Assembly: GCA_017962845.1 (NCBI GenBank)
Contig: JAGCUN010000045.1
Location: forward strand, 1 to 64,000
Origin: Bacteroidales bacterium
GTDB lineage: Bacteria > Bacteroidota > Bacteroidia > Bacteroidales > WCHB1-69
Length of the DNA stretch: 64,000 nucleotides
Direction: 5' to 3'
Below, in pieces: positions 1-64,000 of this stretch. The notes beneath the pieces were generated by a model that saw nothing but the letters and a program-made list of their open reading frames with translations, made no database searches and was not told the DNA's origin. Positions within the stretch are counted from its first letter, which is position 1; each line of letters begins with the position of its first letter. A program made the position numbers and the translations under genes.

Positions 1-15
1 CCATTAATTATGAAG

Positions 16-50
16 CGGAGGCCGCCGAAAGGTGTCCTCCGTTTGCTTTT
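16..50 (+). terminator. Hairpin with GAAA loop, possible terminator of an upstream gene
   Basis: The arms CGGAGG (16-21) and CCTCCG (36-41) pair around an inner stem closed by a GAAA tetraloop at 27-30. A T-rich stretch follows (TTTGCTTTT). This could end a plus-strand gene lying left of the window. The rest of positions 1-239 shows no convincing gene; the short open frames there lack family features. Confidence 0.45.
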
Positions 51-239
51 CCCCTGAACGTCGTATCATTCTTGCACAAATAACGAAACTGACATGGCAT
101 CTATTTGTCATCAAAGACGCATTCCTATAAAAAACGCTGCAAGATCTAACATGATTTCCACAATTTTTTTTATCATTTATGGAATCATTGCTGTATTGAT
201 TTGCAGCGTATTTAGGGAGACAATAAGTGGGGGATATGA

Positions 240-1781
240 TCACCTTCCCCAGCTGTCGCGGTCGAGACTGCGGAAATTAATGGCTTCTGAGAGATGCTCG
301 GTGGTGATATTCGGGCTGCCGTCGAGATCGGCGATGGTGCGGGCCACCTTGAGGATGCGGTCGTAGGCACGGGCGGAAAGGCCGAGCCGGTCCATGGTGA
401 CCTTCATGAGCTGATTCCCCGCCTCGTCGATAGAACAATATTGGTGTAGCAACTTGGTGTTAACCTGTGCGTTACAGTGAATGTCGGGGCACGACCGATA
501 GCGTTCGGCCTGAATATTACGTGCACGGACTACTCTTTCGCGCACGCTTGAACTGGACTCGCCTGTCTGCTTTCGCAACAGTTCGTCGTTGCTGAGGGGT
601 TTTACCTCCACGTGCAGGTCGATGCGGTCGAGTAATGGTCCGGAGATTTTGCCCAGATATTTCTGCACGACTCCGGGACCGCATGTGCAGGGAATCTTCG
701 GGTTGTTGTAATTACCGCAGGGACATGGGTTCATGGCGGCGATAAGCATGAAAGAGGCGGGAAATTCGACGGTATATTTGGAGCGAGAAATGGTAATGTG
801 ACGGTCTTCGAGAGGCTGGCGCAACACCTCTAGGGTGGCGCGGTTCATTTCTGTCAGCTCGTCCAGAAAGAGCACACCGTTGTGGGCGAGGGAGATTTCT
901 CCGGGCTGAGGATGCTGCCCTCCTCCCACCAGCGCCACATCCGATATGGTATGGTGTGGCGCGCGGAAGGGTCGGACGCAGATGAGAGACGAATAACGGC
1001 TCATCTTGCCCGCTACGGAATGGATTTTGGTGGTCTCCAGAGCCTCATCCAGTGTAAGTGGCGGCAAAATCGAAGGTAATCGCTTGGCCAGCATGGTCTT
1101 ACCGGATCCTGGAGGACCTATCAAGATGACATTATGTCCCCCAGCGGCCGCGATTTCCAACGCCCGTTTGATGTTTTCCTGTCCTTTCACATCGGCAAAG
1201 TCGAACTCGTAATTGTTGAGGCTGTTCTGAAACTCCTGCCGGATATCAATGGTGGTGGGCAAAATAGGAACACCCTCGTTGAAGAAATCTATTACCTGCT
1301 TGATGTTTTCTACCCCTAACACTTCAATTCCTTGAACGACAGCTGCTTCGCGGGCATTCTGAATGGGGACTATCAACCCCTTTTTGTGGCGACGACGGGC
1401 CTCGATGGCCATGGGAAGCACCCCCTTGACGGGTTGCAGCGTGCCGTCAAGCGATAGCTCGCCCATAATAAAATAGTCCTCCACGATTTCCGACCCCTTG
1501 ATTTGCTCAGAGGCGATCAGAATGGCTATGGCAAGCGTGAGGTCGAAGGCAGCACCCTCCTTCCGGATGTCGGCAGGCGCCATGTTGATAATGATTTTGC
1601 GAACAGGAATCTTGTAATTGTAATTCTTTAGAGCCGTGTCAATGCGGTGCTGGCTCTCTTTAATTGCACTGTCAGGTAATCCGACCAAAAAATAACCCAC
1701 TCCGATTTCTACACTGACTTCAACGGTGATGGGGACGGCTGACACGCCCATCAGGGCGCAACTATGAGTTCGTATGAGCAT
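240..1781 (-). CDS. comM: YifB/ComM family Mg chelatase-like AAA ATPase
   Basis: The protein has 513 residues, the usual length for the YifB/ComM family. An N-terminal Lon-S5-like segment (about 1-170) precedes a Mg-chelatase type AAA+ core. The core has Walker A GPPGSGKT near residue 220, a Walker B-like stretch ending LFLDELTEM, and a Cys-rich segment (PCPCGNYNNP) typical of this family. The C-terminal region matches the Mg-chelatase C domain. In studied bacteria ComM is a helicase that promotes branch migration during integration of incoming DNA. It is transcribed alone on the minus strand. A TAnnTTTG-like -7 box lies about 40 nt upstream (1818-1825, minus strand). The family call is firm; a role in transformation here is inferred. 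Confidence 0.93.
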   Translation of the reverse strand: MLIRTHSCALMGVSAVPITVEVSVEIGVGYFLVGLPDSAIKESQHRIDTALKNYNYKIPVRKIIINMAPADIRKEGAAFDLTLAIAILIASEQIKGSEIVEDYFIMGELSLDGTLQPVKGVLPMAIEARRRHKKGLIVPIQNAREAAVVQGIEVLGVENIKQVIDFFNEGVPILPTTIDIRQEFQNSLNNYEFDFADVKGQENIKRALEIAAAGGHNVILIGPPGSGKTMLAKRLPSILPPLTLDEALETTKIHSVAGKMSRYSSLICVRPFRAPHHTISDVALVGGGQHPQPGEISLAHNGVLFLDELTEMNRATLEVLRQPLEDRHITISRSKYTVEFPASFMLIAAMNPCPCGNYNNPKIPCTCGPGVVQKYLGKISGPLLDRIDLHVEVKPLSNDELLRKQTGESSSSVRERVVRARNIQAERYRSCPDIHCNAQVNTKLLHQYCSIDEAGNQLMKVTMDRLGLSARAYDRILKVARTIADLDGSPNITTEHLSEAINFRSLDRDSWGR

Positions 1782-1864
1782 GATGTGTGATGTTAGTTTG
1801 TGTTACTTTTAACATCACAAAAATACTATAGAAATTTTAAATGAAAATATATTGTTAATAACTT

Positions 1865-2332
1865 TTAATCCAAAAGTAAAAAATAGCATTTTTCAAAATT
1901 CTCCCCACTATAAATATCTTCTGTTTCAAATTGATTATTAAGAAGATTCATTCTTTTTCCCGTCCCTTTATCCAAAACCGCCACCACTTCTTTTGTATCA
2001 ACTTTATTAACAATCACAAAACAATTGCCATTTTCTGGCATAGTCAGAAGCGTGATTTTGGAAGCATTTTGCAACTTTTGCAGCAAATCTTGAAGGGCGG
2101 AAAGGTTGTCGCACTCTGCCAAAATCTGATTGAGTATGATGCTGTTGGTATGAAATTCTTTCTTGGGTTTGGGAGGAATGGAAGGGTCATCGCCGGAAAG
2201 GGAGACGGGCTCCACATACTCGTTGCCGAAGCTGATGCGCACGGCACCACCGCCGTTTCCGTCGTTCTGGGCGCAAGCGAACATGATACCGAATGTGAGG
2301 AAAAAGATGAAAAGAGGCAGTGCTTTATTCAT
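1865..2332 (-). CDS. Small exported protein of unknown function
   Basis: I do not recognise this 155-residue protein. It begins with a basic residue and a hydrophobic run of about 16 residues ending at FACAQ, so it is either a lipoprotein (candidate Cys20, with a loose lipobox) or a signal-peptidase-I substrate. A Gly/Asn-rich linker follows, then a proline-rich stretch (SIPPKPKKE), then a mixed alpha/beta C-terminal half with a Leu-rich helix near residues 65-95. It lies just downstream of the exonuclease gene (15 nt gap, same strand) and may share its transcript. Codon use and the start are plausible. No domain could be assigned. Confidence 0.6.
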   Translation of the reverse strand: MNKALPLFIFFLTFGIMFACAQNDGNGGGAVRISFGNEYVEPVSLSGDDPSIPPKPKKEFHTNSIILNQILAECDNLSALQDLLQKLQNASKITLLTMPENGNCFVIVNKVDTKEVVAVLDKGTGKRMNLLNNQFETEDIYSGENFEKCYFLLLD

Positions 2333-2347
2333 GGTTACATCATTTTC

Positions 2348-2851
2348 TTATAATAATTGAATGGCGATAGCGGCGCAGGCTTCCGCGTCAGCGAGGGCAT
2401 GATGATGCTTTTCGAGGTCGTAGCCGCAGTATTTGGCTACCGTAGGAAGCCGATGATTTTCAATCACATCGGGAGATGGAAGCAGTTTTTGAGAAGCCAA
2501 CAAAGTACAGTAGAAGGGATAGTTGGGATAGCGCATTTTGTAGTGTTTGAAGGTGGTTTTCAGCACATTTTCGTCGAACGACTTGTTGTGGGCCACGAGG
2601 GGCAGACCTTGGATGAGCGGTTCGAGCTGGTGCCACACTTCGGGGAAGCGGGGGGCGTTGACGGTATCCTTGTGGCGGATGCCATGCACGCGGGTATAGA
2701 ACCACGGGTAATATTCGGGGGTGGGTTTGACGAGGCTGTAGAAGCGGTCGGTAATTTGTCCTCCGCGCACTACCACCACACCCACGGCGCACACGCTGGT
2801 GTATTTCTCGTTAGCGGTCTCAAAATCAATAGCGGCGAAGTCTGTCATCAC
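2348..2851 (-). CDS. DnaQ-like 3'-5' exonuclease (DEDDh family)
   Basis: The 167-residue protein is essentially one exonuclease domain. The DEDDh metal and catalytic residues are visible: D9 and E11 in IDFET, D93 in HNKSFD, and H150 with D155 in HHALADAEA. Small stand-alone proteins like this resemble the PolC/DnaQ epsilon exonuclease domain and trim 3' ends of DNA, or of RNA in some members. The second Met (2848) is an equally good start. A TAATTTTG -7 box on the minus strand (2870-2877) lies directly upstream. No polymerase subunit lies beside it, so a role as a replication proofreader is not implied; repair or RNA processing is as likely. Confidence 0.88.
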   Translation of the reverse strand: MMTDFAAIDFETANEKYTSVCAVGVVVVRGGQITDRFYSLVKPTPEYYPWFYTRVHGIRHKDTVNAPRFPEVWHQLEPLIQGLPLVAHNKSFDENVLKTTFKHYKMRYPNYPFYCTLLASQKLLPSPDVIENHRLPTVAKYCGYDLEKHHHALADAEACAAIAIQLL

Positions 2852-2895
2852 ATTTCAAAAAAACGGCTGCAAAATTACAAATTTAATTTGATGTA

Positions 2896-2941
2896 GAGGG
2901 AGTATAAAAATGTAGGGATGCCATAACATGGCATCCCTACA
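2896..2941 (-). terminator. Perfect 14-bp palindrome followed by T-run; copy 1 of a dispersed repeat
   Basis: The arms 2911-2924 and 2928-2941 are perfect reverse complements around a 3-nt loop (AAC). On the minus strand the hairpin is followed by TTTTTATAC, so it can terminate transcription of the T9SS gene that ends at 2966. The same palindrome, slightly decayed, recurs at 15443-15473, so it is also a repeated element. Confidence 0.75.
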
Positions 2942-2965
2942 TTGTAAAATCAAGAATGACAAATC

Positions 2966-5461
2966 CTATTTCTTGATAAATTTCTGAGTGGTAGTGCCGT
3001 TGGCACCGTTCAGGCGGACAAAGTAAACGCCGCTGTTGAGGTTGCTGACGTTGATCTGCATGCTGCTGGTAGCATTGGCAGTGTAAACGGTCTGGCCAAG
3101 GAGGTTCACAATCTCAAGGGTGTTGTAACCTTCAGCTTCCACATTCAGAACGGTGGTAGCGGGGTTCGGGTAGATGGAAACCGTGTTCATAGCTTCCTCT
3201 TCGATGCCCACATGGCTTTCGTCAATCGAAATGTTGTCGATCCACATTTCGGCGCCGTACATACCATAGTAGTTGAACATCAGCTTCACATTGGTCTCTC
3301 CAATCAGAGAGGTGAGGTCAACGGTAGCGCTCGTGATTTCCCAGTTTTCAAACTCTTCCTGGTCGTTTCTCATATCATAGATAGGAGTGGAGGAGAAGGT
3401 GGCACCATTGTCGGTGCTGACATAAATGAGGAGGTTGTACTGTTCTTCCGGATCCTCATTGGTAACATAGTAGTAGCTTGCGATGAAGTCGAAAGTCAGA
3501 GCAAGGCTGGTGAGGTTGGTGGTGAGGTCGAGGGTTTTGGTAATCAATCTCTCATCCTGCTGTTCACCAGCAGCACCATAGTTGCAATAAGCCCAGGTGG
3601 ATTGGTCGTTATCTGAAACTGCTGATCCCCAAGTCACTGAGTTGTTAGATTCGAGCGTCCAGCAAGCGGGCGGGAAGGCACCACCTTCGAAGTTTTCGGT
3701 AAACGGAACGGTACCGATATTGCCGCTACAGTCAACAGCATTGCCATTCAAAGCCACGGTAGTATCGCTGGCATTGTCGGCAGAGAAAGTGACAACGCCG
3801 GTAACATCGCCAGCTTCAGTGGGGAGGAAGCGGACATACAGAACATGCTGCTCGGAAGCTTCGGTGGCAGCGATGGTAGCGGTGGTGGAGAAGGTCACAT
3901 TGTCGGCAGACACTTCAAACGGGGCCTCTGTGGTAGCGGTGATGTCAGAAGTAAGACCGTAGGTGAGCAGATGGATGGTTTGAGCACCAGAGGTTGTACC
4001 CACAGGGATAGCCACGAAAGAAACACTGGTTTCATCGGGATGGATGAACGGGGCGGGAGCCTCACAGGTGTTCTGGATGGTGAGGAAGTTGCCGGCAGCG
4101 GGAGCGGCGTCAGCAATGAAAACAGGAACCTGGAAGGGATCGTAGATGACGAAGCTGCATTCTGAATCGTAGTTGCCGGTCACCCAATTGAAGCTGCATT
4201 CGCCAAGCGGCAGGGCAACAAGAACCGTAGCATCTGTGCCTGAAGAGATCGTAGCCGTTTCCATCAAGGTCGTGCCAGCATACACTTCGATAGCGGCGCC
4301 GTTCCAACCGTCGCCATAAGAGTCAACCATCTCAATGGAATATTCGCACAGGTTACCCACAAGTGCTCTGACAGTGCTTTGAAGGCCATCGCCAGCAGCG
4401 TTAACAGCATAAACGGTGTAATTGTAGGCGCCATCGGCGGGAATGGTGTTGTCGGTATAGCTCATCGCACCACCCACGGTCGGGTTGGTGAAAGAGTGGA
4501 GCAGTTCACCGTCGCGGTAAAGTTCCACAGAGGTGAGAGCGGTAAGGGCCTCGCCACCTACAGTGAGGGTGGGGTTGGTCCAAGCGAGGTCAGCGCTGAG
4601 GCCGTGGTTCGGGTCGGGAGTAGCGGTCAAGTCGCTGACAGCTGCGGGGCGCTGCAATTCTGTATCAGAATAGTTCAGCGGGCAGAAACCAGAAACCTGG
4701 GTGGAGAAAGCACCGATGAGGTTCAGCGTAGCACCGGCCAGATCAACGGCATACAGCTGTCCTTCGGAAGCGTCAGCGTTGTAGGCGGCCCAATACACGG
4801 TGTTGGTCTCACGGTCAACAGCGATGTCCTGACCGTAGTTCACATTGAAACCGGCGGGAACCAGTTCTGTGAGGGTACCCGTAGTAGGATCCAGCTCATC
4901 AACACTTTCACGGCTTGCATTCACCACGATGAAACGGCCATCGTTGGTGATGGTCATGGCCATCATGAAATAATCAGCAGCGTCGGTAATAGACACCACC
5001 GGGGTCTCAACACCCGTAGCGGGATCAATGGTGTAAAGTGTGGAAGCACTTCCCAGCGACAGACCATACATGGTGTTGTTAGCATAGTTGTAAGCTACAG
5101 CACCTGAGTTGTTGCCCGTTCTGATAATCGTCTGCACACCCGTATTCGGGTTGATGGTACCAAATTGTCCGCTGCTGGAGGTGGCGAAGTAGTAGTTCAG
5201 GTTGAAGTACTCACAGGAGTTGGTGAACTCGCTAGCCGTCACACCATAGCTGGTAACGGAAGCAGGAGTTCCCAGGGTGAAATGGCTGAGGTCGGTACCG
5301 CCAACGGCCACGATAGCTTCAGTCTGCAAAGAGCGCAAAGCCACTTGGGCCGTTGTTTTCTTCACTTGCTTCTGCACGCGCGGAGCAGGACCGGCACTTT
5401 TCTGTGCATTCGCCATAAAAACGGCAAAACACAACACAAAAATTGCAAAAATCTTTTTCAT
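2966..5461 (-). CDS. T9SS-secreted adhesin-like protein with cleaved-adhesin domain
   Basis: The protein has 831 residues. A signal peptide (MKKIFAIFVLCFAVFMANAQ) is followed by a segment with repeated short blades up to about residue 280 (beta-propeller-like, inferred). A fibronectin type III-like domain follows (about 280-370), then a domain with the motif DSYGDGWNG near residue 390. An Ig-like segment comes next (about 470-625). After it is a cleaved-adhesin/MAM-like domain starting PFTENFEGGAFPPACW, as in gingipain adhesin regions. The C-terminus is a T9SS type A sorting domain (IYPNPATTVLNV to KFIKK). It is expected on the cell surface or in the medium, binding protein or glycan, though the ligand is unknown. 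It is monocistronic: the palindromic terminator at 2911-2941 follows the stop. A TATTTTTG -7 box sits at 5529-5536 on the minus strand. Confidence 0.9.
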   Translation of the reverse strand: MKKIFAIFVLCFAVFMANAQKSAGPAPRVQKQVKKTTAQVALRSLQTEAIVAVGGTDLSHFTLGTPASVTSYGVTASEFTNSCEYFNLNYYFATSSSGQFGTINPNTGVQTIIRTGNNSGAVAYNYANNTMYGLSLGSASTLYTIDPATGVETPVVSITDAADYFMMAMTITNDGRFIVVNASRESVDELDPTTGTLTELVPAGFNVNYGQDIAVDRETNTVYWAAYNADASEGQLYAVDLAGATLNLIGAFSTQVSGFCPLNYSDTELQRPAAVSDLTATPDPNHGLSADLAWTNPTLTVGGEALTALTSVELYRDGELLHSFTNPTVGGAMSYTDNTIPADGAYNYTVYAVNAAGDGLQSTVRALVGNLCEYSIEMVDSYGDGWNGAAIEVYAGTTLMETATISSGTDATVLVALPLGECSFNWVTGNYDSECSFVIYDPFQVPVFIADAAPAAGNFLTIQNTCEAPAPFIHPDETSVSFVAIPVGTTSGAQTIHLLTYGLTSDITATTEAPFEVSADNVTFSTTATIAATEASEQHVLYVRFLPTEAGDVTGVVTFSADNASDTTVALNGNAVDCSGNIGTVPFTENFEGGAFPPACWTLESNNSVTWGSAVSDNDQSTWAYCNYGAAGEQQDERLITKTLDLTTNLTSLALTFDFIASYYYVTNEDPEEQYNLLIYVSTDNGATFSSTPIYDMRNDQEEFENWEITSATVDLTSLIGETNVKLMFNYYGMYGAEMWIDNISIDESHVGIEEEAMNTVSIYPNPATTVLNVEAEGYNTLEIVNLLGQTVYTANATSSMQINVSNLNSGVYFVRLNGANGTTTQKFIKK

Positions 5462-5584
5462 AACTGATTGATTTTTAATTAATAAATAGGTTTATATACA
5501 ATAATTCCAAGTTTAAAATATTATCCTGCAAAAATAGTCATTTTTTTCAAAAAACTGCTTTTAGACTCATAAAAATAGTAAAAG

Positions 5585-5615
5585 ATTGTCAGTTTGTAAT
5601 TAAATTGTAATTTTG
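5585..5615 (+). promoter_or_regulatory. Bacteroidetes-type promoter for guanine deaminase
   Basis: ATTG at 5585-5588 is followed by a 19-nt spacer and TAATTTTG at 5608-5615, matching the -33/-7 pattern of the Bacteroidetes primary sigma factor. The start codon is about 20 nt downstream, so the leader is short. Confidence 0.7.
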
Positions 5616-5635
5616 CACCTCAAATTAGCAAAAAA

Positions 5636-6106
5636 ATGTACGAAAAGAAGTTTATGATGGAAGCAATAGCGCTGTCGCAGCGTTTTCTGGAAGACGGCAA
5701 GGGCGGTCCTTTCGGCGCGGTGGTGGTGAAAGACGGAGAAATCATCGGACGGGGCAGTAATCGAGTGACCGCCAACAACGATCCGACGGCCCATGCTGAG
5801 GTGATGGCCATTCGCGAGGCCTGCCAGCACTTGAAGAGCTTCCAACTCACGGGTTGTGAGATATATGCCAGCTGCGAACCCTGTCCCATGTGTCTCGGTG
5901 CCATCTACTGGGCCCGTCCCGATCACATCTATTATGCCGCTCAGCGCGAAGACTGCTCGGAGATCGGCTTCGACGACTCGATGATTTACCACGAAATCGC
6001 TGTGCCCCCTGCCGAAAGAAAGATTCCAACCGAGCAGTACGACCGTGAAGAGGCAGTCTCCGCATTATTCAAGTGGAAGAACTACTTGCACAAGATTCCG
6101 TACTAA
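5636..6106 (+). CDS. guaD: Guanine deaminase (cytidine-deaminase fold)
   Basis: The 156-residue protein closely follows the pattern of Bacillus GuaD in both length and sequence. The zinc site is H53 with the general acid/base E55 in HAEV, plus C83 and C86 in the PCPMC motif. The segment GAIYWARPDHIYYAA and the C-terminal tail (GFDDSMIYHEI, then PPAERKIP) are shared with guanine deaminase rather than with the tRNA deaminase TadA. The reaction is guanine + H2O to xanthine + NH3 in the cytoplasm, part of purine salvage or nitrogen recovery. The subtilase gene starts 6 nt after its stop, so the two may be co-transcribed, though no functional link is obvious. Confidence 0.87.
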   Translation: MYEKKFMMEAIALSQRFLEDGKGGPFGAVVVKDGEIIGRGSNRVTANNDPTAHAEVMAIREACQHLKSFQLTGCEIYASCEPCPMCLGAIYWARPDHIYYAAQREDCSEIGFDDSMIYHEIAVPPAERKIPTEQYDREEAVSALFKWKNYLHKIPY

Positions 6107-6112
6107 CCCCCC

Positions 6113-8140
6113 ATGATGAAAAGGATTTTTCTGCTTGCTATTTTATTCGTCTGGGCGGGGATCGCCTCCGCACAAGAGGTGTATTGGGTGTTTTTCACCG
6201 ACAAGCAAGGACAGGAAACGTCGTTCGATCCGTATGCTTTTTTCGACGAGAAGGCCATCCAACGACGCGAAAAGTTGGAAATTTCGCTGCTCGACAGCAC
6301 CGATTATCCGCTCAAGGAATCGTACGTGACTGCTGTTGCCCATCTCTCGGAGGAGGTGATAGGCGAATCGCGCTGGTTTAACGCACTGGCAGTCAGCACC
6401 TACCAGATTGACAAAATTCGCAGGCTGCCCTTTGTGGCCTCTGTCGCACCCATACAGTCGCAAATCACCTTTGCCGATACGCATTATGAGCCGAACTCTC
6501 CGACCGCTGCTTCCGATTCGGCATGGCTACTCTGTTCACAGCTTCTCCGTATGCAGGGAGAGATGTTCGCCGCACGAGGCATCGACGGCACAGGCATCCG
6601 AATTGCCGTCATCGACGCGGGTTTCAAGACCGTGGACCAACACCCCGCTTTCCAGCATTTGCGCGAGAAAAATCTCATCAAACAAACCTATAATTTTAAG
6701 AACAAAACAACCGATGTTTATACCTCAGAGGAACATGGTACAATGGTACTCAGTTGCATCACGGGCATAGAAAATGGGAGGAAATTGGGATTGGCCACGG
6801 GTGCAGAGTTCCTGCTGGCAGCAGTTTCGGCAAGTCCCCTCATCATTGCAAGAAGTGAGGTGGAATGGATGATGGCGCTGGAGTGGGCCGACCGGAATGG
6901 GGCCGACATTGTCAGCAGTTCCCTCGGATACATGAGCCCCCAATACACTCCAGCTGACATGGATGGAACCTCAAGGGTGGCAAAGGCAGCCAATATGGCG
7001 GCAGTAAAAGGGATACTGGTCTGCAACTCGATGGGGAACGAAGGAAACAACGCCTCGTGGTACACTCTCGAAACCCCCGCCGACGCCGACAGTGTGCTGG
7101 CAGTCGGAGGAATCGCGCCCGGAGGAGCCCCCTTATGGTTTACCTCATGGGGACCCACTGCCGACGGGCGATTGAAGCCCAATGTGTGCGCTTACGGACA
7201 TGCATACGTCGCCAAAGCCACCCCAAAAGAACCTTACTACACCCAAGCCGACGGAACCTCTTTTGCGACCCCCTTGGTGGCTGGATTTGCCGCTTGCGCC
7301 TGGCAACTCCACCCCGAATTGAACAATATGGAGCTGAAATCGGAAATAGAGAAGTCGGGCGATAACTACCCGCAACACAGCTGGCAGCTAGGATTCGGCG
7401 TGCCTCAAGCCTCCCATTTCACCAAAGACCGCCCATTGTATGTGGAATATCCGCAGGAACCCATCAAGGACACCACCGAGGTGCCGCAAGTAAGAAGCAG
7501 CCGGCAAAATTATTATCTCGACCTTTATATCAATTGGGGATTTGTAGCCCCCACCTGCGCCGCCGATTTCAAACCACTGCATTATGGAAAATCTGAGAGT
7601 TTCCTTGCTGGCTATCGTTTCAGAGGGTATATCCGCGAATGGTATAGCCTGGGTGCAGCTCTTGAAATAGGCGCCACTTGGTACAATTTCAAACAGTCCC
7701 GACTGGACGGAGGTCGCGAGGACCAGTTCCGTTATGTAGGGCTAAAAAAAGAGAACATCCGAGTGAGCTACCTGTCGGCGGAGTTCTTCCAGAGGTTCCG
7801 TTTGTGGAAAAAAGCGGGCTACAGCGAAAGCCGGTACGACGGCCTCTTCGTGGATGTGGGACTCTTTGCCGGGTGGAATTTCTCAATACGTCACAATACG
7901 GTTACAAAAGACGCTGGAACTCGTACCAAAATATCCACCAAAGCGGCCGATATGTCACCTTTCCAATGGGGCGTTCGGGCGCGGCTGGGCTATGGCATCA
8001 TTTCCGCTTACGCACAATACCGTTTCAACCGACTGGACAAACGATGCTTCTATTCAGGGGAAAAAGTTCAAGATTTCCCCTCCCTTGAGGTGGGTATCCA
8101 ATTGGTGATTCATTTGGATTGGAGAATGTGGTGGTGGTAA
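6113..8140 (+). CDS. Subtilisin-like (S8) protease with C-terminal outer-membrane barrel-like domain
   Basis: The 675-residue protein has a signal peptide (cleavage likely after ASA at 20) and an N-terminal prodomain-like region that begins VYWVFFTD. An S8 catalytic domain follows: D168 (AVIDAG), H208 (EEHGT), oxyanion Asn309 (GNEG) and S383 (GTSFATP). Relatives with this N-terminus usually end in a T9SS sorting domain. This one does not. From about residue 466 it has some 210 residues of alternating aromatic/hydrophobic strands (for example RARLGYG, YAQYRFNRL, VGIQLVIHLDW), ending in Trp residues, as in small outer-membrane beta-barrels. I infer a protease anchored in the outer membrane by its own barrel. 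The second Met (6116) is an alternative start. The gene follows guaD by 6 nt. Confidence 0.83.
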   Translation: MMKRIFLLAILFVWAGIASAQEVYWVFFTDKQGQETSFDPYAFFDEKAIQRREKLEISLLDSTDYPLKESYVTAVAHLSEEVIGESRWFNALAVSTYQIDKIRRLPFVASVAPIQSQITFADTHYEPNSPTAASDSAWLLCSQLLRMQGEMFAARGIDGTGIRIAVIDAGFKTVDQHPAFQHLREKNLIKQTYNFKNKTTDVYTSEEHGTMVLSCITGIENGRKLGLATGAEFLLAAVSASPLIIARSEVEWMMALEWADRNGADIVSSSLGYMSPQYTPADMDGTSRVAKAANMAAVKGILVCNSMGNEGNNASWYTLETPADADSVLAVGGIAPGGAPLWFTSWGPTADGRLKPNVCAYGHAYVAKATPKEPYYTQADGTSFATPLVAGFAACAWQLHPELNNMELKSEIEKSGDNYPQHSWQLGFGVPQASHFTKDRPLYVEYPQEPIKDTTEVPQVRSSRQNYYLDLYINWGFVAPTCAADFKPLHYGKSESFLAGYRFRGYIREWYSLGAALEIGATWYNFKQSRLDGGREDQFRYVGLKKENIRVSYLSAEFFQRFRLWKKAGYSESRYDGLFVDVGLFAGWNFSIRHNTVTKDAGTRTKISTKAADMSPFQWGVRARLGYGIISAYAQYRFNRLDKRCFYSGEKVQDFPSLEVGIQLVIHLDWRMWWW

Positions 8141-8144
8141 TTTT

Positions 8145-8175
8145 TTTGCCGTTTCGCAATTAAATTGTATTTTTG
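8145..8175 (+). promoter_or_regulatory. Near-perfect Bacteroidetes promoter for acyl-CoA ligase
   Basis: TTTG at 8145-8148, a 19-nt spacer and TATTTTTG at 8168-8175 match the -33/-7 consensus. The ligase start codon lies about 40 nt downstream. Confidence 0.82.
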
Positions 8176-8215
8176 CGCCCCAAAAATTTCACATTCGTCT
8201 TAAAACTATTGAACT

Positions 8216-10021
8216 ATGAAAATGCTGAGAATTTTTGACATTTTAGACCATCTGAAAGAATACGGAAACAAGGACATTCTTGCTCGTCGCGAGGCCGATG
8301 GCAAATGGAAAAAATATACCATTGACGAATATGTTGAGCACGCGTACGCCATCTCATCCGCCCTTTTGGAACTGGGTGTGAAAAAAGGCGACAAAGTGGC
8401 CACCATCATGCAGAACCGTCCGGAATGGAACTTCCTTGACATGGGTATCGCGATGGCAGGCGGCATTCATGTACCTGTATATCCGACTCTTAACGAAAAC
8501 GACTACCGCTACATCCTCAACCACTGCGACACCAAGCTGATTGTGATCGGTGTGGAACAGATTTACAAGAGGGTGGAACCGGCCATCCCCGACCTGACCT
8601 TACAACCCGAGATTTTTACCATCGCGAAAATCGAGGGCAGGCGCAGTTTTGACGACTTGCTGGAAATTGGGCGGGCCAACATCGAGAAATGGCGCCCTGT
8701 GATTGAAGAAATCAAGCAGAACACCTCTCCCGAGGACATCGGCACAATGATTTACACATCAGGCACGACAGGGAAACCTAAAGGAGTGATGCTGAGGCAC
8801 AAAAGCATGGTCATCAATGCGGCTAAGGTGGCCTCGATGAACACGCACGATTATCACGCCTGCGTGCTGAGCTTCCTGCCGCTATGCCACGTGTATGAAA
8901 GAGTGTGCAACTACATGTACCAGATTTTGGGTGGAACCATCTATTATGCAGGAAGTTTGGCCACTATCGGAAAAGACCTGAAAGACATCCATGCGATGGG
9001 TTTCTGCGCTGTGCCGAGGGTTTTGGAGATGATGTTCGACAAGTTGCAGGCCGCCGGCAAAGACCTGAAAGGTCTGAAAAGGGTCATCTACTCTTGGGCT
9101 TTTAGAATTGCACAAGTATATGATAATGAGCGTACTGGATGGTTTTACAAGACCAAATACAGAATCGCCGACACGTTGGTGTATTCGAAATGGCGCGAGC
9201 AGATGGGCGGCAACCCGATGATTATCGTGTCGGGAGGCTCTTCCATCCAAGAACGCATCATTCGCACATTTACCGCGGCCAATATGTATGTATTTGAAGG
9301 ATATGGACTTACAGAAACCTCTCCCGTCATTTCGGTCAACAACCCGGCCAAAAAAGAGCTGCATCCTGGCACGGTGGGACCGGTGCTCGACTGTATTGAA
9401 TTCAAATTGGCTGAAGATGGTGAGATCCTGACCAAGGGCGACTGTCTGATGGTAGGTTACTACAAGGATGAGGAGAGCACGCGGGCGGCTATTGACGAGG
9501 AGGGTTGGTTCCACACGGGCGACATCGGCGCGGTGGTGGATGGTTTTTTGAAGATCACCGACCGTAAGAAGGAGATTTTCAAGCTCTCGACGGGCAAATA
9601 TGTGGCGCCGCAGGTGTTGGAGAACCGCTTGAAAGAGTCGTTCTTCATCGAGCAGGCGATGGTGATTGGAGAGAATGAGAAGATTGCGGCGGCGATTCTG
9701 GTGCCCAACTTCGACACGTTGCACTTCTGGTGCGCGAAGCACAAGATTCACTATTCGTCGAACGAGGAGCTGTGTACCAATGCCGAGGTTATCAAGCGTA
9801 TTCAGCGTGAAATCACGAAGTTGAACGACACTTTAGCGGAACATGAGCAGATTCGCAAGTTCCGGTTGGTGGCCGACACGTGGAGTCCGCAGACGGGCGA
9901 ACTCTCGCAGACGCTGAAGTTGCGCCGTGCGGCTCTGTACAAAAAATACGACGCTTTGTGTCGCGAGATTTATCAGTATGAGCAAAAGGAGAAGGCAGCA
10001 GAGGAGGCTTTGCACGCCTAA
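8216..10021 (+). CDS. Long-chain fatty acid--CoA ligase (AMP-forming)
   Basis: The 601-residue protein belongs to the ANL adenylating superfamily. The P-loop-like motif IYTSGTTGKPKG begins near residue 179. The motif GYGLTETSP is in the middle, and the hinge/ATP motif GWFHTGDIG followed by KITDRKKEIFKLSTGKYVAP is in the C-terminal third. It is expected to activate free fatty acids with ATP and CoA at the inner face of the membrane. Length and the FKLSTGKYVAP motif fit the bacterial long-chain branch (FadD15-like) rather than acetyl-CoA synthetase. It has its own consensus promoter and a strong terminator after the stop, so it is probably a single-gene unit. Chain-length preference cannot be read from sequence. 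Confidence 0.92.
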   Translation: MKMLRIFDILDHLKEYGNKDILARREADGKWKKYTIDEYVEHAYAISSALLELGVKKGDKVATIMQNRPEWNFLDMGIAMAGGIHVPVYPTLNENDYRYILNHCDTKLIVIGVEQIYKRVEPAIPDLTLQPEIFTIAKIEGRRSFDDLLEIGRANIEKWRPVIEEIKQNTSPEDIGTMIYTSGTTGKPKGVMLRHKSMVINAAKVASMNTHDYHACVLSFLPLCHVYERVCNYMYQILGGTIYYAGSLATIGKDLKDIHAMGFCAVPRVLEMMFDKLQAAGKDLKGLKRVIYSWAFRIAQVYDNERTGWFYKTKYRIADTLVYSKWREQMGGNPMIIVSGGSSIQERIIRTFTAANMYVFEGYGLTETSPVISVNNPAKKELHPGTVGPVLDCIEFKLAEDGEILTKGDCLMVGYYKDEESTRAAIDEEGWFHTGDIGAVVDGFLKITDRKKEIFKLSTGKYVAPQVLENRLKESFFIEQAMVIGENEKIAAAILVPNFDTLHFWCAKHKIHYSSNEELCTNAEVIKRIQREITKLNDTLAEHEQIRKFRLVADTWSPQTGELSQTLKLRRAALYKKYDALCREIYQYEQKEKAAEEALHA

Positions 10022-10042
10022 ATTCTTCCTCATTGACAGGTC

Positions 10043-10075
10043 AAAAAAGCGGTTGAAATTTCGGCCGCTTTTTTT
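10043..10075 (+). terminator. Rho-independent terminator after acyl-CoA ligase
   Basis: AAAAAAGCGG (10043-10052) pairs with CCGCTTTTTT (starting 10065), with further inner pairs, and a T-run extends to 10075. It sits 22 nt after the ligase stop codon. Confidence 0.85.
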
Positions 10076-10098
10076 ATTAAATAATATTTCAGAAAAGG

Positions 10099-10129
10099 TT
10101 TGAATTTTTTACTTTTTTTTGTACTTTTG
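10099..10129 (+). promoter_or_regulatory. Consensus promoter for mce-mmdB
   Basis: TTTG at 10099-10102, exactly 19 nt, then TACTTTTG at 10122-10129. The epimerase start codon follows about 30 nt later. Confidence 0.82.
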
Positions 10130-10158
10130 CGCCGTTAATTTGGAAAACATTTTTTGTT

Positions 10159-10569
10159 ATGCAAATATCACATATTGAACACATTGGGATTGCCGTTAAG
10201 AGTTTGAAAGATGCAATTCCGTATTATGAAAACATCCTTGGCATGAAGTGTTATGCCACTGAAGAGGTTGCAGACCAGAAGGTACGCACCGCATTTTTCA
10301 TGGTCGGACAGACCAAAATCGAGTTGTTGGAGCCCACCTGTGAGGAGAGCACCATTGCCGGTTTCATCGAGAAGCGCGGCGAGGGCATCCATCACATCGC
10401 TTTCTGCGTGGACAACGCTGCCAATGCGTTGAACGAGATGGCCGACAAAGGTGTCCGCCTGATTGACAAAACTCCGCGTGCGGGCGCTGAAGGCCTTCAG
10501 ATTGGCTTCCTTCACCCGAAGAGCACCGGCGGCGTTCTTACCGAACTCTGCGAAGATCCCACCAAATAA
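10159..10569 (+). CDS. mce: Methylmalonyl-CoA epimerase
   Basis: The 136-residue protein is of the glyoxalase/VOC fold. It begins with the characteristic IEHIGIAVKSL, where His supplies a metal ligand. A second metal region IHHIAFCVDN is in the middle, and the C-terminus has HPKSTGGVLTELCE with the last Glu ligand. The enzyme interconverts (2R)- and (2S)-methylmalonyl-CoA in the succinate-propionate pathway. The decarboxylase beta subunit starts 22 nt downstream, consistent with propionate formation coupled to Na+ export. In many relatives the carboxyltransferase and biotin-carrier subunits lie between these two genes; here they are absent. Confidence 0.93.
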   Translation: MQISHIEHIGIAVKSLKDAIPYYENILGMKCYATEEVADQKVRTAFFMVGQTKIELLEPTCEESTIAGFIEKRGEGIHHIAFCVDNAANALNEMADKGVRLIDKTPRAGAEGLQIGFLHPKSTGGVLTELCEDPTK

Positions 10570-10591
10570 AACAGACTTATTTTAACCTATT

Positions 10592-11773
10592 ATGAATAGT
10601 ATCTTCACTTCAAGTCTATTGGGCGTTGGCGCTGACTTTTTAGAGGGTGTAAAAAATTTCTGGGGGTACACTGGTTTTTCCAATGCGCAGCTCGGAAACA
10701 TCATCATGATTATCATCGGCATTTTCTTCATTGCCCTTGCTATTCTGAAAGAGTTTGAGCCGATGTTGCTCATCCCCATCGGTTTTGGTATCATCGTGGG
10801 TAACATCCCCTTTGTTGATGGTTTGCAAATAGGTGTATATGAAAATGGTGCCGTGCTCAACTACCTGTATTTCGGTGTGTTAAAGGGGTTTTACCCCCCA
10901 CTGATATTCTTGGGCATCGGTGCCATGACCGACTTCTCGGCGTTGATTTCCAACCCGAAGCTCATCCTCATCGGAGCGGCGGCGCAGTTCGGTATCTTTG
11001 GCGCCTACATCATCGCTTTGGCACTGAATTTCACCCCGATGGAAGCTGGTGCTATCGGCATCATCGGCGGTGCTGACGGTCCTACCGCCATCTTTATCTC
11101 CTCGAAGTTAGCCCCGAGTTTGATGGGAGCCATCGCCATCTCGGCCTACTCGTACATGGCCTTGGTGCCGGTGATTCAGCCGCCTATCATGCGCCTGCTC
11201 ACCACCGACAAGGAGCGCCGCATCCGTATGCGTCCGCCCCGTGTGGTTACCCGTCGCGAGAAGATCCTCTTCCCCATCCTTTGTATCTTGCTCACCGCTT
11301 TCATCGTACCGTCGGGCCTGCCGCTGCTCGGTATGCTTTTCTTCGGTAACTTATTGAAAGAAAGTGGTGTAACTAAGCGTTTGGCCAACACGGCTTCCAA
11401 CGCCCTCATCGACATTGTCACCATCCTCATCGGTTTGACGGTAGGTTGTTCCACGCAGGCTTCTACCTTCCTGAACACCAAGTCGGTGCTGATTTTCTTC
11501 CTCGGTGCTGTGTCGTTCGTCATCGCCACCGCTACGGGCGTGCTGTTTGTGAAACTCTTCAACCTCTTCCTCAAAGATGGTAATAAAATCAACCCGCTTA
11601 TTGGTAACTCTGGCGTATCGGCCGTGCCCGACAGCGCCCGTGTATCCAATGTGGAGGGTTTGAAATACGACAAGACCAACTTCCTGCTGATGCACGCTAT
11701 GGGTCCCAATGTGGCCGGCGTCATCGGTAGTGCCGTAGCTGCCGGTGTGTTGCTGAGCTTCCTCTACAACTAA
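10592..11773 (+). CDS. mmdB: Sodium-pumping decarboxylase beta subunit (methylmalonyl-CoA/oxaloacetate type)
   Basis: The 393-residue integral membrane protein has about nine to eleven hydrophobic segments. The family hallmark GAIGIIGGADGPTAIF lies near residue 155, and Na+-site regions such as GLTVGCSTQASTF are near residue 285. The beta subunit decarboxylates carboxybiotin and uses the energy to export Na+. Its neighbour mce makes methylmalonyl-CoA the likeliest substrate, but OadB and MmdB cannot be separated by eye. The alpha (carboxyltransferase), gamma and biotin-carrier subunits are not in the window and must lie elsewhere. A strong terminator follows at 11800-11826, so mce-mmdB is a two-gene unit. 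Confidence 0.9.
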   Translation: MNSIFTSSLLGVGADFLEGVKNFWGYTGFSNAQLGNIIMIIIGIFFIALAILKEFEPMLLIPIGFGIIVGNIPFVDGLQIGVYENGAVLNYLYFGVLKGFYPPLIFLGIGAMTDFSALISNPKLILIGAAAQFGIFGAYIIALALNFTPMEAGAIGIIGGADGPTAIFISSKLAPSLMGAIAISAYSYMALVPVIQPPIMRLLTTDKERRIRMRPPRVVTRREKILFPILCILLTAFIVPSGLPLLGMLFFGNLLKESGVTKRLANTASNALIDIVTILIGLTVGCSTQASTFLNTKSVLIFFLGAVSFVIATATGVLFVKLFNLFLKDGNKINPLIGNSGVSAVPDSARVSNVEGLKYDKTNFLLMHAMGPNVAGVIGSAVAAGVLLSFLYN

Positions 11774-11799
11774 ACCGACAGTGGAATAGGATATAGAAG

Positions 11800-11826
11800 G
11801 GGGCTCCACTGGTGAGCCCCTTTTTT
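11800..11826 (+). terminator. Rho-independent terminator after mmdB
   Basis: GGGGCTC (11800-11806) pairs with GAGCCCC (11814-11820) around a 7-nt loop, followed by six T. Confidence 0.92.
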
Positions 11827-11869
11827 ATCGAAAACATCCATTATAAAAACGAAAATAAAATCACCTGAT

Positions 11870-13924
11870 ATGAAAAAAGAACCCAAACGCTATACCATCA
11901 CCTCGGCGCTGCCGTATGCCAACGGACCTGTACATATCGGTCACCTGGCCGGTGTTTACATCCCTGCCGACATCTATGCCCGCTACCTCCGCAACAACGG
12001 CAAGGAGGTGCTTTTCCTGGGCGGCTCCGATGAGCACGGCGTACCGATTACGCTGAAAGCCCGCAAAGAGGGCGTGACCCCGCAAGACATAGTGGACCGC
12101 TACCACAACATTATCAAAGAGTCGTTCAAGGAGTTGGGCATCTCTTTCGACATCTACTCCCGCACCTCCAACCCGACTCACCACGAGACGGCGGCGGCCT
12201 TCTTCACCAAATTGTACAACAAAGGCAAGCTCATTGAGCAGACCTCACAGCAGTATTACGACGAGGAGGCCAAGCAATTTCTCGCCGACCGCTATATCAC
12301 GGGCGAATGTCCGCACTGCCACAACGAGAAGGCGTATGGCGACCAGTGCGAGGCGTGCGGTGCGACGCTGAACGCCACCGACCTCATCAATCCGAAATCC
12401 ACGCTGAGCGGCAACCCGCCGGTGATGAAAGAAACCAAACACTGGTATCTTCCTTTGGATCAGTATGAACCGTGGTTGAAGGAGTGGATTTTGGACGGTC
12501 ACAAAGAGGACTGGAAGGTGAATGTTTACGGACAGTGCAAGTCGTGGATTGAGGCTGGATTGCACCCGCGTGCGGTGACCCGCGACCTCAGCTGGGGTGT
12601 GAAAGTGCCGTTGAAAGAGGCCGAAGGCAAGGTGCTGTATGTTTGGTTTGATGCGCCCATCGGCTACATCTCCGCCACCAAGGAGTGGACAGCCGCACAG
12701 GGTCGCAGCGACTGGGAGAAGTGGTGGAAAGACGAGGAGACCGAGCTGGTGCATTTTATCGGCAAGGACAACATCGTGTTCCACTGCATCATCTTCCCGT
12801 GCATGCTGAAAGCCGACGGCAGCTACATTCTGCCGGAGAACGTGCCCGCCAACGAGTTTCTGAACCTCGAGGGTGAGAAAATATCCACCTCACGCAACTG
12901 GGCCGTCTGGCTGCACGAGTACCTCCGCGAGTTCCCAGGCAAGCAGGATTCGCTGCGCTATATGCTCACTTCCATTGCGCCGGAGACCAAGGACGCCGAC
13001 TTCACATGGAGCGACTTCCAGGCCAAGAACAATAACGAGCTGCTCGCCATCTTCGGCAACTTTGTCAACCGTACGGTGGCGCTGACGCACAAATATTACG
13101 GCGGCGTGATTCCCGAGATGGGCCCCGTGACCAACTTGGAGAAAGAGGTGCTGGAGCAGATTCGGCAGTTCCCGCAGCGCATCGGCGACAGTGTGGAGCG
13201 GTATCGTTTCCGCGAGGCACAGGCCGAACTGATGAATCTGGCCCGTCTCGGCAACAAGTACCTCACCGAGACCGAGCCGTGGAAGAAGCAGAAAGAGGAT
13301 CCCGACTATGTGAGAAGTATCCTGCACATCTCCTTGCAAATTTGTGCCAGCCTGTCGATTTTGTGCGAGCCGTTCCTGCCCTTCACCGCTGAGAAATTGC
13401 AGAAAATGCTGAATATGAGCAATAAAAAGTGGAATGATGGCGGTCGTACCGATCTGTTGAAGGCAGGCGACACCATCAATACCCCAGAATTTCTGTTTGT
13501 GAAGGTGGAAGATGAGGCCATTGCTGCGCAGGTGAAGAAATTAGACGATGCGAAGAAGGCCAATGCCCTGGCGAATGCACCGGCCACGCCTGCCAAGGAC
13601 GACATCACCTACGATGAGTTCCAGAAGATGGACTTGCGGGTGGTGACAGTGTTGGAAGCCGAGCGGGTGCCGAAGACCAAGAAATTGCTGAAGCTGAAAG
13701 TAAATACAGGCGTAGATGAGCGCGAGATCGTGTCGGGTATTGCCGAATTTTACGAGCCCGAGAAACTCGTGGGCCAGCAGGTACTGATGCTCATCAACTT
13801 GGCTCCGAAGGAGATCAAGGGAGTGAAATCACACGGCATGGTGCTGATGGCCGCCAATGCCGACGGCAGTCTGGCACTGATGCAACCCGGCAAGGATGTG
13901 AATGCCGGGAGCACCGTGCAGTAG
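11870..13924 (+). CDS. metG: Methionyl-tRNA synthetase with C-terminal tRNA-binding domain
   Basis: The 684-residue class I synthetase has HIGH at residues 22-25 and a zinc knuckle (CPHC then CEAC) near 145-165. Its KMSKS equivalent is KISTS near residue 337. The anticodon-binding helical domain follows. The last 110 or so residues form an EMAP/Trbp111-like OB domain (starting [11 protein letters not shown], with KSHGMVLMA near the end) that aids tRNA binding and dimerisation. It charges tRNA-Met in the cytoplasm. The start follows the mmdB terminator by about 45 nt, with no convincing promoter motif between them. It converges with hydG, whose stop is only 20 nt away. Confidence 0.96.
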
Positions 13925-13943
13925 TAAAGGGAGCGTTTTCAGC

Positions 13944-15398
13944 TTAGAAATACAGGTCGCGTTCGCCCTGCTTGATACGTTCTATGCGGTTCAGCAGCTC
14001 GTCGCGGAACTGTTCATCCACGTTGCAGAGGTTGTTCTCGATGACCTTCCAGCCTTTGGCGGCCACTTCGGGCGTGGCGTAGTCCACCAGGTACTCGCTG
14101 AGCGTGAGGATGGCATTGGGCGTGCAGTAACGCTTGATGAAGCCTGGCACGCTGAACTCCATGAAGTGCTCGCCGGTACGGCCCAAGCGATAACAAGCCG
14201 TGCAGAAACTCGGGATGTAGTTGCCGTCCAACAGCTCTTCGATGATGTCTCCGAGGTTTCGGTCGTCGCCGATCTTGAACTGCTCGCGATGCAGGTTCTG
14301 GTTCTCCTGTTTGTCGCTGTTCTTCTCGGTCTCCTCATGGTGGTACTTGTAGTCGCCAATCTGGAGGTTGGTGCCGCCGTCGATCTGCGAAATACCGTAC
14401 TGGATGGCCTTGGCACGGAAGTCGGCATTTTCGCGGGCGGTGAGGATCATGCCGGTATAAGGCACTGCCAGACGGAAGATGGCGATGATCTTCTCGAAAG
14501 TCTCATCATCCACAAAGTACTTTTTGTCGATGTCCAGGCCGGAAGCGTCCTTGATACGCGGGAACGAGATGGTGTGCGGACCCACGTTGAAGCAGGCCTC
14601 CAAGTGGTTGGTGTGGCGAATCATGGCCATCACCTCGAAACGCCAGTCGTACAGACCGAACAGGATACCGAGACCGTTGTCGTCGATGCCTGCCTGCTGG
14701 GCGCGGTCCATGGCGGTGAGGCGCCACTCGTAGTTGCCCTTGATGGTGTTGGCGGGATGGTACCATGAGTAAGCCTCCGGGTGGTAGGTCTCCTGGACAA
14801 TCTGGTAGGTGCCGATGCCGGCCTCTTTCACGGTGCGGAAGCCCTCCACATCAAGCGGGGCTGCGTTGATGTTCACGCGGCGGATGGAACCATTGCCTTT
14901 GTGTACCGAGTAGGCGAGGCGGGTGGTGTGAGCGATGAACTCCGGCGAGTATTTCGGAGATTCGCCATATACCAAGATAAGACGTTTCTGACCGTCATCT
15001 TCCAGTGCCTCAATGTTATGCACAAACTCCTCATCGGTGAGGGTGGTGCGCACCTGCTCGTGGTTGGAGGAACGGAAACCGCAGTATTTGCAGTTGTTCA
15101 CGCAGTAGTTGCCCACGTACAGGGGGGCGAACAGCACGATACGGTTGCCATAGATGCGGCGTTTCAGCTCGCGGGCACCCTCCTTGATCTCCTCCACCAA
15201 CGCGGGGTCAGTGGTGTTGATGAGCACGGCGGTCTCCTCCAACGTCAGTCGCTCCTTGTTCAGCGACTTCTGGATGAGGGCGCGCACCCGTTCGGGCGTG
15301 CTTTTCGTGTTGTTGATGTAATCCCAAATTTCATCAGGATCGATAAACGGTTTGCCGATTTCGTCGGGAATCCGACATTTTTCTGGGTTGAATTTCAT
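13944..15398 (-). CDS. hydG: [FeFe]-hydrogenase maturase HydG (tyrosine lyase)
   Basis: The 484-residue radical SAM protein has the CX3CX2C cluster motif at C99, C103 and C106 (NYCVNNCKYCGF). Near residues 394-420 it has the second, HydG-specific cluster motif CTAC...RYC. This separates HydG from the related ThiH, which lacks that arrangement. HydG cleaves tyrosine to supply CO and cyanide for the hydrogenase H-cluster. Length is standard. The regulator-like TM1266 gene lies upstream on the same strand, and the 201-nt gap between them is filled with repeats and a palindrome. HydE, HydF and the hydrogenase itself are not in the window. Confidence 0.95.
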   Translation of the reverse strand: MKFNPEKCRIPDEIGKPFIDPDEIWDYINNTKSTPERVRALIQKSLNKERLTLEETAVLINTTDPALVEEIKEGARELKRRIYGNRIVLFAPLYVGNYCVNNCKYCGFRSSNHEQVRTTLTDEEFVHNIEALEDDGQKRLILVYGESPKYSPEFIAHTTRLAYSVHKGNGSIRRVNINAAPLDVEGFRTVKEAGIGTYQIVQETYHPEAYSWYHPANTIKGNYEWRLTAMDRAQQAGIDDNGLGILFGLYDWRFEVMAMIRHTNHLEACFNVGPHTISFPRIKDASGLDIDKKYFVDDETFEKIIAIFRLAVPYTGMILTARENADFRAKAIQYGISQIDGGTNLQIGDYKYHHEETEKNSDKQENQNLHREQFKIGDDRNLGDIIEELLDGNYIPSFCTACYRLGRTGEHFMEFSVPGFIKRYCTPNAILTLSEYLVDYATPEVAAKGWKVIENNLCNVDEQFRDELLNRIERIKQGERDLYF

Positions 15399-15407
15399 GA
15401 TTGGTTG

Positions 15408-15444
15408 TTTATTTGTTTTGTTTATTCGTTTATTCGTTTATTTG
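15408..15444. repeat. Short 8-bp tandem repeat (TTTATTYG) in hydG leader
   Basis: Units at 15421-15428, 15429-15436 and 15437-15444 read TTTATTCG, TTTATTCG and TTTATTTG. A further TTTATTTG lies at 15408-15415, offset by 5 nt. The array is within 25-50 nt of the hydG start codon. Confidence 0.8.
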
Positions 15445-15473
15445 TAGGGATGTCATATTATGGCATCCCACAA
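15443..15473. repeat. Palindrome, copy 2 of the dispersed repeat
   Basis: The arms 15443-15456 and 15460-15473 repeat the 2911-2941 palindrome with one G-T wobble (15453/15463) and a one-base loss near the right end. Unlike copy 1, no T-run follows on the hydG strand, so it should fold in the hydG leader without terminating. Confidence 0.75.
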
Positions 15474-15488
15474 TCATCCTCACATAAT

Positions 15489-15600
15489 CCTTTCATCTTT
15501 TCATCTCTTCATCCTTTCATCTCTTCATCCTTTCATCCCTTCATCCTTTCATCCCTTCATCCCTTCATCCCTTCCTCCTTTCATCCCTTCCTCCTTTCAT
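15489..15600. repeat. Array of fourteen 8-bp repeats (CYYTTCAT; ATGAARRG on the hydG strand)
   Basis: Fourteen consecutive 8-bp units fill exactly 112 bp. Twelve end in TTCAT and two in TTCCT (569-576 and 585-592 of the 15-kb block). On the transcribed (minus) strand most units read ATGAAAGG or ATGAAGGG, so each ATG is directly preceded by a purine-rich Shine-Dalgarno-like stretch. The first ATG overlaps the regulator's stop codon (TGATG). Confidence 0.92.
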
Positions 15601-15854
15601 CACATCCTCCCTTGCTTCGCCACCATCGATTTCGCCTCCACGTCGGGCAGACGGCCCAATTTGCCGGTGAGGGCGCTGATCTGGTCAGTGGTGCCTTCGA
15701 TGATGAGGGAAATAAACTGGATGCCTTTGTCGCGCAGGGGGAGCCCCTGACGGGCCAAAATCATTTCGGAGAACTCCGAGAGAAGCTCGTTCACTTGGGG
15801 AACTATGTCGCGATTGCTGATAAGGATGCTGATGCTTCCGATTCTCTTTTCCAT
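15600..15854 (-). CDS. TM1266-family putative iron-only hydrogenase regulator
   Basis: The 84-residue protein is of the ACT/NikR-C-like fold family named after Thermotoga TM1266. It shows the typical opening EKRIGSISILISN, a central QGLPLRDKGIQFISLIIEGT, and a second strand-helix unit ending in GRM. The family lacks a DNA-binding domain and is found beside [FeFe]-hydrogenase maturation genes; its exact activity is not established. Its position directly upstream of hydG fits this. A consensus-like promoter lies at 15948-15976, so regulator and hydG probably share a transcript. Its stop codon abuts the 8-bp repeat array. Confidence 0.87.
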   Translation of the reverse strand: MEKRIGSISILISNRDIVPQVNELLSEFSEMILARQGLPLRDKGIQFISLIIEGTTDQISALTGKLGRLPDVEAKSMVAKQGRM

Positions 15855-15947
15855 TAGAATTTCTTTTGGATTAGATTGATTATGAATAAATTATATCTGT
15901 TATTGGTTTTGGAGAAGAATCATCCGCTCCGCAAGCAAACAACGATG

Positions 15948-15976
15948 CAAAAGTACAATATTTTGTTGGATTACAA
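15948..15976 (-). promoter_or_regulatory. Promoter for TM1266-hydG unit
   Basis: On the minus strand TTG (15976-15974), an 18-nt spacer and TACTTTTG (15955-15948) match the Bacteroidetes promoter pattern, about 90 nt upstream of the regulator start. Confidence 0.68.
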
Positions 15977-16022
15977 TTGAGGATTGCGCGAAAAACGCGA
16001 AAATCTCAATTATTACTATTTC

Positions 16023-16706
16023 TCACCCGTTCTTCCTCCACATCACCACACCGTACACGCAGTTTGCCGTCCAGAACAGATACTGCGCCGCCATGCACCA
16101 GTTGCTGGCCATGATCCACATACACACTGCCACCACATCCACAAAAATCCAGTACCACCACTGCTCCCGAAAACGCGTCACCATCAGAATCTGCGCCACA
16201 AAAGCCGGCACCGTCGTCAAAGCGTCCATCACAGGATGCTGGTCGCTGGTTCTCCACAAAATCCATGCCACACCGACTGTGAAAAGCAACGTGATGATCG
16301 GCAGCAAAGTGTTCGCCCATAGGGGCAACTTCCTCGTCTCAACCACTCCGTCATCATACGACCTCGCCCAATTGACACACCCGATCACCATCGTAACGAA
16401 ATATACCAGGTTGATGACACTCTGTCCGTACAGCTTCGACTGGTAAGAAATAATGATGTAGGTAACCACCTGTACAAACCCGAACACATAGTACGAGATC
16501 TTCCGCCGACTGCACAACAGTACCGACATCACCCCGCAAATGCCGCTGAACAACGACAGTCCGTCCATCCCCTCCATCGGAAAGTAAAACACCATCAGGA
16601 AGTAGGTCACTACCTGCGTCAGCAAGCCTAAGCCGAGAAATAACCAGTAGGCAAGGTCTCCTCCTTCTACGAACTCTTGATATAAGATTCTGCCAATTTT
16701 TTGCAT
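16023..16706 (-). CDS. pnuC: PnuC-family vitamin transporter, probably nicotinamide riboside
   Basis: The 227-residue membrane protein has about seven to eight transmembrane segments. It carries the PnuC signature region: GFVQVVTYIIISYQSKLYGQ, then a helix ending CVNWARS, then TANCVYGVVMWRK at the C-terminus. PnuC proteins let nicotinamide riboside, or in some relatives thiamine, cross the inner membrane by facilitated diffusion. The upstream operon partners are a HAD phosphatase and a periplasmic 5'-nucleotidase, which fits nicotinamide riboside: the nucleotidase could release it from NMN outside. No TPP-riboswitch-like leader was noticed, which argues mildly against thiamine. The gap to the HAD gene is 56 nt. 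Confidence 0.87.
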   Translation of the reverse strand: MQKIGRILYQEFVEGGDLAYWLFLGLGLLTQVVTYFLMVFYFPMEGMDGLSLFSGICGVMSVLLCSRRKISYYVFGFVQVVTYIIISYQSKLYGQSVINLVYFVTMVIGCVNWARSYDDGVVETRKLPLWANTLLPIITLLFTVGVAWILWRTSDQHPVMDALTTVPAFVAQILMVTRFREQWWYWIFVDVVAVCMWIMASNWCMAAQYLFWTANCVYGVVMWRKNG

Positions 16707-16762
16707 AGTCAGGTGCTTTTTTGTGAGGGGTAATTTTTATTAATGATTTGTGAGATAGAATT

Positions 16763-17461
16763 TTATACCAAATCTAATATTTGTGAGAAGGTCACGATTT
16801 GAAACATTCGCTCATGCTCGAAATGCTCAATGATTTCGTGCTGCCACATCACTTCGGAGGGGATGTAAATGGCTGATGCGCCCACCTCTAACGCGGGCTG
16901 TATGTCCGACCTCAGCGAGTTGCCTACCATCAGCAACTCCTCAGGAGCAATCCCCATCTCGTGGCACACCTTGCGGTAGTCGTCCGGCTGCTTGTCGGTG
17001 GTGATGAACACGCGGTCAAAATAGGGGAGAAGGCCCGACCGTTTCAACTTGTTTTCCTGCGTCAGCAATTCCCCCTTGGTGAACACCACCAGCTGGTACC
17101 GGCTGCGCTGATGGAGCACTTTCAGCGTCTCCGCCACTCCCGCAAGTGGCGTTGCACTCAACCTTACCAATTTTCGCCCCAACTCAATGATTCGCCCGAT
17201 GTCGCTGGCCGAAATTTTCCCATCACTATATTTTATCGAGCTCTCTATCAATGACATAGTGAACGCCACCGCCCCATATCCGTAGTCGGGCATGTTGTCC
17301 ATTTCGATCCCAAAAAGATACTTCTTGAAGTCAGAAACATCCCTATACTCTGCCATTATTTGGCAGAGTTCATCCTCTGTTTGACGAAAATAGGGCTCGT
17401 TGTCCCACAGGGTGTCATCGGCGTCAAAGGCGATGACTTTTATCGCTTGGTTGATTGGCAT
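16763..17461 (-). CDS. HAD-family hydrolase
   Basis: The 232-residue protein is a HAD phosphatase-like enzyme. Motif I is FDADDTLWD with nucleophile D13 and D15. Motif II is in LVVFTKGEL near residue 130, the motif III Lys follows, and motif IV is in MVGNSLRSDIQPA near 185. The helical insert between motifs I and II marks subclass I (YjjG-like). Members remove phosphate from nucleotides or sugars; the substrate here is unknown. It starts 3 nt after the 5'-nucleotidase stop, so translational coupling is likely, and pnuC follows. A cytoplasmic nucleotide phosphatase in NAD salvage is one possibility. Confidence 0.87.
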   Translation of the reverse strand: MPINQAIKVIAFDADDTLWDNEPYFRQTEDELCQIMAEYRDVSDFKKYLFGIEMDNMPDYGYGAVAFTMSLIESSIKYSDGKISASDIGRIIELGRKLVRLSATPLAGVAETLKVLHQRSRYQLVVFTKGELLTQENKLKRSGLLPYFDRVFITTDKQPDDYRKVCHEMGIAPEELLMVGNSLRSDIQPALEVGASAIYIPSEVMWQHEIIEHFEHERMFQIVTFSQILDLV

Positions 17462-17464
17462 GCT

Positions 17465-19132
17465 TTAGTTTTGGTTGATGATTTTGATTCTGCCTGCGGT
17501 CTCTTCACGCTCTTTCCCGATCTTCCCATTCAAAAAATCGGTAATGTATTTTTCTATCACTTCCCGTGTGGTGCCGAATCCCCTTTTTACAATCGTAATG
17601 TGTGGGAATTGGAGCCCGTCGCCGTTGTCCACCATGCTATAGGAGGTGCCGGCAATGGTATATTGCTTTTTAGGGGAAAGTTTCACGTATTTTCCCTTTT
17701 TAGGATTGAAGATTTCCACATTTTTGATGCGTCGTGGACCTTTATTCAGATCGAAAACTTGCGTTGTGGGGTTCATCTCCGCGGGGGAGGCCACAGAGGG
17801 GTCGATCTCAAATCGGAATCCGGCCACTTGAGGAAAAACACCGCCTTCGGTAGGCAGATACGACACGGCCATCTCTAAGGCATCCAGCAGGTCTTGTCCG
17901 GGAATTTTGCACAGATATACTTGATTGTCAAAGGGAAACGCGGTGAAGATGGAGTTAAAGGTGATGGTGCCTGCCGGTATGTTGCTGCGGCAGCCGCCCG
18001 AGTTCATCCAAGCAATTTCCGCTCCCGTCACCGCCAGCATGGCGTCGGCCACAAAGTCGCCCAAAGAACACTCTCCTGTGCGTACCAAGCGCTTTCCGTT
18101 GGGGTAGTTGATGGTGAGGTTGGCCTCGCTGTAGCCAATCTTTCGGCTTCCCACTTTCTCATATTCTTTGTAGATTTCATCAATTTTTTGTTGCACTCCG
18201 GGATGGATGTAGGGGATGTCGGAGCAGGGGAGCAGGCGTGTCTCGAGCGTGCCATCATCGCGAATCACCAATACTCCAATATTGGCGAAAGCGGTGCCCG
18301 TGGAGGTGAGGATGACGGGATGGCCGTCTTTGTTGTTCAGGGTGCGCTCTTCAATCACGCTATGCGAATGACCATCTAAAACCACGTCAATACCAGTGGT
18401 TTGGGCAATCAACTCGGTGGAGGTGATGGCGGGCGGATCGATGCCGAGGTGGGAGAGTGCCACCACATAGTCGGCGCCCGCATGGCGAGCGGCATTCACT
18501 TGCTCCTGCACCTCATCTACCAGATAGTGGGGCGCGTAGGATGAGTTTTCTTTTCCAAAAGTATAGACAAACCGCTGCTGGTCGTCCTTGAAGTAGGAGG
18601 GAGTGCTGCTGCTGATGGTGCCCGGCGTGGCAATCCCGATGAAGGCCACTTTTTTGCCCCCGAAATTTCGAATCTCGTAGCCATCGTACATCGGAACGCA
18701 GGTGGCCTCATACCCGGTCGAAATGTTCTCTATCTTCCAGAGGTTGCAGCATACCACCTTGCCGTTCAGCTCCTTGAAAAGATGCGTCATCTGCGGGATG
18801 CCGAAGTCGAACTCGTGATTGCCTATCGTCACGTAATCGTAATGTACAGCGTTCATCACATCGATGATGTATTCGCCCTGCGAAACCGATCCTAACGCCC
18901 TACCGCTCACGAAATCGCCGCTCGACACCAAACATACGTTGGGTGTCGTCTCCAAAAGGTGATCACGTTCGCCTGCCATCTTGGCATAACCATCTATGGC
19001 GCAATGCACATCGTTATCATACAGAATGACAATGTCTTGCGATTCGATTCTGGGTAGCTGCGGTTGCGCTGTTAAACGCACCATCATCAGCAGTGCGGCA
19101 ACCGATAGGAGTATTGTGCGGATGAATTTCAT
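17465..19132 (-). CDS. Periplasmic bifunctional 5'-nucleotidase / metallophosphoesterase (UshA-like)
   Basis: The 555-residue protein starts with a signal peptide ending LTAQ. The N-terminal calcineurin-like domain has the di-metal ligand motifs YDNDVH (D41, H43), SSGDF (D73), GNHEFD (N105, H106) and DGHSHSV near residue 255. The C-terminal 5'-nucleotidase domain has the substrate motifs GGCRSNIPAG and FPFDNQVY and a late VDNGDGLQF loop. It is expected to dephosphorylate extracellular nucleotides in the periplasm. It heads an operon with a HAD hydrolase and PnuC, suggesting uptake of nucleosides such as nicotinamide riboside. On the minus strand a TAATTTTG box (19159-19166) lies just upstream. 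Confidence 0.9.
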   Translation of the reverse strand: MKFIRTILLSVAALLMMVRLTAQPQLPRIESQDIVILYDNDVHCAIDGYAKMAGERDHLLETTPNVCLVSSGDFVSGRALGSVSQGEYIIDVMNAVHYDYVTIGNHEFDFGIPQMTHLFKELNGKVVCCNLWKIENISTGYEATCVPMYDGYEIRNFGGKKVAFIGIATPGTISSSTPSYFKDDQQRFVYTFGKENSSYAPHYLVDEVQEQVNAARHAGADYVVALSHLGIDPPAITSTELIAQTTGIDVVLDGHSHSVIEERTLNNKDGHPVILTSTGTAFANIGVLVIRDDGTLETRLLPCSDIPYIHPGVQQKIDEIYKEYEKVGSRKIGYSEANLTINYPNGKRLVRTGECSLGDFVADAMLAVTGAEIAWMNSGGCRSNIPAGTITFNSIFTAFPFDNQVYLCKIPGQDLLDALEMAVSYLPTEGGVFPQVAGFRFEIDPSVASPAEMNPTTQVFDLNKGPRRIKNVEIFNPKKGKYVKLSPKKQYTIAGTSYSMVDNGDGLQFPHITIVKRGFGTTREVIEKYITDFLNGKIGKEREETAGRIKIINQN

Positions 19133-19297
19133 GAATGTGACTTTTTTATGATAGCGTGCAAAATTACGTTTTTTTGTTCAATCTGTGAGGGGGAATGGCT
19201 ATTTTTTCATGATAAAATTGCGTATTTTTGTCAAATGATAATTGTGCGATAATTCGTCTTTTATATTATTGATATTTAATAAATTAATGGATTTATT

Positions 19298-19651
19298 ATG
19301 AAAAGATTTTTCTTATTTGGTGTGATGGTTCTGAGTTTGGCTCTCATGACGGGCTGTGGGGAGAAAAAAGGTGCTGAGGATCAGCAAACTTCAAAGCAAG
19401 ATTACAGTGAAAATTACAAGAAAGCCGAAAAGTGCATTCTCGATTACGAGAAGGCCATCCAGTCGGCGAAGGATTGCAATGATTTGGAGGCGGCCACTGC
19501 CCGTTTCTACGAGGATCAGGCGCGTGTGGAGGTGCCCGATTCCACGGAGCGTGAGGCGCTGAAACCGTTGGTGGTAAAAGCCCAGAAGGCTTTTGTGGCC
19601 AAATTCAAAAGTCTGGATTGCGCCTCGCAACCGGAAGAGGGCGAGGAGTAA
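19298..19651 (+). CDS. Small lipoprotein of unknown function
   Basis: The 117-residue protein has a clear lipoprotein signal: KR, a hydrophobic stretch, and lipobox LMTGC with Cys20. The mature part is charged and almost wholly helical, with Lys/Glu/Ala-rich heptads and three later Cys residues (near 47, 61 and 110). I do not recognise the family. A TATTTTTG -7 box at 19223-19230 lies about 70 nt upstream. It converges with the next gene, 14 nt away, and stands alone. It is probably an outer- or inner-membrane-anchored periplasmic helical protein. Confidence 0.72.
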   Translation: MKRFFLFGVMVLSLALMTGCGEKKGAEDQQTSKQDYSENYKKAEKCILDYEKAIQSAKDCNDLEAATARFYEDQARVEVPDSTEREALKPLVVKAQKAFVAKFKSLDCASQPEEGEE

Positions 19652-19665
19652 AACTATTTTGCAGT

Positions 19666-20388
19666 TTATTTCTTGAATAGCAGCCAGTTGGTGGCAAACC
19701 GGATGGGCTTGTTGTTGGTCTCTATCACGTCGTTGTAATTGTCGCGGTACCAGGCATGGCTCCACCCACCCATGTCGAGGTTGATGGCGTAGGTTACGCC
19801 AAAATCTTGCAGATACTGTGCGAAAGTTCCGTATGGAATTTTATCTTTACTTTCTATGATACAGAGTTTTCCATCTTTTTCGCACAATGCGCGAAACACA
19901 TAATCCTTGTGTATCCAAAAGTCCTGGTTGAGCGTGTCGGTATAGGCGATTTCACCCTCAAAGATGGTGAGTACCTGACAAAACCCCATCCCTTTGTGGT
20001 GGGCCGCCGCGTGCAGCACCGAGTCGCTGATGCGGTCGAAGTGCCACTCCCCGTCGTAGAAGGTGAAGGCTCCGTTGCAAACCGGCTCGTCGGAACCGTG
20101 GTAGAAGTGCCCGTTGTTGACGTGGTTGCAGCGTATGTTCGTGTGGGTGAAGTGTTTGAGGCATTCTGCCGTGAAGGCCGCGCCGCAGCAGAAGAGGATA
20201 TCGTCGCCGGTGGGCACGGTGCTCCCGTAGGCCATTTCAATAGTGCTGAAGTTGGGGTAATAGACCGTGAGGAGGGTGTCATAGTCCTCAATGGTCATGT
20301 TGTCGTATTGAGGTCTCGGGTCGCTGGATGATGTGGTGTCACAAGCGGCCATCAGTAGGAACAACGAGCAGATATACAGCAGTTTCAT
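19666..20388 (-). CDS. Phosphodiester glycosidase (NAGPA)-domain lipoprotein
   Basis: From the Met at 20388 the protein has 240 residues and begins with a lipoprotein signal (MKLLYICSLFLLMAAC, Cys16). The frame stays open for 19 more codons upstream, but that stretch lies inside the ribosomal operon terminator, so the shorter start is preferred. The segment GVTYAINLDMGGWSHAWYRDN near the C-terminus matches the conserved core of the NAGPA/phosphodiester-glycosidase family, where a Gly-rich turn forms the active site. These enzymes cleave sugar phosphodiesters; the substrate here is unknown. Several Cys residues (CCGAAFTAEC) in the first half are unusual for the family. The assignment rests on the C-terminal motif. 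Confidence 0.65.
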   Translation of the reverse strand: MKLLYICSLFLLMAACDTTSSSDPRPQYDNMTIEDYDTLLTVYYPNFSTIEMAYGSTVPTGDDILFCCGAAFTAECLKHFTHTNIRCNHVNNGHFYHGSDEPVCNGAFTFYDGEWHFDRISDSVLHAAAHHKGMGFCQVLTIFEGEIAYTDTLNQDFWIHKDYVFRALCEKDGKLCIIESKDKIPYGTFAQYLQDFGVTYAINLDMGGWSHAWYRDNYNDVIETNNKPIRFATNWLLFKK

Positions 20389-20406
20389 GGTTATGGTTTT
20401 GGGATG

Positions 20407-20440
20407 AAAACAGAAAACCGAGGGGAATTCCCCTCGGTTT
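20407..20440 (-). terminator. Terminator of the rpsF-rpsR-rplI operon
   Basis: AACCGAGGGG (20416-20425) pairs perfectly with CCCCTCGGTT (20430-20439) around AATT. On the minus strand TTTTCTGTTTTC follows. It lies 26 nt after the rplI stop. Confidence 0.9.
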
Positions 20441-20465
20441 ATCAAACGTATGATGAAGAAAAATA

Positions 20466-20921
20466 TTATGCTTCTTCAGCCACAACCTCAATGTTGAGGG
20501 AAACTTTGAACTCTTTGTGCAGGTCCACCATGGCGGTGTAGTTGCCGAGTTCTTTGATGTGCTCGTCCTTGAGGCTGATCTGGCGGCGGTCGATCTCGAT
20601 GTCGTGCTGGGCTTTGAGGGCCTCTGCGACGTCGATGTTGGTGACGGAGCCGAAGATGGTGCCTTTGTCGGAGGTCTTGGCGGCGATTTTCACCGTGAGG
20701 CCTTCGATCTTGCCGGCGAGGAATTCAGCTTCCTTGCGGATCTTTTCAGCTTTGAATGCGCGCTGCTTGATGGTTTCGGCAAGCATTTTGCGGTTGGGCT
20801 CGGTAGCCAGGACGGCATAACCTTGCGGAATGAGATAGTTTCTGGCATAGCCGTCTTTTACTTTTACGATATCATCGGCGTAGCCTAAATTCTTAACGTC
20901 TTGTTTTAAGATAACTTCCAT
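20466..20921 (-). CDS. rplI: 50S ribosomal protein L9
   Basis: The 151-residue protein has the L9 N-terminal domain (MEVILKQDVKNLGYADDIVKVKDGYARN), including the conserved GYARNYLIPQGYA. A long connecting helix and a C-terminal domain follow. It binds 23S rRNA domain V at the base of the L1 stalk. Length is standard. It is the last gene of the rpsF-rpsR-rplI operon, 13 nt after rpsR, and a strong terminator follows. Confidence 0.97.
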   Translation of the reverse strand: MEVILKQDVKNLGYADDIVKVKDGYARNYLIPQGYAVLATEPNRKMLAETIKQRAFKAEKIRKEAEFLAGKIEGLTVKIAAKTSDKGTIFGSVTNIDVAEALKAQHDIEIDRRQISLKDEHIKELGNYTAMVDLHKEFKVSLNIEVVAEEA

Positions 20922-20934
20922 GATAATGCCCTCC

Positions 20935-21210
20935 TTAGTTGTTAGATTTCAAATTGTCCGTAACGAAAGGAAGTAAAGCAAGATGTCTGGCTCTTTTTAC
21001 TGCCTGTGCCACTTTTTTCTGATATTTCAATGAGGTACCCGTGAGACGGCGGGGCAGGATTCTGCCCTGTTCGTTCACGAATCTTTTCAAGAATTCACCG
21101 TCTTTGTAGTCGATGTACTTGATACCGCTCTTTTTGAAACGGCAATATTTTTTCTTTCTGATGTCAACCGCAATGGGGGTCAGATATTTGATATCGGTTT
21201 GTTGTGCCAT
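20935..21210 (-). CDS. rpsR: 30S ribosomal protein S18
   Basis: The 91-residue protein has the S18 core: [23 protein letters not shown], then [35 protein letters not shown]18 pairs with S6 on the central domain of 16S rRNA, consistent with rpsF 12 nt upstream. The Cys in YCRF is the usual first Cys of the family. Confidence 0.97.
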
Positions 21211-21222
21211 AATTCTTCCTCC

Positions 21223-21624
21223 TTATTCGTTATTGGTGTTTTCAGCGGGCTGCTCAGCCACGGGAGCGGCTTCGGTTTCAGCTGCTGCTCTCTCTTTTCT
21301 CAGGTTACGTCTCTTCTCTGCGTAAGCGATTGCGTGCTTGTCCATGGAAACGGTCAGGTAACGCATCACCTTCTCGTCACGACGGTATTGAAGCTCCAAG
21401 TCTTTCACAACGCTGCCTTCAGCAACGAATTCGAAAAGATGATAGAACCCCGACGTTTTTTTGGCAATCGGATACTCTAATTTGCGCAGGCCCCAGTTCT
21501 CCTGGTGCACGATCTCTGCTCCTTTGTCGAGAAGCACTTTCTCGAACTTTTTAACCGTTTCCTTCATCTGTTCTTCAGACAAAACGGGAGTCATAATGAA
21601 AACGGTTTCGTAATGATTCAACAT
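21223..21624 (-). CDS. rpsF: 30S ribosomal protein S6
   Basis: Starting at MLNHYETVFIMTPVLS the protein has 133 residues and matches S6: NHYETVFI at the start, ENWGLRKLEYPIAKKTSGFYHLFEF in the middle and RRDEKVMRYLTV later. The Glu/Ala-rich tail with PVAEQPAENTNNE is common. The frame is open 20 codons further upstream, but that stretch lacks S6 similarity and overlaps the leader, so 21624 is the better start. S6 leaders often carry an S6:S18 autoregulatory RNA; none was recognised with confidence here. Confidence 0.96.
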   Translation of the reverse strand: MLNHYETVFIMTPVLSEEQMKETVKKFEKVLLDKGAEIVHQENWGLRKLEYPIAKKTSGFYHLFEFVAEGSVVKDLELQYRRDEKVMRYLTVSMDKHAIAYAEKRRNLRKERAAAETEAAPVAEQPAENTNNE

Positions 21625-21673
21625 GTTTTTACTGATTTTTTTGTTTATAATTTGTTGATAAATTTTAGGGGTG

Positions 21674-21681
21674 CAAAAGTA
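21674..21681 (-). promoter_or_regulatory. -7 box of the rpsF operon promoter
   Basis: On the minus strand the sequence reads TACTTTTGC, about 50 nt upstream of rpsF. A TTTG candidate lies at 21700-21697, only 15 nt away, so the -33 element is uncertain. Confidence 0.55.
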
Positions 21682-21974
21682 CAACTTTTTTTAATACAAA
21701 AATCACCCTTGTTTTAATTTTTTTTCAACCCCCAAAAATCGTAATTTAGTTTATATATTTCTCTTTACATATTGAAATGCGTAACCCATCTTGCACTTTT
21801 TCCCGATAATTCTGCTGAGGGCTTGGAAAAGTTATTATTTTAAGGGGATAAATTGAGAAAAAATGGGTGCTATGGACAATCCTAATTTTTGTAAAATATT
21901 GAAAATTAATTTTTTATAGTTTTACAAACGGGTATAAAATATTAACAAAATAATGTTTGTTTTATTTGTTGAAA
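21682..21974. other. AT-rich divergent intergenic region between rpsF and ftsQ
   Basis: This is the middle of a 475-nt gap between two divergent operons. It is AT-rich, with A and T runs, and holds the outward-facing promoters at its two edges. I see no gene, tRNA or convincing hairpin in it. Confidence 0.5.
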
Positions 21975-22009
21975 TTTGGGAAGAAAAAGGGGAAAAAGAA
22001 GTATCTTTG
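21975..22009 (+). promoter_or_regulatory. Promoter of ftsQ-ftsA-ftsZ
   Basis: TATCTTTG at 22002-22009 matches TAnnTTTG. TTTG at 21975-21978 is 23 nt upstream, a long spacer. The box falls inside a frame open upstream of ftsQ and supports the ftsQ start at 22100. Confidence 0.6.
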
Positions 22010-22099
22010 CGGTTACTAAAATATCTGCTCACCAAGGGTGGTTGTTCCCCGAAAGTGTACTCAATCTCTCCCCCCATTCAACCATTATTCCTGCCTTTA

Positions 22100-22843
22100 A
22101 TGAAGAAACTGAAAAGTATTCTTGTTGTTTTTTTGCTTGTCGTCGCGCTGGTGTTGGTCGCTCTGGCTGGCTATCGCTATTTCAACCTCTCTTGTACAGA
22201 AGTGAAGGTTGTGATAGCCGACAAGAACACCCATACGATGGTGACGGAACAGCAGGCCAGCAAGCTTATTCTTCGTTCGTCCGCCAACCCCGTGGGGCAG
22301 AAGGTCCGCAAGTTTGACAGGAAGGGTATCGAACAGGCGTTGAAACAGAACCCGTGGGTGAAGGAGATCCAGTCCACTGCCATCAATGGCAGCTGTCTTA
22401 CGGTCACTATCGCCACTAAAACCCCGCTCGCCTTGGTGTTCCCAGCTGATGCGCCTCCACTCATTCTCGCGAACAACGGCCAACTTCTTCCCGATGATTC
22501 GCGCTGCAGCAACCTGCTGGTCATCAACGGCAATGTCGGCAAGTGCAACCCCCACGCATTCGTCAAGAAAAAAAGCGCCCTGCACAACGCCTATGCTGTT
22601 GCCAAGGCTATTGCCGCGAACAGCAGCTATGCCGCCCAGTACCCCGAAATCTTCGTGAGACAGGACGGACAAATAGAACTCTATAGCATTCTCGGCGGAC
22701 ATGCCATTCTGCTCGGCAACGCCGACCACCTCTCCGATAAACTGGCCAACCTCGATGCCGCCTATTCACACGGCCTCCTCGATGCCGGCACTTACACCAC
22801 CCTTGACCTCCGCTTCAAAGACAGAATTTACGCAGCACATTAG
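22100..22843 (+). CDS. ftsQ: Cell division protein FtsQ (POTRA domain)
   Basis: From ATG at 22100 the protein has 247 residues: a short basic N-terminus, one transmembrane helix (about 6-24), then a POTRA-like domain (about 30-100) and the FtsQ beta domain. The stretch KGIEQALKQNPWVKEI matches the conserved end of the POTRA domain, and LDLRFKDRIYA at the C-terminus matches the family ending. FtsQ is a single-pass periplasmic division protein that bridges early and late divisome parts. ftsA follows after 18 nt. In many bacteria murC, murG and other envelope genes precede ftsQ; here the cluster starts with ftsQ. Confidence 0.88.
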   Translation: MKKLKSILVVFLLVVALVLVALAGYRYFNLSCTEVKVVIADKNTHTMVTEQQASKLILRSSANPVGQKVRKFDRKGIEQALKQNPWVKEIQSTAINGSCLTVTIATKTPLALVFPADAPPLILANNGQLLPDDSRCSNLLVINGNVGKCNPHAFVKKKSALHNAYAVAKAIAANSSYAAQYPEIFVRQDGQIELYSILGGHAILLGNADHLSDKLANLDAAYSHGLLDAGTYTTLDLRFKDRIYAAH

Positions 22844-22861
22844 AAACCAATTAACCTTTAT

Positions 22862-24220
22862 ATGGACAACAATACACAAACTCAATCCTCAGCCCTCAAA
22901 ATGGTAGTGGGCCTTGACATCGGCACTACGAAGATCCTGATGGTCGCCGGATTTATCCACAGCGATGGGAAAGTCGACGTGTGCGGATATGGCAAGAGCC
23001 AGTCCACCGGCGTTGAAAATGGTCGCGTGTTTCGTCCTGGACGTACTATCGAGGACATTAAGGTCGCCCTCAACCAACTGGTGGCCAGCATTGATGAACC
23101 CGTCAGCGAGGTCTATGTCGGCGTGGCAGGCCGCCATATCAAAAGCGTGGGCTGCACCAACAGCTCCCTCCGCCCTGATGGACTCAACAACATGGTAACC
23201 GAGGAAGAGGTAGAGAATATGCTTAGCCAGCTCCGAAAAATGAATGTGAAGGGAGCTGAAGTGATTACCGTGATCCCCCAATACTATGAGGTGGAAGGCA
23301 AAAATCTCGCCGACCCCGTGGGCACCCTCTGCCAGCGACTCGTCGGCTATTACCAAGTGGTTACCGGTGACGTGGAGGAGGTGAAACGAATCACCTTCAG
23401 CGTTACTGGCGCAGGTCTCCAGACCAAAGGCCTGATGCTCGAACCCATCGCCTCCGGTGATGTCTGCCTCTCCGACCAGGAAAAAATGAACGGAGTCGCC
23501 CTTATCGATATCGGCGGCGGCACCAGCGACCTCGTCATCTATCACCAAGGTGGCCCTGTCTATGTCAAAGTGATCCCCGTCGGCAGCCAAGCCATCACCA
23601 CCGACATCGAGAATATCCCCATCCCCGTCGAACAGGCCGAATACCTGAAGGTGAATCATGGCAATTGCCTCCCAGAAATGGCCAATCCTAACAACTTCAT
23701 CACCATCCCCGACAGCTCGGGATTCGGCCAGTCGCTCAAGATCAACGAACGCGACCTCGCTACCGTCATCAACGCCCGCGTGGCAGAAGATATCCTGAAA
23801 CCTATTAAACGCGCTATCGATGAGTCAGGGTATGCGAACTCCGTCAAGACAGTCGTGCTGACGGGCGGCGGCTCCCAACTCAAGAACCTGCCCAACCTTA
23901 CAGAGTTCATCCTCCAACGTCGCACCCGTATAGGCCATCCTATCTACGGACTCACCAACACTATCGACAATGCTCTTAAATCACCCGCCTGCTCCACAGC
24001 TCTCGGACTTCTTCGTCTGGGTTGCCTCTCAGAACCAGGCGCCATGCAAGACGATTTTGTCTCGGAAGAAGAGGAACACCCCAATCCGAAATCCGGAAAC
24101 AAAAAGAAAGATAAAGAAAGTAAGGAGAAAAAACGGGGGAGAACCACTTCGTTCTTCGACACTGTGGTCGATTGGTTCGGCCAATTCATCGTATTGCCCA
24201 ATAAAGATGGCATTAACTAA
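22862..24220 (+). CDS. ftsA: Cell division protein FtsA
   Basis: The 452-residue actin-like ATPase starts its fold at VVGLDIGTTKI (phosphate 1). SHS2/1C subdomain sequences follow (VYVGVAGRHIKSV), then GVALIDIGGGTSDLVIY (phosphate 2), and TVVLTGGGSQLKNL (adenosine motif) near residue 345. A charged Lys/Glu-rich linker (about 400-425) leads to a C-terminal amphipathic helix (FFDTVVDWFGQFI), which would attach the protein to the membrane. FtsA tethers FtsZ filaments. It is the middle gene of ftsQAZ, 32 nt before ftsZ. Confidence 0.96.
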   Translation: MDNNTQTQSSALKMVVGLDIGTTKILMVAGFIHSDGKVDVCGYGKSQSTGVENGRVFRPGRTIEDIKVALNQLVASIDEPVSEVYVGVAGRHIKSVGCTNSSLRPDGLNNMVTEEEVENMLSQLRKMNVKGAEVITVIPQYYEVEGKNLADPVGTLCQRLVGYYQVVTGDVEEVKRITFSVTGAGLQTKGLMLEPIASGDVCLSDQEKMNGVALIDIGGGTSDLVIYHQGGPVYVKVIPVGSQAITTDIENIPIPVEQAEYLKVNHGNCLPEMANPNNFITIPDSSGFGQSLKINERDLATVINARVAEDILKPIKRAIDESGYANSVKTVVLTGGGSQLKNLPNLTEFILQRRTRIGHPIYGLTNTIDNALKSPACSTALGLLRLGCLSEPGAMQDDFVSEEEEHPNPKSGNKKKDKESKEKKRGRTTSFFDTVVDWFGQFIVLPNKDGIN

Positions 24221-24252
24221 AGTTTTTACGTTTTTTTGAAAGTAATACAAAA

Positions 24253-25875
24253 ATGGAAGATATCAGTTTTGAAACTAGCTACGGCGTACAGAAAAAAGGA
24301 TCCATCATCAAAGTAATCGGCGTGGGCGGCGCCGGAAATAATGCCGTCCAACACATGTTTAAAGAAGGTATCGTGGGCGTTGATTTCCTCGTCTGCAATA
24401 CCGACAAAATGGCTGTCGAAAGAAACGAGGTGCCTACCAAGCTCGTGTTCGGCGACACAGGCCTCGGCGCAGGCGCTAATCCCAAGGAGGCCGAAAGACT
24501 GGCCATCGAGAGCGAACAGGCTATCCGCGACCTGATAGGTTCGGAAACCAAAATGCTCTTCATCACCGCCGGTATGGGTAAAGGAACAGGTACGGGAGCC
24601 TCTCCCGTGGTGGCTAAGATCGCCCGTGAAATGGGCATCCTCACCATCGCCGTTGTCACCTACCCCTACGACCTCGAAGGAAAGAAAAGTTTCGATAAGG
24701 CCGACAAGGGTATCGAAGAATTGAAAAAATATGTGGACTCCCTCATCGTCATACAGAACCAGAAAATCATGGAAATCTATGAGGATGAAACCCTGCGCGT
24801 GGCCCTCGGCTATGCCGATGACGTGCTCAAAAATGCCGTCAAATGTATCGCCGAACTCATCACCCTCGATGGTTACCAGAATGTGGACTTCAACGATATC
24901 CTTACCATCATGAAGGATAGCGGTGAAGCTATGCTCGGCCTCGCTGAAGCCAGCGGCGAAGACCGTATCGAAAAAGTCGTCAGCGAAGCTATGACCTGCT
25001 CCCTCATCGATGACGCCAATATCGACAGCGCCCAGAACTTCCTCTTCTTCGTGCGCTACGGTGAAGGTAACGAATTGAAAGTGTCAGAATTGAAGAAACT
25101 TGCCCATGAGTTCGATAAGTACAGAAATGATGACACTAACGTTATCTGGGGTCACGCCGCTGAAAAAGACCTCGGCGACAAAATCAAACTGTCGGTGATC
25201 ATTACCAACTATACCCGAGAAGGAAAGAATCGCGAGTTCGGCAGCTCCATCAAGGATGACATCGAAAAAAATTTGGAACAGAAATTCGCCATCTCAGGTT
25301 CTCCACTGCCCGATGAAAAAATCGTAGACCCTTTCATTAGCAACGAACCAGCAGTGGATACAACCCCCACTGCTCCTGCTATGCCGTCAACATCTCCTGT
25401 CAATACCGAATCCTCCCCGTCTCCTTCTGCCGATTTTACCCCTGCTCCCACTCCGACGAAAGAGAAATCACAACCCGATTTGTTCGGAAATGTGCGCCCT
25501 ACCGACTCCTTCCAACCATCTACTCCTGACGTGTTAGGAGGTTCCATCGATAGGTTCTCGTTCCTCGAACAACCCCAACAAACCATGCAGCCGGCAGAAC
25601 CCATTGCAGCCTACAACACTGCTAAAGAGACTGTCGTGATCGACCTCCCGGCTTCTACCAATACGGTGACCTTCTCACCCGACCACAACGATGACATCTA
25701 TGATGATGACAAATCTTACCGCGAACTTTTGGACAAACCCACCTACCGCCGTATGCAGGAGATGTCTTCTGTGCAGACTGAGCGAGTGGCCCAAATCACC
25801 TCTCCCGGTAATGTGATTCCACAGGCCAGCTACTCAAATTCGGTGTTTTTTAATGTAATACCTTCAGTCGATTAA
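24253..25875 (+). CDS. ftsZ: Cell division GTPase FtsZ
   Basis: The 540-residue protein is long because of an acidic, Pro/Thr/Ser-rich linker (about 350-495). The GTPase domain has GVGGAGNNAV, the tubulin signature loop in variant form GMGKGTGTGAS (about 111-121), and NVDFNDI. The usual glycine at the fourth position of the signature loop is Lys here. Near the C-terminus, LLDKPTYRRMQEM probably serves as the conserved peptide that binds FtsA. FtsZ forms the division ring. Its last 26 nt overlap the 3' end of the convergent wbqC gene. Confidence 0.96.
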   Translation: MEDISFETSYGVQKKGSIIKVIGVGGAGNNAVQHMFKEGIVGVDFLVCNTDKMAVERNEVPTKLVFGDTGLGAGANPKEAERLAIESEQAIRDLIGSETKMLFITAGMGKGTGTGASPVVAKIAREMGILTIAVVTYPYDLEGKKSFDKADKGIEELKKYVDSLIVIQNQKIMEIYEDETLRVALGYADDVLKNAVKCIAELITLDGYQNVDFNDILTIMKDSGEAMLGLAEASGEDRIEKVVSEAMTCSLIDDANIDSAQNFLFFVRYGEGNELKVSELKKLAHEFDKYRNDDTNVIWGHAAEKDLGDKIKLSVIITNYTREGKNREFGSSIKDDIEKNLEQKFAISGSPLPDEKIVDPFISNEPAVDTTPTAPAMPSTSPVNTESSPSPSADFTPAPTPTKEKSQPDLFGNVRPTDSFQPSTPDVLGGSIDRFSFLEQPQQTMQPAEPIAAYNTAKETVVIDLPASTNTVTFSPDHNDDIYDDDKSYRELLDKPTYRRMQEMSSVQTERVAQITSPGNVIPQASYSNSVFFNVIPSVD

Positions 25876-26476
25876 GGTATTCAGCCGCCTCAGGCCCAAT
25901 ATTGAATAACAGGTCAATTACCGATACTCGGTCTGTAAAAGGCTGACGATCAGCAAAAACCTGCGGGTAGGGTAGAGGCTCAATCAAACGCTCCCTTTTG
26001 GGATGCAACGCTGAACGCAAATCTGTTCGATCATTATACTCTTTCTCGAAGGCTTCCGTGATAATGGGAGCCTTCTTGATTTTCAGCATTTTGAGCAACA
26101 AAACAGTCAGCTCAAGATTGTAATCGAAAAGAAATTCATACTTCTTTTCAAAAAAAGGAACAATGAAGTCCTTATAATATAAATAGTATGGCGTGCCACT
26201 ATAGGCAGTCTCAATGGCCCGCCAATGCTTCAACTGCCAATTGTCCTTGTTGTCGATGCGCACATCGCGGATGATGCAACGCTGGGTGACGTGCCGTGTG
26301 GGCAGAATCAACGACTGCACCCCATGCGCCGTCATAATATAGGCACGGTTCCGGTAGCTTTGCTTCTGAAAGGTCTCACACCCCTCCATAAAAAATACTT
26401 CGCTTTTAGCAATAAAAGCGAAGTATTCGATGGTGGGGAGATAGGCCGTCGAAAGGACGATTTTCTCCGTGTTCAT
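25850..26476 (-). CDS. WbqC-like family protein
   Basis: The 208-residue protein matches the WbqC family: an early YLPTIEYFAFIAKSE, a QSYRNRAYI motif, LILPTRHV, and KHWRAIETAYSGTPYYLYYKDF. Members occur in polysaccharide loci and in Bacteroidetes core genomes, and their activity is unproven. Its ATG overlaps the stop codon of the upstream T9SS protease as TAATG, so translation is probably coupled. Its 3' end overlaps ftsZ by 26 nt in convergent orientation. A role in surface glycan or glycolipid synthesis is possible. Confidence 0.84.
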   Translation of the reverse strand: MNTEKIVLSTAYLPTIEYFAFIAKSEVFFMEGCETFQKQSYRNRAYIMTAHGVQSLILPTRHVTQRCIIRDVRIDNKDNWQLKHWRAIETAYSGTPYYLYYKDFIVPFFEKKYEFLFDYNLELTVLLLKMLKIKKAPIITEAFEKEYNDRTDLRSALHPKRERLIEPLPYPQVFADRQPFTDRVSVIDLLFNIGPEAAEYLNRLKVLH

Positions 26477-28101
26477 TATTTGGAAATGATGATTTTAGCG
26501 CGTGAAGTGCGGTCGCCGCTGTTGACCTCCAGCATATACATGCCCGGAGTCAGCTGGTCGAGGTTCAGGGTGAATTCAGGAGCCAGCGTGATGTTGCGGT
26601 TCATCACGAGGTTGCCCAGCATGTCATACACTCTGCAAACGCCTTCGCCTTCCGTGAAAGCACCACTGATGGTCATCATACCACTGTTCGGGTTGGGATA
26701 AACATTCAAAGCATCCACTACCTGCGTGTAGTTATTGATACCCACAGTGTTAAGGTACTCGCCCTGCAAGGAGGTGGCGCCAGTGTTGTTGGGGTCCAAC
26801 CACGGTTTCAACTTCTTGGCATTGCTGCTGTTGTTGCTGTTGGTCCAAGAGTTGGAGAACTTACCATAATAGTCCCAACCGGTGGGAGTGGAACAGCTGC
26901 TGGAACCTGCATACAGCTGGCCTACAATAAGTTTGTCTTTGTTGAAGAGGGGAGAGCCGGATGAGCCTTGCTCGGTAGCACCCGTTGCCGTTGCCCAGTT
27001 GACAGACCAGAATTTACCAGAGGCGCTGATGTGCTGGGGAACGCTGAATTTCTTGATGTCGCCACCTGGATGGTGGATAGCACCGCAGTCGGTCGGATTG
27101 GTAGGAAGGGTGGTGGCAGTGGTCCAGCCAGCGAGGAACACATTGTAATTGGGGTTGATAGTACCCGTGATTTCCACCAGCATGAAGTCAGAGCTGGTGT
27201 TGCCATCGTCTTTTGCCTTCAGCGAGTAGCCAGTGGCAGTTCTAAGAATTGAACCATTGGTGCCAGTGCACGTGGTGGCCTGATAGTTGAAATAGAAAGT
27301 CCAAGTGCCAGCCTCGTAGCAGTGGTTGGCGGAGAGCAGATACTGCTTGCCGTCGCGGGCCGTGTTGTTCACCATGGCACCAGAGCACATGTATTGGTAC
27401 TGGCCGCTTCGCATCGTGTAGCATACTACCGACTGAATCTGGTCGTGCCAAGTGGCATCGTAGCAGATGGCGTTGGGGTGACAGGTGCCTTCAGCATTGC
27501 CTAAACCACCCTTTTCCTCCTTTTCATCTCTGTAAATGTGGAAGAAATCATAGTAACCTTGTGTGATTTGGTCGATAACCAGCTTGCCAGCGAAGGCAGC
27601 ATTGGCGGGCTCATAGTATTCTACAATAATCTCGTCGCCGGGCAACTCCTGCGGATAGAAAGTGCCGTCTTCCATAAGGTTGGCATTGGTGAATTTGCCA
27701 ATCACATATTCTCTGTCAGGGGTATAGAAAAACAACTCTGCGCCATCGGGAATCTGGAAGGTGGAAAAGTGCATGGAAGTGTAAGTGGCTTTATCCATGT
27801 GGAATTTCAAACGCCAGATTTTGGCACCGTTGGGAAGAAGGTCGATGCGGCCAGAATTATCTGATGTGTAAAGTACATCCTTGTTGACACCAATACGTAG
27901 AGCATGGTTTTTGCCTTCGATGGAAGCATCTTCTGCTAGCAAGGCATCCACATCCAAAGCCTCAACTTCAATCGTAGGAATGTTCTGCGAGATGGTGAGT
28001 TTGAAAGATTGGGGTTCTCCACCATAGCTCATCTGTGCCATGACCTCTGTGCCAGCCATGCAAAGGAGCGCGATGACAATAACTTGTAATAAATGTTTCA
28101 T
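26476..28101 (-). CDS. T9SS-secreted trypsin-like serine protease (lysyl endopeptidase-like), copy 2
   Basis: The 541-residue protein has a signal peptide ending EVMAQ, then a beta-rich N-terminal propeptide region (about 25-200). A trypsin-like domain follows with H260 (LLSANHC), D305 (SSDFML) and S381 (GSSGSP). Conserved Cys residues suggest disulfides. The C-terminal T9SS type A domain runs from VYPNPNSGMMTI to KIIISK. The domain order and the motifs CTGT and AIHHPGGDIKKFS are shared with the gene just upstream, so they are paralogs. The protein is expected on the surface or in the medium, digesting protein. The gap to the upstream paralog is 16 nt, and wbqC follows by TAATG overlap. Confidence 0.92.
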   Translation of the reverse strand: MKHLLQVIVIALLCMAGTEVMAQMSYGGEPQSFKLTISQNIPTIEVEALDVDALLAEDASIEGKNHALRIGVNKDVLYTSDNSGRIDLLPNGAKIWRLKFHMDKATYTSMHFSTFQIPDGAELFFYTPDREYVIGKFTNANLMEDGTFYPQELPGDEIIVEYYEPANAAFAGKLVIDQITQGYYDFFHIYRDEKEEKGGLGNAEGTCHPNAICYDATWHDQIQSVVCYTMRSGQYQYMCSGAMVNNTARDGKQYLLSANHCYEAGTWTFYFNYQATTCTGTNGSILRTATGYSLKAKDDGNTSSDFMLVEITGTINPNYNVFLAGWTTATTLPTNPTDCGAIHHPGGDIKKFSVPQHISASGKFWSVNWATATGATEQGSSGSPLFNKDKLIVGQLYAGSSSCSTPTGWDYYGKFSNSWTNSNNSSNAKKLKPWLDPNNTGATSLQGEYLNTVGINNYTQVVDALNVYPNPNSGMMTISGAFTEGEGVCRVYDMLGNLVMNRNITLAPEFTLNLDQLTPGMYMLEVNSGDRTSRAKIIISK

Positions 28102-28117
28102 CTTCTGTTATTTAAGA

Positions 28118-30475
28118 TTATTTAATAAGTGAAATTTTCTTGGTGATGGTTTGGTTGGAAGTTTGAATGGAGATAAGATAGAGCCCACTTCTCATAGAAG
28201 AAAGGTTGAGGGTGATCTGATTGCCGTTATGGACAGGGGCAAGGTTGACCAACTTGCCGTTCATGTCGAATACCTTGACAATGGCATTGTCGGCTTCTCC
28301 GTCAGCAAGGCGGATGTTGACGATGCCTGTAGTGGGGTTGGGGTAGATGACGCTGGAGTTGTCATACTCCTCAATATCATTGGTTTCAGCATTGTCGCAC
28401 AATTGCGGGAAAAGAGCGTGGGTGAGGGCAATTCCCCATGAAGAGGGGTCGGAATACTCTATCCAAGAAGAGTCGCTTCTCATCTCCCAGCCGGTGTTGG
28501 CCGCCTGGTTCTGACTGTTGGTCACCAGTGCGAACTGACCACTGGTAGGAACCGTGTAGCCAGCGAAGAAACTGCCACTGATGGGAATAGACGGGGAGAA
28601 TTGGCAGACATAACGGCGCTTGAACTGAGGATAGGAGGTGGGCATCTGCGGGTCGTTTTCAGTATAGCTTTGCGAAGCTATAGTGCTGATAGATACCGTT
28701 TTGCTGGCAATCAATGCGCCAGGCTGTCCATTGTTGTCTTCCCAAATGCAGAAAGTGATGTTGCCGTTTCCATTGGCAACGCCCACATTCATTTTCAAAT
28801 TGACAAGATATTCTAATGTGCTGTCTTTCTGGAAATAATCAGCTTTGGCCAAGTCACCGTAGGTGTTGGTTCCCGTCAGATAACCATTGTCGGGAGTGCG
28901 GTACAGCGTGAGGGTGCCACCGAGCGGATAGTGCATATAATGACAAACGCCAGGGATGATGGGTGTATCAGGGTTATCGGGGTTGTCGGGGTCATCCGGG
29001 TTGTCCGGATCATCCGGATCGTCGGGAGTGCCCGGGTCAATCGGGTTGTCAGGATTGTTGGGGTCATACATGGGGCAGGTGGTGCTTCCCGTGTTGTTAG
29101 GGTCGAGCCAGGGTTTCACTTGCTGGTCGCTGGAACTGCCATTCTGATCCCAATGGTAATAAAGCTTTCCATAATAGTCGTTGTGAGGATTGCTGCAAGT
29201 GGCCGCACCGCCAGTCAAGGTGCCTACAAGGTATCCGTCTTGGTCGAAAAGTGCTGAACCAGAGGAACCTCCTTCCGTAACACCACGGTTGGTAGTGGTC
29301 TGCCGCCAGTCGGTGATGCGCCAGTGGGCACTGGAAGCGCAACCCGAGTAGGAACCCGTAGAGATGGTGGTGGAAGAGGAGATTTTCTTCACATCACCAG
29401 CAGGGTGATGGATTCCGGTAGCGGTGGTGGCCGCCGTGTTGTCGCGACGCCAGCCGGCATATATCGGGTTCCATGAGTTGTCGGGCGCCTGGTTGAGCTG
29501 CAACAGGAAGAAGTCAGAACCCCCATTGATGCTGCCGTAAGCTATTTTCGAACATCCGGTGCGATATTGCGATGAGGATTGCACCGTGGTGCCCGTACAG
29601 GTCGTATATTCTAAGTTGAAGTAAAAACGCCATTGGTTGAAGTTGGCCGCAGTGGCATTAGGACCACAGTGGTTGGCCGTCAGAATGTATGGCGTGCCGT
29701 CGTTGGCCAAGTTGTTGATGAGTGTGCCGGTGCACCAGCCGCCTGAATTGCCTTCCACCACGTAGATGCGCACTACCGACCGCTTCTGCATCTGCCAGTC
29801 GTCACCTTCCGGACAGTTGACATTCACTTCGCAATTGCCGCTGTCGCCAATGTCTTTGGCATGCTGAAAGTCGTCAACCCCACGGAAAATATAGGAAACC
29901 TGTGAGATATGAATGTCAGGAACGATGATTTCTGTGTTCAGAATGGCCTTCTTTTCACCGGGAGTCAGCAGTGCGGGCGCCACATACTCCGCAATCAGCG
30001 TGTGGCCGACAATCATACCAATGGAATAACCTTTGTCATCGGTATTGTCTAATTCTGAAAAACCGCCCAAAAGCTGGGTGCGGTCTTCATCATATACATA
30101 AAAACGACCGCCCACCGGCAGGTTGAACCGGTCAAAATGCAAGGCCAACCCTCTCGCATCCGGACTCGTGATCTGGATTCTCCAAATCATCGTGCCATCC
30201 TCCAACTCTTCCCAACTTCCCGCATTGACAGGACTCAAGTCCACATCTTTCAGCTGTGCGATGACATACATTCCGCTTTTGTCATGGTCGTTCATGGCCG
30301 CCGCAACAAAAGCGGCATCAGCGGGTGCTACCACTGCCTCGTTAATAGGGGAGAACATCAAGACACTCTCGTAACTGGCGGGATGCGTGCCAGGCAGATG
30401 CTGGGCAAACGTATTGATAATAAAACCTAACCCACTGAAAATTAGGAAGCAAAGTACAATGTTAAAGTGTTTCAT
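28118..30475 (-). CDS. T9SS-secreted trypsin-like serine protease with Asp/Pro-rich linker, copy 1
   Basis: From Met at 30475 the protein has 785 residues. An upstream Met adds six, but the shorter start gives a normal signal peptide (to NTFAQ). An N-terminal beta-rich region precedes the protease domain with H269 (LTANHC), D321 (GGSDFFLL) and S405 (GSSGSALF). An Asp-Asn-Pro repeat linker (about 475-515) leads to a beta-sandwich-like domain (about 520-690). The T9SS type A domain follows (VIYPNPTTGIVNIRLA to KKISLIK). It heads the operon with its paralog and wbqC. The linker may bind calcium, though that is not shown. On the minus strand TAATTTTG lies upstream at 30509-30516. Confidence 0.92.
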   Translation of the reverse strand: MKHFNIVLCFLIFSGLGFIINTFAQHLPGTHPASYESVLMFSPINEAVVAPADAAFVAAAMNDHDKSGMYVIAQLKDVDLSPVNAGSWEELEDGTMIWRIQITSPDARGLALHFDRFNLPVGGRFYVYDEDRTQLLGGFSELDNTDDKGYSIGMIVGHTLIAEYVAPALLTPGEKKAILNTEIIVPDIHISQVSYIFRGVDDFQHAKDIGDSGNCEVNVNCPEGDDWQMQKRSVVRIYVVEGNSGGWCTGTLINNLANDGTPYILTANHCGPNATAANFNQWRFYFNLEYTTCTGTTVQSSSQYRTGCSKIAYGSINGGSDFFLLQLNQAPDNSWNPIYAGWRRDNTAATTATGIHHPAGDVKKISSSTTISTGSYSGCASSAHWRITDWRQTTTNRGVTEGGSSGSALFDQDGYLVGTLTGGAATCSNPHNDYYGKLYYHWDQNGSSSDQQVKPWLDPNNTGSTTCPMYDPNNPDNPIDPGTPDDPDDPDNPDDPDNPDNPDTPIIPGVCHYMHYPLGGTLTLYRTPDNGYLTGTNTYGDLAKADYFQKDSTLEYLVNLKMNVGVANGNGNITFCIWEDNNGQPGALIASKTVSISTIASQSYTENDPQMPTSYPQFKRRYVCQFSPSIPISGSFFAGYTVPTSGQFALVTNSQNQAANTGWEMRSDSSWIEYSDPSSWGIALTHALFPQLCDNAETNDIEEYDNSSVIYPNPTTGIVNIRLADGEADNAIVKVFDMNGKLVNLAPVHNGNQITLNLSSMRSGLYLISIQTSNQTITKKISLIK
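28964..29068 (-). repeat. Repetitive DNP/DDP linker coding sequence
   Basis: Short 9-bp-like direct repeats (variants of GGGTTGTCG on the plus strand) encode runs of Asp-Asn-Pro and Asp-Asp-Pro in the protease linker. Such repeats can change copy number by slippage in steps of three residues without frameshift. Confidence 0.75.
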
Positions 30476-30583
30476 ACGCAGATTTTTATACATAAGAAAT
30501 CAAGCTGGCAAAATTAGACATTTTTTTTTAATTTTGAAACATTTGTTTCAATTTTTAAGGTGCGAAAATCAATTTTATTTTTG

Positions 30584-30591
30584 TACTTTTG
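30584..30591 (+). promoter_or_regulatory. -7 box upstream of rsfS-ftsH operon
   Basis: TACTTTTG followed by C lies 23 nt before the rsfS start. No good TTTG at the expected -33 distance was found. Confidence 0.5.
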
Positions 30592-30614
30592 CAAGCTAAT
30601 TCTAAAATAGGCAA

Positions 30615-30995
30615 ATGGGAAAAATTAAAGTCGCTACTAAGAAAAAAGACCTCTTTAAAGGGGATTTGAGTGAACTGATCGTCCAAGCTTTGATGGAGAA
30701 AAAAGGGGAGGACATCGCAGTTATCGATCTGAAAAAAATCAATCACGTATATTTTGACAAATTTGTCATCTGTTCAGGCACTTCAAGAACACATATTGAA
30801 ACGCTTTGCGATTATGTACAAGAAGTTACCAAGCGCGAGGCAGGCATTCTCCCTACTTTCGTAGAAGGTGTCGCCAATGGCGAATGGATTTTGCTTGACT
30901 ATTTTGACATTATCGTCCATATCTTCCAGCCCGAATTCCGCGAGTTCTACCAGCTGGAAAGCCTCTGGAGCGATGCCGATATCCAACATTTTTAA
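30615..30995 (+). CDS. rsfS: Ribosomal silencing factor RsfS
   Basis: The 126-residue protein matches RsfS/Iojap: LSELIVQALMEKKGEDIAVIDL, then FVICSGTSRTHIETLCDYV, then GEWILLDYFDIIVHIFQPEFREFYQLESLWSDA. It binds uL14 and blocks joining of the subunits under nutrient limitation. ftsH starts 21 nt later. The order rsfS-ftsH-LUD-cdsA is common in Bacteroidetes. Confidence 0.95.
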   Translation: MGKIKVATKKKDLFKGDLSELIVQALMEKKGEDIAVIDLKKINHVYFDKFVICSGTSRTHIETLCDYVQEVTKREAGILPTFVEGVANGEWILLDYFDIIVHIFQPEFREFYQLESLWSDADIQHF

Positions 30996-31016
30996 TCTCA
31001 TCCACCACCTTTTATA

Positions 31017-33143
31017 ATGGAAAACAACAGAAAGCAACGTCTGGACGACAATAACAACCGGAAATTTAAATTCAGTTGGACTTGGATCTATCTGATAATC
31101 GTGGCGGTACTCATAGGTTACTATTTTTGGGGCGGGCGTAACAATGCCAATGTCAGTACGATTTCCGATAAGGAATTGAAAACGTATGTGCTGAATAAGG
31201 ATGTCAGTAAAGCGGTTTTTGTGCAGAAAGAGGAGAAAGTACATATTTACATCAAAAAAGAAAGCATTGATGCTAAAAGCGAGTTTGCCCAATTCCGCGA
31301 AAAGAATCTTGATGGACCGCATTTTTCTTTAGAACAGTCTGATTATAAAGTGTTTAAAGATGATGTGAAGGATTGGATTGAGAGGGAAGCGAGGATGCGT
31401 GCACGAGATTCTGTTAGAAAATTGGAGTCTTTACAAGATACTACGCAAAGAGCTGCTATCAACCAGCCGGACTATGTTAACGATTTGGCTGATCAGATGG
31501 TGCAAGATTATGAGTTCCCGATCACAGAGGATACTAGCAAAGCATGGGGTGGGGAACTGTTGCTGTGGCTGCTGCCCATGGCGTTCATCATCATGCTTTT
31601 CGTCCTGATGGCCCGCTCCATGCGTGGTGGCATGGGCGGTGGAATGTTCAATATCGGCAAGTCCAAGGCCCAAGTGTATGATAGCAAAACTGCACAAGGA
31701 GTCTCTTTTAAAGATGTGGCCGGTTTGGAAGGGGCGAAAGAGGAGGTGGAAGAGATTGTGGATTTCTTGAAAAATCCCAAGAAATATACGGTTTTGGGTG
31801 GAAAAATCCCCAAAGGAGCTTTGCTGGTGGGTCCTCCTGGCACAGGTAAAACCCTGCTGGCCAAAGCAGTAGCTGGAGAGGCCAAGGTGCCGTTCTTCTC
31901 CCTGTCAGGCTCCGACTTTGTGGAGATGTTCGTCGGCGTGGGCGCCTCCCGCGTGCGCGACCTCTTCAAAACCGCCAAAGAGAAGGCCCCCTGCATCATC
32001 TTCATCGACGAGATCGACGCCATCGGTCGCGCACGCGGCCGCAACGCCATCAGCGGTGCCAACGACGAACGCGAAAATACCCTCAACCAGCTGCTCACAG
32101 AGATGGACGGCTTCTCCACCAACGCGGGAGTCATCATCCTCGCCGCCACCAACCGAGCCGACATCCTCGACCGCGCACTCCTCCGCGCCGGCCGCTTCGA
32201 CCGCCAGATCCATGTTGAACTCCCCAACCTCAACGAACGTAAAGGCATCTTCCAGGTCCATGTGCGCAACCTGAAGCTGAACGAGGATGTGGATCTCGAC
32301 TTCTTCGCCAAACAAACTCCGGGCTTCTCAGGCGCCGACATCGCTAATGTGTGCAATGAAGCCGCCCTCGTCGCTGCACGTAACTCTAAGAAAACCATCG
32401 GGAAAGAAGACTTTCTCGCCGCCATCGACCGCATCATTGGCGGACTTGAAAAACGCAGCAGCATCATCTCACCACACGAAAAACGGGTCATCGCCTATCA
32501 CGAGTCGGGCCACGCCACCGTCAGCTGGCTGCTCAAACATGCCTCCCCGCTCGTCAAGGTCACCATCGTGCCGCGCGGCAAGGCCCTCGGCGCTGCCTGG
32601 TACCTCCCCGAAGAACGGCAGATTACCACCTTCGAGCAGATGTTCGACGAACTCTGTACCCTCGTCGCCGGCCGCGCCTCCGAAGAGGTGAACTTCGGAC
32701 AGGTCTCCACAGGCGCCCTCAACGACCTCGAAAGAGTTACCAAGATGGCCTACGCCATGGTCGCCTACTACGGACTGAACAAATCCATCGGAAACCTTAG
32801 CTATTACGATTCTACCGGACAAAGCGATTACGCATTCCAACGCCCCTATAGCGAAAAAACAGCAGAGGAAATCGACAAGCAGGTGCACGAGCTCGTGGAA
32901 TCTGCCTACGCCAAGGCCAAAGAGATCTTGGAGACGCATAAGGAACAACTCAATGTTTTGGCTCAAATCCTGATAGACCGGGAGGTGATTTTCGCTGAAG
33001 ATTTGGAGAAAATTTATGGCAAACGCCTTTCTGATGCAGCAGAAGTGATTGATGATAAGAAAGTTGTGAATGATGAAAATACTTCCGAGGCCACATCAGA
33101 GACCCAACCGCAAGATAATATCGATCAAAATGGAAAAGAATAG
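31017..33143 (+). CDS. ftsH: ATP-dependent zinc metalloprotease FtsH
   Basis: The 708-residue protein has two transmembrane segments (about 24-43 and 178-197) flanking a periplasmic domain. The AAA domain has Walker A G272PPGTGKT, Walker [12 protein letters not shown], and second-region-of-homology residues in [20 protein letters not shown]. The M41 protease site is H495ESGH499 with a downstream Asp ligand. It degrades misfolded membrane proteins and selected cytoplasmic regulators. The acidic tail ends 14 nt inside the next gene, whose ATG at 33130 lies before the ftsH stop. Confidence 0.97.
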
Positions 33144-33858
33144 CCCCTTCGATGGCATGGGCAATGCCAAAAACAAAATCTGCCAGTCTATCCGTGAAGC
33201 ATTGGCCACCCCTGTGCATGTGCCCGATATCAACACGGATCAGGATCTGTTCGCCCCAATCCCCGATCTGCTGGGATGCTTCCAGCAAAACTTTGAGGCC
33301 GCTGGTGGCAAATTGGTGCCCTTCAACATGGATTTGTCACTCATGAACGACCGCACTTATGCCGCTAACTTCCAAAAGCAAGTTTATGATTATCTGAAAA
33401 ATTATGAACTCGAGACCAGTCGCTGCATGACAGTGCTTAATACCTCCTCCCACCTGGCTCCCGTGCTCGCCAATTTTAATATCCCCACCATCGACTTCAT
33501 CAGGAATTCTGAACCCGTGGATGCCGTCATCGTCTATGCCGAGTTCCTCATCGCTCGTACGGGCAGCATCGTGCTCTCGCAGCGCGGCGGATTGATGCTC
33601 TACCCCTCTATTCGCAATCTCGCCCGTAACATTATTGTGCTGAGTCAAGCCTCCCGCATCATCCCCGACCTTCGCTACCTGACAGAAAGCATGACGACCG
33701 TTCAGCAGAAGGAAAACCGAGGTGAAGAGGTGGATTTCGATTTCGATATGCTTGAAATTATCCGCCCCGGCAAGACCGACGATGCTTCACTCTCTCCCAC
33801 GCAGCCCCATTTCTCCCTCCTCCTCGTTGTGGACGGTCTGAACAACTATAACCATTAA
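33130..33858 (+). CDS. LUD-domain (LutC/YkgG-like) protein
   Basis: From ATG at 33130 the protein has 242 residues, overlapping the ftsH end by 14 nt. The frame opens further upstream but that would overlap ftsH by 74 nt, so the shorter start is preferred. The LUD domain covers about residues 80-220, with the typical ARTGSIVLSQRGG and SIRNLARNIIVLSQASRIIPDL. The family includes LutC, a lactate-utilisation protein, but this stand-alone Bacteroidetes copy has no lutA or lutB beside it and its role is unknown. It sits between ftsH and cdsA. Confidence 0.83.
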   Translation: MEKNSPFDGMGNAKNKICQSIREALATPVHVPDINTDQDLFAPIPDLLGCFQQNFEAAGGKLVPFNMDLSLMNDRTYAANFQKQVYDYLKNYELETSRCMTVLNTSSHLAPVLANFNIPTIDFIRNSEPVDAVIVYAEFLIARTGSIVLSQRGGLMLYPSIRNLARNIIVLSQASRIIPDLRYLTESMTTVQQKENRGEEVDFDFDMLEIIRPGKTDDASLSPTQPHFSLLLVVDGLNNYNH

Positions 33859-33899
33859 ATTTCTTTAATTTATATATATATACAATAAATTATTTTAAT

Positions 33900-34748
33900 T
33901 TGAAAAATCTGCTCATTCGTACTATCACAGGTTTGATTTTTGTTGTGGCAGTTGTCGCTTCATTCCTCTTCTATGAGAAAAGTAGCGTTTTTTTTTACCT
34001 TCTTTTTCTCTTCTTTACCGTGATGGGCACTTATGAGCTGGTCCGGATGGCCCGTAATACCGGATTGGTGGGCAATCTCCCATTGGCATTGCTGCTTTCC
34101 GTGACTCTTTTTTCTGTTCCTCCCGTACTCTTTCTCTTCCACGGCGCTTTCGCACTCTATGTGCTTTTGACTGCCACTGTCCTGCTGCTCCTTATAGGCT
34201 TGGTCCTGATGACAACGGAGCTGTTTCGAGGGCACGCAAATCCGATAGGCAATGTCTCCCTCTCTCTCTTGCCCATGCTTTGGGTCGCAGTACCGTTTTC
34301 TATTATCGGATTGCTTCTCGGTTATCAACAAGTCGCAGTGGTCCTCGCCATCTTCATCATCATCTGGTTGGGCGATACTTTGGCCTATTGTTCCGGACGA
34401 TTGTTCGGAAAACATAAGCTCTTTGAGCGGGTGTCACCCAAAAAAACCATTGAAGGTTTCCTCATTTCACTTTGCTTTACAGTGGGGCTCTCCACGATTT
34501 TCTATTGGATTCCTTTCTTTCATGAGGTTTTCCCGTCTCCTTGGTGTTGGATGGGATTCTCCTTTGTTATCGCTGTGTTCGCCACAGCAGGCGACCTCGT
34601 GGAATCCCTTTTCAAACGTAGCTGTTCCGTGAAAGATTCAGGGTCGATCCTTCCTGGACATGGCGGTGTGCTCGACCGCTTCGACTCTGCTTTCCTCGCC
34701 ATCCCCATCGCCTCCATCTATTGGTTTATCTGCGAACTGGTGAAGTAA
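33900..34748 (+). CDS. cdsA: Phosphatidate cytidylyltransferase
   Basis: The 282-residue membrane protein has about eight transmembrane segments. The CDP-alcohol signature is present at the C-terminus: LFKRSCSVKDSGSILPGHGGVLDRFDS. The mid-protein GRLFGKHKLFERVSPKKTIEGF is also conserved. It makes CDP-diacylglycerol from phosphatidate and CTP, the step before all phospholipids. The start is a TTG (33900), which gives a normal N-terminus (KNLLIRTITGLIFV). The 41-nt leader is nearly all A/T, including a TATATATATATA run. It is the last gene of the rsfS operon. Confidence 0.93.
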   Translation: MKNLLIRTITGLIFVVAVVASFLFYEKSSVFFYLLFLFFTVMGTYELVRMARNTGLVGNLPLALLLSVTLFSVPPVLFLFHGAFALYVLLTATVLLLLIGLVLMTTELFRGHANPIGNVSLSLLPMLWVAVPFSIIGLLLGYQQVAVVLAIFIIIWLGDTLAYCSGRLFGKHKLFERVSPKKTIEGFLISLCFTVGLSTIFYWIPFFHEVFPSPWCWMGFSFVIAVFATAGDLVESLFKRSCSVKDSGSILPGHGGVLDRFDSAFLAIPIASIYWFICELVK

Positions 34749-35130
34749 TAATCGCGCTTTATCCCTTTATTGATGGGTTTTTCCTTAAACTATAAAGGAA
34801 AAATCGTATCTAATCGGCCTGTTTTTGCGTGAAGAACAGGATGAACTGTGGTTTTTTTTTCACTTTACCTTGTTAACAATTGATGCAAAATCTGAAAAAT
34901 GAAGTTGTTAGTTGCTCATTTTGAGATAGAAGCAAGATAATTCAATGAAATCAAAAAAAAATCAAGTCAAAAAAAACGCTAACAAAAACGAAAATTCAAC
35001 GTAATTAAGAAAAATGTTGTATTTTTGCAGAATTGGTATAAGAAAGATAAATTTGATAAAATAAAATCATAAGCTATTGATAGATAACAAGAAAAGGAAT
35101 AAAAATAATAAAAATATAAATTTCTCGATT
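34749..35130 (+). other. AT-rich intergenic region and leader of the giant T9SS gene
   Basis: No gene is seen in these 382 nt. A 9-bp inverted repeat (34778-34786 with 34795-34803, TTTTTCCTT/AAGGAAAAA) lies after cdsA but lacks a T-run on the plus strand. A poly-A-rich stretch and a -7 box at 35020-35027 precede the next gene, leaving a leader of roughly 100 nt. Confidence 0.55.
35020..35027 (+). promoter_or_regulatory. -7 box of the giant T9SS gene
   Basis: TATTTTTG followed by C matches TAnnTTTG. No matching TTTG is found 17-23 nt upstream, so the assignment rests on the -7 box. Confidence 0.5.
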
Positions 35131-38100
35131 ATGAAAAAAGTTGTATCTTTTTGCATTTTTAGTGTGCTTTTGGCTGTGCTTAGCCTTGGCGTGAAGGCCC
35201 AGACCCCATCGGGACTGACGCTTTCTCCCGCCAACATTACGCCTCAAGTGGGTGTTCAGGATACCATTTATCTGATTCCTGACGCTTGCTTCGACGCACT
35301 TGGGCTTGCAGACAACGACAAGATCTCTATAGAATGGGAGATTTTGAAGGACGGCGCACGTATCGAAACCGACTCCCTGACTCGTTATTTCGTGGAGTTC
35401 AAGTTCGAGTCGCGCTACAATATCGGTAGCGCCGAAAGATGGTGGGGACGCTCCTACACCGATGACTATTGCTACAACGGCAATGGCTTCGGTAGCTACC
35501 CGGGCGCCTATACCCCGCTTCTTGATTCCCTCGGACGGGAATGCGCTCGTAGCGGTCACTTCTGCATCACCTTGCCTGGTCAGAATAACCCCTATGAGTT
35601 TGACTATTTCTTCGTCAGATATTTTAAAGATGCAGCTAATTCAGCCCACCGACTGATTCTTGAGCCCAGAGAGGATGGCAACTACGAAATTGTCCTCCAT
35701 CTCTATAGAAGATGCGGTGGTACCAAATGGGATAACATTAACTGCAATAACGATCAGCACTACTATGTGGGTGGTCATACCAGTGATCTCTGCGGCCTGC
35801 TCTCTTCAGATACACTGAAGCCCATGCCCGACACGATCCCACTCGAGGTTTCTATCTGTATTGGTCAGACCTATACGCTGAATGGCCAGACCTTCGACCA
35901 TGACACCACCGACGCCTATGTCCCGTTCAATGGTGTGTCATCCTGCGGCAGCTCCATCGACAGCGTGATTAACCTCACCCTCCATGTCATCGACCCGCTC
36001 GTTCCTATCTTCGACACCCTGAACAGCCTCACCCAGCTCTGCGACTCCGGCAATGTGACCCTCGTGGCCATCCCGCAGAACGCCGGCACATCCGGATCCT
36101 GCATCTGGTATGACGGCCTCGGCAATGTCATCGACACCAACACGACCATCACCCAGCACCTCACCGCATCGGCTGAGTTCTATGCCTTCTCCTACAATCC
36201 GGAAGGCGGCTGCGTCAGCCTTGACTCCGTACGGGTGTTCACCGAGGTCTATGCCACCCCGAACCCGCACGTTACAGCCGATACGACCGAGCAGTGCGAG
36301 GAGGGTTCCATCACCCTTACCCTCGACATGGCTTACGACAGCTTCAATTGGTTCCATGGTGACAATCAGCTGAGTGAAACTTCTACTACGCTCACGCTCG
36401 ATCCCATCATGCTCGCTGACTCCGGCATCTACTACGCCAATGTCATCGACACCAATTATCACAGCGTATATAATACCGCAATTGCCTGTCCCGCTACCAG
36501 CGACAGCGTGAACCTCGTGGTGTATGAGCACGCTACCGCCACCATCGTCACTTTCGATGGCGACAGCATCAACACCGCTGATAACGGTATCTTCTGCATG
36601 ACCGACACTCTGCATGTCATCACTGCTGAAATTACCGGTGGTACCGCTCCTTATACTTTGAACTGGAGCAACACCGCGGCTTACGTCACCTACAACACCA
36701 CTGGTGATACGGTGACCTTCTCTCCGAACCCCACCTGCGATACTACTATATATAATGATACTATCGTTGGTGGTACCGATGCCCACAACTGCTCCATCAA
36801 GAGTGGTGCTCTTGTGGATGTCTTCTTCACCTTGCAGGATGAGGACGTTCCGCACATCTACGTCAACGGCGACTCCGCTGCGGCCTTCCCGTCAACGAGC
36901 ACCAACTGCTCCTATCTGATGCCCGACCTCACCCCGCTCATCGACTCCATCGTTGATGCTTGCGGCACGACCACCTGGGCACAGACCATCGCCGCTAACA
37001 CCGAAATCTTTAACGACACCACCGCTTGGATCGTCGCTACCGACAACTGCGGTCACCAAGACAGCACCGAAATCCGTATCGCCATCCAGCCCAACTTCGC
37101 TACTGTCACCATCACCACTTTCGACGGCGACAGCATCACGGCTGCTGACAACGGCATTTTCTGTATGACGGATGTTGACCATGTCGTTACCGCTGACATT
37201 ACCGACGGTACCGCTCCCTACACTTTGAACTGGAGCAACACCACCGCCACCCATACCATCAGCGGCAATATCGCTACGGTGACCTTCACCGGCACCCCGA
37301 CTTGCGACACCATCACGATCGCCGATACCATCCTTTCCGGTACCGACGCACGCGGTTGCGCCATCACCCTGGGCAGCCTCATCGATGTTTACTATGTCCT
37401 TGAAGATACCGATGTGCCTCACATCTACATGGCTCGCACCGACACCACCGCAGCTCCCTCATACGATGGCGACTGCTCCTATCTGATTCCTGACGTTACT
37501 CCGATCGTTGACTCTGTTATCGACGCTTGCGGCACCGTTACTTGGGCACAGTCCATCGCCGCTGATACCCGTATCTATAGAGACACTACCCTCTGGGTTG
37601 TGGCTACCGACAACTGCGGTCATAAAGACAGCATCGAAGTAACTGTTACCATTCCTTACGTTCACGTTTCCGCTACCGACAGCGTCTTCCAGCATGTGAT
37701 TTGCTCTGGCGACGCCAACGGTATTGTAGATATTATGGTGGCCAACGGCGTTCGTCCTTACACCGTCACCATCAACCTTGTGGGTGAAACCACTACTTAC
37801 ACTCAGAACGGCGGTTATGATGCCGACACCACCTTCCGCTTCGAAGGCCTCGTGAAAGGTCTCTGGGCTGTGGCTATCGAAGATGCTAACGGTTGTACTT
37901 ATCAGGCCGACACACTCGACGTGAGCTCACCGAACATCCTCGAACTCGACACCGCCAACGTGACGAACCTTACCTGCTGGAAGAACGCCAGCGGTAACTT
38001 CGATTATCAGCTGACAGGCGGTAGCATGCCTTACGTGGTGAAACTCGAAGGCCCTGTGGCTATGGACACCACCATCAACGACAATAACACCTATCATGTT

Positions 38101-41100
38101 GGTAACCTCGACGCAGGTAACTACGTTCTTTCCGTTGTTGATGGTCACGACTGTAAAGATACGATCAGATTCACCCTTACTGAGCCTGATTCACTGCAGA
38201 TCACTGCCCTCACCATTCTCAACAATGTGAAGTGCTATGGTGAAAGCAATGGTAACATGACTGTTACCATCGCTGGTGGTACTGCTGATTATACCTACAC
38301 TTGGAACGACAGCCTCAACAACGCTGTCCGTACTGAGACCAGAACTGCTACGACCGACACTACCGGCCGCATCCTTGCTGCCGGCGTCTATACCATCCAT
38401 GTCACCGACGTCAACAACTGCCCCTGCGTGGATTGGAACGACACCATCAAGCAGAACGACAGCTTGCAGGTGGTCAGCATTGTGACCCCCAACGCTATCG
38501 AATGCCCGTATCAAGGCACCTATGATGTGACCGCTACCGTGGCTGGTGGTACTACCAACCACACCTTCACATGGACCGTGAACGGTACCGATTATCCGAT
38601 TGCCAGCAATGCCAATCTGACCGATACTTATACTTATACTGAAAGCACTCCGGCTGTTTGCGATACGACCTTCAACATCACCTTCAAGGTGGTTGATGAT
38701 TCACTCTGCGAGGCTACCAAGAACGCCGACCAGTTCCAGATCGTTGACAACACCAATCCTGTGATTGCCGGTACGATCGCCGATACTATCGTGATTGGTT
38801 GTGGTAGAGATGCCGCTACGGTTCCCGCAGCTGTTGACAACTTCGCAGACCTTATCGCTCTTGGTTTGGATACCATCACCGATAATTGCACCACTGTTGC
38901 TACTGACTTCACGGTAACCTTCGCTGATGATACTACCGATGTGGCTTGCGTGGATAAAAAGAAAGCTACCATCTTGAGAACTTACACTGTGGCTGACAAG
39001 TGCGGTAACACCTCTACCGTTGCTTATACGATTACGGTGAAAGATACCGTTGCTCCTACCTTCACTGCTCCGAACGACACCACTGTGTATAAGGATTCTT
39101 CCTGTAATGTGGTTGTGACGCCTTCTGTTACTGGCGATGTGACCAATGAGGCCGACAACTGCTCTACCGGTTTGACCGCTACTTATGTTGATGTGGAGAC
39201 TCCCGACGCTACCTGTCCGAACGCTTCTACCATCACCAGAACTTGGAGCTTGGTGGATGAGTGCGGTAACGCAGCCGCTGATCAGATTCAGATTATTACC
39301 ATCGTGGATACCATCCATCCTTGGTTCACCCGCGCTCCGAAGAACGACACCGCTTATTGTGATGTTGACGATTTGGATAATGTCAGAAACAGATTCAAGA
39401 ATTATCCGACCTACACCGATAACTGCCCGACAGTGACGATGACGGTTGTTTTGGATAGCATTGATACGCTCTGTAACAATAAGACTACCATTGAGTACTA
39501 CACCTTCACGCTGACTGACGCTTGCGGTTTGACTACCGTTGCTAACGCTAATATCTATACTCTTGATACCGTTCCTCCGGTGCTGACCCGCCCGTGGTTC
39601 GAGGTCACTATTTATGACTGCGCTACTTCGCAAGCAGATTATGATAATTGGAAGGACGATATCTATATTACTGATCATTGCAATGACACTTGCTGGCTGG
39701 ATCACTTCGTCAATTATAGAACCTATCCTTCCGCTCCGTGTACTTCTTCATTCATTGATACCGCATACTGGTATTTCACGGATGGTTGTAATATTGACTC
39801 AGCCATGTCCGTATTCACCATTGATGACATCACTCCTCCCTACATGGCAGTTGGTCCTCAGGTAGAGGTTGAGGTTGAATGTGATGGTCATGGTAATTTG
39901 GACACTCTCAAGAATTGGATCAACCATGTCCAGTATATTGATGAGTGTGATGATGATATCACTGTTGAGATTTACTACATTAATGGTACTAGCCGCGCTA
40001 TATTTGATACTACTGCGTTCATGGCAGATGGCATACATCTTGTGGGCTGGCAGGGTACCGATTGCGATGGTAGATATACCATTGAATGGATAGCCAAGGA
40101 TTGTAGAGGCAATGCCTCCACTCCTGTGATTGAGCACTTCCGTATCATCGACCGTGTCGGACCTGAGTTTACTGCTCCTAATGACACCACGGTTGACTGC
40201 GCTAACTGGGAAACTGATTATGCTAATTGGTTGAGTGTCCCTGATGCTTTCGATCAGTGCCAGCAGGTGACTTACCCTGTTACCAATAATAATAATGGTG
40301 CTGCGTCATTCTTTGGTGGTTGCTATACATTAGGCAGAAATATTTTTGGTACGGCTTACATCACCTTCACCTCTACAGATGCTTGTGGCAAATCCACTTC
40401 CGAACAGCGTTCCTTCACGATTATCGATACGGTTGCCCCTGTAGTTACTTTGTCGGGAGCTTCTATGCCTGATCTCAACATCTATTACAACGTTGATTGC
40501 GATGCGTCTAATAGCGTTACTGATACGATCTCGAACATTATGTGGAGAATTGATACTGTCTCTTCCCACAATCCTAATGCATTGGCCGACTTCTTGGCTG
40601 CTCATACAGAATTGGGCTGGTCTAATATTTCTGATTGTTCTTATCCGCTCGGAGTGCTTACTGTGATTCGTGGCGCTATCACTCCTGAGCTCATTAGCGA
40701 AACACCTTGCGCAAAGACTTATCGGGTCGCATACGTTGTTCAAGACCATTGCGGTAATGCCGATACGCTTTATCAGAATGTGATTCTTAGCGATACCACT
40801 AAGCCGACAGCTAAGAACTTCGCTGACACGCTCTATGTGGATGATGCTTGTGCCTTCACTATCCCGGTTTACACTACCGTTGCCGAGTTGATTGCTCGTG
40901 GTGCCGATATCAAAGATTGCCCGAGCATTGACTCTCTGACCGTCAGCGCTCCTGTTTATACCTATTCAGGTAGTATGGCTACTTGCGACTCCATTATCTA
41001 TAGTGCATACACCATCACCGACCGTTGCGGTAATGATACCGTTGTGGTGGATACCATCCGTGTGATGGATACTATCAAACCTGTGATTAGTGGTCCTATG

Positions 41101-44100
41101 CCGAGTGACACATATTATATGAATAACACTTGCGATGCTGTTACTCCTGATACAGCTGCCCGTTATGCCGCTTTGATGGATACCACCGCTTACACAAGTT
41201 ATAACTGGTCGATGAGAATCGCTGATTGCTCAGGCATCACCATCACTCGCGGTACCAGCAGTGTGACCGAGGCTGACTGTCCGGAAAAGACCATCCTCAC
41301 CACCTTCTATGTGACTGACGGTTGCGGTAATGTGAACCAGTTTGTGGATACCCTCTACATTACCGATACTGTGAAACCTGTCGTTTCTACGTACGAACAT
41401 AATGACACCATCTATTTGGTTGAGCCTGGTTGCACCTTCGAGGTTCCGGCTAACATTTTGGCTATCGCTTCTTACAAAGACCTCTATAACATTGACCATG
41501 GCTACGCAGTTACCGAGTGCAGACTCGACAGCAACGCTATCGTGACCGCAGCTGATGACGCTACGCTCGTAAGCGACACCACTGCTCCTGGTTGCACCCG
41601 TATTGTACATCTCTATTATAAAGTCCAAGACCTCTGCGGCAACGTCTCCGATGGCAAGTTCACCCTCAATGTGGTGATTATCGATACCACGAGACCTGCT
41701 GTTGTTGCTGGTACGATTGCTAATGACACGGTTTACAGACAAGCTGATTGCACTCTCCCGGTTCTGACCAGCACTTACTGGATGTACGGAGACGATGCTA
41801 TTAATCATGGTTATAGCATTACCGATTGTAACATTAATACTACTACGGCTACTCTTACTCAATATCCGCAACGTGAAGAGGAAGAAGGTTGTAACAACAT
41901 TAAGGTTACGGTTCCTTATACCATCGCAGACTCTTGCGGTAATGTGTCTGATACCCTCTATCAGTACATCATCGCTGTGGATACCGTGAAACCGGTTGTT
42001 GATGACTCTTATATTCATATTATTGACACCGCTCAGGATGCTAACTGCGGCGTGTATGCTTTGGATACGGTTCTGGACATTGATACCTACAAAAAATTGT
42101 ATGATTTCGATAATGGCTACTATGTTACGGAATGCAAACTTGACAGCAGTGTTCTGATTACTGATCATATTGACACCACTGACGATGCTTGTGAGCGTTA
42201 CATCCATTACTACTACAGAGTTCAGGATGCTTGCGGTAATATCTCTGCTAACATGTTCACCCTGAGTGTGAAGTATGTTGACAAGCTCGCTCCTGTTGTA
42301 GCCGCTCCTGCTACCTTGGCCGAGGATACCACTTACATGACTTATCCGTATTGCACGAGCACCGACACTACTGGTTTGCATTGGACTGCTCTTACGAATG
42401 CTACTGATCATGGCTACACCTTTACCGATTGCCACCTTGATCCTACTAAATTCGTACAGACCCGTACCTCTGGCTGGCAGCATTTCGGTTGCTACTCCGT
42501 TGATACGGTTTACTACACCGTTGCTGACTCCTGTGGTAATGTTTCTGATGAGTTTGTACAGGCCATCCGTATGTTGGATACCTCTAAGCCGGTTGTGGTT
42601 ACTCCTACTATCAGAGATAGCGTTATCAATATGGACGAGACCAGCGCTAACTGCTTAGGTCACGAAGTCATTCCGTTCGCCACCTACGCTGAAGTGATTG
42701 CCTTCGACCCGACCTTCGAGGTTCAGGATTGCAATGTGGGTAATACTTCTGTTGTGAGCATTTTCAGTGAAGATACTTCCGCTATCTCCTGCGAACGTGT
42801 GGTGACCCGCGTCTATAACATCACTGATAGCTGCGGTAATGTCTCTGCTACAACCTTTACCCACCTGATCAAGATTCAGGATGTTACTGCACCGGTTCTC
42901 AGCTTCACCGAGCTCCCGGGCGACACTTCTTACATGAACAATCATGCAGATTGCGACCTCAATGCAGCTGCTGAGTTCACCACGGTTACTGACCTGTTGG
43001 CCGCTTACACCAGCTACACGGTTACCGACTGCAACCTTGATGACAACATGACCTGTGTGGCTGACACCACTTACACGGCTCTTACCAACCTGCCGTATGT
43101 TGCCAAGATTCACAGAACATATACGATTGCTGATACCTGTACGCATACGGTTACCTTCACTCACGACATCTTCGTCCGTGATACGAATAACCCGATTATT
43201 ACGACCGTTGAGACCGATGCTTTGACGAATCTGCCGAAGGTTCAGGATTCTCTGTTGTACACCACCGCTCTTAGTTGCATCGCGCCTGTACCTGGCGAAT
43301 TCACTACGGTTGCAGAGGCTCTCGCTTATCCGGGTATGACCAGCATTGTGGATTGCGAACTGAAGAACGAACTTACTTTCACGGTTGTGCCTTACGCTGG
43401 TACATGTCCCGATACGATTGCTCGTATGTACACTGTCGTTGACAGCACTGGTAATGAGTCCTACTTCATGCAGTACATCTTCGTGTATGACACTGTAAGA
43501 CCTGTGATTGCAGGTGTGCTTGAACACGATACAGTTTACACCGATGCTAGCTGTGGCTATGACCTTAGCGTTTTGACTCCTTATGCAGATAAGGCTGCTA
43601 TTGAAACTGCTGGTCTGACGATTACCGACTGCCACAATGTGACGGTTACCTACGCTGATGTCGAGACTCGTGACGGTCAAGGCTGTGAGGCTGCCAACTT
43701 TGTGACCAGAACTTACACCGTGACGGATGAATGCGGCAACGCTAGCACTGTTGACCATATCATCAATATCAAGGATACCACTCGTCCTTCATTGGATGTG
43801 GCTGCTTTGGGTGATGTGGCTGCTGTCTCTGAAGGTAGTTGTACATTCTCTATCCCGGATGTTTCTGACTCTATCCGCGCTCACTACACGGATAACTGCA
43901 CCAGCGCAGCCATGGAGATTACTCAAAGTCCTGTTGTTGGTTTCGTGATTTCTGATACTACTGACGTTACCATTACCTACAAAGACACCTGCGGTAATAC
44001 CAACACCGCTACTATCCGCGTTACTGTTCCTGCTCCGTTAGTTATCGACTCTGTGAGAATGGATAGCGTAAGCTGCCACAGCATGAGCGACGGTAGCATC

Positions 44101-45801
44101 ATGGTTTGGGTCTCTGGCGGTACCGACAACGATACCATCAGCATTTGGAATGGTTCTGTTCAGGTTCTGGGCGACTCCATCACCGACAACTACATGGTGT
44201 TCCACGGTTTGGCCGCTGGCACTTACACTGTGAAGGCTATCGACGCTGACGGTTGTCCTGCTGCTGACAGCATCATCGAGGTGAAGCAGCCCGATACCTT
44301 GGTTGTAGCTCTCGCTGTCACTGACCTTTCTGCTAACCCGATCACGACAAATTGCGATAATGTTGATTTCAGATTGGTGACCAACCTCCCGACTCCGAGC
44401 GAGCAGGGTACTCCGACCTACACCTACACTTGGTTCTATGTGAAGAATGGTGTGGACACTGTTGAACTCTGGCCGGGATCTGCTGAAAATGTGAACTCTA
44501 CTGACATCACATCACCTGCTCTGTCTGATTTTGAAGAAGGTGAGTACAAGTTTGTGGTTGAGGTGGTGGATGCACGTGGTTGCTCCGATACTGCTTCCGC
44601 TATGCTTACGGTTTATCCGACCTATGAGTTCCACGATACCGCTCGCGTGTGTATCTCTCACTTGCCGTTCACTTGGACTGGTCATACTGATCGTGGTATT
44701 GATCCTGTTGTGATTGATAACACTGTGATTACCGTCAACGATACCGTTTACCAGATCCATGACAGTCTGTTAACCATCCACGGTTGCGACAGCGTCTGGA
44801 TTCTCCACCTGACTGTTACTGACGATGCTTACCTGTTGGTACGTGATATGAACGACAACGCAGATGCCAGCACGCTGGTTGAGCGCGAAATTCGCGGTAC
44901 CTTTGAAACTGGCAACTATCCTGCTGGCCAGAAGGGCTTCGAAATCTTTGTGGATCGTAACTGTATGAATTGTACCAATGTGAAGGTTGGCTTGCATTAC
45001 ACGCTCTATCGTATCGTGGGTAGCGATACTCTCGAAATCACGAACGATGTGGATGACTACTTCACACCTACCTATCGTACTTATATGGACCAGTACTCAT
45101 TGAACGCACAGACCATCACTACTGGACCGGTTGTTATTCCTAACAATTATCCGAGTATTGGTATGGGTGTTTCCGCTGGTAACCATTACAACTACTTCGA
45201 CCTCTGCTGGTTGACACCTGAATACAACTGCTCATTCACCTTCTTGACCAACTCTGGTACTGGTTATATGTATGGTCGTGCCAATACGATCGGCTTCACC
45301 CAGTTCAGAACTCCTGGTGAGTATATGATCGGAGTTGACATGGTTGAGTATACTGGTGGTAGCAGCTGGGGTGGTGAAGGTTACTGCCACGATGATGGTA
45401 AGGTGGGTGGTCAGAACGCTGTTGCGACCGCACGCGTTATCTCTTCTGCCAACATTTACTTGACCGTTACGGGTCTGCCGCTCTCCGGTTCTGCTCCTAT
45501 GGTTGATCCTATGGAAGGTGTTGTTACTGTTGATGAGCTGGGCAATGTTCCCACAGTGGTTGCTTACCCGAACCCGGCCCGCGATTATGTCACGGTTGAA
45601 CTTAACGGCTTCAGTGGCGAGACCTCTGTTATCCTCTCCGATGGTAATGGTAAGGCTCTCACCAACACCAACCTCAATATCGACAGCGATGCTACTCCGA
45701 TCATCAAGATCAACACCAGCGACTACGCCCAGGGTGTGTATATGGTGACCGCTCGTAGCAAAGATGTCATCGTGACCAAGCGCGTGGTGATTATCCGATA
45801 A
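35131..45801 (+). CDS. Giant modular T9SS surface protein with SprB-like and HYR/Ig-like repeats
   Basis: From ATG at 35131 the protein has about 3,556 residues. An upstream TTG would add 18, but this ATG begins a normal signal peptide (KKVVSFCIFSVLLAVLSLGVKAQ). After a unique region (about 25-465) comes a 189-residue module in two copies (about 471-848). SprB-like repeats follow (about 850-1200; for example ICSGDANGIVDIMVANG and VKCYGESNGNMTVTIAGG). About eighteen HYR/Ig-like modules of roughly 98 residues follow (about 1205-2965), each with CGN and a DTxxP joint. Another SprB-like repeat precedes a C-terminal region and a T9SS type A domain (VVAYPNPARDYVTV to KRVVIIR). It is probably a long surface adhesin or filament. 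It has its own promoter box and terminator, so it is a single-gene unit. Confidence 0.93.
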   Translation: MKKVVSFCIFSVLLAVLSLGVKAQTPSGLTLSPANITPQVGVQDTIYLIPDACFDALGLADNDKISIEWEILKDGARIETDSLTRYFVEFKFESRYNIGSAERWWGRSYTDDYCYNGNGFGSYPGAYTPLLDSLGRECARSGHFCITLPGQNNPYEFDYFFVRYFKDAANSAHRLILEPREDGNYEIVLHLYRRCGGTKWDNINCNNDQHYYVGGHTSDLCGLLSSDTLKPMPDTIPLEVSICIGQTYTLNGQTFDHDTTDAYVPFNGVSSCGSSIDSVINLTLHVIDPLVPIFDTLNSLTQLCDSGNVTLVAIPQNAGTSGSCIWYDGLGNVIDTNTTITQHLTASAEFYAFSYNPEGGCVSLDSVRVFTEVYATPNPHVTADTTEQCEEGSITLTLDMAYDSFNWFHGDNQLSETSTTLTLDPIMLADSGIYYANVIDTNYHSVYNTAIACPATSDSVNLVVYEHATATIVTFDGDSINTADNGIFCMTDTLHVITAEITGGTAPYTLNWSNTAAYVTYNTTGDTVTFSPNPTCDTTIYNDTIVGGTDAHNCSIKSGALVDVFFTLQDEDVPHIYVNGDSAAAFPSTSTNCSYLMPDLTPLIDSIVDACGTTTWAQTIAANTEIFNDTTAWIVATDNCGHQDSTEIRIAIQPNFATVTITTFDGDSITAADNGIFCMTDVDHVVTADITDGTAPYTLNWSNTTATHTISGNIATVTFTGTPTCDTITIADTILSGTDARGCAITLGSLIDVYYVLEDTDVPHIYMARTDTTAAPSYDGDCSYLIPDVTPIVDSVIDACGTVTWAQSIAADTRIYRDTTLWVVATDNCGHKDSIEVTVTIPYVHVSATDSVFQHVICSGDANGIVDIMVANGVRPYTVTINLVGETTTYTQNGGYDADTTFRFEGLVKGLWAVAIEDANGCTYQADTLDVSSPNILELDTANVTNLTCWKNASGNFDYQLTGGSMPYVVKLEGPVAMDTTINDNNTYHVGNLDAGNYVLSVVDGHDCKDTIRFTLTEPDSLQITALTILNNVKCYGESNGNMTVTIAGGTADYTYTWNDSLNNAVRTETRTATTDTTGRILAAGVYTIHVTDVNNCPCVDWNDTIKQNDSLQVVSIVTPNAIECPYQGTYDVTATVAGGTTNHTFTWTVNGTDYPIASNANLTDTYTYTESTPAVCDTTFNITFKVVDDSLCEATKNADQFQIVDNTNPVIAGTIADTIVIGCGRDAATVPAAVDNFADLIALGLDTITDNCTTVATDFTVTFADDTTDVACVDKKKATILRTYTVADKCGNTSTVAYTITVKDTVAPTFTAPNDTTVYKDSSCNVVVTPSVTGDVTNEADNCSTGLTATYVDVETPDATCPNASTITRTWSLVDECGNAAADQIQIITIVDTIHPWFTRAPKNDTAYCDVDDLDNVRNRFKNYPTYTDNCPTVTMTVVLDSIDTLCNNKTTIEYYTFTLTDACGLTTVANANIYTLDTVPPVLTRPWFEVTIYDCATSQADYDNWKDDIYITDHCNDTCWLDHFVNYRTYPSAPCTSSFIDTAYWYFTDGCNIDSAMSVFTIDDITPPYMAVGPQVEVEVECDGHGNLDTLKNWINHVQYIDECDDDITVEIYYINGTSRAIFDTTAFMADGIHLVGWQGTDCDGRYTIEWIAKDCRGNASTPVIEHFRIIDRVGPEFTAPNDTTVDCANWETDYANWLSVPDAFDQCQQVTYPVTNNNNGAASFFGGCYTLGRNIFGTAYITFTSTDACGKSTSEQRSFTIIDTVAPVVTLSGASMPDLNIYYNVDCDASNSVTDTISNIMWRIDTVSSHNPNALADFLAAHTELGWSNISDCSYPLGVLTVIRGAITPELISETPCAKTYRVAYVVQDHCGNADTLYQNVILSDTTKPTAKNFADTLYVDDACAFTIPVYTTVAELIARGADIKDCPSIDSLTVSAPVYTYSGSMATCDSIIYSAYTITDRCGNDTVVVDTIRVMDTIKPVISGPMPSDTYYMNNTCDAVTPDTAARYAALMDTTAYTSYNWSMRIADCSGITITRGTSSVTEADCPEKTILTTFYVTDGCGNVNQFVDTLYITDTVKPVVSTYEHNDTIYLVEPGCTFEVPANILAIASYKDLYNIDHGYAVTECRLDSNAIVTAADDATLVSDTTAPGCTRIVHLYYKVQDLCGNVSDGKFTLNVVIIDTTRPAVVAGTIANDTVYRQADCTLPVLTSTYWMYGDDAINHGYSITDCNINTTTATLTQYPQREEEEGCNNIKVTVPYTIADSCGNVSDTLYQYIIAVDTVKPVVDDSYIHIIDTAQDANCGVYALDTVLDIDTYKKLYDFDNGYYVTECKLDSSVLITDHIDTTDDACERYIHYYYRVQDACGNISANMFTLSVKYVDKLAPVVAAPATLAEDTTYMTYPYCTSTDTTGLHWTALTNATDHGYTFTDCHLDPTKFVQTRTSGWQHFGCYSVDTVYYTVADSCGNVSDEFVQAIRMLDTSKPVVVTPTIRDSVINMDETSANCLGHEVIPFATYAEVIAFDPTFEVQDCNVGNTSVVSIFSEDTSAISCERVVTRVYNITDSCGNVSATTFTHLIKIQDVTAPVLSFTELPGDTSYMNNHADCDLNAAAEFTTVTDLLAAYTSYTVTDCNLDDNMTCVADTTYTALTNLPYVAKIHRTYTIADTCTHTVTFTHDIFVRDTNNPIITTVETDALTNLPKVQDSLLYTTALSCIAPVPGEFTTVAEALAYPGMTSIVDCELKNELTFTVVPYAGTCPDTIARMYTVVDSTGNESYFMQYIFVYDTVRPVIAGVLEHDTVYTDASCGYDLSVLTPYADKAAIETAGLTITDCHNVTVTYADVETRDGQGCEAANFVTRTYTVTDECGNASTVDHIINIKDTTRPSLDVAALGDVAAVSEGSCTFSIPDVSDSIRAHYTDNCTSAAMEITQSPVVGFVISDTTDVTITYKDTCGNTNTATIRVTVPAPLVIDSVRMDSVSCHSMSDGSIMVWVSGGTDNDTISIWNGSVQVLGDSITDNYMVFHGLAAGTYTVKAIDADGCPAADSIIEVKQPDTLVVALAVTDLSANPITTNCDNVDFRLVTNLPTPSEQGTPTYTYTWFYVKNGVDTVELWPGSAENVNSTDITSPALSDFEEGEYKFVVEVVDARGCSDTASAMLTVYPTYEFHDTARVCISHLPFTWTGHTDRGIDPVVIDNTVITVNDTVYQIHDSLLTIHGCDSVWILHLTVTDDAYLLVRDMNDNADASTLVEREIRGTFETGNYPAGQKGFEIFVDRNCMNCTNVKVGLHYTLYRIVGSDTLEITNDVDDYFTPTYRTYMDQYSLNAQTITTGPVVIPNNYPSIGMGVSAGNHYNYFDLCWLTPEYNCSFTFLTNSGTGYMYGRANTIGFTQFRTPGEYMIGVDMVEYTGGSSWGGEGYCHDDGKVGGQNAVATARVISSANIYLTVTGLPLSGSAPMVDPMEGVVTVDELGNVPTVVAYPNPARDYVTVELNGFSGETSVILSDGNGKALTNTNLNIDSDATPIIKINTSDYAQGVYMVTARSKDVIVTKRVVIIR
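36544..37677 (+). repeat. Two tandem copies of a 567-bp (189-residue) module
   Basis: The segment beginning at 36544 (TFDGDSINTADNGIFCMTD) recurs at 37111 (TFDGDSITAADNGIFCMTD), an offset of 567 bp. Both copies continue through GTAPYTLNWSN, DVPHIY, DACGT, WAQ and ATDNCGH in the same order. Confidence 0.88.
38745..44030 (+). repeat. Array of about 18 HYR/Ig-like modules
   Basis: Reading the translation, joints of the form (V/I/K)DTxxP recur about every 98 codons, and most modules end in DxCGN followed by a beta strand. I counted eighteen joints: DNTNPV, KDTVAP, VDTIHP, LDTVPP, DDITPP, IDRVGP, IDTVAP, SDTTKP, MDTIKP, TDTVKP, IDTTRP, VDTVKP, VDKLAP, LDTSKP, QDVTAP, RDTNNP, YDTVRP and KDTTRP. 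The modules are diverged, not recent exact copies. Confidence 0.82.
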
Positions 45802-45823
45802 TATTCAACATTGAATACTTCAA

Positions 45824-45851
45824 GGGGCTGCCTTTTGGTGGCCCCTTTTTT
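45824..45851 (+). terminator. Terminator after the giant T9SS gene
   Basis: GGGGCTGCC (45824-45832) pairs with GGTGGCCCC (45837-45845), including two G-T pairs, around TTTT. Six T follow. Confidence 0.87.
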
Positions 45852-45933
45852 ATTGCCCTTTACTCGCTGATTTTCTACATTGTCTTGTTTATAATTTTTC
45901 ATTCTTCATTAAACATTTCCCATTCCAATACCT

Positions 45934-45941
45934 TATTTTTG
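45934..45941 (+). promoter_or_regulatory. -7 box upstream of the serine hydrolase
   Basis: TATTTTTG followed by C, 17 nt before the start codon at 45959. No clear -33 element. Confidence 0.45.
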
Positions 45942-45958
45942 CGGATATTTGATGAGTT

Positions 45959-47224
45959 ATGTTTAAACGGCTGATTTTTATTGTCTTTTCTTTTGTTCTC
46001 ATTGTGAATGAGAGTGTTATGGCTCAAGACATCGCTTCGCAATATAGTGCCTTGTCTCCTGAGGCGAATCATCGGATTGACTCTATGGTTCAGCGTTGTA
46101 TCGATAAACATATCATCCCAGGATGCCAGATACTGGCATTGCATCATGGACATGTTGTTTATGACCGTAACTTTGGTTATCAGACTTACGATACCTCTTT
46201 CCCTGTCAATGATGGCACCATGTACGACGTGGCCTCTATGACCAAGTCGTTGGCCACCACTTTGGCGGTGATGAAACTCTATGACGACCATCTTTTGCGT
46301 ATCACCGATAATGTTTCTGCGTATTTGGATTATACTAAAGGGACAGCTGTCGGAAATCTCACGATTGCTGAATTGATGACGCACACCTCAGGTTTGTCAG
46401 CTTTTATCCCCTTTTACCGTGATATTTCGCCCAAAGGAGTGTGGGATGCCCGCTACCTTCATTCTGTCCCCGATTCGCTCTTTTCGGTCAAGGTGGCCGA
46501 CAGTGTTTACCTTAGGTATGATTTCCCTGATACAGTGCTGCATAAGATTGCCATCTATAAGTTGGGTCAGAAAAAGTATGTGTATAGTGATTTGGGATTT
46601 ATTCTGATGAAGGAGATCGTGGAGAAGATTGCAGGGATGCCGATGGATCAATTTTTGAATGAGAATTTCTATGCGCCGATGGGGTTGGCTCGTACTGGTT
46701 TCAATCCGACGGAATGGACTTCTGTTGAGAATATTGCTCCCACTGAAAACGATACCTATTTCCGCAAGCAGCAGCTGCGAGGGTATGTGCATGACCAGTC
46801 GGCGGCGGTGTTTGGCGGCGTTTGTGGTAATGCCGGACTGTTCTCTACTGCCCATGATGTGGCCGTCATTCTGCAGATGCTGATGAATGGTGGAGAGTGG
46901 GAGAACCATCGTTATTTCTCCGAAAAGACTGTCTTGCAGTTTGTGAGCACTTGTCCGATGCATGGTTGCCAGCGTCGGGGATTGGGATTTGATACTCCTT
47001 CGTTTGCCGCTCCTAGCGGATTACTTCCTGCAATGGCTGGGAATAAGACTTACGGCCATCAGGGTTTTACCGGAACGGTGTTTTGGTGTGACCCGCAGAT
47101 GGATGTCATCTATATATTCTTGTCGAACCGCGTGTATCCAAGTGCGGAAGAGAATCTGTTGTCGAAAAGCCGGTTGCGGCTGTTGGTGCAGGAGGAGATA
47201 TATCTTGACCTGTTTGTAAAATGA
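45959..47224 (+). CDS. Beta-lactamase-fold serine hydrolase (class C/esterase type), exported
   Basis: The 421-residue protein has a signal peptide ending VMAQ. The fold is the penicillin-binding/beta-lactamase class C type: S93MTK96 (SxxK), Y209SD as the YxN equivalent, and GHQGFTGTVFW near residue 367 in place of KTG. Such proteins act as esterases, D-aminopeptidases or peptidoglycan-modifying enzymes; true beta-lactamase activity is unlikely without a canonical YAN and KTG. In Bacteroidetes this domain is often fused after a GH3 glycosidase; here it stands alone. The next gene starts 33 nt later on the same strand. Confidence 0.87.
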   Translation: MFKRLIFIVFSFVLIVNESVMAQDIASQYSALSPEANHRIDSMVQRCIDKHIIPGCQILALHHGHVVYDRNFGYQTYDTSFPVNDGTMYDVASMTKSLATTLAVMKLYDDHLLRITDNVSAYLDYTKGTAVGNLTIAELMTHTSGLSAFIPFYRDISPKGVWDARYLHSVPDSLFSVKVADSVYLRYDFPDTVLHKIAIYKLGQKKYVYSDLGFILMKEIVEKIAGMPMDQFLNENFYAPMGLARTGFNPTEWTSVENIAPTENDTYFRKQQLRGYVHDQSAAVFGGVCGNAGLFSTAHDVAVILQMLMNGGEWENHRYFSEKTVLQFVSTCPMHGCQRRGLGFDTPSFAAPSGLLPAMAGNKTYGHQGFTGTVFWCDPQMDVIYIFLSNRVYPSAEENLLSKSRLRLLVQEEIYLDLFVK

Positions 47225-47257
47225 TGGGCTTGGGAACGAAATTGTAATATTTGACCG

Positions 47258-48028
47258 ATGGAGAGACCGATTATCACATTGATTAGCGACTGGGGTTGGG
47301 AGGATGTGTCGTTGGGCTTGATGAAATGGGAGTTGCAAAAGCGGGTCCCAGATGCTTTCATGGTGGATTTGATGCATGATGTGGAGTTGTTGGATGTGGG
47401 GCAGACGGCATTTATCATGTCGAGGTTGTACGAGCGTTTCCCTTCTGGGAGTGTGCATTTGATGTTGACGGGGGTGTCTCGCTGGACGGTTGAGAATTTG
47501 GTGGCCGTACAGGCGGAGGGGCATTATTTTGTGGGGATTGACAACGGGGTCTTGCCCTCTATACTGCCGGATGGGAAGTTGCGCGTACGCCGTTGGATAG
47601 GGGAGGGTAGCGATTGTTTGGAGCAGATGTGTCTGCTGGCGGAAGCCTGTTTGGCAGGGCGTTTTGAGGAAGTGACGCAAGATACCCAATTGAGTGAGGC
47701 GGGATTTCTTCTGCGTTATGCCTATAATGAGGGAAAAATGGAGCTGCGCGGGAATGTGATGTATATTGACTGTCATCATAATGTGGTGACGAACATCCCG
47801 GCAGAGATATTCAAAGGCTTTTTGGAAGATTATTCCTTTGAACTTGTCGTGAGTGGTTTCAGCATCCGCAAGTTTCATGAGAGATATGAGCAGGACTGTG
47901 AGCCTTATTTGGTGCCGAATGCCCTTGGGGTTCTGGAGATTGTGAGTTATGGGGCGAGATTGGTGATAGTGCCGAGGTGGCAAAAAAATCAAGAGATTAT
48001 TATAAAATTTTCTAAATCAAATAATTAG
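47258..48028 (+). CDS. SAM hydroxide adenosyltransferase (DUF62)-family protein, divergent
   Basis: The 256-residue protein follows the DUF62 plan: opening ITLISDWGWEDVSLGLMKWEL, then DAFMVDLMHDVELLDVGQTAFIM, YFVGIDNGVLPS, and a C-terminal beta domain with NVMYIDCHHNVVTNI. Family members hydrolyse S-adenosylmethionine to adenosine and methionine, or add chloride or fluoride. Two usual motifs are altered here: the DPGVG loop reads LTGVSRW, and the GRDIFAPAA helix reads GSDCLEQMCLLAEA. Activity is therefore uncertain. The stop is 2 nt before the next gene, a T9SS cargo, so they are probably co-translated. Confidence 0.8.
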   Translation: MERPIITLISDWGWEDVSLGLMKWELQKRVPDAFMVDLMHDVELLDVGQTAFIMSRLYERFPSGSVHLMLTGVSRWTVENLVAVQAEGHYFVGIDNGVLPSILPDGKLRVRRWIGEGSDCLEQMCLLAEACLAGRFEEVTQDTQLSEAGFLLRYAYNEGKMELRGNVMYIDCHHNVVTNIPAEIFKGFLEDYSFELVVSGFSIRKFHERYEQDCEPYLVPNALGVLEIVSYGARLVIVPRWQKNQEIIIKFSKSNN

Positions 48029-48030
48029 AG

Positions 48031-48726
48031 ATGAAAAGAACGCTATTATTTTTGTTGATGGTAAGTTGCCTAGCTATGCAGGCACAGTCGGTAGATTATG
48101 AGCTGTTGGGATTTTTGGACAGCCGTGATTCGTTGGTAGAGGAGCTGGTGCTGACGGCCAGCGAGGATTTCACGCCGTCGTTGCGTTTGAAAAACAACGG
48201 ACCTGACATGCCAGCGGCTACCGACACGGTGTATTTTGATATTTACTATAATGGCAGTTATCTCACCTATTTTTATTTGAGAGGGAGCCAGTTGCAGAGT
48301 TTGGTGTCGGGGCAGGAAGGCACGGTATCGCTGCCACAACCGCTGATGACGGCTGCGCAGATGGACGAATATGTCATCACGGCGTGCCAGATCTGTATCG
48401 AGGTGCGGATTGCGGGTAGTGCCCATGACCCCGTGGCGGACAACAATCGTGCCTGTGTGCAGGTGAACCGCCCGCTGCCTGTGCCCGGATATGCGGAAGG
48501 TGACTTCCGGGTGGGTCCCAACCCGGCGCATGACGTGCTCCGTGTGCAAGCTCCCGCTGGCACGCAGGTGGAATTTTTTGATATGTCGGGGCGAAAATTG
48601 TTGATTGACACGATGATAGAGGATGATTTATATTTCAATGTTTCGGATTTTCCTGCGGGTTTCTACTTTGTGAAAATGAGCAATGGAAAAACAGAGACAG
48701 TACGGAAGATTATTATAGCGAAATAA
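48031..48726 (+). CDS. Small T9SS cargo protein, copy 1 of a paralogous pair
   Basis: The 231-residue protein has a signal peptide ending MQAQ. A single beta-rich domain of about 130 residues begins SVDYELLGFLDS and carries the motif LKNNGPDMPAATDTVYFDIYYNG. The C-terminal T9SS type A domain runs from FRVGPNPAHDVLRVQ to KIIIAK. The family of the middle domain is not known to me; it resembles a CARDB-type Ig fold. It follows the DUF62 gene by 2 nt. It shares its whole layout with the next gene, so the two are tandem duplicates that have diverged. Its function is unknown; secretion is predicted. Confidence 0.83.
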   Translation: MKRTLLFLLMVSCLAMQAQSVDYELLGFLDSRDSLVEELVLTASEDFTPSLRLKNNGPDMPAATDTVYFDIYYNGSYLTYFYLRGSQLQSLVSGQEGTVSLPQPLMTAAQMDEYVITACQICIEVRIAGSAHDPVADNNRACVQVNRPLPVPGYAEGDFRVGPNPAHDVLRVQAPAGTQVEFFDMSGRKLLIDTMIEDDLYFNVSDFPAGFYFVKMSNGKTETVRKIIIAK

Positions 48727-48771
48727 ATCATTTTTTTAGTGTTTTTAAGAAAAACGTTTTAGAAAATAATG

Positions 48772-48779
48772 TAATTTTG
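48772..48779 (+). promoter_or_regulatory. -7 box of the second small T9SS gene
   Basis: TAATTTTG followed by CC, about 44 nt before the start at 48823. The -33 element is not clear. Confidence 0.45.
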
Positions 48780-48822
48780 CCATTCAAAATTTCATCTTAT
48801 TATTAACCAAAACCAAAACATT

Positions 48823-49533
48823 ATGAAAAAACTTTTTACCCTTTTTGCCGCTTTGGTAACTATGGTTGCCGTTAATGCTCAAAGTGTTGATTATGAATGC
48901 GGTGGATTCATCGATAATGAGCAGAATCCCATTTCAGATCTGTATATTTCATTAGATGAGGATCTCTCTGTTAACATTGTGGTGATCAATAATGGCCCCG
49001 ATGAACTTGCTGCAGGTGATTCATTGCTTATGGATGTTTCTGTTCAGGGATTGACATTGGCTTCTGGTGGCTACAGTTATGCTGAAATGAGCCAACAAAA
49101 TTTGTTGACGGTTGGTACTCCTTGGATTGCCCAACTTGGTCTTTTTGATGCTGCTACGATGCAACAATATGCTCAGTTCTTCCCAGATGAATTCGAACTC
49201 TGTATCACGATGAGACTTAAAAATGCTACGGATACTGATCCGTCTAATAACCAGGGTTGCGTCATGGTTCATCGTGGTGATGTGGGCATCGAGAATATCG
49301 CTGCTGGCGAGATCAATGTTTACCCGAATCCCGCTACCGATGTCATCTATGTTGCCAATGCTGAAGGCGCACAGGTGAGCGTGTTCGACATGAACGGCCG
49401 CATGGTCAACAGCGTGGAGAGCGCTTCCGCTAACCAGGCTATCGACGCTTCTTCTATCGCCAAAGGTATGTACATCGTGCGTATCGTTGACGGTCAGAAT
49501 GTTACCACCAAGAAAGTCAATGTGGTTCGCTAA
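48823..49533 (+). CDS. Small T9SS cargo protein, copy 2 of a paralogous pair
   Basis: The 236-residue protein has a signal peptide ending VNAQ, then the same domain as its neighbour: SVDYECGGFIDN, and VINNGPDELAAGDSLLMDVSV. The T9SS type A domain starts NVYPNPATDVIYVA and ends KKVNVV. Shared positions include the opening SVDYE, the NNGPD motif and a late CI/CV pair. Unlike copy 1 it has its own -7 box and a strong terminator (49555-49586), so it may be expressed at a different level. A surface binding role is a guess. Confidence 0.84.
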   Translation: MKKLFTLFAALVTMVAVNAQSVDYECGGFIDNEQNPISDLYISLDEDLSVNIVVINNGPDELAAGDSLLMDVSVQGLTLASGGYSYAEMSQQNLLTVGTPWIAQLGLFDAATMQQYAQFFPDEFELCITMRLKNATDTDPSNNQGCVMVHRGDVGIENIAAGEINVYPNPATDVIYVANAEGAQVSVFDMNGRMVNSVESASANQAIDASSIAKGMYIVRIVDGQNVTTKKVNVVR

Positions 49534-49554
49534 TCATTGAGATTTTCTGATCAT

Positions 49555-49586
49555 AAGGGCCTGCATGAAAATGCGGGCCTTTTTTT
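49555..49586 (+). terminator. Terminator after the second small T9SS gene
   Basis: AAGGGCCTGCA (49555-49565) pairs with TGCGGGCCTTT (from 49572), with G-T pairs, around TGAAAA. A T-run extends to 49586. Confidence 0.87.
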
Positions 49587-49607
49587 ATTATCGTAAATGT
49601 TGACCTG

Positions 49608-49638
49608 TTGGAATGATTGGCATTTTTTTGTATTTTTG
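49608..49638 (+). promoter_or_regulatory. Promoter of the papain-like T9SS protease and MBOAT gene
   Basis: TTG at 49608-49610, a 20-nt spacer and TATTTTTG at 49631-49638. The leader to the start at 49757 is about 110 nt. Confidence 0.6.
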
Positions 49639-49756
49639 CACCATCATTTTGGGAATTTGTGAATTCAAACGATGAAAAGAATTTTCAAGAGCCGTGTGAT
49701 TTTGGTGATGGATGGGCTCTTCAGTTTGCAGGATAGTATTCAATAATTTTTTTATT

Positions 49757-52700
49757 ATGAAAAAATCGCTGATTCTTTGGTTGTTAGGTGTTCTGCCGTT
49801 GTGCTTGTTGGGCCAGCAGGTAGAGATGTTGAACCACACCTATAGTCAGGTGGAAAATATTCTGACTTCTGAAGATGAGGCGATGCTGCGGGCTTGTCCG
49901 GTGCTAAAGTTGAACGCCCAGCAGCTGGCGCGTCCGCTGCCCTCGGAAGTTGACAATTCCCAGCTTCCGTATATGACCCCGATTTATGGCCAGTCGGCGT
50001 TGGAGTGCGGCCAGGCATCCAGCATTGTTTACACTTTTTCTTACGAAATCAACTGCCGCAGAGGCACCAACAACGACAACTTCAACCGCCGCTACCCAAC
50101 CCATTTCGCATGGAATTTCTGTAATGGTGGTTCCAGCTCGGGCGTGAGTTTCATGGACACCTGGGAAGTGATTCGCACGGCGGGAACCCCCAACGTGTCT
50201 GACTGGGGTGGCTGGTACAGCACGGGCGGTCCGTCGCGCTGGGCTTCTGGCTACAACCTCTACTACAAGGCGATGCAGAACCGTATCGTGGAGTTCCTCG
50301 CCATTCCCACCGATTCGGAAGAGGGGCTTTTGACGCTGAAACACTGGCTTGACAATCACCTCTGCGGTGACGAACATGGAGGCTTGGCCAACTTCTACTC
50401 CACCCACGTGCCTAACGGCAGTGAGGAGATGCTGCGCCAGATTCCGGAAGGCACCCCACACGCGGGTATGTGGATCGTGCCTAACTTCAAATCCAACGTC
50501 AACCACGGACAGACCATTGTCGGCTACGACGACTCCATCTGCTGGGACTACAACGGCGACGGCATGTACACCAACGACCGCGACCTCAACAGTGATGGTG
50601 TAGTTGATATTCGCGACTGGGAGGTGGGCGCAGTCATTTTCTGCAACTCCTTTGGCACAGGTTTCGCCAATGAGGGCTACTGCTATTTGCCTTATCGCAA
50701 ACTGGCGGAATTGCCCGCCAACGGCGGCATCTGGAACAAGTGCGTCTATGTGGTGAACGTGAAAGATCAGGTGAGCCCGAGACTTACCTATAAAGTGACC
50801 CTCGACCACACCTGCCGCAATAAAATCAAACTACAGGCAGGGGTCTCCACCAACTTGAGCGCCACCCAGCCCGACCATACCATCGACTGGGCCGTGTTCA
50901 ACTTCCAGGGCGGAGAGCATTACATGCAGGGCGACTCCACCGACGAACAGCGCGTGCTCGAACTCGGACTGGATGTGAGCCGCCTACTCGAGTTCATCGA
51001 ACCTGGTCAATCAGCCAAGTTTTTCCTGCAAGTAATTGAAGATGACCCTAATGGTACTGCTGACGGACAGGTGGTCGATTTTGCCTTGATGGATTATAAT
51101 GGCTCTATTCTGCCGGTTCAAACCGTTTGTTCGGATGCGAATGTGCCTTTGGTGAACAATGGCACTACCACGCTTTCGGTGGTGAGCAGCATCGACTTTA
51201 CCCGTCCGCAGATGCAGCCCAACCCGCCGGTCATGGAGGCCTTCACCGACTTCCAATATCAGATTCCTGTGACAGGCGGCAATGCGCCTTATCGGTTTGA
51301 GTTTACCAAAGAGTACGGTATTGAGGAATTTGCTGAGTCGATGCCGACGGCTACCGGTTCAAATGTGTCTCTCTCCAATACCAATAATGGCTATGCGTTG
51401 GTGAATTTGCCATTTGAATTTCCTTATTATGATGAAAAATACAGCCAGCTCTGCATCTATGCCGATGGCTATATGAGCTTTCGCTACGATACCTACAACT
51501 GGCCGTTCCTCAAAGACCCAGAACAGCAAATTAAGGCCACTCAGATGATTGCACCTTTCCGTGCAGATCTCGTTGTGACGAGTGTGAAGAAGAGTCAGAG
51601 TTCGTCGGAGGTGACGATCTTTGTTCAGGCGAAAATCAACGGACAGAGTTCGAGCAACATCTCCTACGCCGTCAAACTTTATTCTGATGGTGTAATTGAA
51701 TTTTATTATGGTTCCATGAGTTATACGGGAAATGGCGGACTCTCCCTCCTTTCACGTGGCGATACTCGTATTTACCAGAAAACTCCCGTTTCAGAGGGCA
51801 CTGTCGCACAGTTTGCCAACCGTTGTTTTCGTTTCACCCCACCGCAGCGAGTTGATTTCTTGCAGCTGAGCCGCGATGGTGTGCTGTCGGGCATGTCGGA
51901 AACGGCCTTCACCCACCTGCCGGTGCCCGTCACCTGTTTCGACATCAACGACCAGCGGCACGATACGCTCGTGTATCTCAGCTGCGAATATGGCAATATG
52001 CTCGTGATTACCGATATGCATGTGGATGCAGGCGGCGATGAGGTGATTTCTGCCGGTGAGGAAGTGACCTTGTCGTTCACTGTTAGGAATCTCGACACTA
52101 TCCCGTATGCGGATTGCTTTTTGCGCTTCAGCACCCCGTGTCCCTATGTGGAGATGGTTGACGATAACGAGTATTTCGGTTATATTGGCGGCGGCAACGC
52201 CTACACGCTCAATCATGCTATCCGTTTCCGGACAGCTTCCGGAACACCCAACATGACCATCGCCGACTTTGTGGTCACCCTCTCCAACGACCACTATCCG
52301 ATGACGACCGTGATGCCGTTCACTATCTATTCTAACTGGTTGGAGGTGGTGTCGTATGCTGTCATGGACGGTGGCAACCATCGGGTGGATGCCAACGAGA
52401 CCGACACTCTGCACGTATGGTTCAGAAATGCAGGGACTGAAACGTTGACCGATTTGATGTTCGAGATGCGCTTGCTGGAGGAACATATTACCTTATTGGA
52501 TATTCGTGATGACTTTTATTTGATGGATCCGGGCGAGGTCAGGATGGCCGAGTTTGTGTTCCGCACGGATGCACAATACCAGACACTCAGCGCGTTGGAT
52601 GTGCTGATAGATGTTTATTCAGGCCTTCAATATAGTGATACTAAAGTCATTACCCTCATTGGCGAAAGCAATTGTGAGAGTTTTGAAAGTGGCCTTCCCG

Positions 52701-53665
52701 AAGGATTCTCCTACGCCAACTACGCATGGTATTCTACCTCCGATGAAGCGGCAGATGGAGTGTTTAGTCTTTGTTCGGGAAATATTACTCACAACGATAC
52801 CTCTACTGTGATTTGCCAGTTTACTGCTGTGCGAGAGGGAACAATCTCGTTCAGCTACAAGACCTCCACGGAGAACAACTACGACTGGCTCTATTTCTTC
52901 ATCGACGGCACGCAGCAGATGCGCTGGTCGGGAGTTCACGACTGGGAACGCTATGAGGCGCCGATTTTGGCGGGCGAGCATACTTTAGTGTGGAAATATA
53001 TCAAAGACTATTCGGTAGATGGCAATGCCGACAAAGTGTGGATTGATGATGTGTGTTTCCCCTTGGAGAACGATGCCATGCCTGAGTTGCAGATTTCGCC
53101 GAATGTAGTGGAAGTGACCGCTGGCGTGGAACAGATGGATATTCCGTTGCTCTACGAGTCTGTCACGCCCATTTACCTTCTGTATGAGAACCGCATTGTG
53201 AATGAGGATATGCAGCCTATCGGGTGGGCTTCCATTGAGTCGCCGGGCGGCAGCCTCAATGCGTTGGCCTCCCGCGAGGTCAATCTGAGCCTTCATCTGG
53301 CGGGGATGCCCGATGGGGTGTATCATGCCAACTTGGTGGCTACGGTACAGGAGGGTAATACGGTGCAGGTGCCGATTACCGTGGTGGCCGTCAACACCGG
53401 CGTTGACGAATACGCCGTGTCGGAAGGAACCGTCAAGGTGTACCCCAACCCCACTACGGGGAGAGTGACTGTGGAGCAGCAAGGTTTTGACGGACAGCAG
53501 GTTCAGTGCCGGCTGTTTGATATGTCGGGCCGCCAGTTGCGTTGGTTTGAGGAGAATTACACCCAGTTTGAAGTCGATTTGGGAGATGTGGCGCAAGGGA
53601 TGTATTTCTTGCAGCTGCGCTGGGACAGCGGGGAAGTGCAGGTGGTGAAAATTGTGAAAAGATAA
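49757..53665 (+). CDS. T9SS-secreted papain-like cysteine protease with EF-hand-like insert
   Basis: From ATG at 49757 the protein has 1,302 residues with a signal peptide ending LLGQ. The frame opens 15 codons earlier, but this ATG gives the normal signal. The protease core (about 60-320) shows Q79 and C84 (GQSALECGQAS), H250 (NHGQTIVGYDD) and N297 (CNSFGTGFANEGYCYLP), a clan CA papain-like arrangement. Between His and Asn lies DYNGDG...DLNSDGVVDIRD (264-287), two calcium-loop-like stretches. Long beta-rich regions follow. A jelly-roll or MAM-like domain (about 985-1110) begins CESFESGLPEGF. The T9SS type A domain runs from VYPNPTTGRVTV to KIVKR. An MBOAT gene starts 6 nt after the stop. Confidence 0.87.
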   Translation: MKKSLILWLLGVLPLCLLGQQVEMLNHTYSQVENILTSEDEAMLRACPVLKLNAQQLARPLPSEVDNSQLPYMTPIYGQSALECGQASSIVYTFSYEINCRRGTNNDNFNRRYPTHFAWNFCNGGSSSGVSFMDTWEVIRTAGTPNVSDWGGWYSTGGPSRWASGYNLYYKAMQNRIVEFLAIPTDSEEGLLTLKHWLDNHLCGDEHGGLANFYSTHVPNGSEEMLRQIPEGTPHAGMWIVPNFKSNVNHGQTIVGYDDSICWDYNGDGMYTNDRDLNSDGVVDIRDWEVGAVIFCNSFGTGFANEGYCYLPYRKLAELPANGGIWNKCVYVVNVKDQVSPRLTYKVTLDHTCRNKIKLQAGVSTNLSATQPDHTIDWAVFNFQGGEHYMQGDSTDEQRVLELGLDVSRLLEFIEPGQSAKFFLQVIEDDPNGTADGQVVDFALMDYNGSILPVQTVCSDANVPLVNNGTTTLSVVSSIDFTRPQMQPNPPVMEAFTDFQYQIPVTGGNAPYRFEFTKEYGIEEFAESMPTATGSNVSLSNTNNGYALVNLPFEFPYYDEKYSQLCIYADGYMSFRYDTYNWPFLKDPEQQIKATQMIAPFRADLVVTSVKKSQSSSEVTIFVQAKINGQSSSNISYAVKLYSDGVIEFYYGSMSYTGNGGLSLLSRGDTRIYQKTPVSEGTVAQFANRCFRFTPPQRVDFLQLSRDGVLSGMSETAFTHLPVPVTCFDINDQRHDTLVYLSCEYGNMLVITDMHVDAGGDEVISAGEEVTLSFTVRNLDTIPYADCFLRFSTPCPYVEMVDDNEYFGYIGGGNAYTLNHAIRFRTASGTPNMTIADFVVTLSNDHYPMTTVMPFTIYSNWLEVVSYAVMDGGNHRVDANETDTLHVWFRNAGTETLTDLMFEMRLLEEHITLLDIRDDFYLMDPGEVRMAEFVFRTDAQYQTLSALDVLIDVYSGLQYSDTKVITLIGESNCESFESGLPEGFSYANYAWYSTSDEAADGVFSLCSGNITHNDTSTVICQFTAVREGTISFSYKTSTENNYDWLYFFIDGTQQMRWSGVHDWERYEAPILAGEHTLVWKYIKDYSVDGNADKVWIDDVCFPLENDAMPELQISPNVVEVTAGVEQMDIPLLYESVTPIYLLYENRIVNEDMQPIGWASIESPGGSLNALASREVNLSLHLAGMPDGVYHANLVATVQEGNTVQVPITVVAVNTGVDEYAVSEGTVKVYPNPTTGRVTVEQQGFDGQQVQCRLFDMSGRQLRWFEENYTQFEVDLGDVAQGMYFLQLRWDSGEVQVVKIVKR

Positions 53666-53671
53666 TATTCC

Positions 53672-55093
53672 GTGGTTTTCAGTACCCCCATATTCCTTTT
53701 TGTTTTTCTTCCTATATTGTTGATAATCTATTGGTTATCACCTTATAAGATAAAGAATTGGATTTTGCTGTTAGGCAGTCTATTCTTCTATTCGTGGGGA
53801 GAACCATTTTTTGTGATGGCGGTGGTGGCGGCGATTGTGGCCGACTATTTCATTGCCCGGAAGATGGCGGCCAGTGAAGGGCGGCGGAGAAAGGGATTGT
53901 TGGCCTTGTCGTTGGTGCTGAATGTGGGGTTGTTGCTTTATTTCAAGTATGCTAATTTCTTCGTTACCAACCTGCAGGCGCTTTATTCTCTGGTGGGTGC
54001 GCAACCCTTTAGTTGGGTGGAGGTGGCCTTGCCGGTGGGCATCTCGTTCATCACCTTCCAGAAGATTTCGTACATGGTGGATGTGTATCGCGGTACGGTG
54101 GAGCCGCAGCGCAAGTTGCAAGATCTGATGCTTTATATCCTGATGTTTCCGCAGCTCATTGCCGGTCCTATCGTGCGGTATAAGGATATTGCAGGGCAGC
54201 TTGCCGATCGCCAAGCCGACGATACCTACGAGCGGCGTGTGGTGGGTTTTTCGCGCTTTATGTTTGGATTGGGAAAGAAAGTGTTGATTGCCAATGTTTT
54301 GGCGGAATATGTGGATGCAGTGTTCGCCGCTTCGCCTGGTGACTTTTCATCTGGTACGGCGTGGATCGCCATTTTGGCTTACACCTTCCAAATTTATTTC
54401 GACTTTTCGGGCTATTCCGATATGGCTTTAGGCTTGGGGTTGATGTTGGGATTCAGATTTCCTGAAAACTTCAACTTTCCTTATATCTCGCAAAGTATCA
54501 CAGAATTCTGGCGGAGGTGGCACATCACGTTGAGTTCGTGGATTAAAGATTACTTGTATATCCCGATGGGAGGAAATCGGGTGGCAGTGCCGCGTATGTA
54601 CTTTAACTTGGTGTTCGCATTTTTCATCTCCGGTTTTTGGCACGGTGCCGCCTGGACCTTCATCGTATGGGGACTTTACCACGGTTTTTTCTTGATTTTG
54701 GATAGATTAGGTTTGAAGAAAGTATTGGAGAGGATAGGAAAATTGCCGGCTGTCATCTTCACTTTTTTTGTGGCGATGGTGGGTTGGATTTTCTTCCGTG
54801 CCGACAATCTGACCTATGCTTTTGCTTATCTGCGCCGCATGTTTGCTTTCGATGGGCGGTGGGATGAGTTTTATTGCGACAGAAGATTCCTGTTTATCTT
54901 TTTCGTGGCGATAGTGGGTTCTTTTTGGGGGATTTTCAAGAAAGGCGAGCAGTTCCAGTACAAGTTTTTTGCCGAACAGCCTGAACGGAAGTGGCTGTTG
55001 GTAGGGTTTGGAATGGCGGTAGTGTTATACGTGCTGTGTGGCGGTTCGTTGTTGGCCGGCGGCCTGAATCCGTTTATTTACTTTAGGTTCTAA
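53672..55093 (+). CDS. MBOAT-family O-acyltransferase (AlgI/DltB-like)
   Basis: The 473-residue membrane protein has about ten to twelve transmembrane segments. The MBOAT residues are H284 in FWRRWHITLSSW and H324 in SGFWHGAAWTF; the former belongs to the AlgI-type motif. Such enzymes move acyl groups, usually acetyl, onto extracellular polysaccharides with help from a periplasmic partner. No SGNH or AlgJ-like partner is adjacent. The start is GTG (53672), giving the typical VFSTPIFLFVFLPILLIIYW opening. It lies 6 nt after the T9SS protease stop, so the pair is probably one operon. Substrate unknown; a surface glycan is likely. Confidence 0.92.
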   Translation: MVFSTPIFLFVFLPILLIIYWLSPYKIKNWILLLGSLFFYSWGEPFFVMAVVAAIVADYFIARKMAASEGRRRKGLLALSLVLNVGLLLYFKYANFFVTNLQALYSLVGAQPFSWVEVALPVGISFITFQKISYMVDVYRGTVEPQRKLQDLMLYILMFPQLIAGPIVRYKDIAGQLADRQADDTYERRVVGFSRFMFGLGKKVLIANVLAEYVDAVFAASPGDFSSGTAWIAILAYTFQIYFDFSGYSDMALGLGLMLGFRFPENFNFPYISQSITEFWRRWHITLSSWIKDYLYIPMGGNRVAVPRMYFNLVFAFFISGFWHGAAWTFIVWGLYHGFFLILDRLGLKKVLERIGKLPAVIFTFFVAMVGWIFFRADNLTYAFAYLRRMFAFDGRWDEFYCDRRFLFIFFVAIVGSFWGIFKKGEQFQYKFFAEQPERKWLLVGFGMAVVLYVLCGGSLLAGGLNPFIYFRF

Positions 55094-55204
55094 AGAAATA
55101 TTCTCCATAAAGGTTTAATTTTGAACTTTTACGCGGCAAAAACACCAATAATAGTTCAAATCTAAACCATTAAGTGAAAAATTTTTTCATTTGTGACTGG
55201 GCAC

Positions 55205-55236
55205 AAAAAAAGCGGAAGAGCAATCTTCCGCTTTTG
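55205..55236 (-). terminator. Terminator with GCAA tetraloop for the lipoprotein pair
   Basis: AAAAGCGGAAGA (55208-55219) pairs with TCTTCCGCTTTT (55224-55235) around GCAA. On the minus strand seven T follow from the A-run at 55205-55211. It lies about 25 nt after the stop of the 55261 gene. Confidence 0.88.
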
Positions 55237-55260
55237 GGTAGGTAAAACAAAGTTCACAGA

Positions 55261-55578
55261 TTATCTGTTGCCCTTGCTGCTTTTACCTTTGGTGTTGACT
55301 TTGAGTTCAACATTGCCATCTTTGTTAGCTTCAACGCTGACGCCTTCGCTTTCAACTTTGGCTTCACCGTCTTTGTTAGCAGAAACCTTCACGCCGTCTT
55401 TCTTTTCAGGATCGGGGGTATCAACGGTAGCGGTAGCTTCCGGAGCCGGAGTGGGTTCGTCAACAGTGGTTTCGGTTTCGGTTTCCGGAACCTGTTCTTC
55501 ATTAGCTTTGTCTTTAGTGTCGTTGCTGCAAGCAAAGAAAAGACCAGCTGCTAAAACTGCTAAGAATACTTTTTTCAT
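55261..55578 (-). CDS. Small acidic lipoprotein with internal repeat
   Basis: The 105-residue protein has a lipoprotein signal (lipobox LFFAC, Cys17), followed by a Glu/Thr/Pro-rich acidic stretch. The C-terminal half holds two similar units, VKVSANKDGEAKVE and VSVEANKDGNVELK, and then a basic tail (KGKSSKGNR). I do not recognise a family. It lies 42 nt downstream of another lipoprotein gene on the same strand and ends at a strong terminator, so the two likely share a transcript. The low-complexity acidic region suggests a flexible spacer between membrane anchor and repeat domain. Confidence 0.73.
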   Translation of the reverse strand: MKKVFLAVLAAGLFFACSNDTKDKANEEQVPETETETTVDEPTPAPEATATVDTPDPEKKDGVKVSANKDGEAKVESEGVSVEANKDGNVELKVNTKGKSSKGNR

Positions 55579-55620
55579 TGTTAAAAAATTTAAGGTTTAT
55601 AAAAAATTGAAAGATTTTAA

Positions 55621-56124
55621 TTATTTGGCAGGAACATAGGTAAGAACGAAGGTGTAGTTACCGGGTTTGCCTTTAGCTTCGCCTTCAACGATGTCGAAGT
55701 TGAAGGAAACTTTGAGTTCGTCTTTCACCAGGTTGATGATCTTGCAGCTTTCAACTTCCTCATCATAGAAGAAGGGGATCTGCATGTCGAGAACTTTTTC
55801 TTCCTCGTTGATAGCCCATTTGCCGAGAGAGCTTTCCTGGCTGGGTTGCCATTCGCAAACGTCGCTACCAGGATTCAGATACTCATAGTTGTCGGTGTTG
55901 AATTTGATGATGTCGTCTTTTTCGCAGTCATATACATAACCGTCGAAAAGGTTGTTGATGGTGGTGTTGTCATCAAAAACATAACCGTTGGTGCATTCAG
56001 CAGCGGAGAGGGTCCAACCCTTTTCAGTGGTCAGATAATCAGTCATGGTCTGCTGTTTACATGAAGTGAATGCGAAGACAGCCACGATGGCAATTGCGAA
56101 AACGCTTAAAATGCTCTTTTTCAT
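55621..56124 (-). CDS. Lipocalin-like lipoprotein
   Basis: The 167-residue protein has a lipoprotein signal (lipobox FTSC, Cys22). The mature part is beta-rich with a GWTLSAAEC opening, a Tyr/Asp-rich middle with several Cys (near 44, 67, 90 and 128) and a closing strand YTFVLTYVPAK. The pattern of a Trp-containing opening and a final strand resembles Bacteroidetes lipocalin-like proteins, but the identification is tentative. On the minus strand a TATTTTTG box lies at 56171-56164, with TTG at 56196-56194, 22 nt further upstream. It is the first gene of a two-gene unit with the acidic lipoprotein. Confidence 0.7.
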   Translation of the reverse strand: MKKSILSVFAIAIVAVFAFTSCKQQTMTDYLTTEKGWTLSAAECTNGYVFDDNTTINNLFDGYVYDCEKDDIIKFNTDNYEYLNPGSDVCEWQPSQESSLGKWAINEEEKVLDMQIPFFYDEEVESCKIINLVKDELKVSFNFDIVEGEAKGKPGNYTFVLTYVPAK

Positions 56125-56163
56125 TGTTTTGAATTTTTGGTTAATAATTAATGTTTAATGATG

Positions 56164-56196
56164 CAAAAATACTACATTTTTTAATGTGCGGTACAA
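56164..56196 (-). promoter_or_regulatory. Promoter of the lipoprotein pair
   Basis: On the minus strand TTG (56196-56194), a 22-nt spacer and TATTTTTG (56171-56164). The leader to the start at 56124 is about 35 nt. Further right, 56333-56340 and 56350-56357 form a perfect 8-bp inverted repeat (ATTCCATC/GATGGAAT) after the mscS stop, without a T-run. Confidence 0.55.
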
Positions 56197-56375
56197 TGTT
56201 CGTTGAATTTTCTTTTTATTTAACTTTTTTTATATTTTCGCGAAAACTGGAGGGATAGACGATGCTGTGGGTGGGTGAGTTTAATGGGGTAAAAGGTTTT
56301 TAAGTTTTTTTTAGAGATGAGGGGCTGTGGGGATTCCATCACTGTTGGCGATGGAATGGTGGAGTGAACTAATAA

Positions 56376-57626
56376 TCAGACAGTTGGTTGGGAAAGGACA
56401 TCGGAGGTGCGTTGGAAGGCGCGAAGGTGGAAGTAGGGGAGGATAGCATAGAAGTGGTCGAAGATGTCGGCCTGCAGGTCTTCGTAGGCCCGCCACTCGG
56501 TGGCACGAACGAAGCAGTACAGCTCCATCGGCAACCCGTTCTCGTCGGGATCGCGGTGGCGCACCATCAGCAGGGCGGTCTCATCGACCATGGGGTGCTG
56601 TTGCAAGTAGGCCACCATGTATGCCCTCAACACACCGAGGTTGGTTTGGAACTCGGCATTAGGGATGTCGGGGTTGCTGAGGTTGCGCTCGCTGTTGATT
56701 TGGTTGATGCGCTCCTGCGTTTGGTCAATATAGTCGCGCACGAGGTCAATCTTGCGGAACTCATCCAACATTTCGGGCGTGCAGGCCTGTATGGAGTTTA
56801 CGTCGAGGTGGATAGAGCGGGTGATGCGTCGGATCTTGCGTTCGCTCATGCCGCGCCAGTTCTGTATGTCGCTGCCCACCATGGTCTTGATAGGCACGGT
56901 GACAATCGAGTTGTCGAAGTTGCGCACCTTCACTGCGATAAGGTTCACCTCCTCCACAATGCCGTTGGCCTGTCCGTTGGGGTCGGTGATCCAGTCGCCG
57001 ATGCGCACCATGTCGTTGGAGGAGAGTTGTATGCTGTTGACGAACCCCGTGATGGTGTCTTGGAACACGAGGAGCAGAACGGCCGAGAAGGCGCCGATAC
57101 CGGCGATGAGTCCTGCCGGCGACTTGTTGACGAGGATGCAAGCGATAAGGATGACGGCCAGCACCCACAGCACAATCTTAACGACTTGCTGGTAGCTTTT
57201 GATGGGCTTGCGGTGGTGTTTCTCTGCTGCTACACTCTCCAGCACGTCGAGGAAGGAGCAGATGCATCGCACCAGCATGACTAATATATAAATATTGATA
57301 ATCCCTCTGAAGAAGCCGCTGCTCATGCTCTCCGGATCGAAGATTTCGCCCGATAGGCGGAACACGAAAAAGGCGGGAAGCAGCATGGAGATGCGGGCGA
57401 AGAATTTCTGCTCCAGCATGGCCTGCAGCCAGATGTTGGGCTTCCGTTTCAGGCGGAGTTTGGCAGAACCGACAAAAAGGAGGCGCAGCAGCTGATATAC
57501 CACCACACCGATGAAAAGGGTGGCGGCGATAATAATCAGCAGGGTACAGAGTTTGCCCAGGTTTTCCGGGAAATGGAGTTTTTGGGTGAAGAACTCGATG
57601 AAGAAAATGCGGATAAACTTGAACAT
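56376..57626 (-). CDS. MscS-family mechanosensitive ion channel (YbdG-like)
   Basis: The 416-residue membrane protein has about five transmembrane segments in the N-terminal half. The MscS pore helix and beta domain are visible in GLIAGIGAFSAVLLLVFQDTITGFVNSIQLSSNDMVRIGDWI, followed by FDNSIVTVPIKTMVGSDIQNWRGMSERKIRR, a YbdG-type feature. The C-terminal domain is large and ends near FHLRAFQRTSDV. These channels open on membrane tension to release solutes in osmotic downshock. It is 22 nt downstream of lysS on the same strand and is probably co-transcribed with it. Confidence 0.9.
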   Translation of the reverse strand: MFKFIRIFFIEFFTQKLHFPENLGKLCTLLIIIAATLFIGVVVYQLLRLLFVGSAKLRLKRKPNIWLQAMLEQKFFARISMLLPAFFVFRLSGEIFDPESMSSGFFRGIINIYILVMLVRCICSFLDVLESVAAEKHHRKPIKSYQQVVKIVLWVLAVILIACILVNKSPAGLIAGIGAFSAVLLLVFQDTITGFVNSIQLSSNDMVRIGDWITDPNGQANGIVEEVNLIAVKVRNFDNSIVTVPIKTMVGSDIQNWRGMSERKIRRITRSIHLDVNSIQACTPEMLDEFRKIDLVRDYIDQTQERINQINSERNLSNPDIPNAEFQTNLGVLRAYMVAYLQQHPMVDETALLMVRHRDPDENGLPMELYCFVRATEWRAYEDLQADIFDHFYAILPYFHLRAFQRTSDVLSQPTV

Positions 57627-57647
57627 GGCCTTTGTGAAGGGTTACGG

Positions 57648-59171
57648 CTATTCCTCTTTTTTCTCTTCTCTCCTTTCGGGTTTCATCTGGGGGAAGAGCA
57701 ACACATCCTGGATGGAAGGCGAGTTGGTCATGATCATGGCGAGGCGGTCGATGCCGATGCCGAGACCTGCGGTGGGGGGCATGCCGAACTCAAGGGCGCG
57801 GAGGAAGTCTTCGTCGAGCACCATGGATTCGGTGTCACCGCGTTTGCCAAGTTCGAGCTGGGCCTCGAAGCGTTTGCGCTGGTCGATGGGATCGTTGAGC
57901 TCAGAGTAGGCGTTGCAGAGCTCCTTGCCGTTGCACATCGCCTCGAAACGTTCGGTCATGCCGGGTTTGGTACGGTGCATCTTGGTAAGCGGTGACATTT
58001 CAACAGGGTAGTCATAGATGAAAGTCGGCTGGATGAGTTTTGACTCAGCCGTCTCGCCGAAAATCTCATCGATGAGCTTGCCTTTTCCCATCGTGCTATC
58101 TACGGCCACACCCACGCTCTTGGCGAAAGCTGCCAGCTCTTGTTCGTTCATGTTGGAGACATCGGTGCCGGTGAAATGCTCGATGGCCTCGAACATGGTG
58201 TAGCGTTTCCACGGACGCTTGAAGTCGATGATGTTCTCGCCCACCTGCACCTTTGTCGTGCCGTGCAGGGCGATGGCCACAGCTTCCACCATCTCTTCCA
58301 CCAAATTCATCATCCATTCATAATCTTTATACGCCACATAGAGTTCCATCTGGGTGAATTCGGGGTTGTGGAAGCGGTCCATACCCTCATTGCGGAAGTC
58401 TTTCGAGAACTCGTACACGCCGTCGAAGCCGCCCACGATGAGTTTTTTCAGATAAAGCTCATCCGCGATACGGAGGTAGAGGGTCATGTCGAGGGTATTG
58501 TGGTGGGTTTTGAAGGGACGAGCCGCCGCACCGCCGTAGAGAGGCTGCAGGATGGGGGTTACCACTTCGAGATAACCCTTGTCATTCAAGAAATTACGCA
58601 TGGTGTTCACCAGCTTGGTACGCTTGATGAAGGTCTCCTTCACCTGCGGGTTGACGATGAGGTCGAGGTAGCGCTGGCGGTAGCGTTGTTCGGGATCGGA
58701 GAAGGCGTCGTAGGTGGTGCCGTCTTTTTCTTTCACAATAGGAAGGGGACGGATGGATTTGCAGAGCAGGGTGTACTCCTTAACATGGATGCTGATGGCA
58801 CCGGTCTGTGTGGTGAACACGAAGCCCTTCACACCGATGATGTCGCCGATGTCGAGTTTCTTGAAGATGGAGTTGTACATCGTTTTGTCTTCGCCGGGGC
58901 AAATCTCGTCGCGTTTGACGTAGATCTGGATTCTGCCGACGGCATCCTGGAGTTCGTAGAAGGAGACGGCGCCCATGATGCGCTGGCTCATGATACGGCC
59001 GGCGAGGCTCACATTCTGGAAAAGGGAGTTGTCGGTCGGATATTTTTCAAGGATTTCTTTCGAATTGGCATTCACCTCGAAGAGAGGAGCGGGATATGCG
59101 TTGATGCCTAACTGGGTGAAATCGTCTAATTTCTTTCTTCTAATGACTTCTTGCTCTGATAATTCTGCCAT
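57648..59171 (-). CDS. lysS: Lysyl-tRNA synthetase, class II
   Basis: The 507-residue class II enzyme has an N-terminal OB-fold anticodon domain (about 55-160). Class II motifs include [15 protein letters not shown] (motif 1) and [20 protein letters not shown] (motif 2). Motif 3 is near the C-terminus ([16 protein letters not shown]). It charges tRNA-Lys. The expected GRI-type segment ([14 protein letters not shown]) is also present. The start ATG is followed by [17 protein letters not shown] promoter-like TATCTTTG lies on the minus strand 27 nt upstream. mscS follows. Confidence 0.96.
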
Positions 59172-59197
59172 GATGGATAGGTCTTAAAATTCGGCTG

Positions 59198-59229
59198 CAA
59201 AGATACGAATTTTTTTGGAGAAAGAGCAA
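59198..59229 (-). promoter_or_regulatory. Promoter of lysS-mscS
   Basis: On the minus strand TATCTTTG (59205-59198) with TTG at 59229-59227, a 21-nt spacer. It lies in the 75-nt gap after the DUF819 gene. Confidence 0.6.
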
Positions 59230-59246
59230 GGAAAGATGGTGGAGTG

Positions 59247-60419
59247 TTAACCTGCGACGGCAGTGAGTGCGTAGGCGAGTGCGACGCCGATGTAGGTGCC
59301 GATGGCGTAGCCGATGAGTCCGATGACGATACCGCTGATGAGCACTTTTTTGTTGCCCATGGCGCCGACTACGGGCGGCACGAACGGCGGGGAGCAGAGC
59401 AGGGCCACGAGGGCGACGCAGAAGAGGTCGCCGCTAACCTTGAAGATGCGGCAGAAGAGCAGGTGCAGCAGGGTGGCCACTACCACGATGAACAGCAGGA
59501 AGCCGCCGATGGCCAGCGCTCCGCTGTTGAGGGTTTGAATGTCGAACTGGGAGGCCACCACCACGCTGAAAACGAGGATAAAGAACATGCCTAACTCGAA
59601 GGTTTTGGGAATCTCGCGGATTTTTTTGGAGAAGGAAGCGATGATGGAGAGTGTGGTGATGGTGAGGATGATGACCAGCTCGTTGAGGCCGCCGGTGATG
59701 AGTAGCGATAGGCCTGCTCCGATGGCGAGGAAGCCGATGGAGATGGCGAGCCCGATGAGCGAGCGCAGGAAGACACGGCCTTTCAGCAGGGCGCCATACT
59801 GCTCGATGCCGTGGTCGAGGTCGCTGCCGGCATCGGTCTGCTCGGAGGTGCTTTCGTCGCTGTAAGGCAGGAGTTTGCGGAACAGCTTGTACCCGCCGCC
59901 CACGATGAACATGATGACGGGGAAGGTGACGACCATCTCGAAGGCCAGCACGGTGGCGATGGTGGTGGAGTCAACGTGCAATGCTGCGCCGAGGGCGTTG
60001 AAGTTCATGGTGCCGCCGGTGTAGATGCCGGTCATCATGGCCGACACGTTGGCGATGTCGCTGATGCCGGCGTGACGGAAGATGAAGAACCCGCTGACAA
60101 TGGCTGTCAGCACAGCGATGATTCCGCCGGCCAGCGCGGCGGCGGTCTTCGGCAGCGACTTGGTCCACAGCTTGAAGTTGCAGTTGAAGAGCATCAGCGG
60201 AATGGCGATGGGCACGGTGATGTTCATGATCATCTTCTGGATGCTGAGTCCCGTGCTGCCCTCCTCGAAGTGGGTGAGGCCGAAGAGGGCGGGGATGATG
60301 CCCACCGCGTAGGCAAGGATGACGGTGCCCGCCGCCTTCGCCCATTTGTAGCGGCTGAACAACATGATGATAATGATGGGGAAGATGAAATATCCGGCGG
60401 TGATAAGCGCAACTTTCAT
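59247..60419 (-). CDS. DUF819-family membrane protein
   Basis: The 390-residue integral membrane protein has about ten to eleven transmembrane segments and matches the DUF819 family (YjcL-like). It has an ALFGL segment near residue 50 and a GNVSAMMTGIYTGGTMNFNALGAAL-like stretch (here IANVSAMMTGIYTGG) near residue 130. The family is an uncharacterised putative transporter related to Na+-coupled carriers. Acidic residues cluster in a cytoplasmic loop (about 197-215). It follows the outer-membrane barrel gene by 18 nt, so a transport system pairing the two is conceivable but unproven. Confidence 0.86.
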   Translation of the reverse strand: MKVALITAGYFIFPIIIIMLFSRYKWAKAAGTVILAYAVGIIPALFGLTHFEEGSTGLSIQKMIMNITVPIAIPLMLFNCNFKLWTKSLPKTAAALAGGIIAVLTAIVSGFFIFRHAGISDIANVSAMMTGIYTGGTMNFNALGAALHVDSTTIATVLAFEMVVTFPVIMFIVGGGYKLFRKLLPYSDESTSEQTDAGSDLDHGIEQYGALLKGRVFLRSLIGLAISIGFLAIGAGLSLLITGGLNELVIILTITTLSIIASFSKKIREIPKTFELGMFFILVFSVVVASQFDIQTLNSGALAIGGFLLFIVVVATLLHLLFCRIFKVSGDLFCVALVALLCSPPFVPPVVGAMGNKKVLISGIVIGLIGYAIGTYIGVALAYALTAVAG

Positions 60420-60437
60420 GATGGGTGGGTTTTGTTA

Positions 60438-61904
60438 TTAGAACATATAACCGATTTTCACGTAAAGATTGGCCATGCTGGCATTGTCCTGCTTGTTGAA
60501 CGGCACCGCCCAGTCTACGGAAAGCACGAAGTTGTCGTTCATGGCAATCTTCAGACCGAGACCGGCAGAGAGGTGCGGCCGGTAGATGGCTTTCTTGTCG
60601 AAGTTGAAGTAGTCGGAAAGCTCGTTGAGGTCGAAGTCGGGGTCGTTCTCGGCAATGTTTTTCCGCAGCTCGTTCTCGTCGATGTCGTAAGGTTGCAGCA
60701 CCATGCCGGCATCGAGGAAGGGGGTGAGGCCGATATAGAAGTTCTCTTTTTTGACATGGAATTTGCACACCTTGAAGCGGAACTCGAGGTTGGCGAAGGC
60801 GAAGCCGTTGCTGAGTACGCGATTGCGCAACAGTCCGCGAATGGTGTTGCATCCGCCAAGTCCTTCATACAAAACACGTTGTATGTAAAGTGTATTCCAA
60901 TAGTTGTTCATATAGAACGGGCTCTTGCCGGCCACGGTCAGCTGGGTGGCGATACGATAGGCGAAGGCGACATAGTCTTGATAAATCGGCACATAGTGGC
61001 GGAAGGTGAAGTTGAAGCGGAGGTTGTTGAACTCGCGCTGGTTGCCGAACTTCTGGGTGTTGAAGCCGGCCGAGTAGGTGAGGAAGGCGTCGGCGTAGAT
61101 GCCGTGCGTGGGGTTGGTCTGCCGGTCGCGGGTGTCGTAGGTGATGCCGCCGCGCAGGTAGGGGTGCATGCCGCCGTTCTTCTCGTTGGCGCCCACCATG
61201 CCCCACTGCACAAACTTGTCGTACAGGCCGGGAATGTCGGGCAGTTGCTTAGCGGGCTTCTTTCCTTTGTTGAGCATGTCGATGTCCACCGAGTTGAGGA
61301 GGTAGCCGAGGAATCCCACGCCGCCGTTCCAGTACCAGTTGCCGCCGATGGGACCTTGGATGTCGGCGGCGACACGGAAGAGGTCGCGTTTCATCTTGTA
61401 GAAAGCGCGGCTTTTATATCCCTCTTCTGCGGTAAAATGCTTGGAATCACGCCATTCGTTGTGGTAGAGGGTGGTAAAACCGTTGTAGCCGTAAAAGTCG
61501 CACATGGCATCGGGCATGTAGACGAGGTCAACGGTGAGACGGTGGTTGGGGATGGCGTATTTGGAGTCGTACGACAGGCGGAAAAGTCCGTAGTTGCGGG
61601 TGGTGTAGGCCGCCTCCACATAGAGAGAGTGCAGGTATTCGGGATAGGTGCTTCCATCGCCGAAGTAGTAGATGTTGGAAAGAACACCGTATTGGAAACC
61701 GAGGTCGGCATCGTAGGCCACGCTCGGCAGGATGCCGAAGGTCCATCCCGTACGTTTCCGGTCAGGGTCTTTTTCCTTTTTGGGTTTTCCTTTTGCCAAA
61801 TCCTGCTGTTGCGACATCGTTTTTAAACTATCGGTTTCTGAAGCGTAAATTCCAGAAAAACAGATAGATAATAAAAATATCAAAAGGTAGCGTACCAATT
61901 TCAT
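60438..61904 (-). CDS. BamA/TamA-family outer-membrane barrel protein
   Basis: From Met at 61904 the protein has 488 residues with a signal peptide ending GIYAS. An upstream ATG would add 17 residues rich in Lys and spoil the signal. A short basic linker is followed by a surface-antigen (D15-like) 16-strand barrel, with the opening TGWTFGILPSVAYDADLGFQYG. It has no POTRA domains, so it is a short family member rather than full BamA. The end NLYVKIGYMF has the aromatic last residue expected of outer-membrane barrels. A near-consensus promoter lies at 61926-61956. It is co-oriented with the DUF819 gene, 18 nt apart. Confidence 0.87.
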   Translation of the reverse strand: MKLVRYLLIFLLSICFSGIYASETDSLKTMSQQQDLAKGKPKKEKDPDRKRTGWTFGILPSVAYDADLGFQYGVLSNIYYFGDGSTYPEYLHSLYVEAAYTTRNYGLFRLSYDSKYAIPNHRLTVDLVYMPDAMCDFYGYNGFTTLYHNEWRDSKHFTAEEGYKSRAFYKMKRDLFRVAADIQGPIGGNWYWNGGVGFLGYLLNSVDIDMLNKGKKPAKQLPDIPGLYDKFVQWGMVGANEKNGGMHPYLRGGITYDTRDRQTNPTHGIYADAFLTYSAGFNTQKFGNQREFNNLRFNFTFRHYVPIYQDYVAFAYRIATQLTVAGKSPFYMNNYWNTLYIQRVLYEGLGGCNTIRGLLRNRVLSNGFAFANLEFRFKVCKFHVKKENFYIGLTPFLDAGMVLQPYDIDENELRKNIAENDPDFDLNELSDYFNFDKKAIYRPHLSAGLGLKIAMNDNFVLSVDWAVPFNKQDNASMANLYVKIGYMF

Positions 61905-61925
61905 TTTAAGTTTTTTTAAGATTTG

Positions 61926-61956
61926 CAAAAATAATATAAATTTGGTAACAGCCAAT
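61926..61956 (-). promoter_or_regulatory. Promoter of the barrel-DUF819 unit
   Basis: On the minus strand ATTG (61956-61953), a 19-nt spacer and TATTTTTG (61933-61926). The start codon is about 22 nt downstream. It is divergent from the plus-strand box at 61995-62002. Confidence 0.75.
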
Positions 61957-61994
61957 TTTTTGCCGAAATTTTCGTTTAACCCATGAAAAAGTCG

Positions 61995-62002
61995 TATTTT
62001 TG
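61995..62002 (+). promoter_or_regulatory. -7 box of the DHH phosphoesterase operon
   Basis: TATTTTTG followed by C, 20 nt before the start at 62023. The -33 element is not clear. Confidence 0.5.
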
Positions 62003-62022
62003 CACTTTCTTAATGTCCGATC

Positions 62023-63063
62023 ATGAGTCTGTTCACATCTGCAAAAATTGGGAAGGTGGCTGAGAAGCTGAAAACTACCCGTAAGATTACGATCATCTCG
62101 CATTTTAATCCCGATGGCGATGCCGTGGGATCTTCTTTAGCCCTTTACCAATACTTTATTCGTGAGGGCTTTGAAGTGAAGGTGGTGTTGCCGAATCCGG
62201 TTTCCGCATTCCTCTGCTGGATGCCGGGGATGGAGAAGGTGATTATTGCCGAGCGGGCCATGAAGACCGCTGAGCGGGCGTTGGCCGATGCCGACATGCT
62301 GTTTGTGGTGGATATGAACGCTTCGCACCGCAGCGGCAATGCCCTCGAACCCTCTATCGTGGGCAGCAAAGCCTTCAAGGTGCTGATTGACCATCATTTA
62401 TCTCCAGTTATCGACTGCGATGTGATGTTTTCTACTACCAAAACGACCTCAACTTGCGAGTTGGTGTATCAGTTTCTTTCCAAAATCGCTGATTCCAAAG
62501 AAAAAATCACCAAGGATGTCGCTGCCTGCATCTACGTGGGCATGATTACCGATACGGGCTCGCTCAGTTACATGTGCAACAATCCCAAAACTTACAACAT
62601 CATTGCAGAGTTGATGAAGAAAGGGATTAACGGAGAGGCCATTCACCGCCAGGTGTATGACAATTATAACGAGAGCCGTATCAAGCTGCTCGGCCTCTGC
62701 CTGTCGCAAAGACTCAAGGTAATGCGGCCGATTTCTACGACCTATATGTATCTGACCATGAAAGACTTGAAGGAGAATGGATATGTGGTGGGCGATACAG
62801 AAGGTTTTGTCAATTATGGTCTTTCTTTGAAAGGAATTCAGTTCACGGCTTTCTTCACCGAGCGCGAAGACCGCATCCGTGTCTCGTTCCGTTCGAAAGG
62901 CAATTTCGATGTCAACCAATTTGCCCGCAAGCATTTCAACGGGGGTGGTCACAAGAATGCCTCCGCTGCTTTCTGGTATGATTCGTTGGAAAATACCCTG
63001 AAATATTTTGAGAAGGTGATGAAAGAATATCGGGAAATATTGAGCCCTGAAAATTATGAATAA
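62023..63063 (+). CDS. DHH-family phosphoesterase (NrnA-like)
   Basis: The 346-residue protein has the DHH motifs: H27 with D31 and D33 (HFNPDGDAVGS), then D123HH125 (DHHLSP), with a second Asp in GMITDTGS. The DHHA1 nucleotide-binding motif G307GGH310K is near the C-terminus. This layout matches NrnA, which degrades very short oligonucleotides and 3'-phosphoadenosine phosphate (pAp). It heads a plus-strand run with a GldI-like FKBP and gldD. The FKBP ATG overlaps its end by 8 nt, so the two are translationally coupled. Confidence 0.92.
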   Translation: MSLFTSAKIGKVAEKLKTTRKITIISHFNPDGDAVGSSLALYQYFIREGFEVKVVLPNPVSAFLCWMPGMEKVIIAERAMKTAERALADADMLFVVDMNASHRSGNALEPSIVGSKAFKVLIDHHLSPVIDCDVMFSTTKTTSTCELVYQFLSKIADSKEKITKDVAACIYVGMITDTGSLSYMCNNPKTYNIIAELMKKGINGEAIHRQVYDNYNESRIKLLGLCLSQRLKVMRPISTTYMYLTMKDLKENGYVVGDTEGFVNYGLSLKGIQFTAFFTEREDRIRVSFRSKGNFDVNQFARKHFNGGGHKNASAAFWYDSLENTLKYFEKVMKEYREILSPENYE

Positions 63064-63610
63064 ATTACTGGTATTCATTTTATTAGCATTTCTTTTTGTT
63101 TTTTGTGGATGTCAGGAAAAGAAAGATTCTGGCTCTACGGATGGAAAGTATGCTGAATTTGAGTCCAAGTCGCATCAGAAGAATGGTGAGGAAGCCGCGA
63201 TGGATTGGAACAGTGTGAATGCTGCCCGCGAGGATGAGGATATTGACTTTTTCTTGCAACGTTATGGCTGGAAGGCCGAACGGCGTGGCAACGGACTGCG
63301 TGTGGAGGTGTTGGAGGAGGGGAGTGGTCCTTTTGTGAAGTCGGAAGATATTGTCACACTGGAATATACCACTTGCTTGTTGACGGGCGATACGGTTTAT
63401 TCTTCGCAGGTAAAAGGTCCCAAGGAGTTCAAGGTGGACAAGTCTGACGAGGTGGTGGGATTGAACGAGGCTGTGAAGTCGTTGCGGAAAGGAGGGAAGG
63501 CGCATGTGGTGATTCCTTCGTTTTTGGGGTATGGATTGGCTGGTGATGGAGAGAAAATCAGGGGGAAGGTAAGTTTGGCTATGACGATTGAAGTTACTGA
63601 TATTCAATAA
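63056..63610 (+). CDS. GldI-like FKBP-type peptidyl-prolyl isomerase lipoprotein
   Basis: The 184-residue protein has a lipoprotein signal with Cys17 and Cys19 (FCGC). A charged spacer leads to an FKBP domain (about 90-184): VTLEYTTCLLTGDTVYSS, then GLNEAVKSLRKGGKAHVVIPSFLGYG, and a final strand SLAMTIEVTDI. It is expected to catalyse proline isomerisation in the periplasm. It resembles GldI of gliding Bacteroidetes in length and lipoprotein nature, and gldD follows directly. The start overlaps the DHH gene by 8 nt (ATGAATAA). Confidence 0.88.
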   Translation: MNKLLVFILLAFLFVFCGCQEKKDSGSTDGKYAEFESKSHQKNGEEAAMDWNSVNAAREDEDIDFFLQRYGWKAERRGNGLRVEVLEEGSGPFVKSEDIVTLEYTTCLLTGDTVYSSQVKGPKEFKVDKSDEVVGLNEAVKSLRKGGKAHVVIPSFLGYGLAGDGEKIRGKVSLAMTIEVTDIQ

Positions 63611-63611
63611 T

Positions 63612-64000
63612 ATGATAAGAAATTATTTGCTCGGTTCACTGTTGTTGCTGTTGTTGGCAGGCTGTCATTCTGACAAGGAGGCTGAGCAGCCCAAGCCGGT
63701 GGGATATTTCCGGTTGGAGTTGCCGTCGCAGGAATACCAGAAGTTTGATACGACTCTGCTGCCTTTCACTTTCGACTATTCCCGGAGTGCTTACTATGAG
63801 GTGCCGAAATCTTCCGACACGGCCACGTGGGTGTTGATTCATTACCCGAAGCAGAATGCTTCGATCGAGATGTTGTATAAGTGGGCGAAAGACAGTGCGG
63901 ATTTGACGCGCTTGATGTTGGCCGACCGCGATTTTGTGGAGTTTCATTACCAGAAGGCCTCTGGGGTGACCACCCGCGACTTTCGCGAGCTGGGTGCGAA
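63612..64000 (+). CDS. gldD: Gliding motility lipoprotein GldD, 5' part
   Basis: The first 129 codons are in the window; the gene runs off the right edge. The ATG lies 1 nt after the FKBP stop. A lipoprotein signal (LLLLLLAGC, Cys18) precedes KPVGYFRLELPSQEY, LPFTFDYSRSAYYEV, WVLIHYPKQNASIEMLYK and DFVEFHYQKASGV, which match the conserved GldD plan. GldD is required for gliding in Flavobacterium, and its homologs occur in T9SS-bearing Bacteroidetes. Here it fits with the many T9SS cargo genes. Whether this organism glides cannot be told from one gene. Confidence 0.85.
   Translation, partial: MIRNYLLGSLLLLLLAGCHSDKEAEQPKPVGYFRLELPSQEYQKFDTTLLPFTFDYSRSAYYEVPKSSDTATWVLIHYPKQNASIEMLYKWAKDSADLTRLMLADRDFVEFHYQKASGVTTRDFRELGA

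Follow-up and report, generated by a model that had tools for sequence, protein, structure and literature searches.

A stop-proximal octamer array between a hydrogenase regulator gene and hydG in a Bacteroidales bacterium is probably a local copy of a dispersed, species-specific tandem repeat

In a 64,000-nt stretch of DNA from a rumen-type Bacteroidales bacterium (hereafter the window), part of the spacer that separates a hydrogenase regulator gene from hydG consists of tandem 8-bp units whose start and stop codons overlap. We find that the array belongs to a family of octamers dispersed over the intergenic spacers of this genome. It is probably a local copy of species-specific short-tandem-repeat spacer DNA that expands, overruns gene ends and is tolerated there, and no control of hydG is expected from it. 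The draft genome is 95% complete and was compared with one genome per species. The features of the spacer and its flanking genes, in the order of transcription, are as follows.

15600..15854, minus strand: gene for a TM1266-like iron-only hydrogenase system regulator of 84 aa, stop TGA at 15602-15600 (PF21699, TIGR03959)
15600..15611, minus strand: repeat-like 3′ end of the regulator gene, codons GGG AGG ATG plus the stop TGA, matching the related octamer type GGGAGGAT/GTGATGAA (interpretation by comparison)
15489..15600, minus strand: octamer array, 14 units of AKGAARRG (ATGAAAGG, ATGAAGGG, ATGAAGAG, ATGAAAAG, AGGAAGGG; unit count, TRF and shuffles)
15442..15473, minus strand: hairpin TTGTGGGATGCCATAATATGACATCCCTACAA (−12.8 kcal/mol, z −4.8), whose core recurs in the spacer of the relative G003
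15405..15445, minus strand: second octamer array, of the AATAAACG/AATCAACA type, just 5′ of the hydG start (TRF and comparison)
13944..15398, minus strand: hydG, encoding the radical SAM maturase of [FeFe] hydrogenase, the gene downstream of the spacer (TIGR03955, 1.8e-144)

An earlier, sequence-only reading of this region had described fourteen octamers filling 112 bp from the regulator stop codon, and unit count and coordinates bear this out: the 14 units of 8 bp span 15600-15489 of the minus strand, and the first of them, ATGAAAGG, beginning at 15600, overlaps the stop TGA to form the junction TGATG. TRF scored the array at 149 for period 8 and 181 for period 16, and a two-unit pattern matched it 13 times against 0.61 expected from shuffles, which excludes a chance origin. 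Each ATG of the run had been thought to open a three-codon frame. Twelve of the 14 units start with ATG, and the other two, both AGGAAGGG, start with AGG; nine of the 12 ATGs open three-codon frames (six MKG and three MKR), whereas the first two open 11 codons and the last opens 12. The antisense strand of the array contains no stop codon, which accounts for a spurious 358-aa plus-strand ORF running across it. The hairpin and the AATAAACG-type array, which make up the stretch between the octamer array and hydG, had both been overlooked; a AATAAACG-type array is found at the equivalent position before hydG in G003, G004 and G011. The AATAAACG/AATCAACA type occurs in this genome, in most congeners and in a few other genera, and is usually adjacent to a start codon in the places that we read.

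The overlapping codons had been interpreted as a chain of coupled miniature cistrons, joined by ATGA overlaps, that would pass ribosomes from the regulator gene to hydG and so tune hydG. The overlaps are real, both at the TGATG junction and genome-wide, where 184 of 224 ATG units open a three-codon frame that closes at the next unit. The chain, however, stops some 90 nt short of hydG, and although each unit had been credited with a Shine-Dalgarno-like purine run, Bacteroidia ribosomes do not use Shine-Dalgarno pairing; AUGs near starts are, moreover, avoided in Bacteroidia (PMC9976891, PMC6728339). Arrays of the family also lie antisense and between convergent genes, and the orthologous spacers examined lack the array, so that coupling of this kind is extremely improbable. 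Phase variation by frame shift, another proposal, fared no better: no reading frame crosses the array into hydG, and a promoter role was not found.

When the regulator–hydG gap was compared across relatives, the array was present in none of the congeners checked. In G001, G003, G004 and G011, whose HydG is 98-99% identical, the hydG spacers measure 74-160 nt and carry other 7/8-bp repeats but not this array. The spacer of several other relatives is only 5-63 nt long and mostly repeat-free, and that of more distant ones contains the unrelated 7/8-mers GACGTGT, CTAAACC and GTCTCGAA. The absence of the array beside nearly identical HydG proteins, together with the presence of the family behind dozens of unrelated genes, argues against tuning of hydG. 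HydG and the regulator have discordant histories (L089-L091, L093, L095 and L068): HydG proteins 92-95% identical go with regulators only 47-52% identical, and in G007 the values are 91% for HydG and 99% for the regulator.

A 24-base pattern spanning three units matched the bacterium's own genome 106 times (0 for the reversed control), and a broader pattern matched it 176 times. At the matched places we counted 40 arrays with 281 units, the longest having 21 units. Among 12 congeners, the pattern matched 0-14 times per genome, with at least one match in 9 of the 12; among 47 genomes of other genera, the 24-mer pattern was not matched at all. The arrays are often accompanied, in the same phase, by the related octamer GAGKATRT, which gave 29 matches in this genome and 0 in 59 others. 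The restriction of GAGKATRT to this genome, combined with the octamer counts, indicates that the species has its own spacer dialect. At two rRNA operons, moreover, the 5S rRNA terminator is immediately followed by octamer arrays (L051:165-291 and L052:157-274), between which lies the GAGKATRT type.

The family unit is AKKAARRG, most commonly ATGAAAAG/ATGAARGG, and its composition is strict. C is absent from all 1656 bases of the 207 interior units. Position 8 is invariably G, and only two bases are seen at positions 6 and 7 (A or G), at position 2 (T or G) and at position 3 (G or T). Identical unit variants recur at many loci, suggesting that the loci have a common source or exchange sequence. 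This strictness also weighs against a reading as mere spacer DNA, because simple decay would yield more types of change than the fixed pairs at positions 2, 3, 6 and 7; constraint or a shared source may thus contribute. A literature search by motif returned no report of this octamer.

The repeats are confined to spacers. In an unbiased 464-kb sample, comprising two contig stretches and the window, spacers contained 15.6 lag-8 runs per 100 kb, whereas neither the 389 kb of coding sequence nor shuffled spacers contained any; the other peak was at lag 7. Both peaks, at lags 7 and 8, recur in rumen relatives and, at lower strength, in other members of the Bacteroidota. The context counts rest on custom automatic gene calls (Markov scores and long ORFs), which superseded two earlier gene callers that had missed AT-rich accessory genes, and, the 464-kb sample excepted, they come from regions picked for containing arrays. 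On this basis, co-directional spacers hold 16 sense and 4 antisense arrays (p 0.012), while 7 array spacers lie between convergent and 3 between divergent genes. Measured on the ATGAARRG strand, the median distance is 21 nt to the 5′ neighbour and 104 nt to the 3′ neighbour; the 5′ neighbour is the nearer one in 24 of 30 spacers (p 0.001), and in 20 of the 30 the array lies at most 50 nt after a same-strand stop codon. Found in many spacers rather than in genes, close to stops and on the coding strand, the arrays are dispersed intergenic short tandem repeats of the STRR/heptamer type. The general base composition of sequence after stop codons was rejected as an explanation of the C-free, purine-rich arrays, C there being about 0.18 and G about 0.14-0.17.

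Stop codons are a conspicuous property of the arrays. All three sense frames contain a stop in 39 of the 40 arrays, and the antisense strand is stop-free in 31 of the 40. Of 21 genes that immediately precede an array, 13 end in TGA, a far higher share than the 52 of 358 found among genes of the unbiased sample (p 8e-7), and at six loci (C10, C19, C22, C33, C48 and C49) the gene stop lies inside a repeat unit. A histogram of stop-trinucleotide offsets after 193 genes showed no clear peak at 7 or 8.

The regulator gene appears to be a further case, which the sequence-only reading had missed, its final residues (GRM) and stop codon looking repeat-derived. In near congeners the conserved portion of the protein ends in ...EAKSMVAK, and the tail after MVAK varies. 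In this genome it is QGRM (the repeat-like GGG AGG ATG TGA); G001 and G011 have LKN and MKN, formed by heptamers of the AATTGAA type, G003 and G004 have LKTEN, and a further relative (L107) has PLTPNC, encoded by heptamers of the AACTGCC type. These differing repeat-like tails suggest that various repeats overrun the end of the regulator gene in various species, and in the present genome the octamer repeat may have displaced an older regulator stop.

One explanation of these properties is that the arrays are selected all-frame stop cassettes, retained because they end read-through or frameshifted translation after the gene and prevent ribosomes from running into the 3′ untranslated RNA. It would account for the sense orientation, the stop proximity, the stops in all frames and the TGA excess, and it could draw on another genus (L095), in which different TGA-bearing octamers, GATGAAGC/GATGATAC and GATGAGAC, stand directly at two stop codons. 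Yet arrays follow only a minority of genes, four are antisense, the congeners' arrays mostly lie elsewhere, their hydG spacer lacking the array found here, and the replacement of the commoner TAA by TGA would be odd for a fail-safe. A cross-species sample of 7/8-bp arrays located just after stops gave a sense-strand stop excess of 12 versus 6, which is not significant in this small sample (p 0.24), and we accordingly make no claim of selection for all-frame stops. We regard the cassette explanation as unlikely. The same low standing applies to its extension to the Bacteroidales, by which lineage-specific 7- and 8-bp repeats would be portable, selected cassettes, with a length coprime to 3 and the TGA or TAA being adaptive and the arrays actively capturing the stops of many genes.

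Our preferred reading, tolerated spacer DNA, is consistent with the turnover of the arrays between species. When array loci of the congeners were compared by BLAST with the array regions of this genome, few shared places were found. At one orthologous spacer (C20), with 90% identical DNA, the arrays of this genome and of G001 differ by whole octamers, so that the copy-number change envisaged by the sequence-only reading is seen, between species. The 21-unit array, on C2, shows a higher-order repeat of eight units (64 bp). Differences by whole octamers and a 64-bp repeat are what slippage or unequal duplication would give, and a neutral slippage product fits best among the three options that had been offered for the hydG spacer (with tuning and phase variation). 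Slippage alone, however, is insufficient to place one motif in about 30 spacers.

A mobile or templated element is another explanation, in which the array would travel as part of a composite with a REP/MITE-like palindrome (GTAGAGACG...CGTCTCTAC) and a AATCAACA array. A block of octamer array, ATGAAATGTGTGGGT, palindrome and AATCAACA array is indeed found at four places (C2:3570, C28:110767, C40:26415 and C47:281; L039, L048, L058 and L167), and the genome encodes two Y1_Tnp genes. But the palindrome is missing from most arrays, neither shared ends nor target-site duplications were seen, and some copies, which lie before genes resembling one another, may be segmental duplicates, making an element of this type a doubtful source for the family, with only a slim chance of being correct. 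The C40 copy of the block runs into an apparent tRNA 3′ end. Scattered over spacers are REP-like palindromes, GTAGAGACGTTGCGCGCAACGTCTCTAC and related ones, that start with GTAG; they occur at window positions 15442-15473 and beside arrays in L039, L043, L048, L058 and L167, and the two Y1_Tnp genes might mobilise these palindromes.

A nucleic-acid structure acting at gene ends, whether a G-quadruplex, an RNA hairpin or a terminator, is suggested by the G-rich, C-free strand being the coding strand and by the G4-forming heptamers that occupy comparable positions in Xanthomonas and Nostoc (PMC4692102). None of the 40 arrays, however, matches the canonical G4 rule (G3+N1-7), the RNA of the hydG-spacer array folds at 0 kcal/mol, with no structure on either strand, and there was no Rfam match; a structural role is very unlikely. 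The Xanthomonas and Nostoc repeats, G-rich heptamers of GGGAATC and GGGGA(C/T)T type that are stop-proximal on the coding strand (PMC4692102), are nevertheless the closest known case, sharing with the octamer arrays their placement. The present repeats differ in having an 8-bp rather than a 7-bp unit, another motif, no canonical G4 potential, a Bacteroidales host and mostly different places in sister species. Assignment to the GGGNATC G4 heptamer class was rejected on unit length and on the lack of G4 matches.

Three further systems offer partial parallels. The TAACTGA direct repeats of Beggiatoaceae, Cyanobacteria and some Bacteroidetes (PMC4679880) are likewise intergenic and dispersed, with a stop-bearing forward unit and no known function, but they are heptamers that lie mostly just upstream of start codons and share one motif across phyla; the octamer, with its motif ATGAARRG and its location behind stops, was not assigned to this class. 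BrickBuilt, a minisatellite MITE of Porphyromonas gingivalis (PMC4596501), likewise consists of tandem repeats scattered over the genome of a member of the Bacteroidales, but it has a 23-bp unit and inverted-repeat ends, and no such ends were found for the octamer arrays. Phase-variable simple sequence repeats (contingency loci) similarly have units that are not a multiple of 3 and change in number, as the octamers do between species, whereas the array described here belongs to an untranslated spacer and is part of no reading frame or identified promoter.

Taken as tolerated spacer DNA, the arrays could have arisen as follows. They would grow and shrink by whole units through slippage or unequal duplication, as the unit-number differences and the 64-bp repeat suggest, and would settle mostly just behind the stop of a gene, on the coding strand. 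In several genes, apparently including the regulator gene, an array would overrun the gene end, whereupon the stop codon becomes part of a repeat unit. Since an 8-bp unit holding TGA presents a stop in every frame within 24 bp, an overrun would add no long tail to the protein; such all-frame stops may make sense-strand overrun tolerable and hence explain the strand bias. Given the cross-species result (p 0.24), this tolerance filter draws mainly on the single octamer family. The ATG would be a by-product of the unit A-TGA and, with no Shine-Dalgarno pairing in Bacteroidia and AUGs near starts being avoided, is most likely unused as a start. The array would then merely lengthen the untranslated spacer between the regulator gene and hydG, with no effect on hydG.

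What stands out as a start/stop arrangement at a single gene pair can be part of a genome-wide repeat dialect, which calls for caution before regulation is inferred from it. The family provides an octamer counterpart to the Xanthomonas and Nostoc heptamers, repeats located at stops on the coding strand, and shows in addition that repeats of this kind can supply a gene's own stop codon. Reasons for the recurrence of 7-8 bp units in unrelated lineages can be tested with the many rumen genomes.
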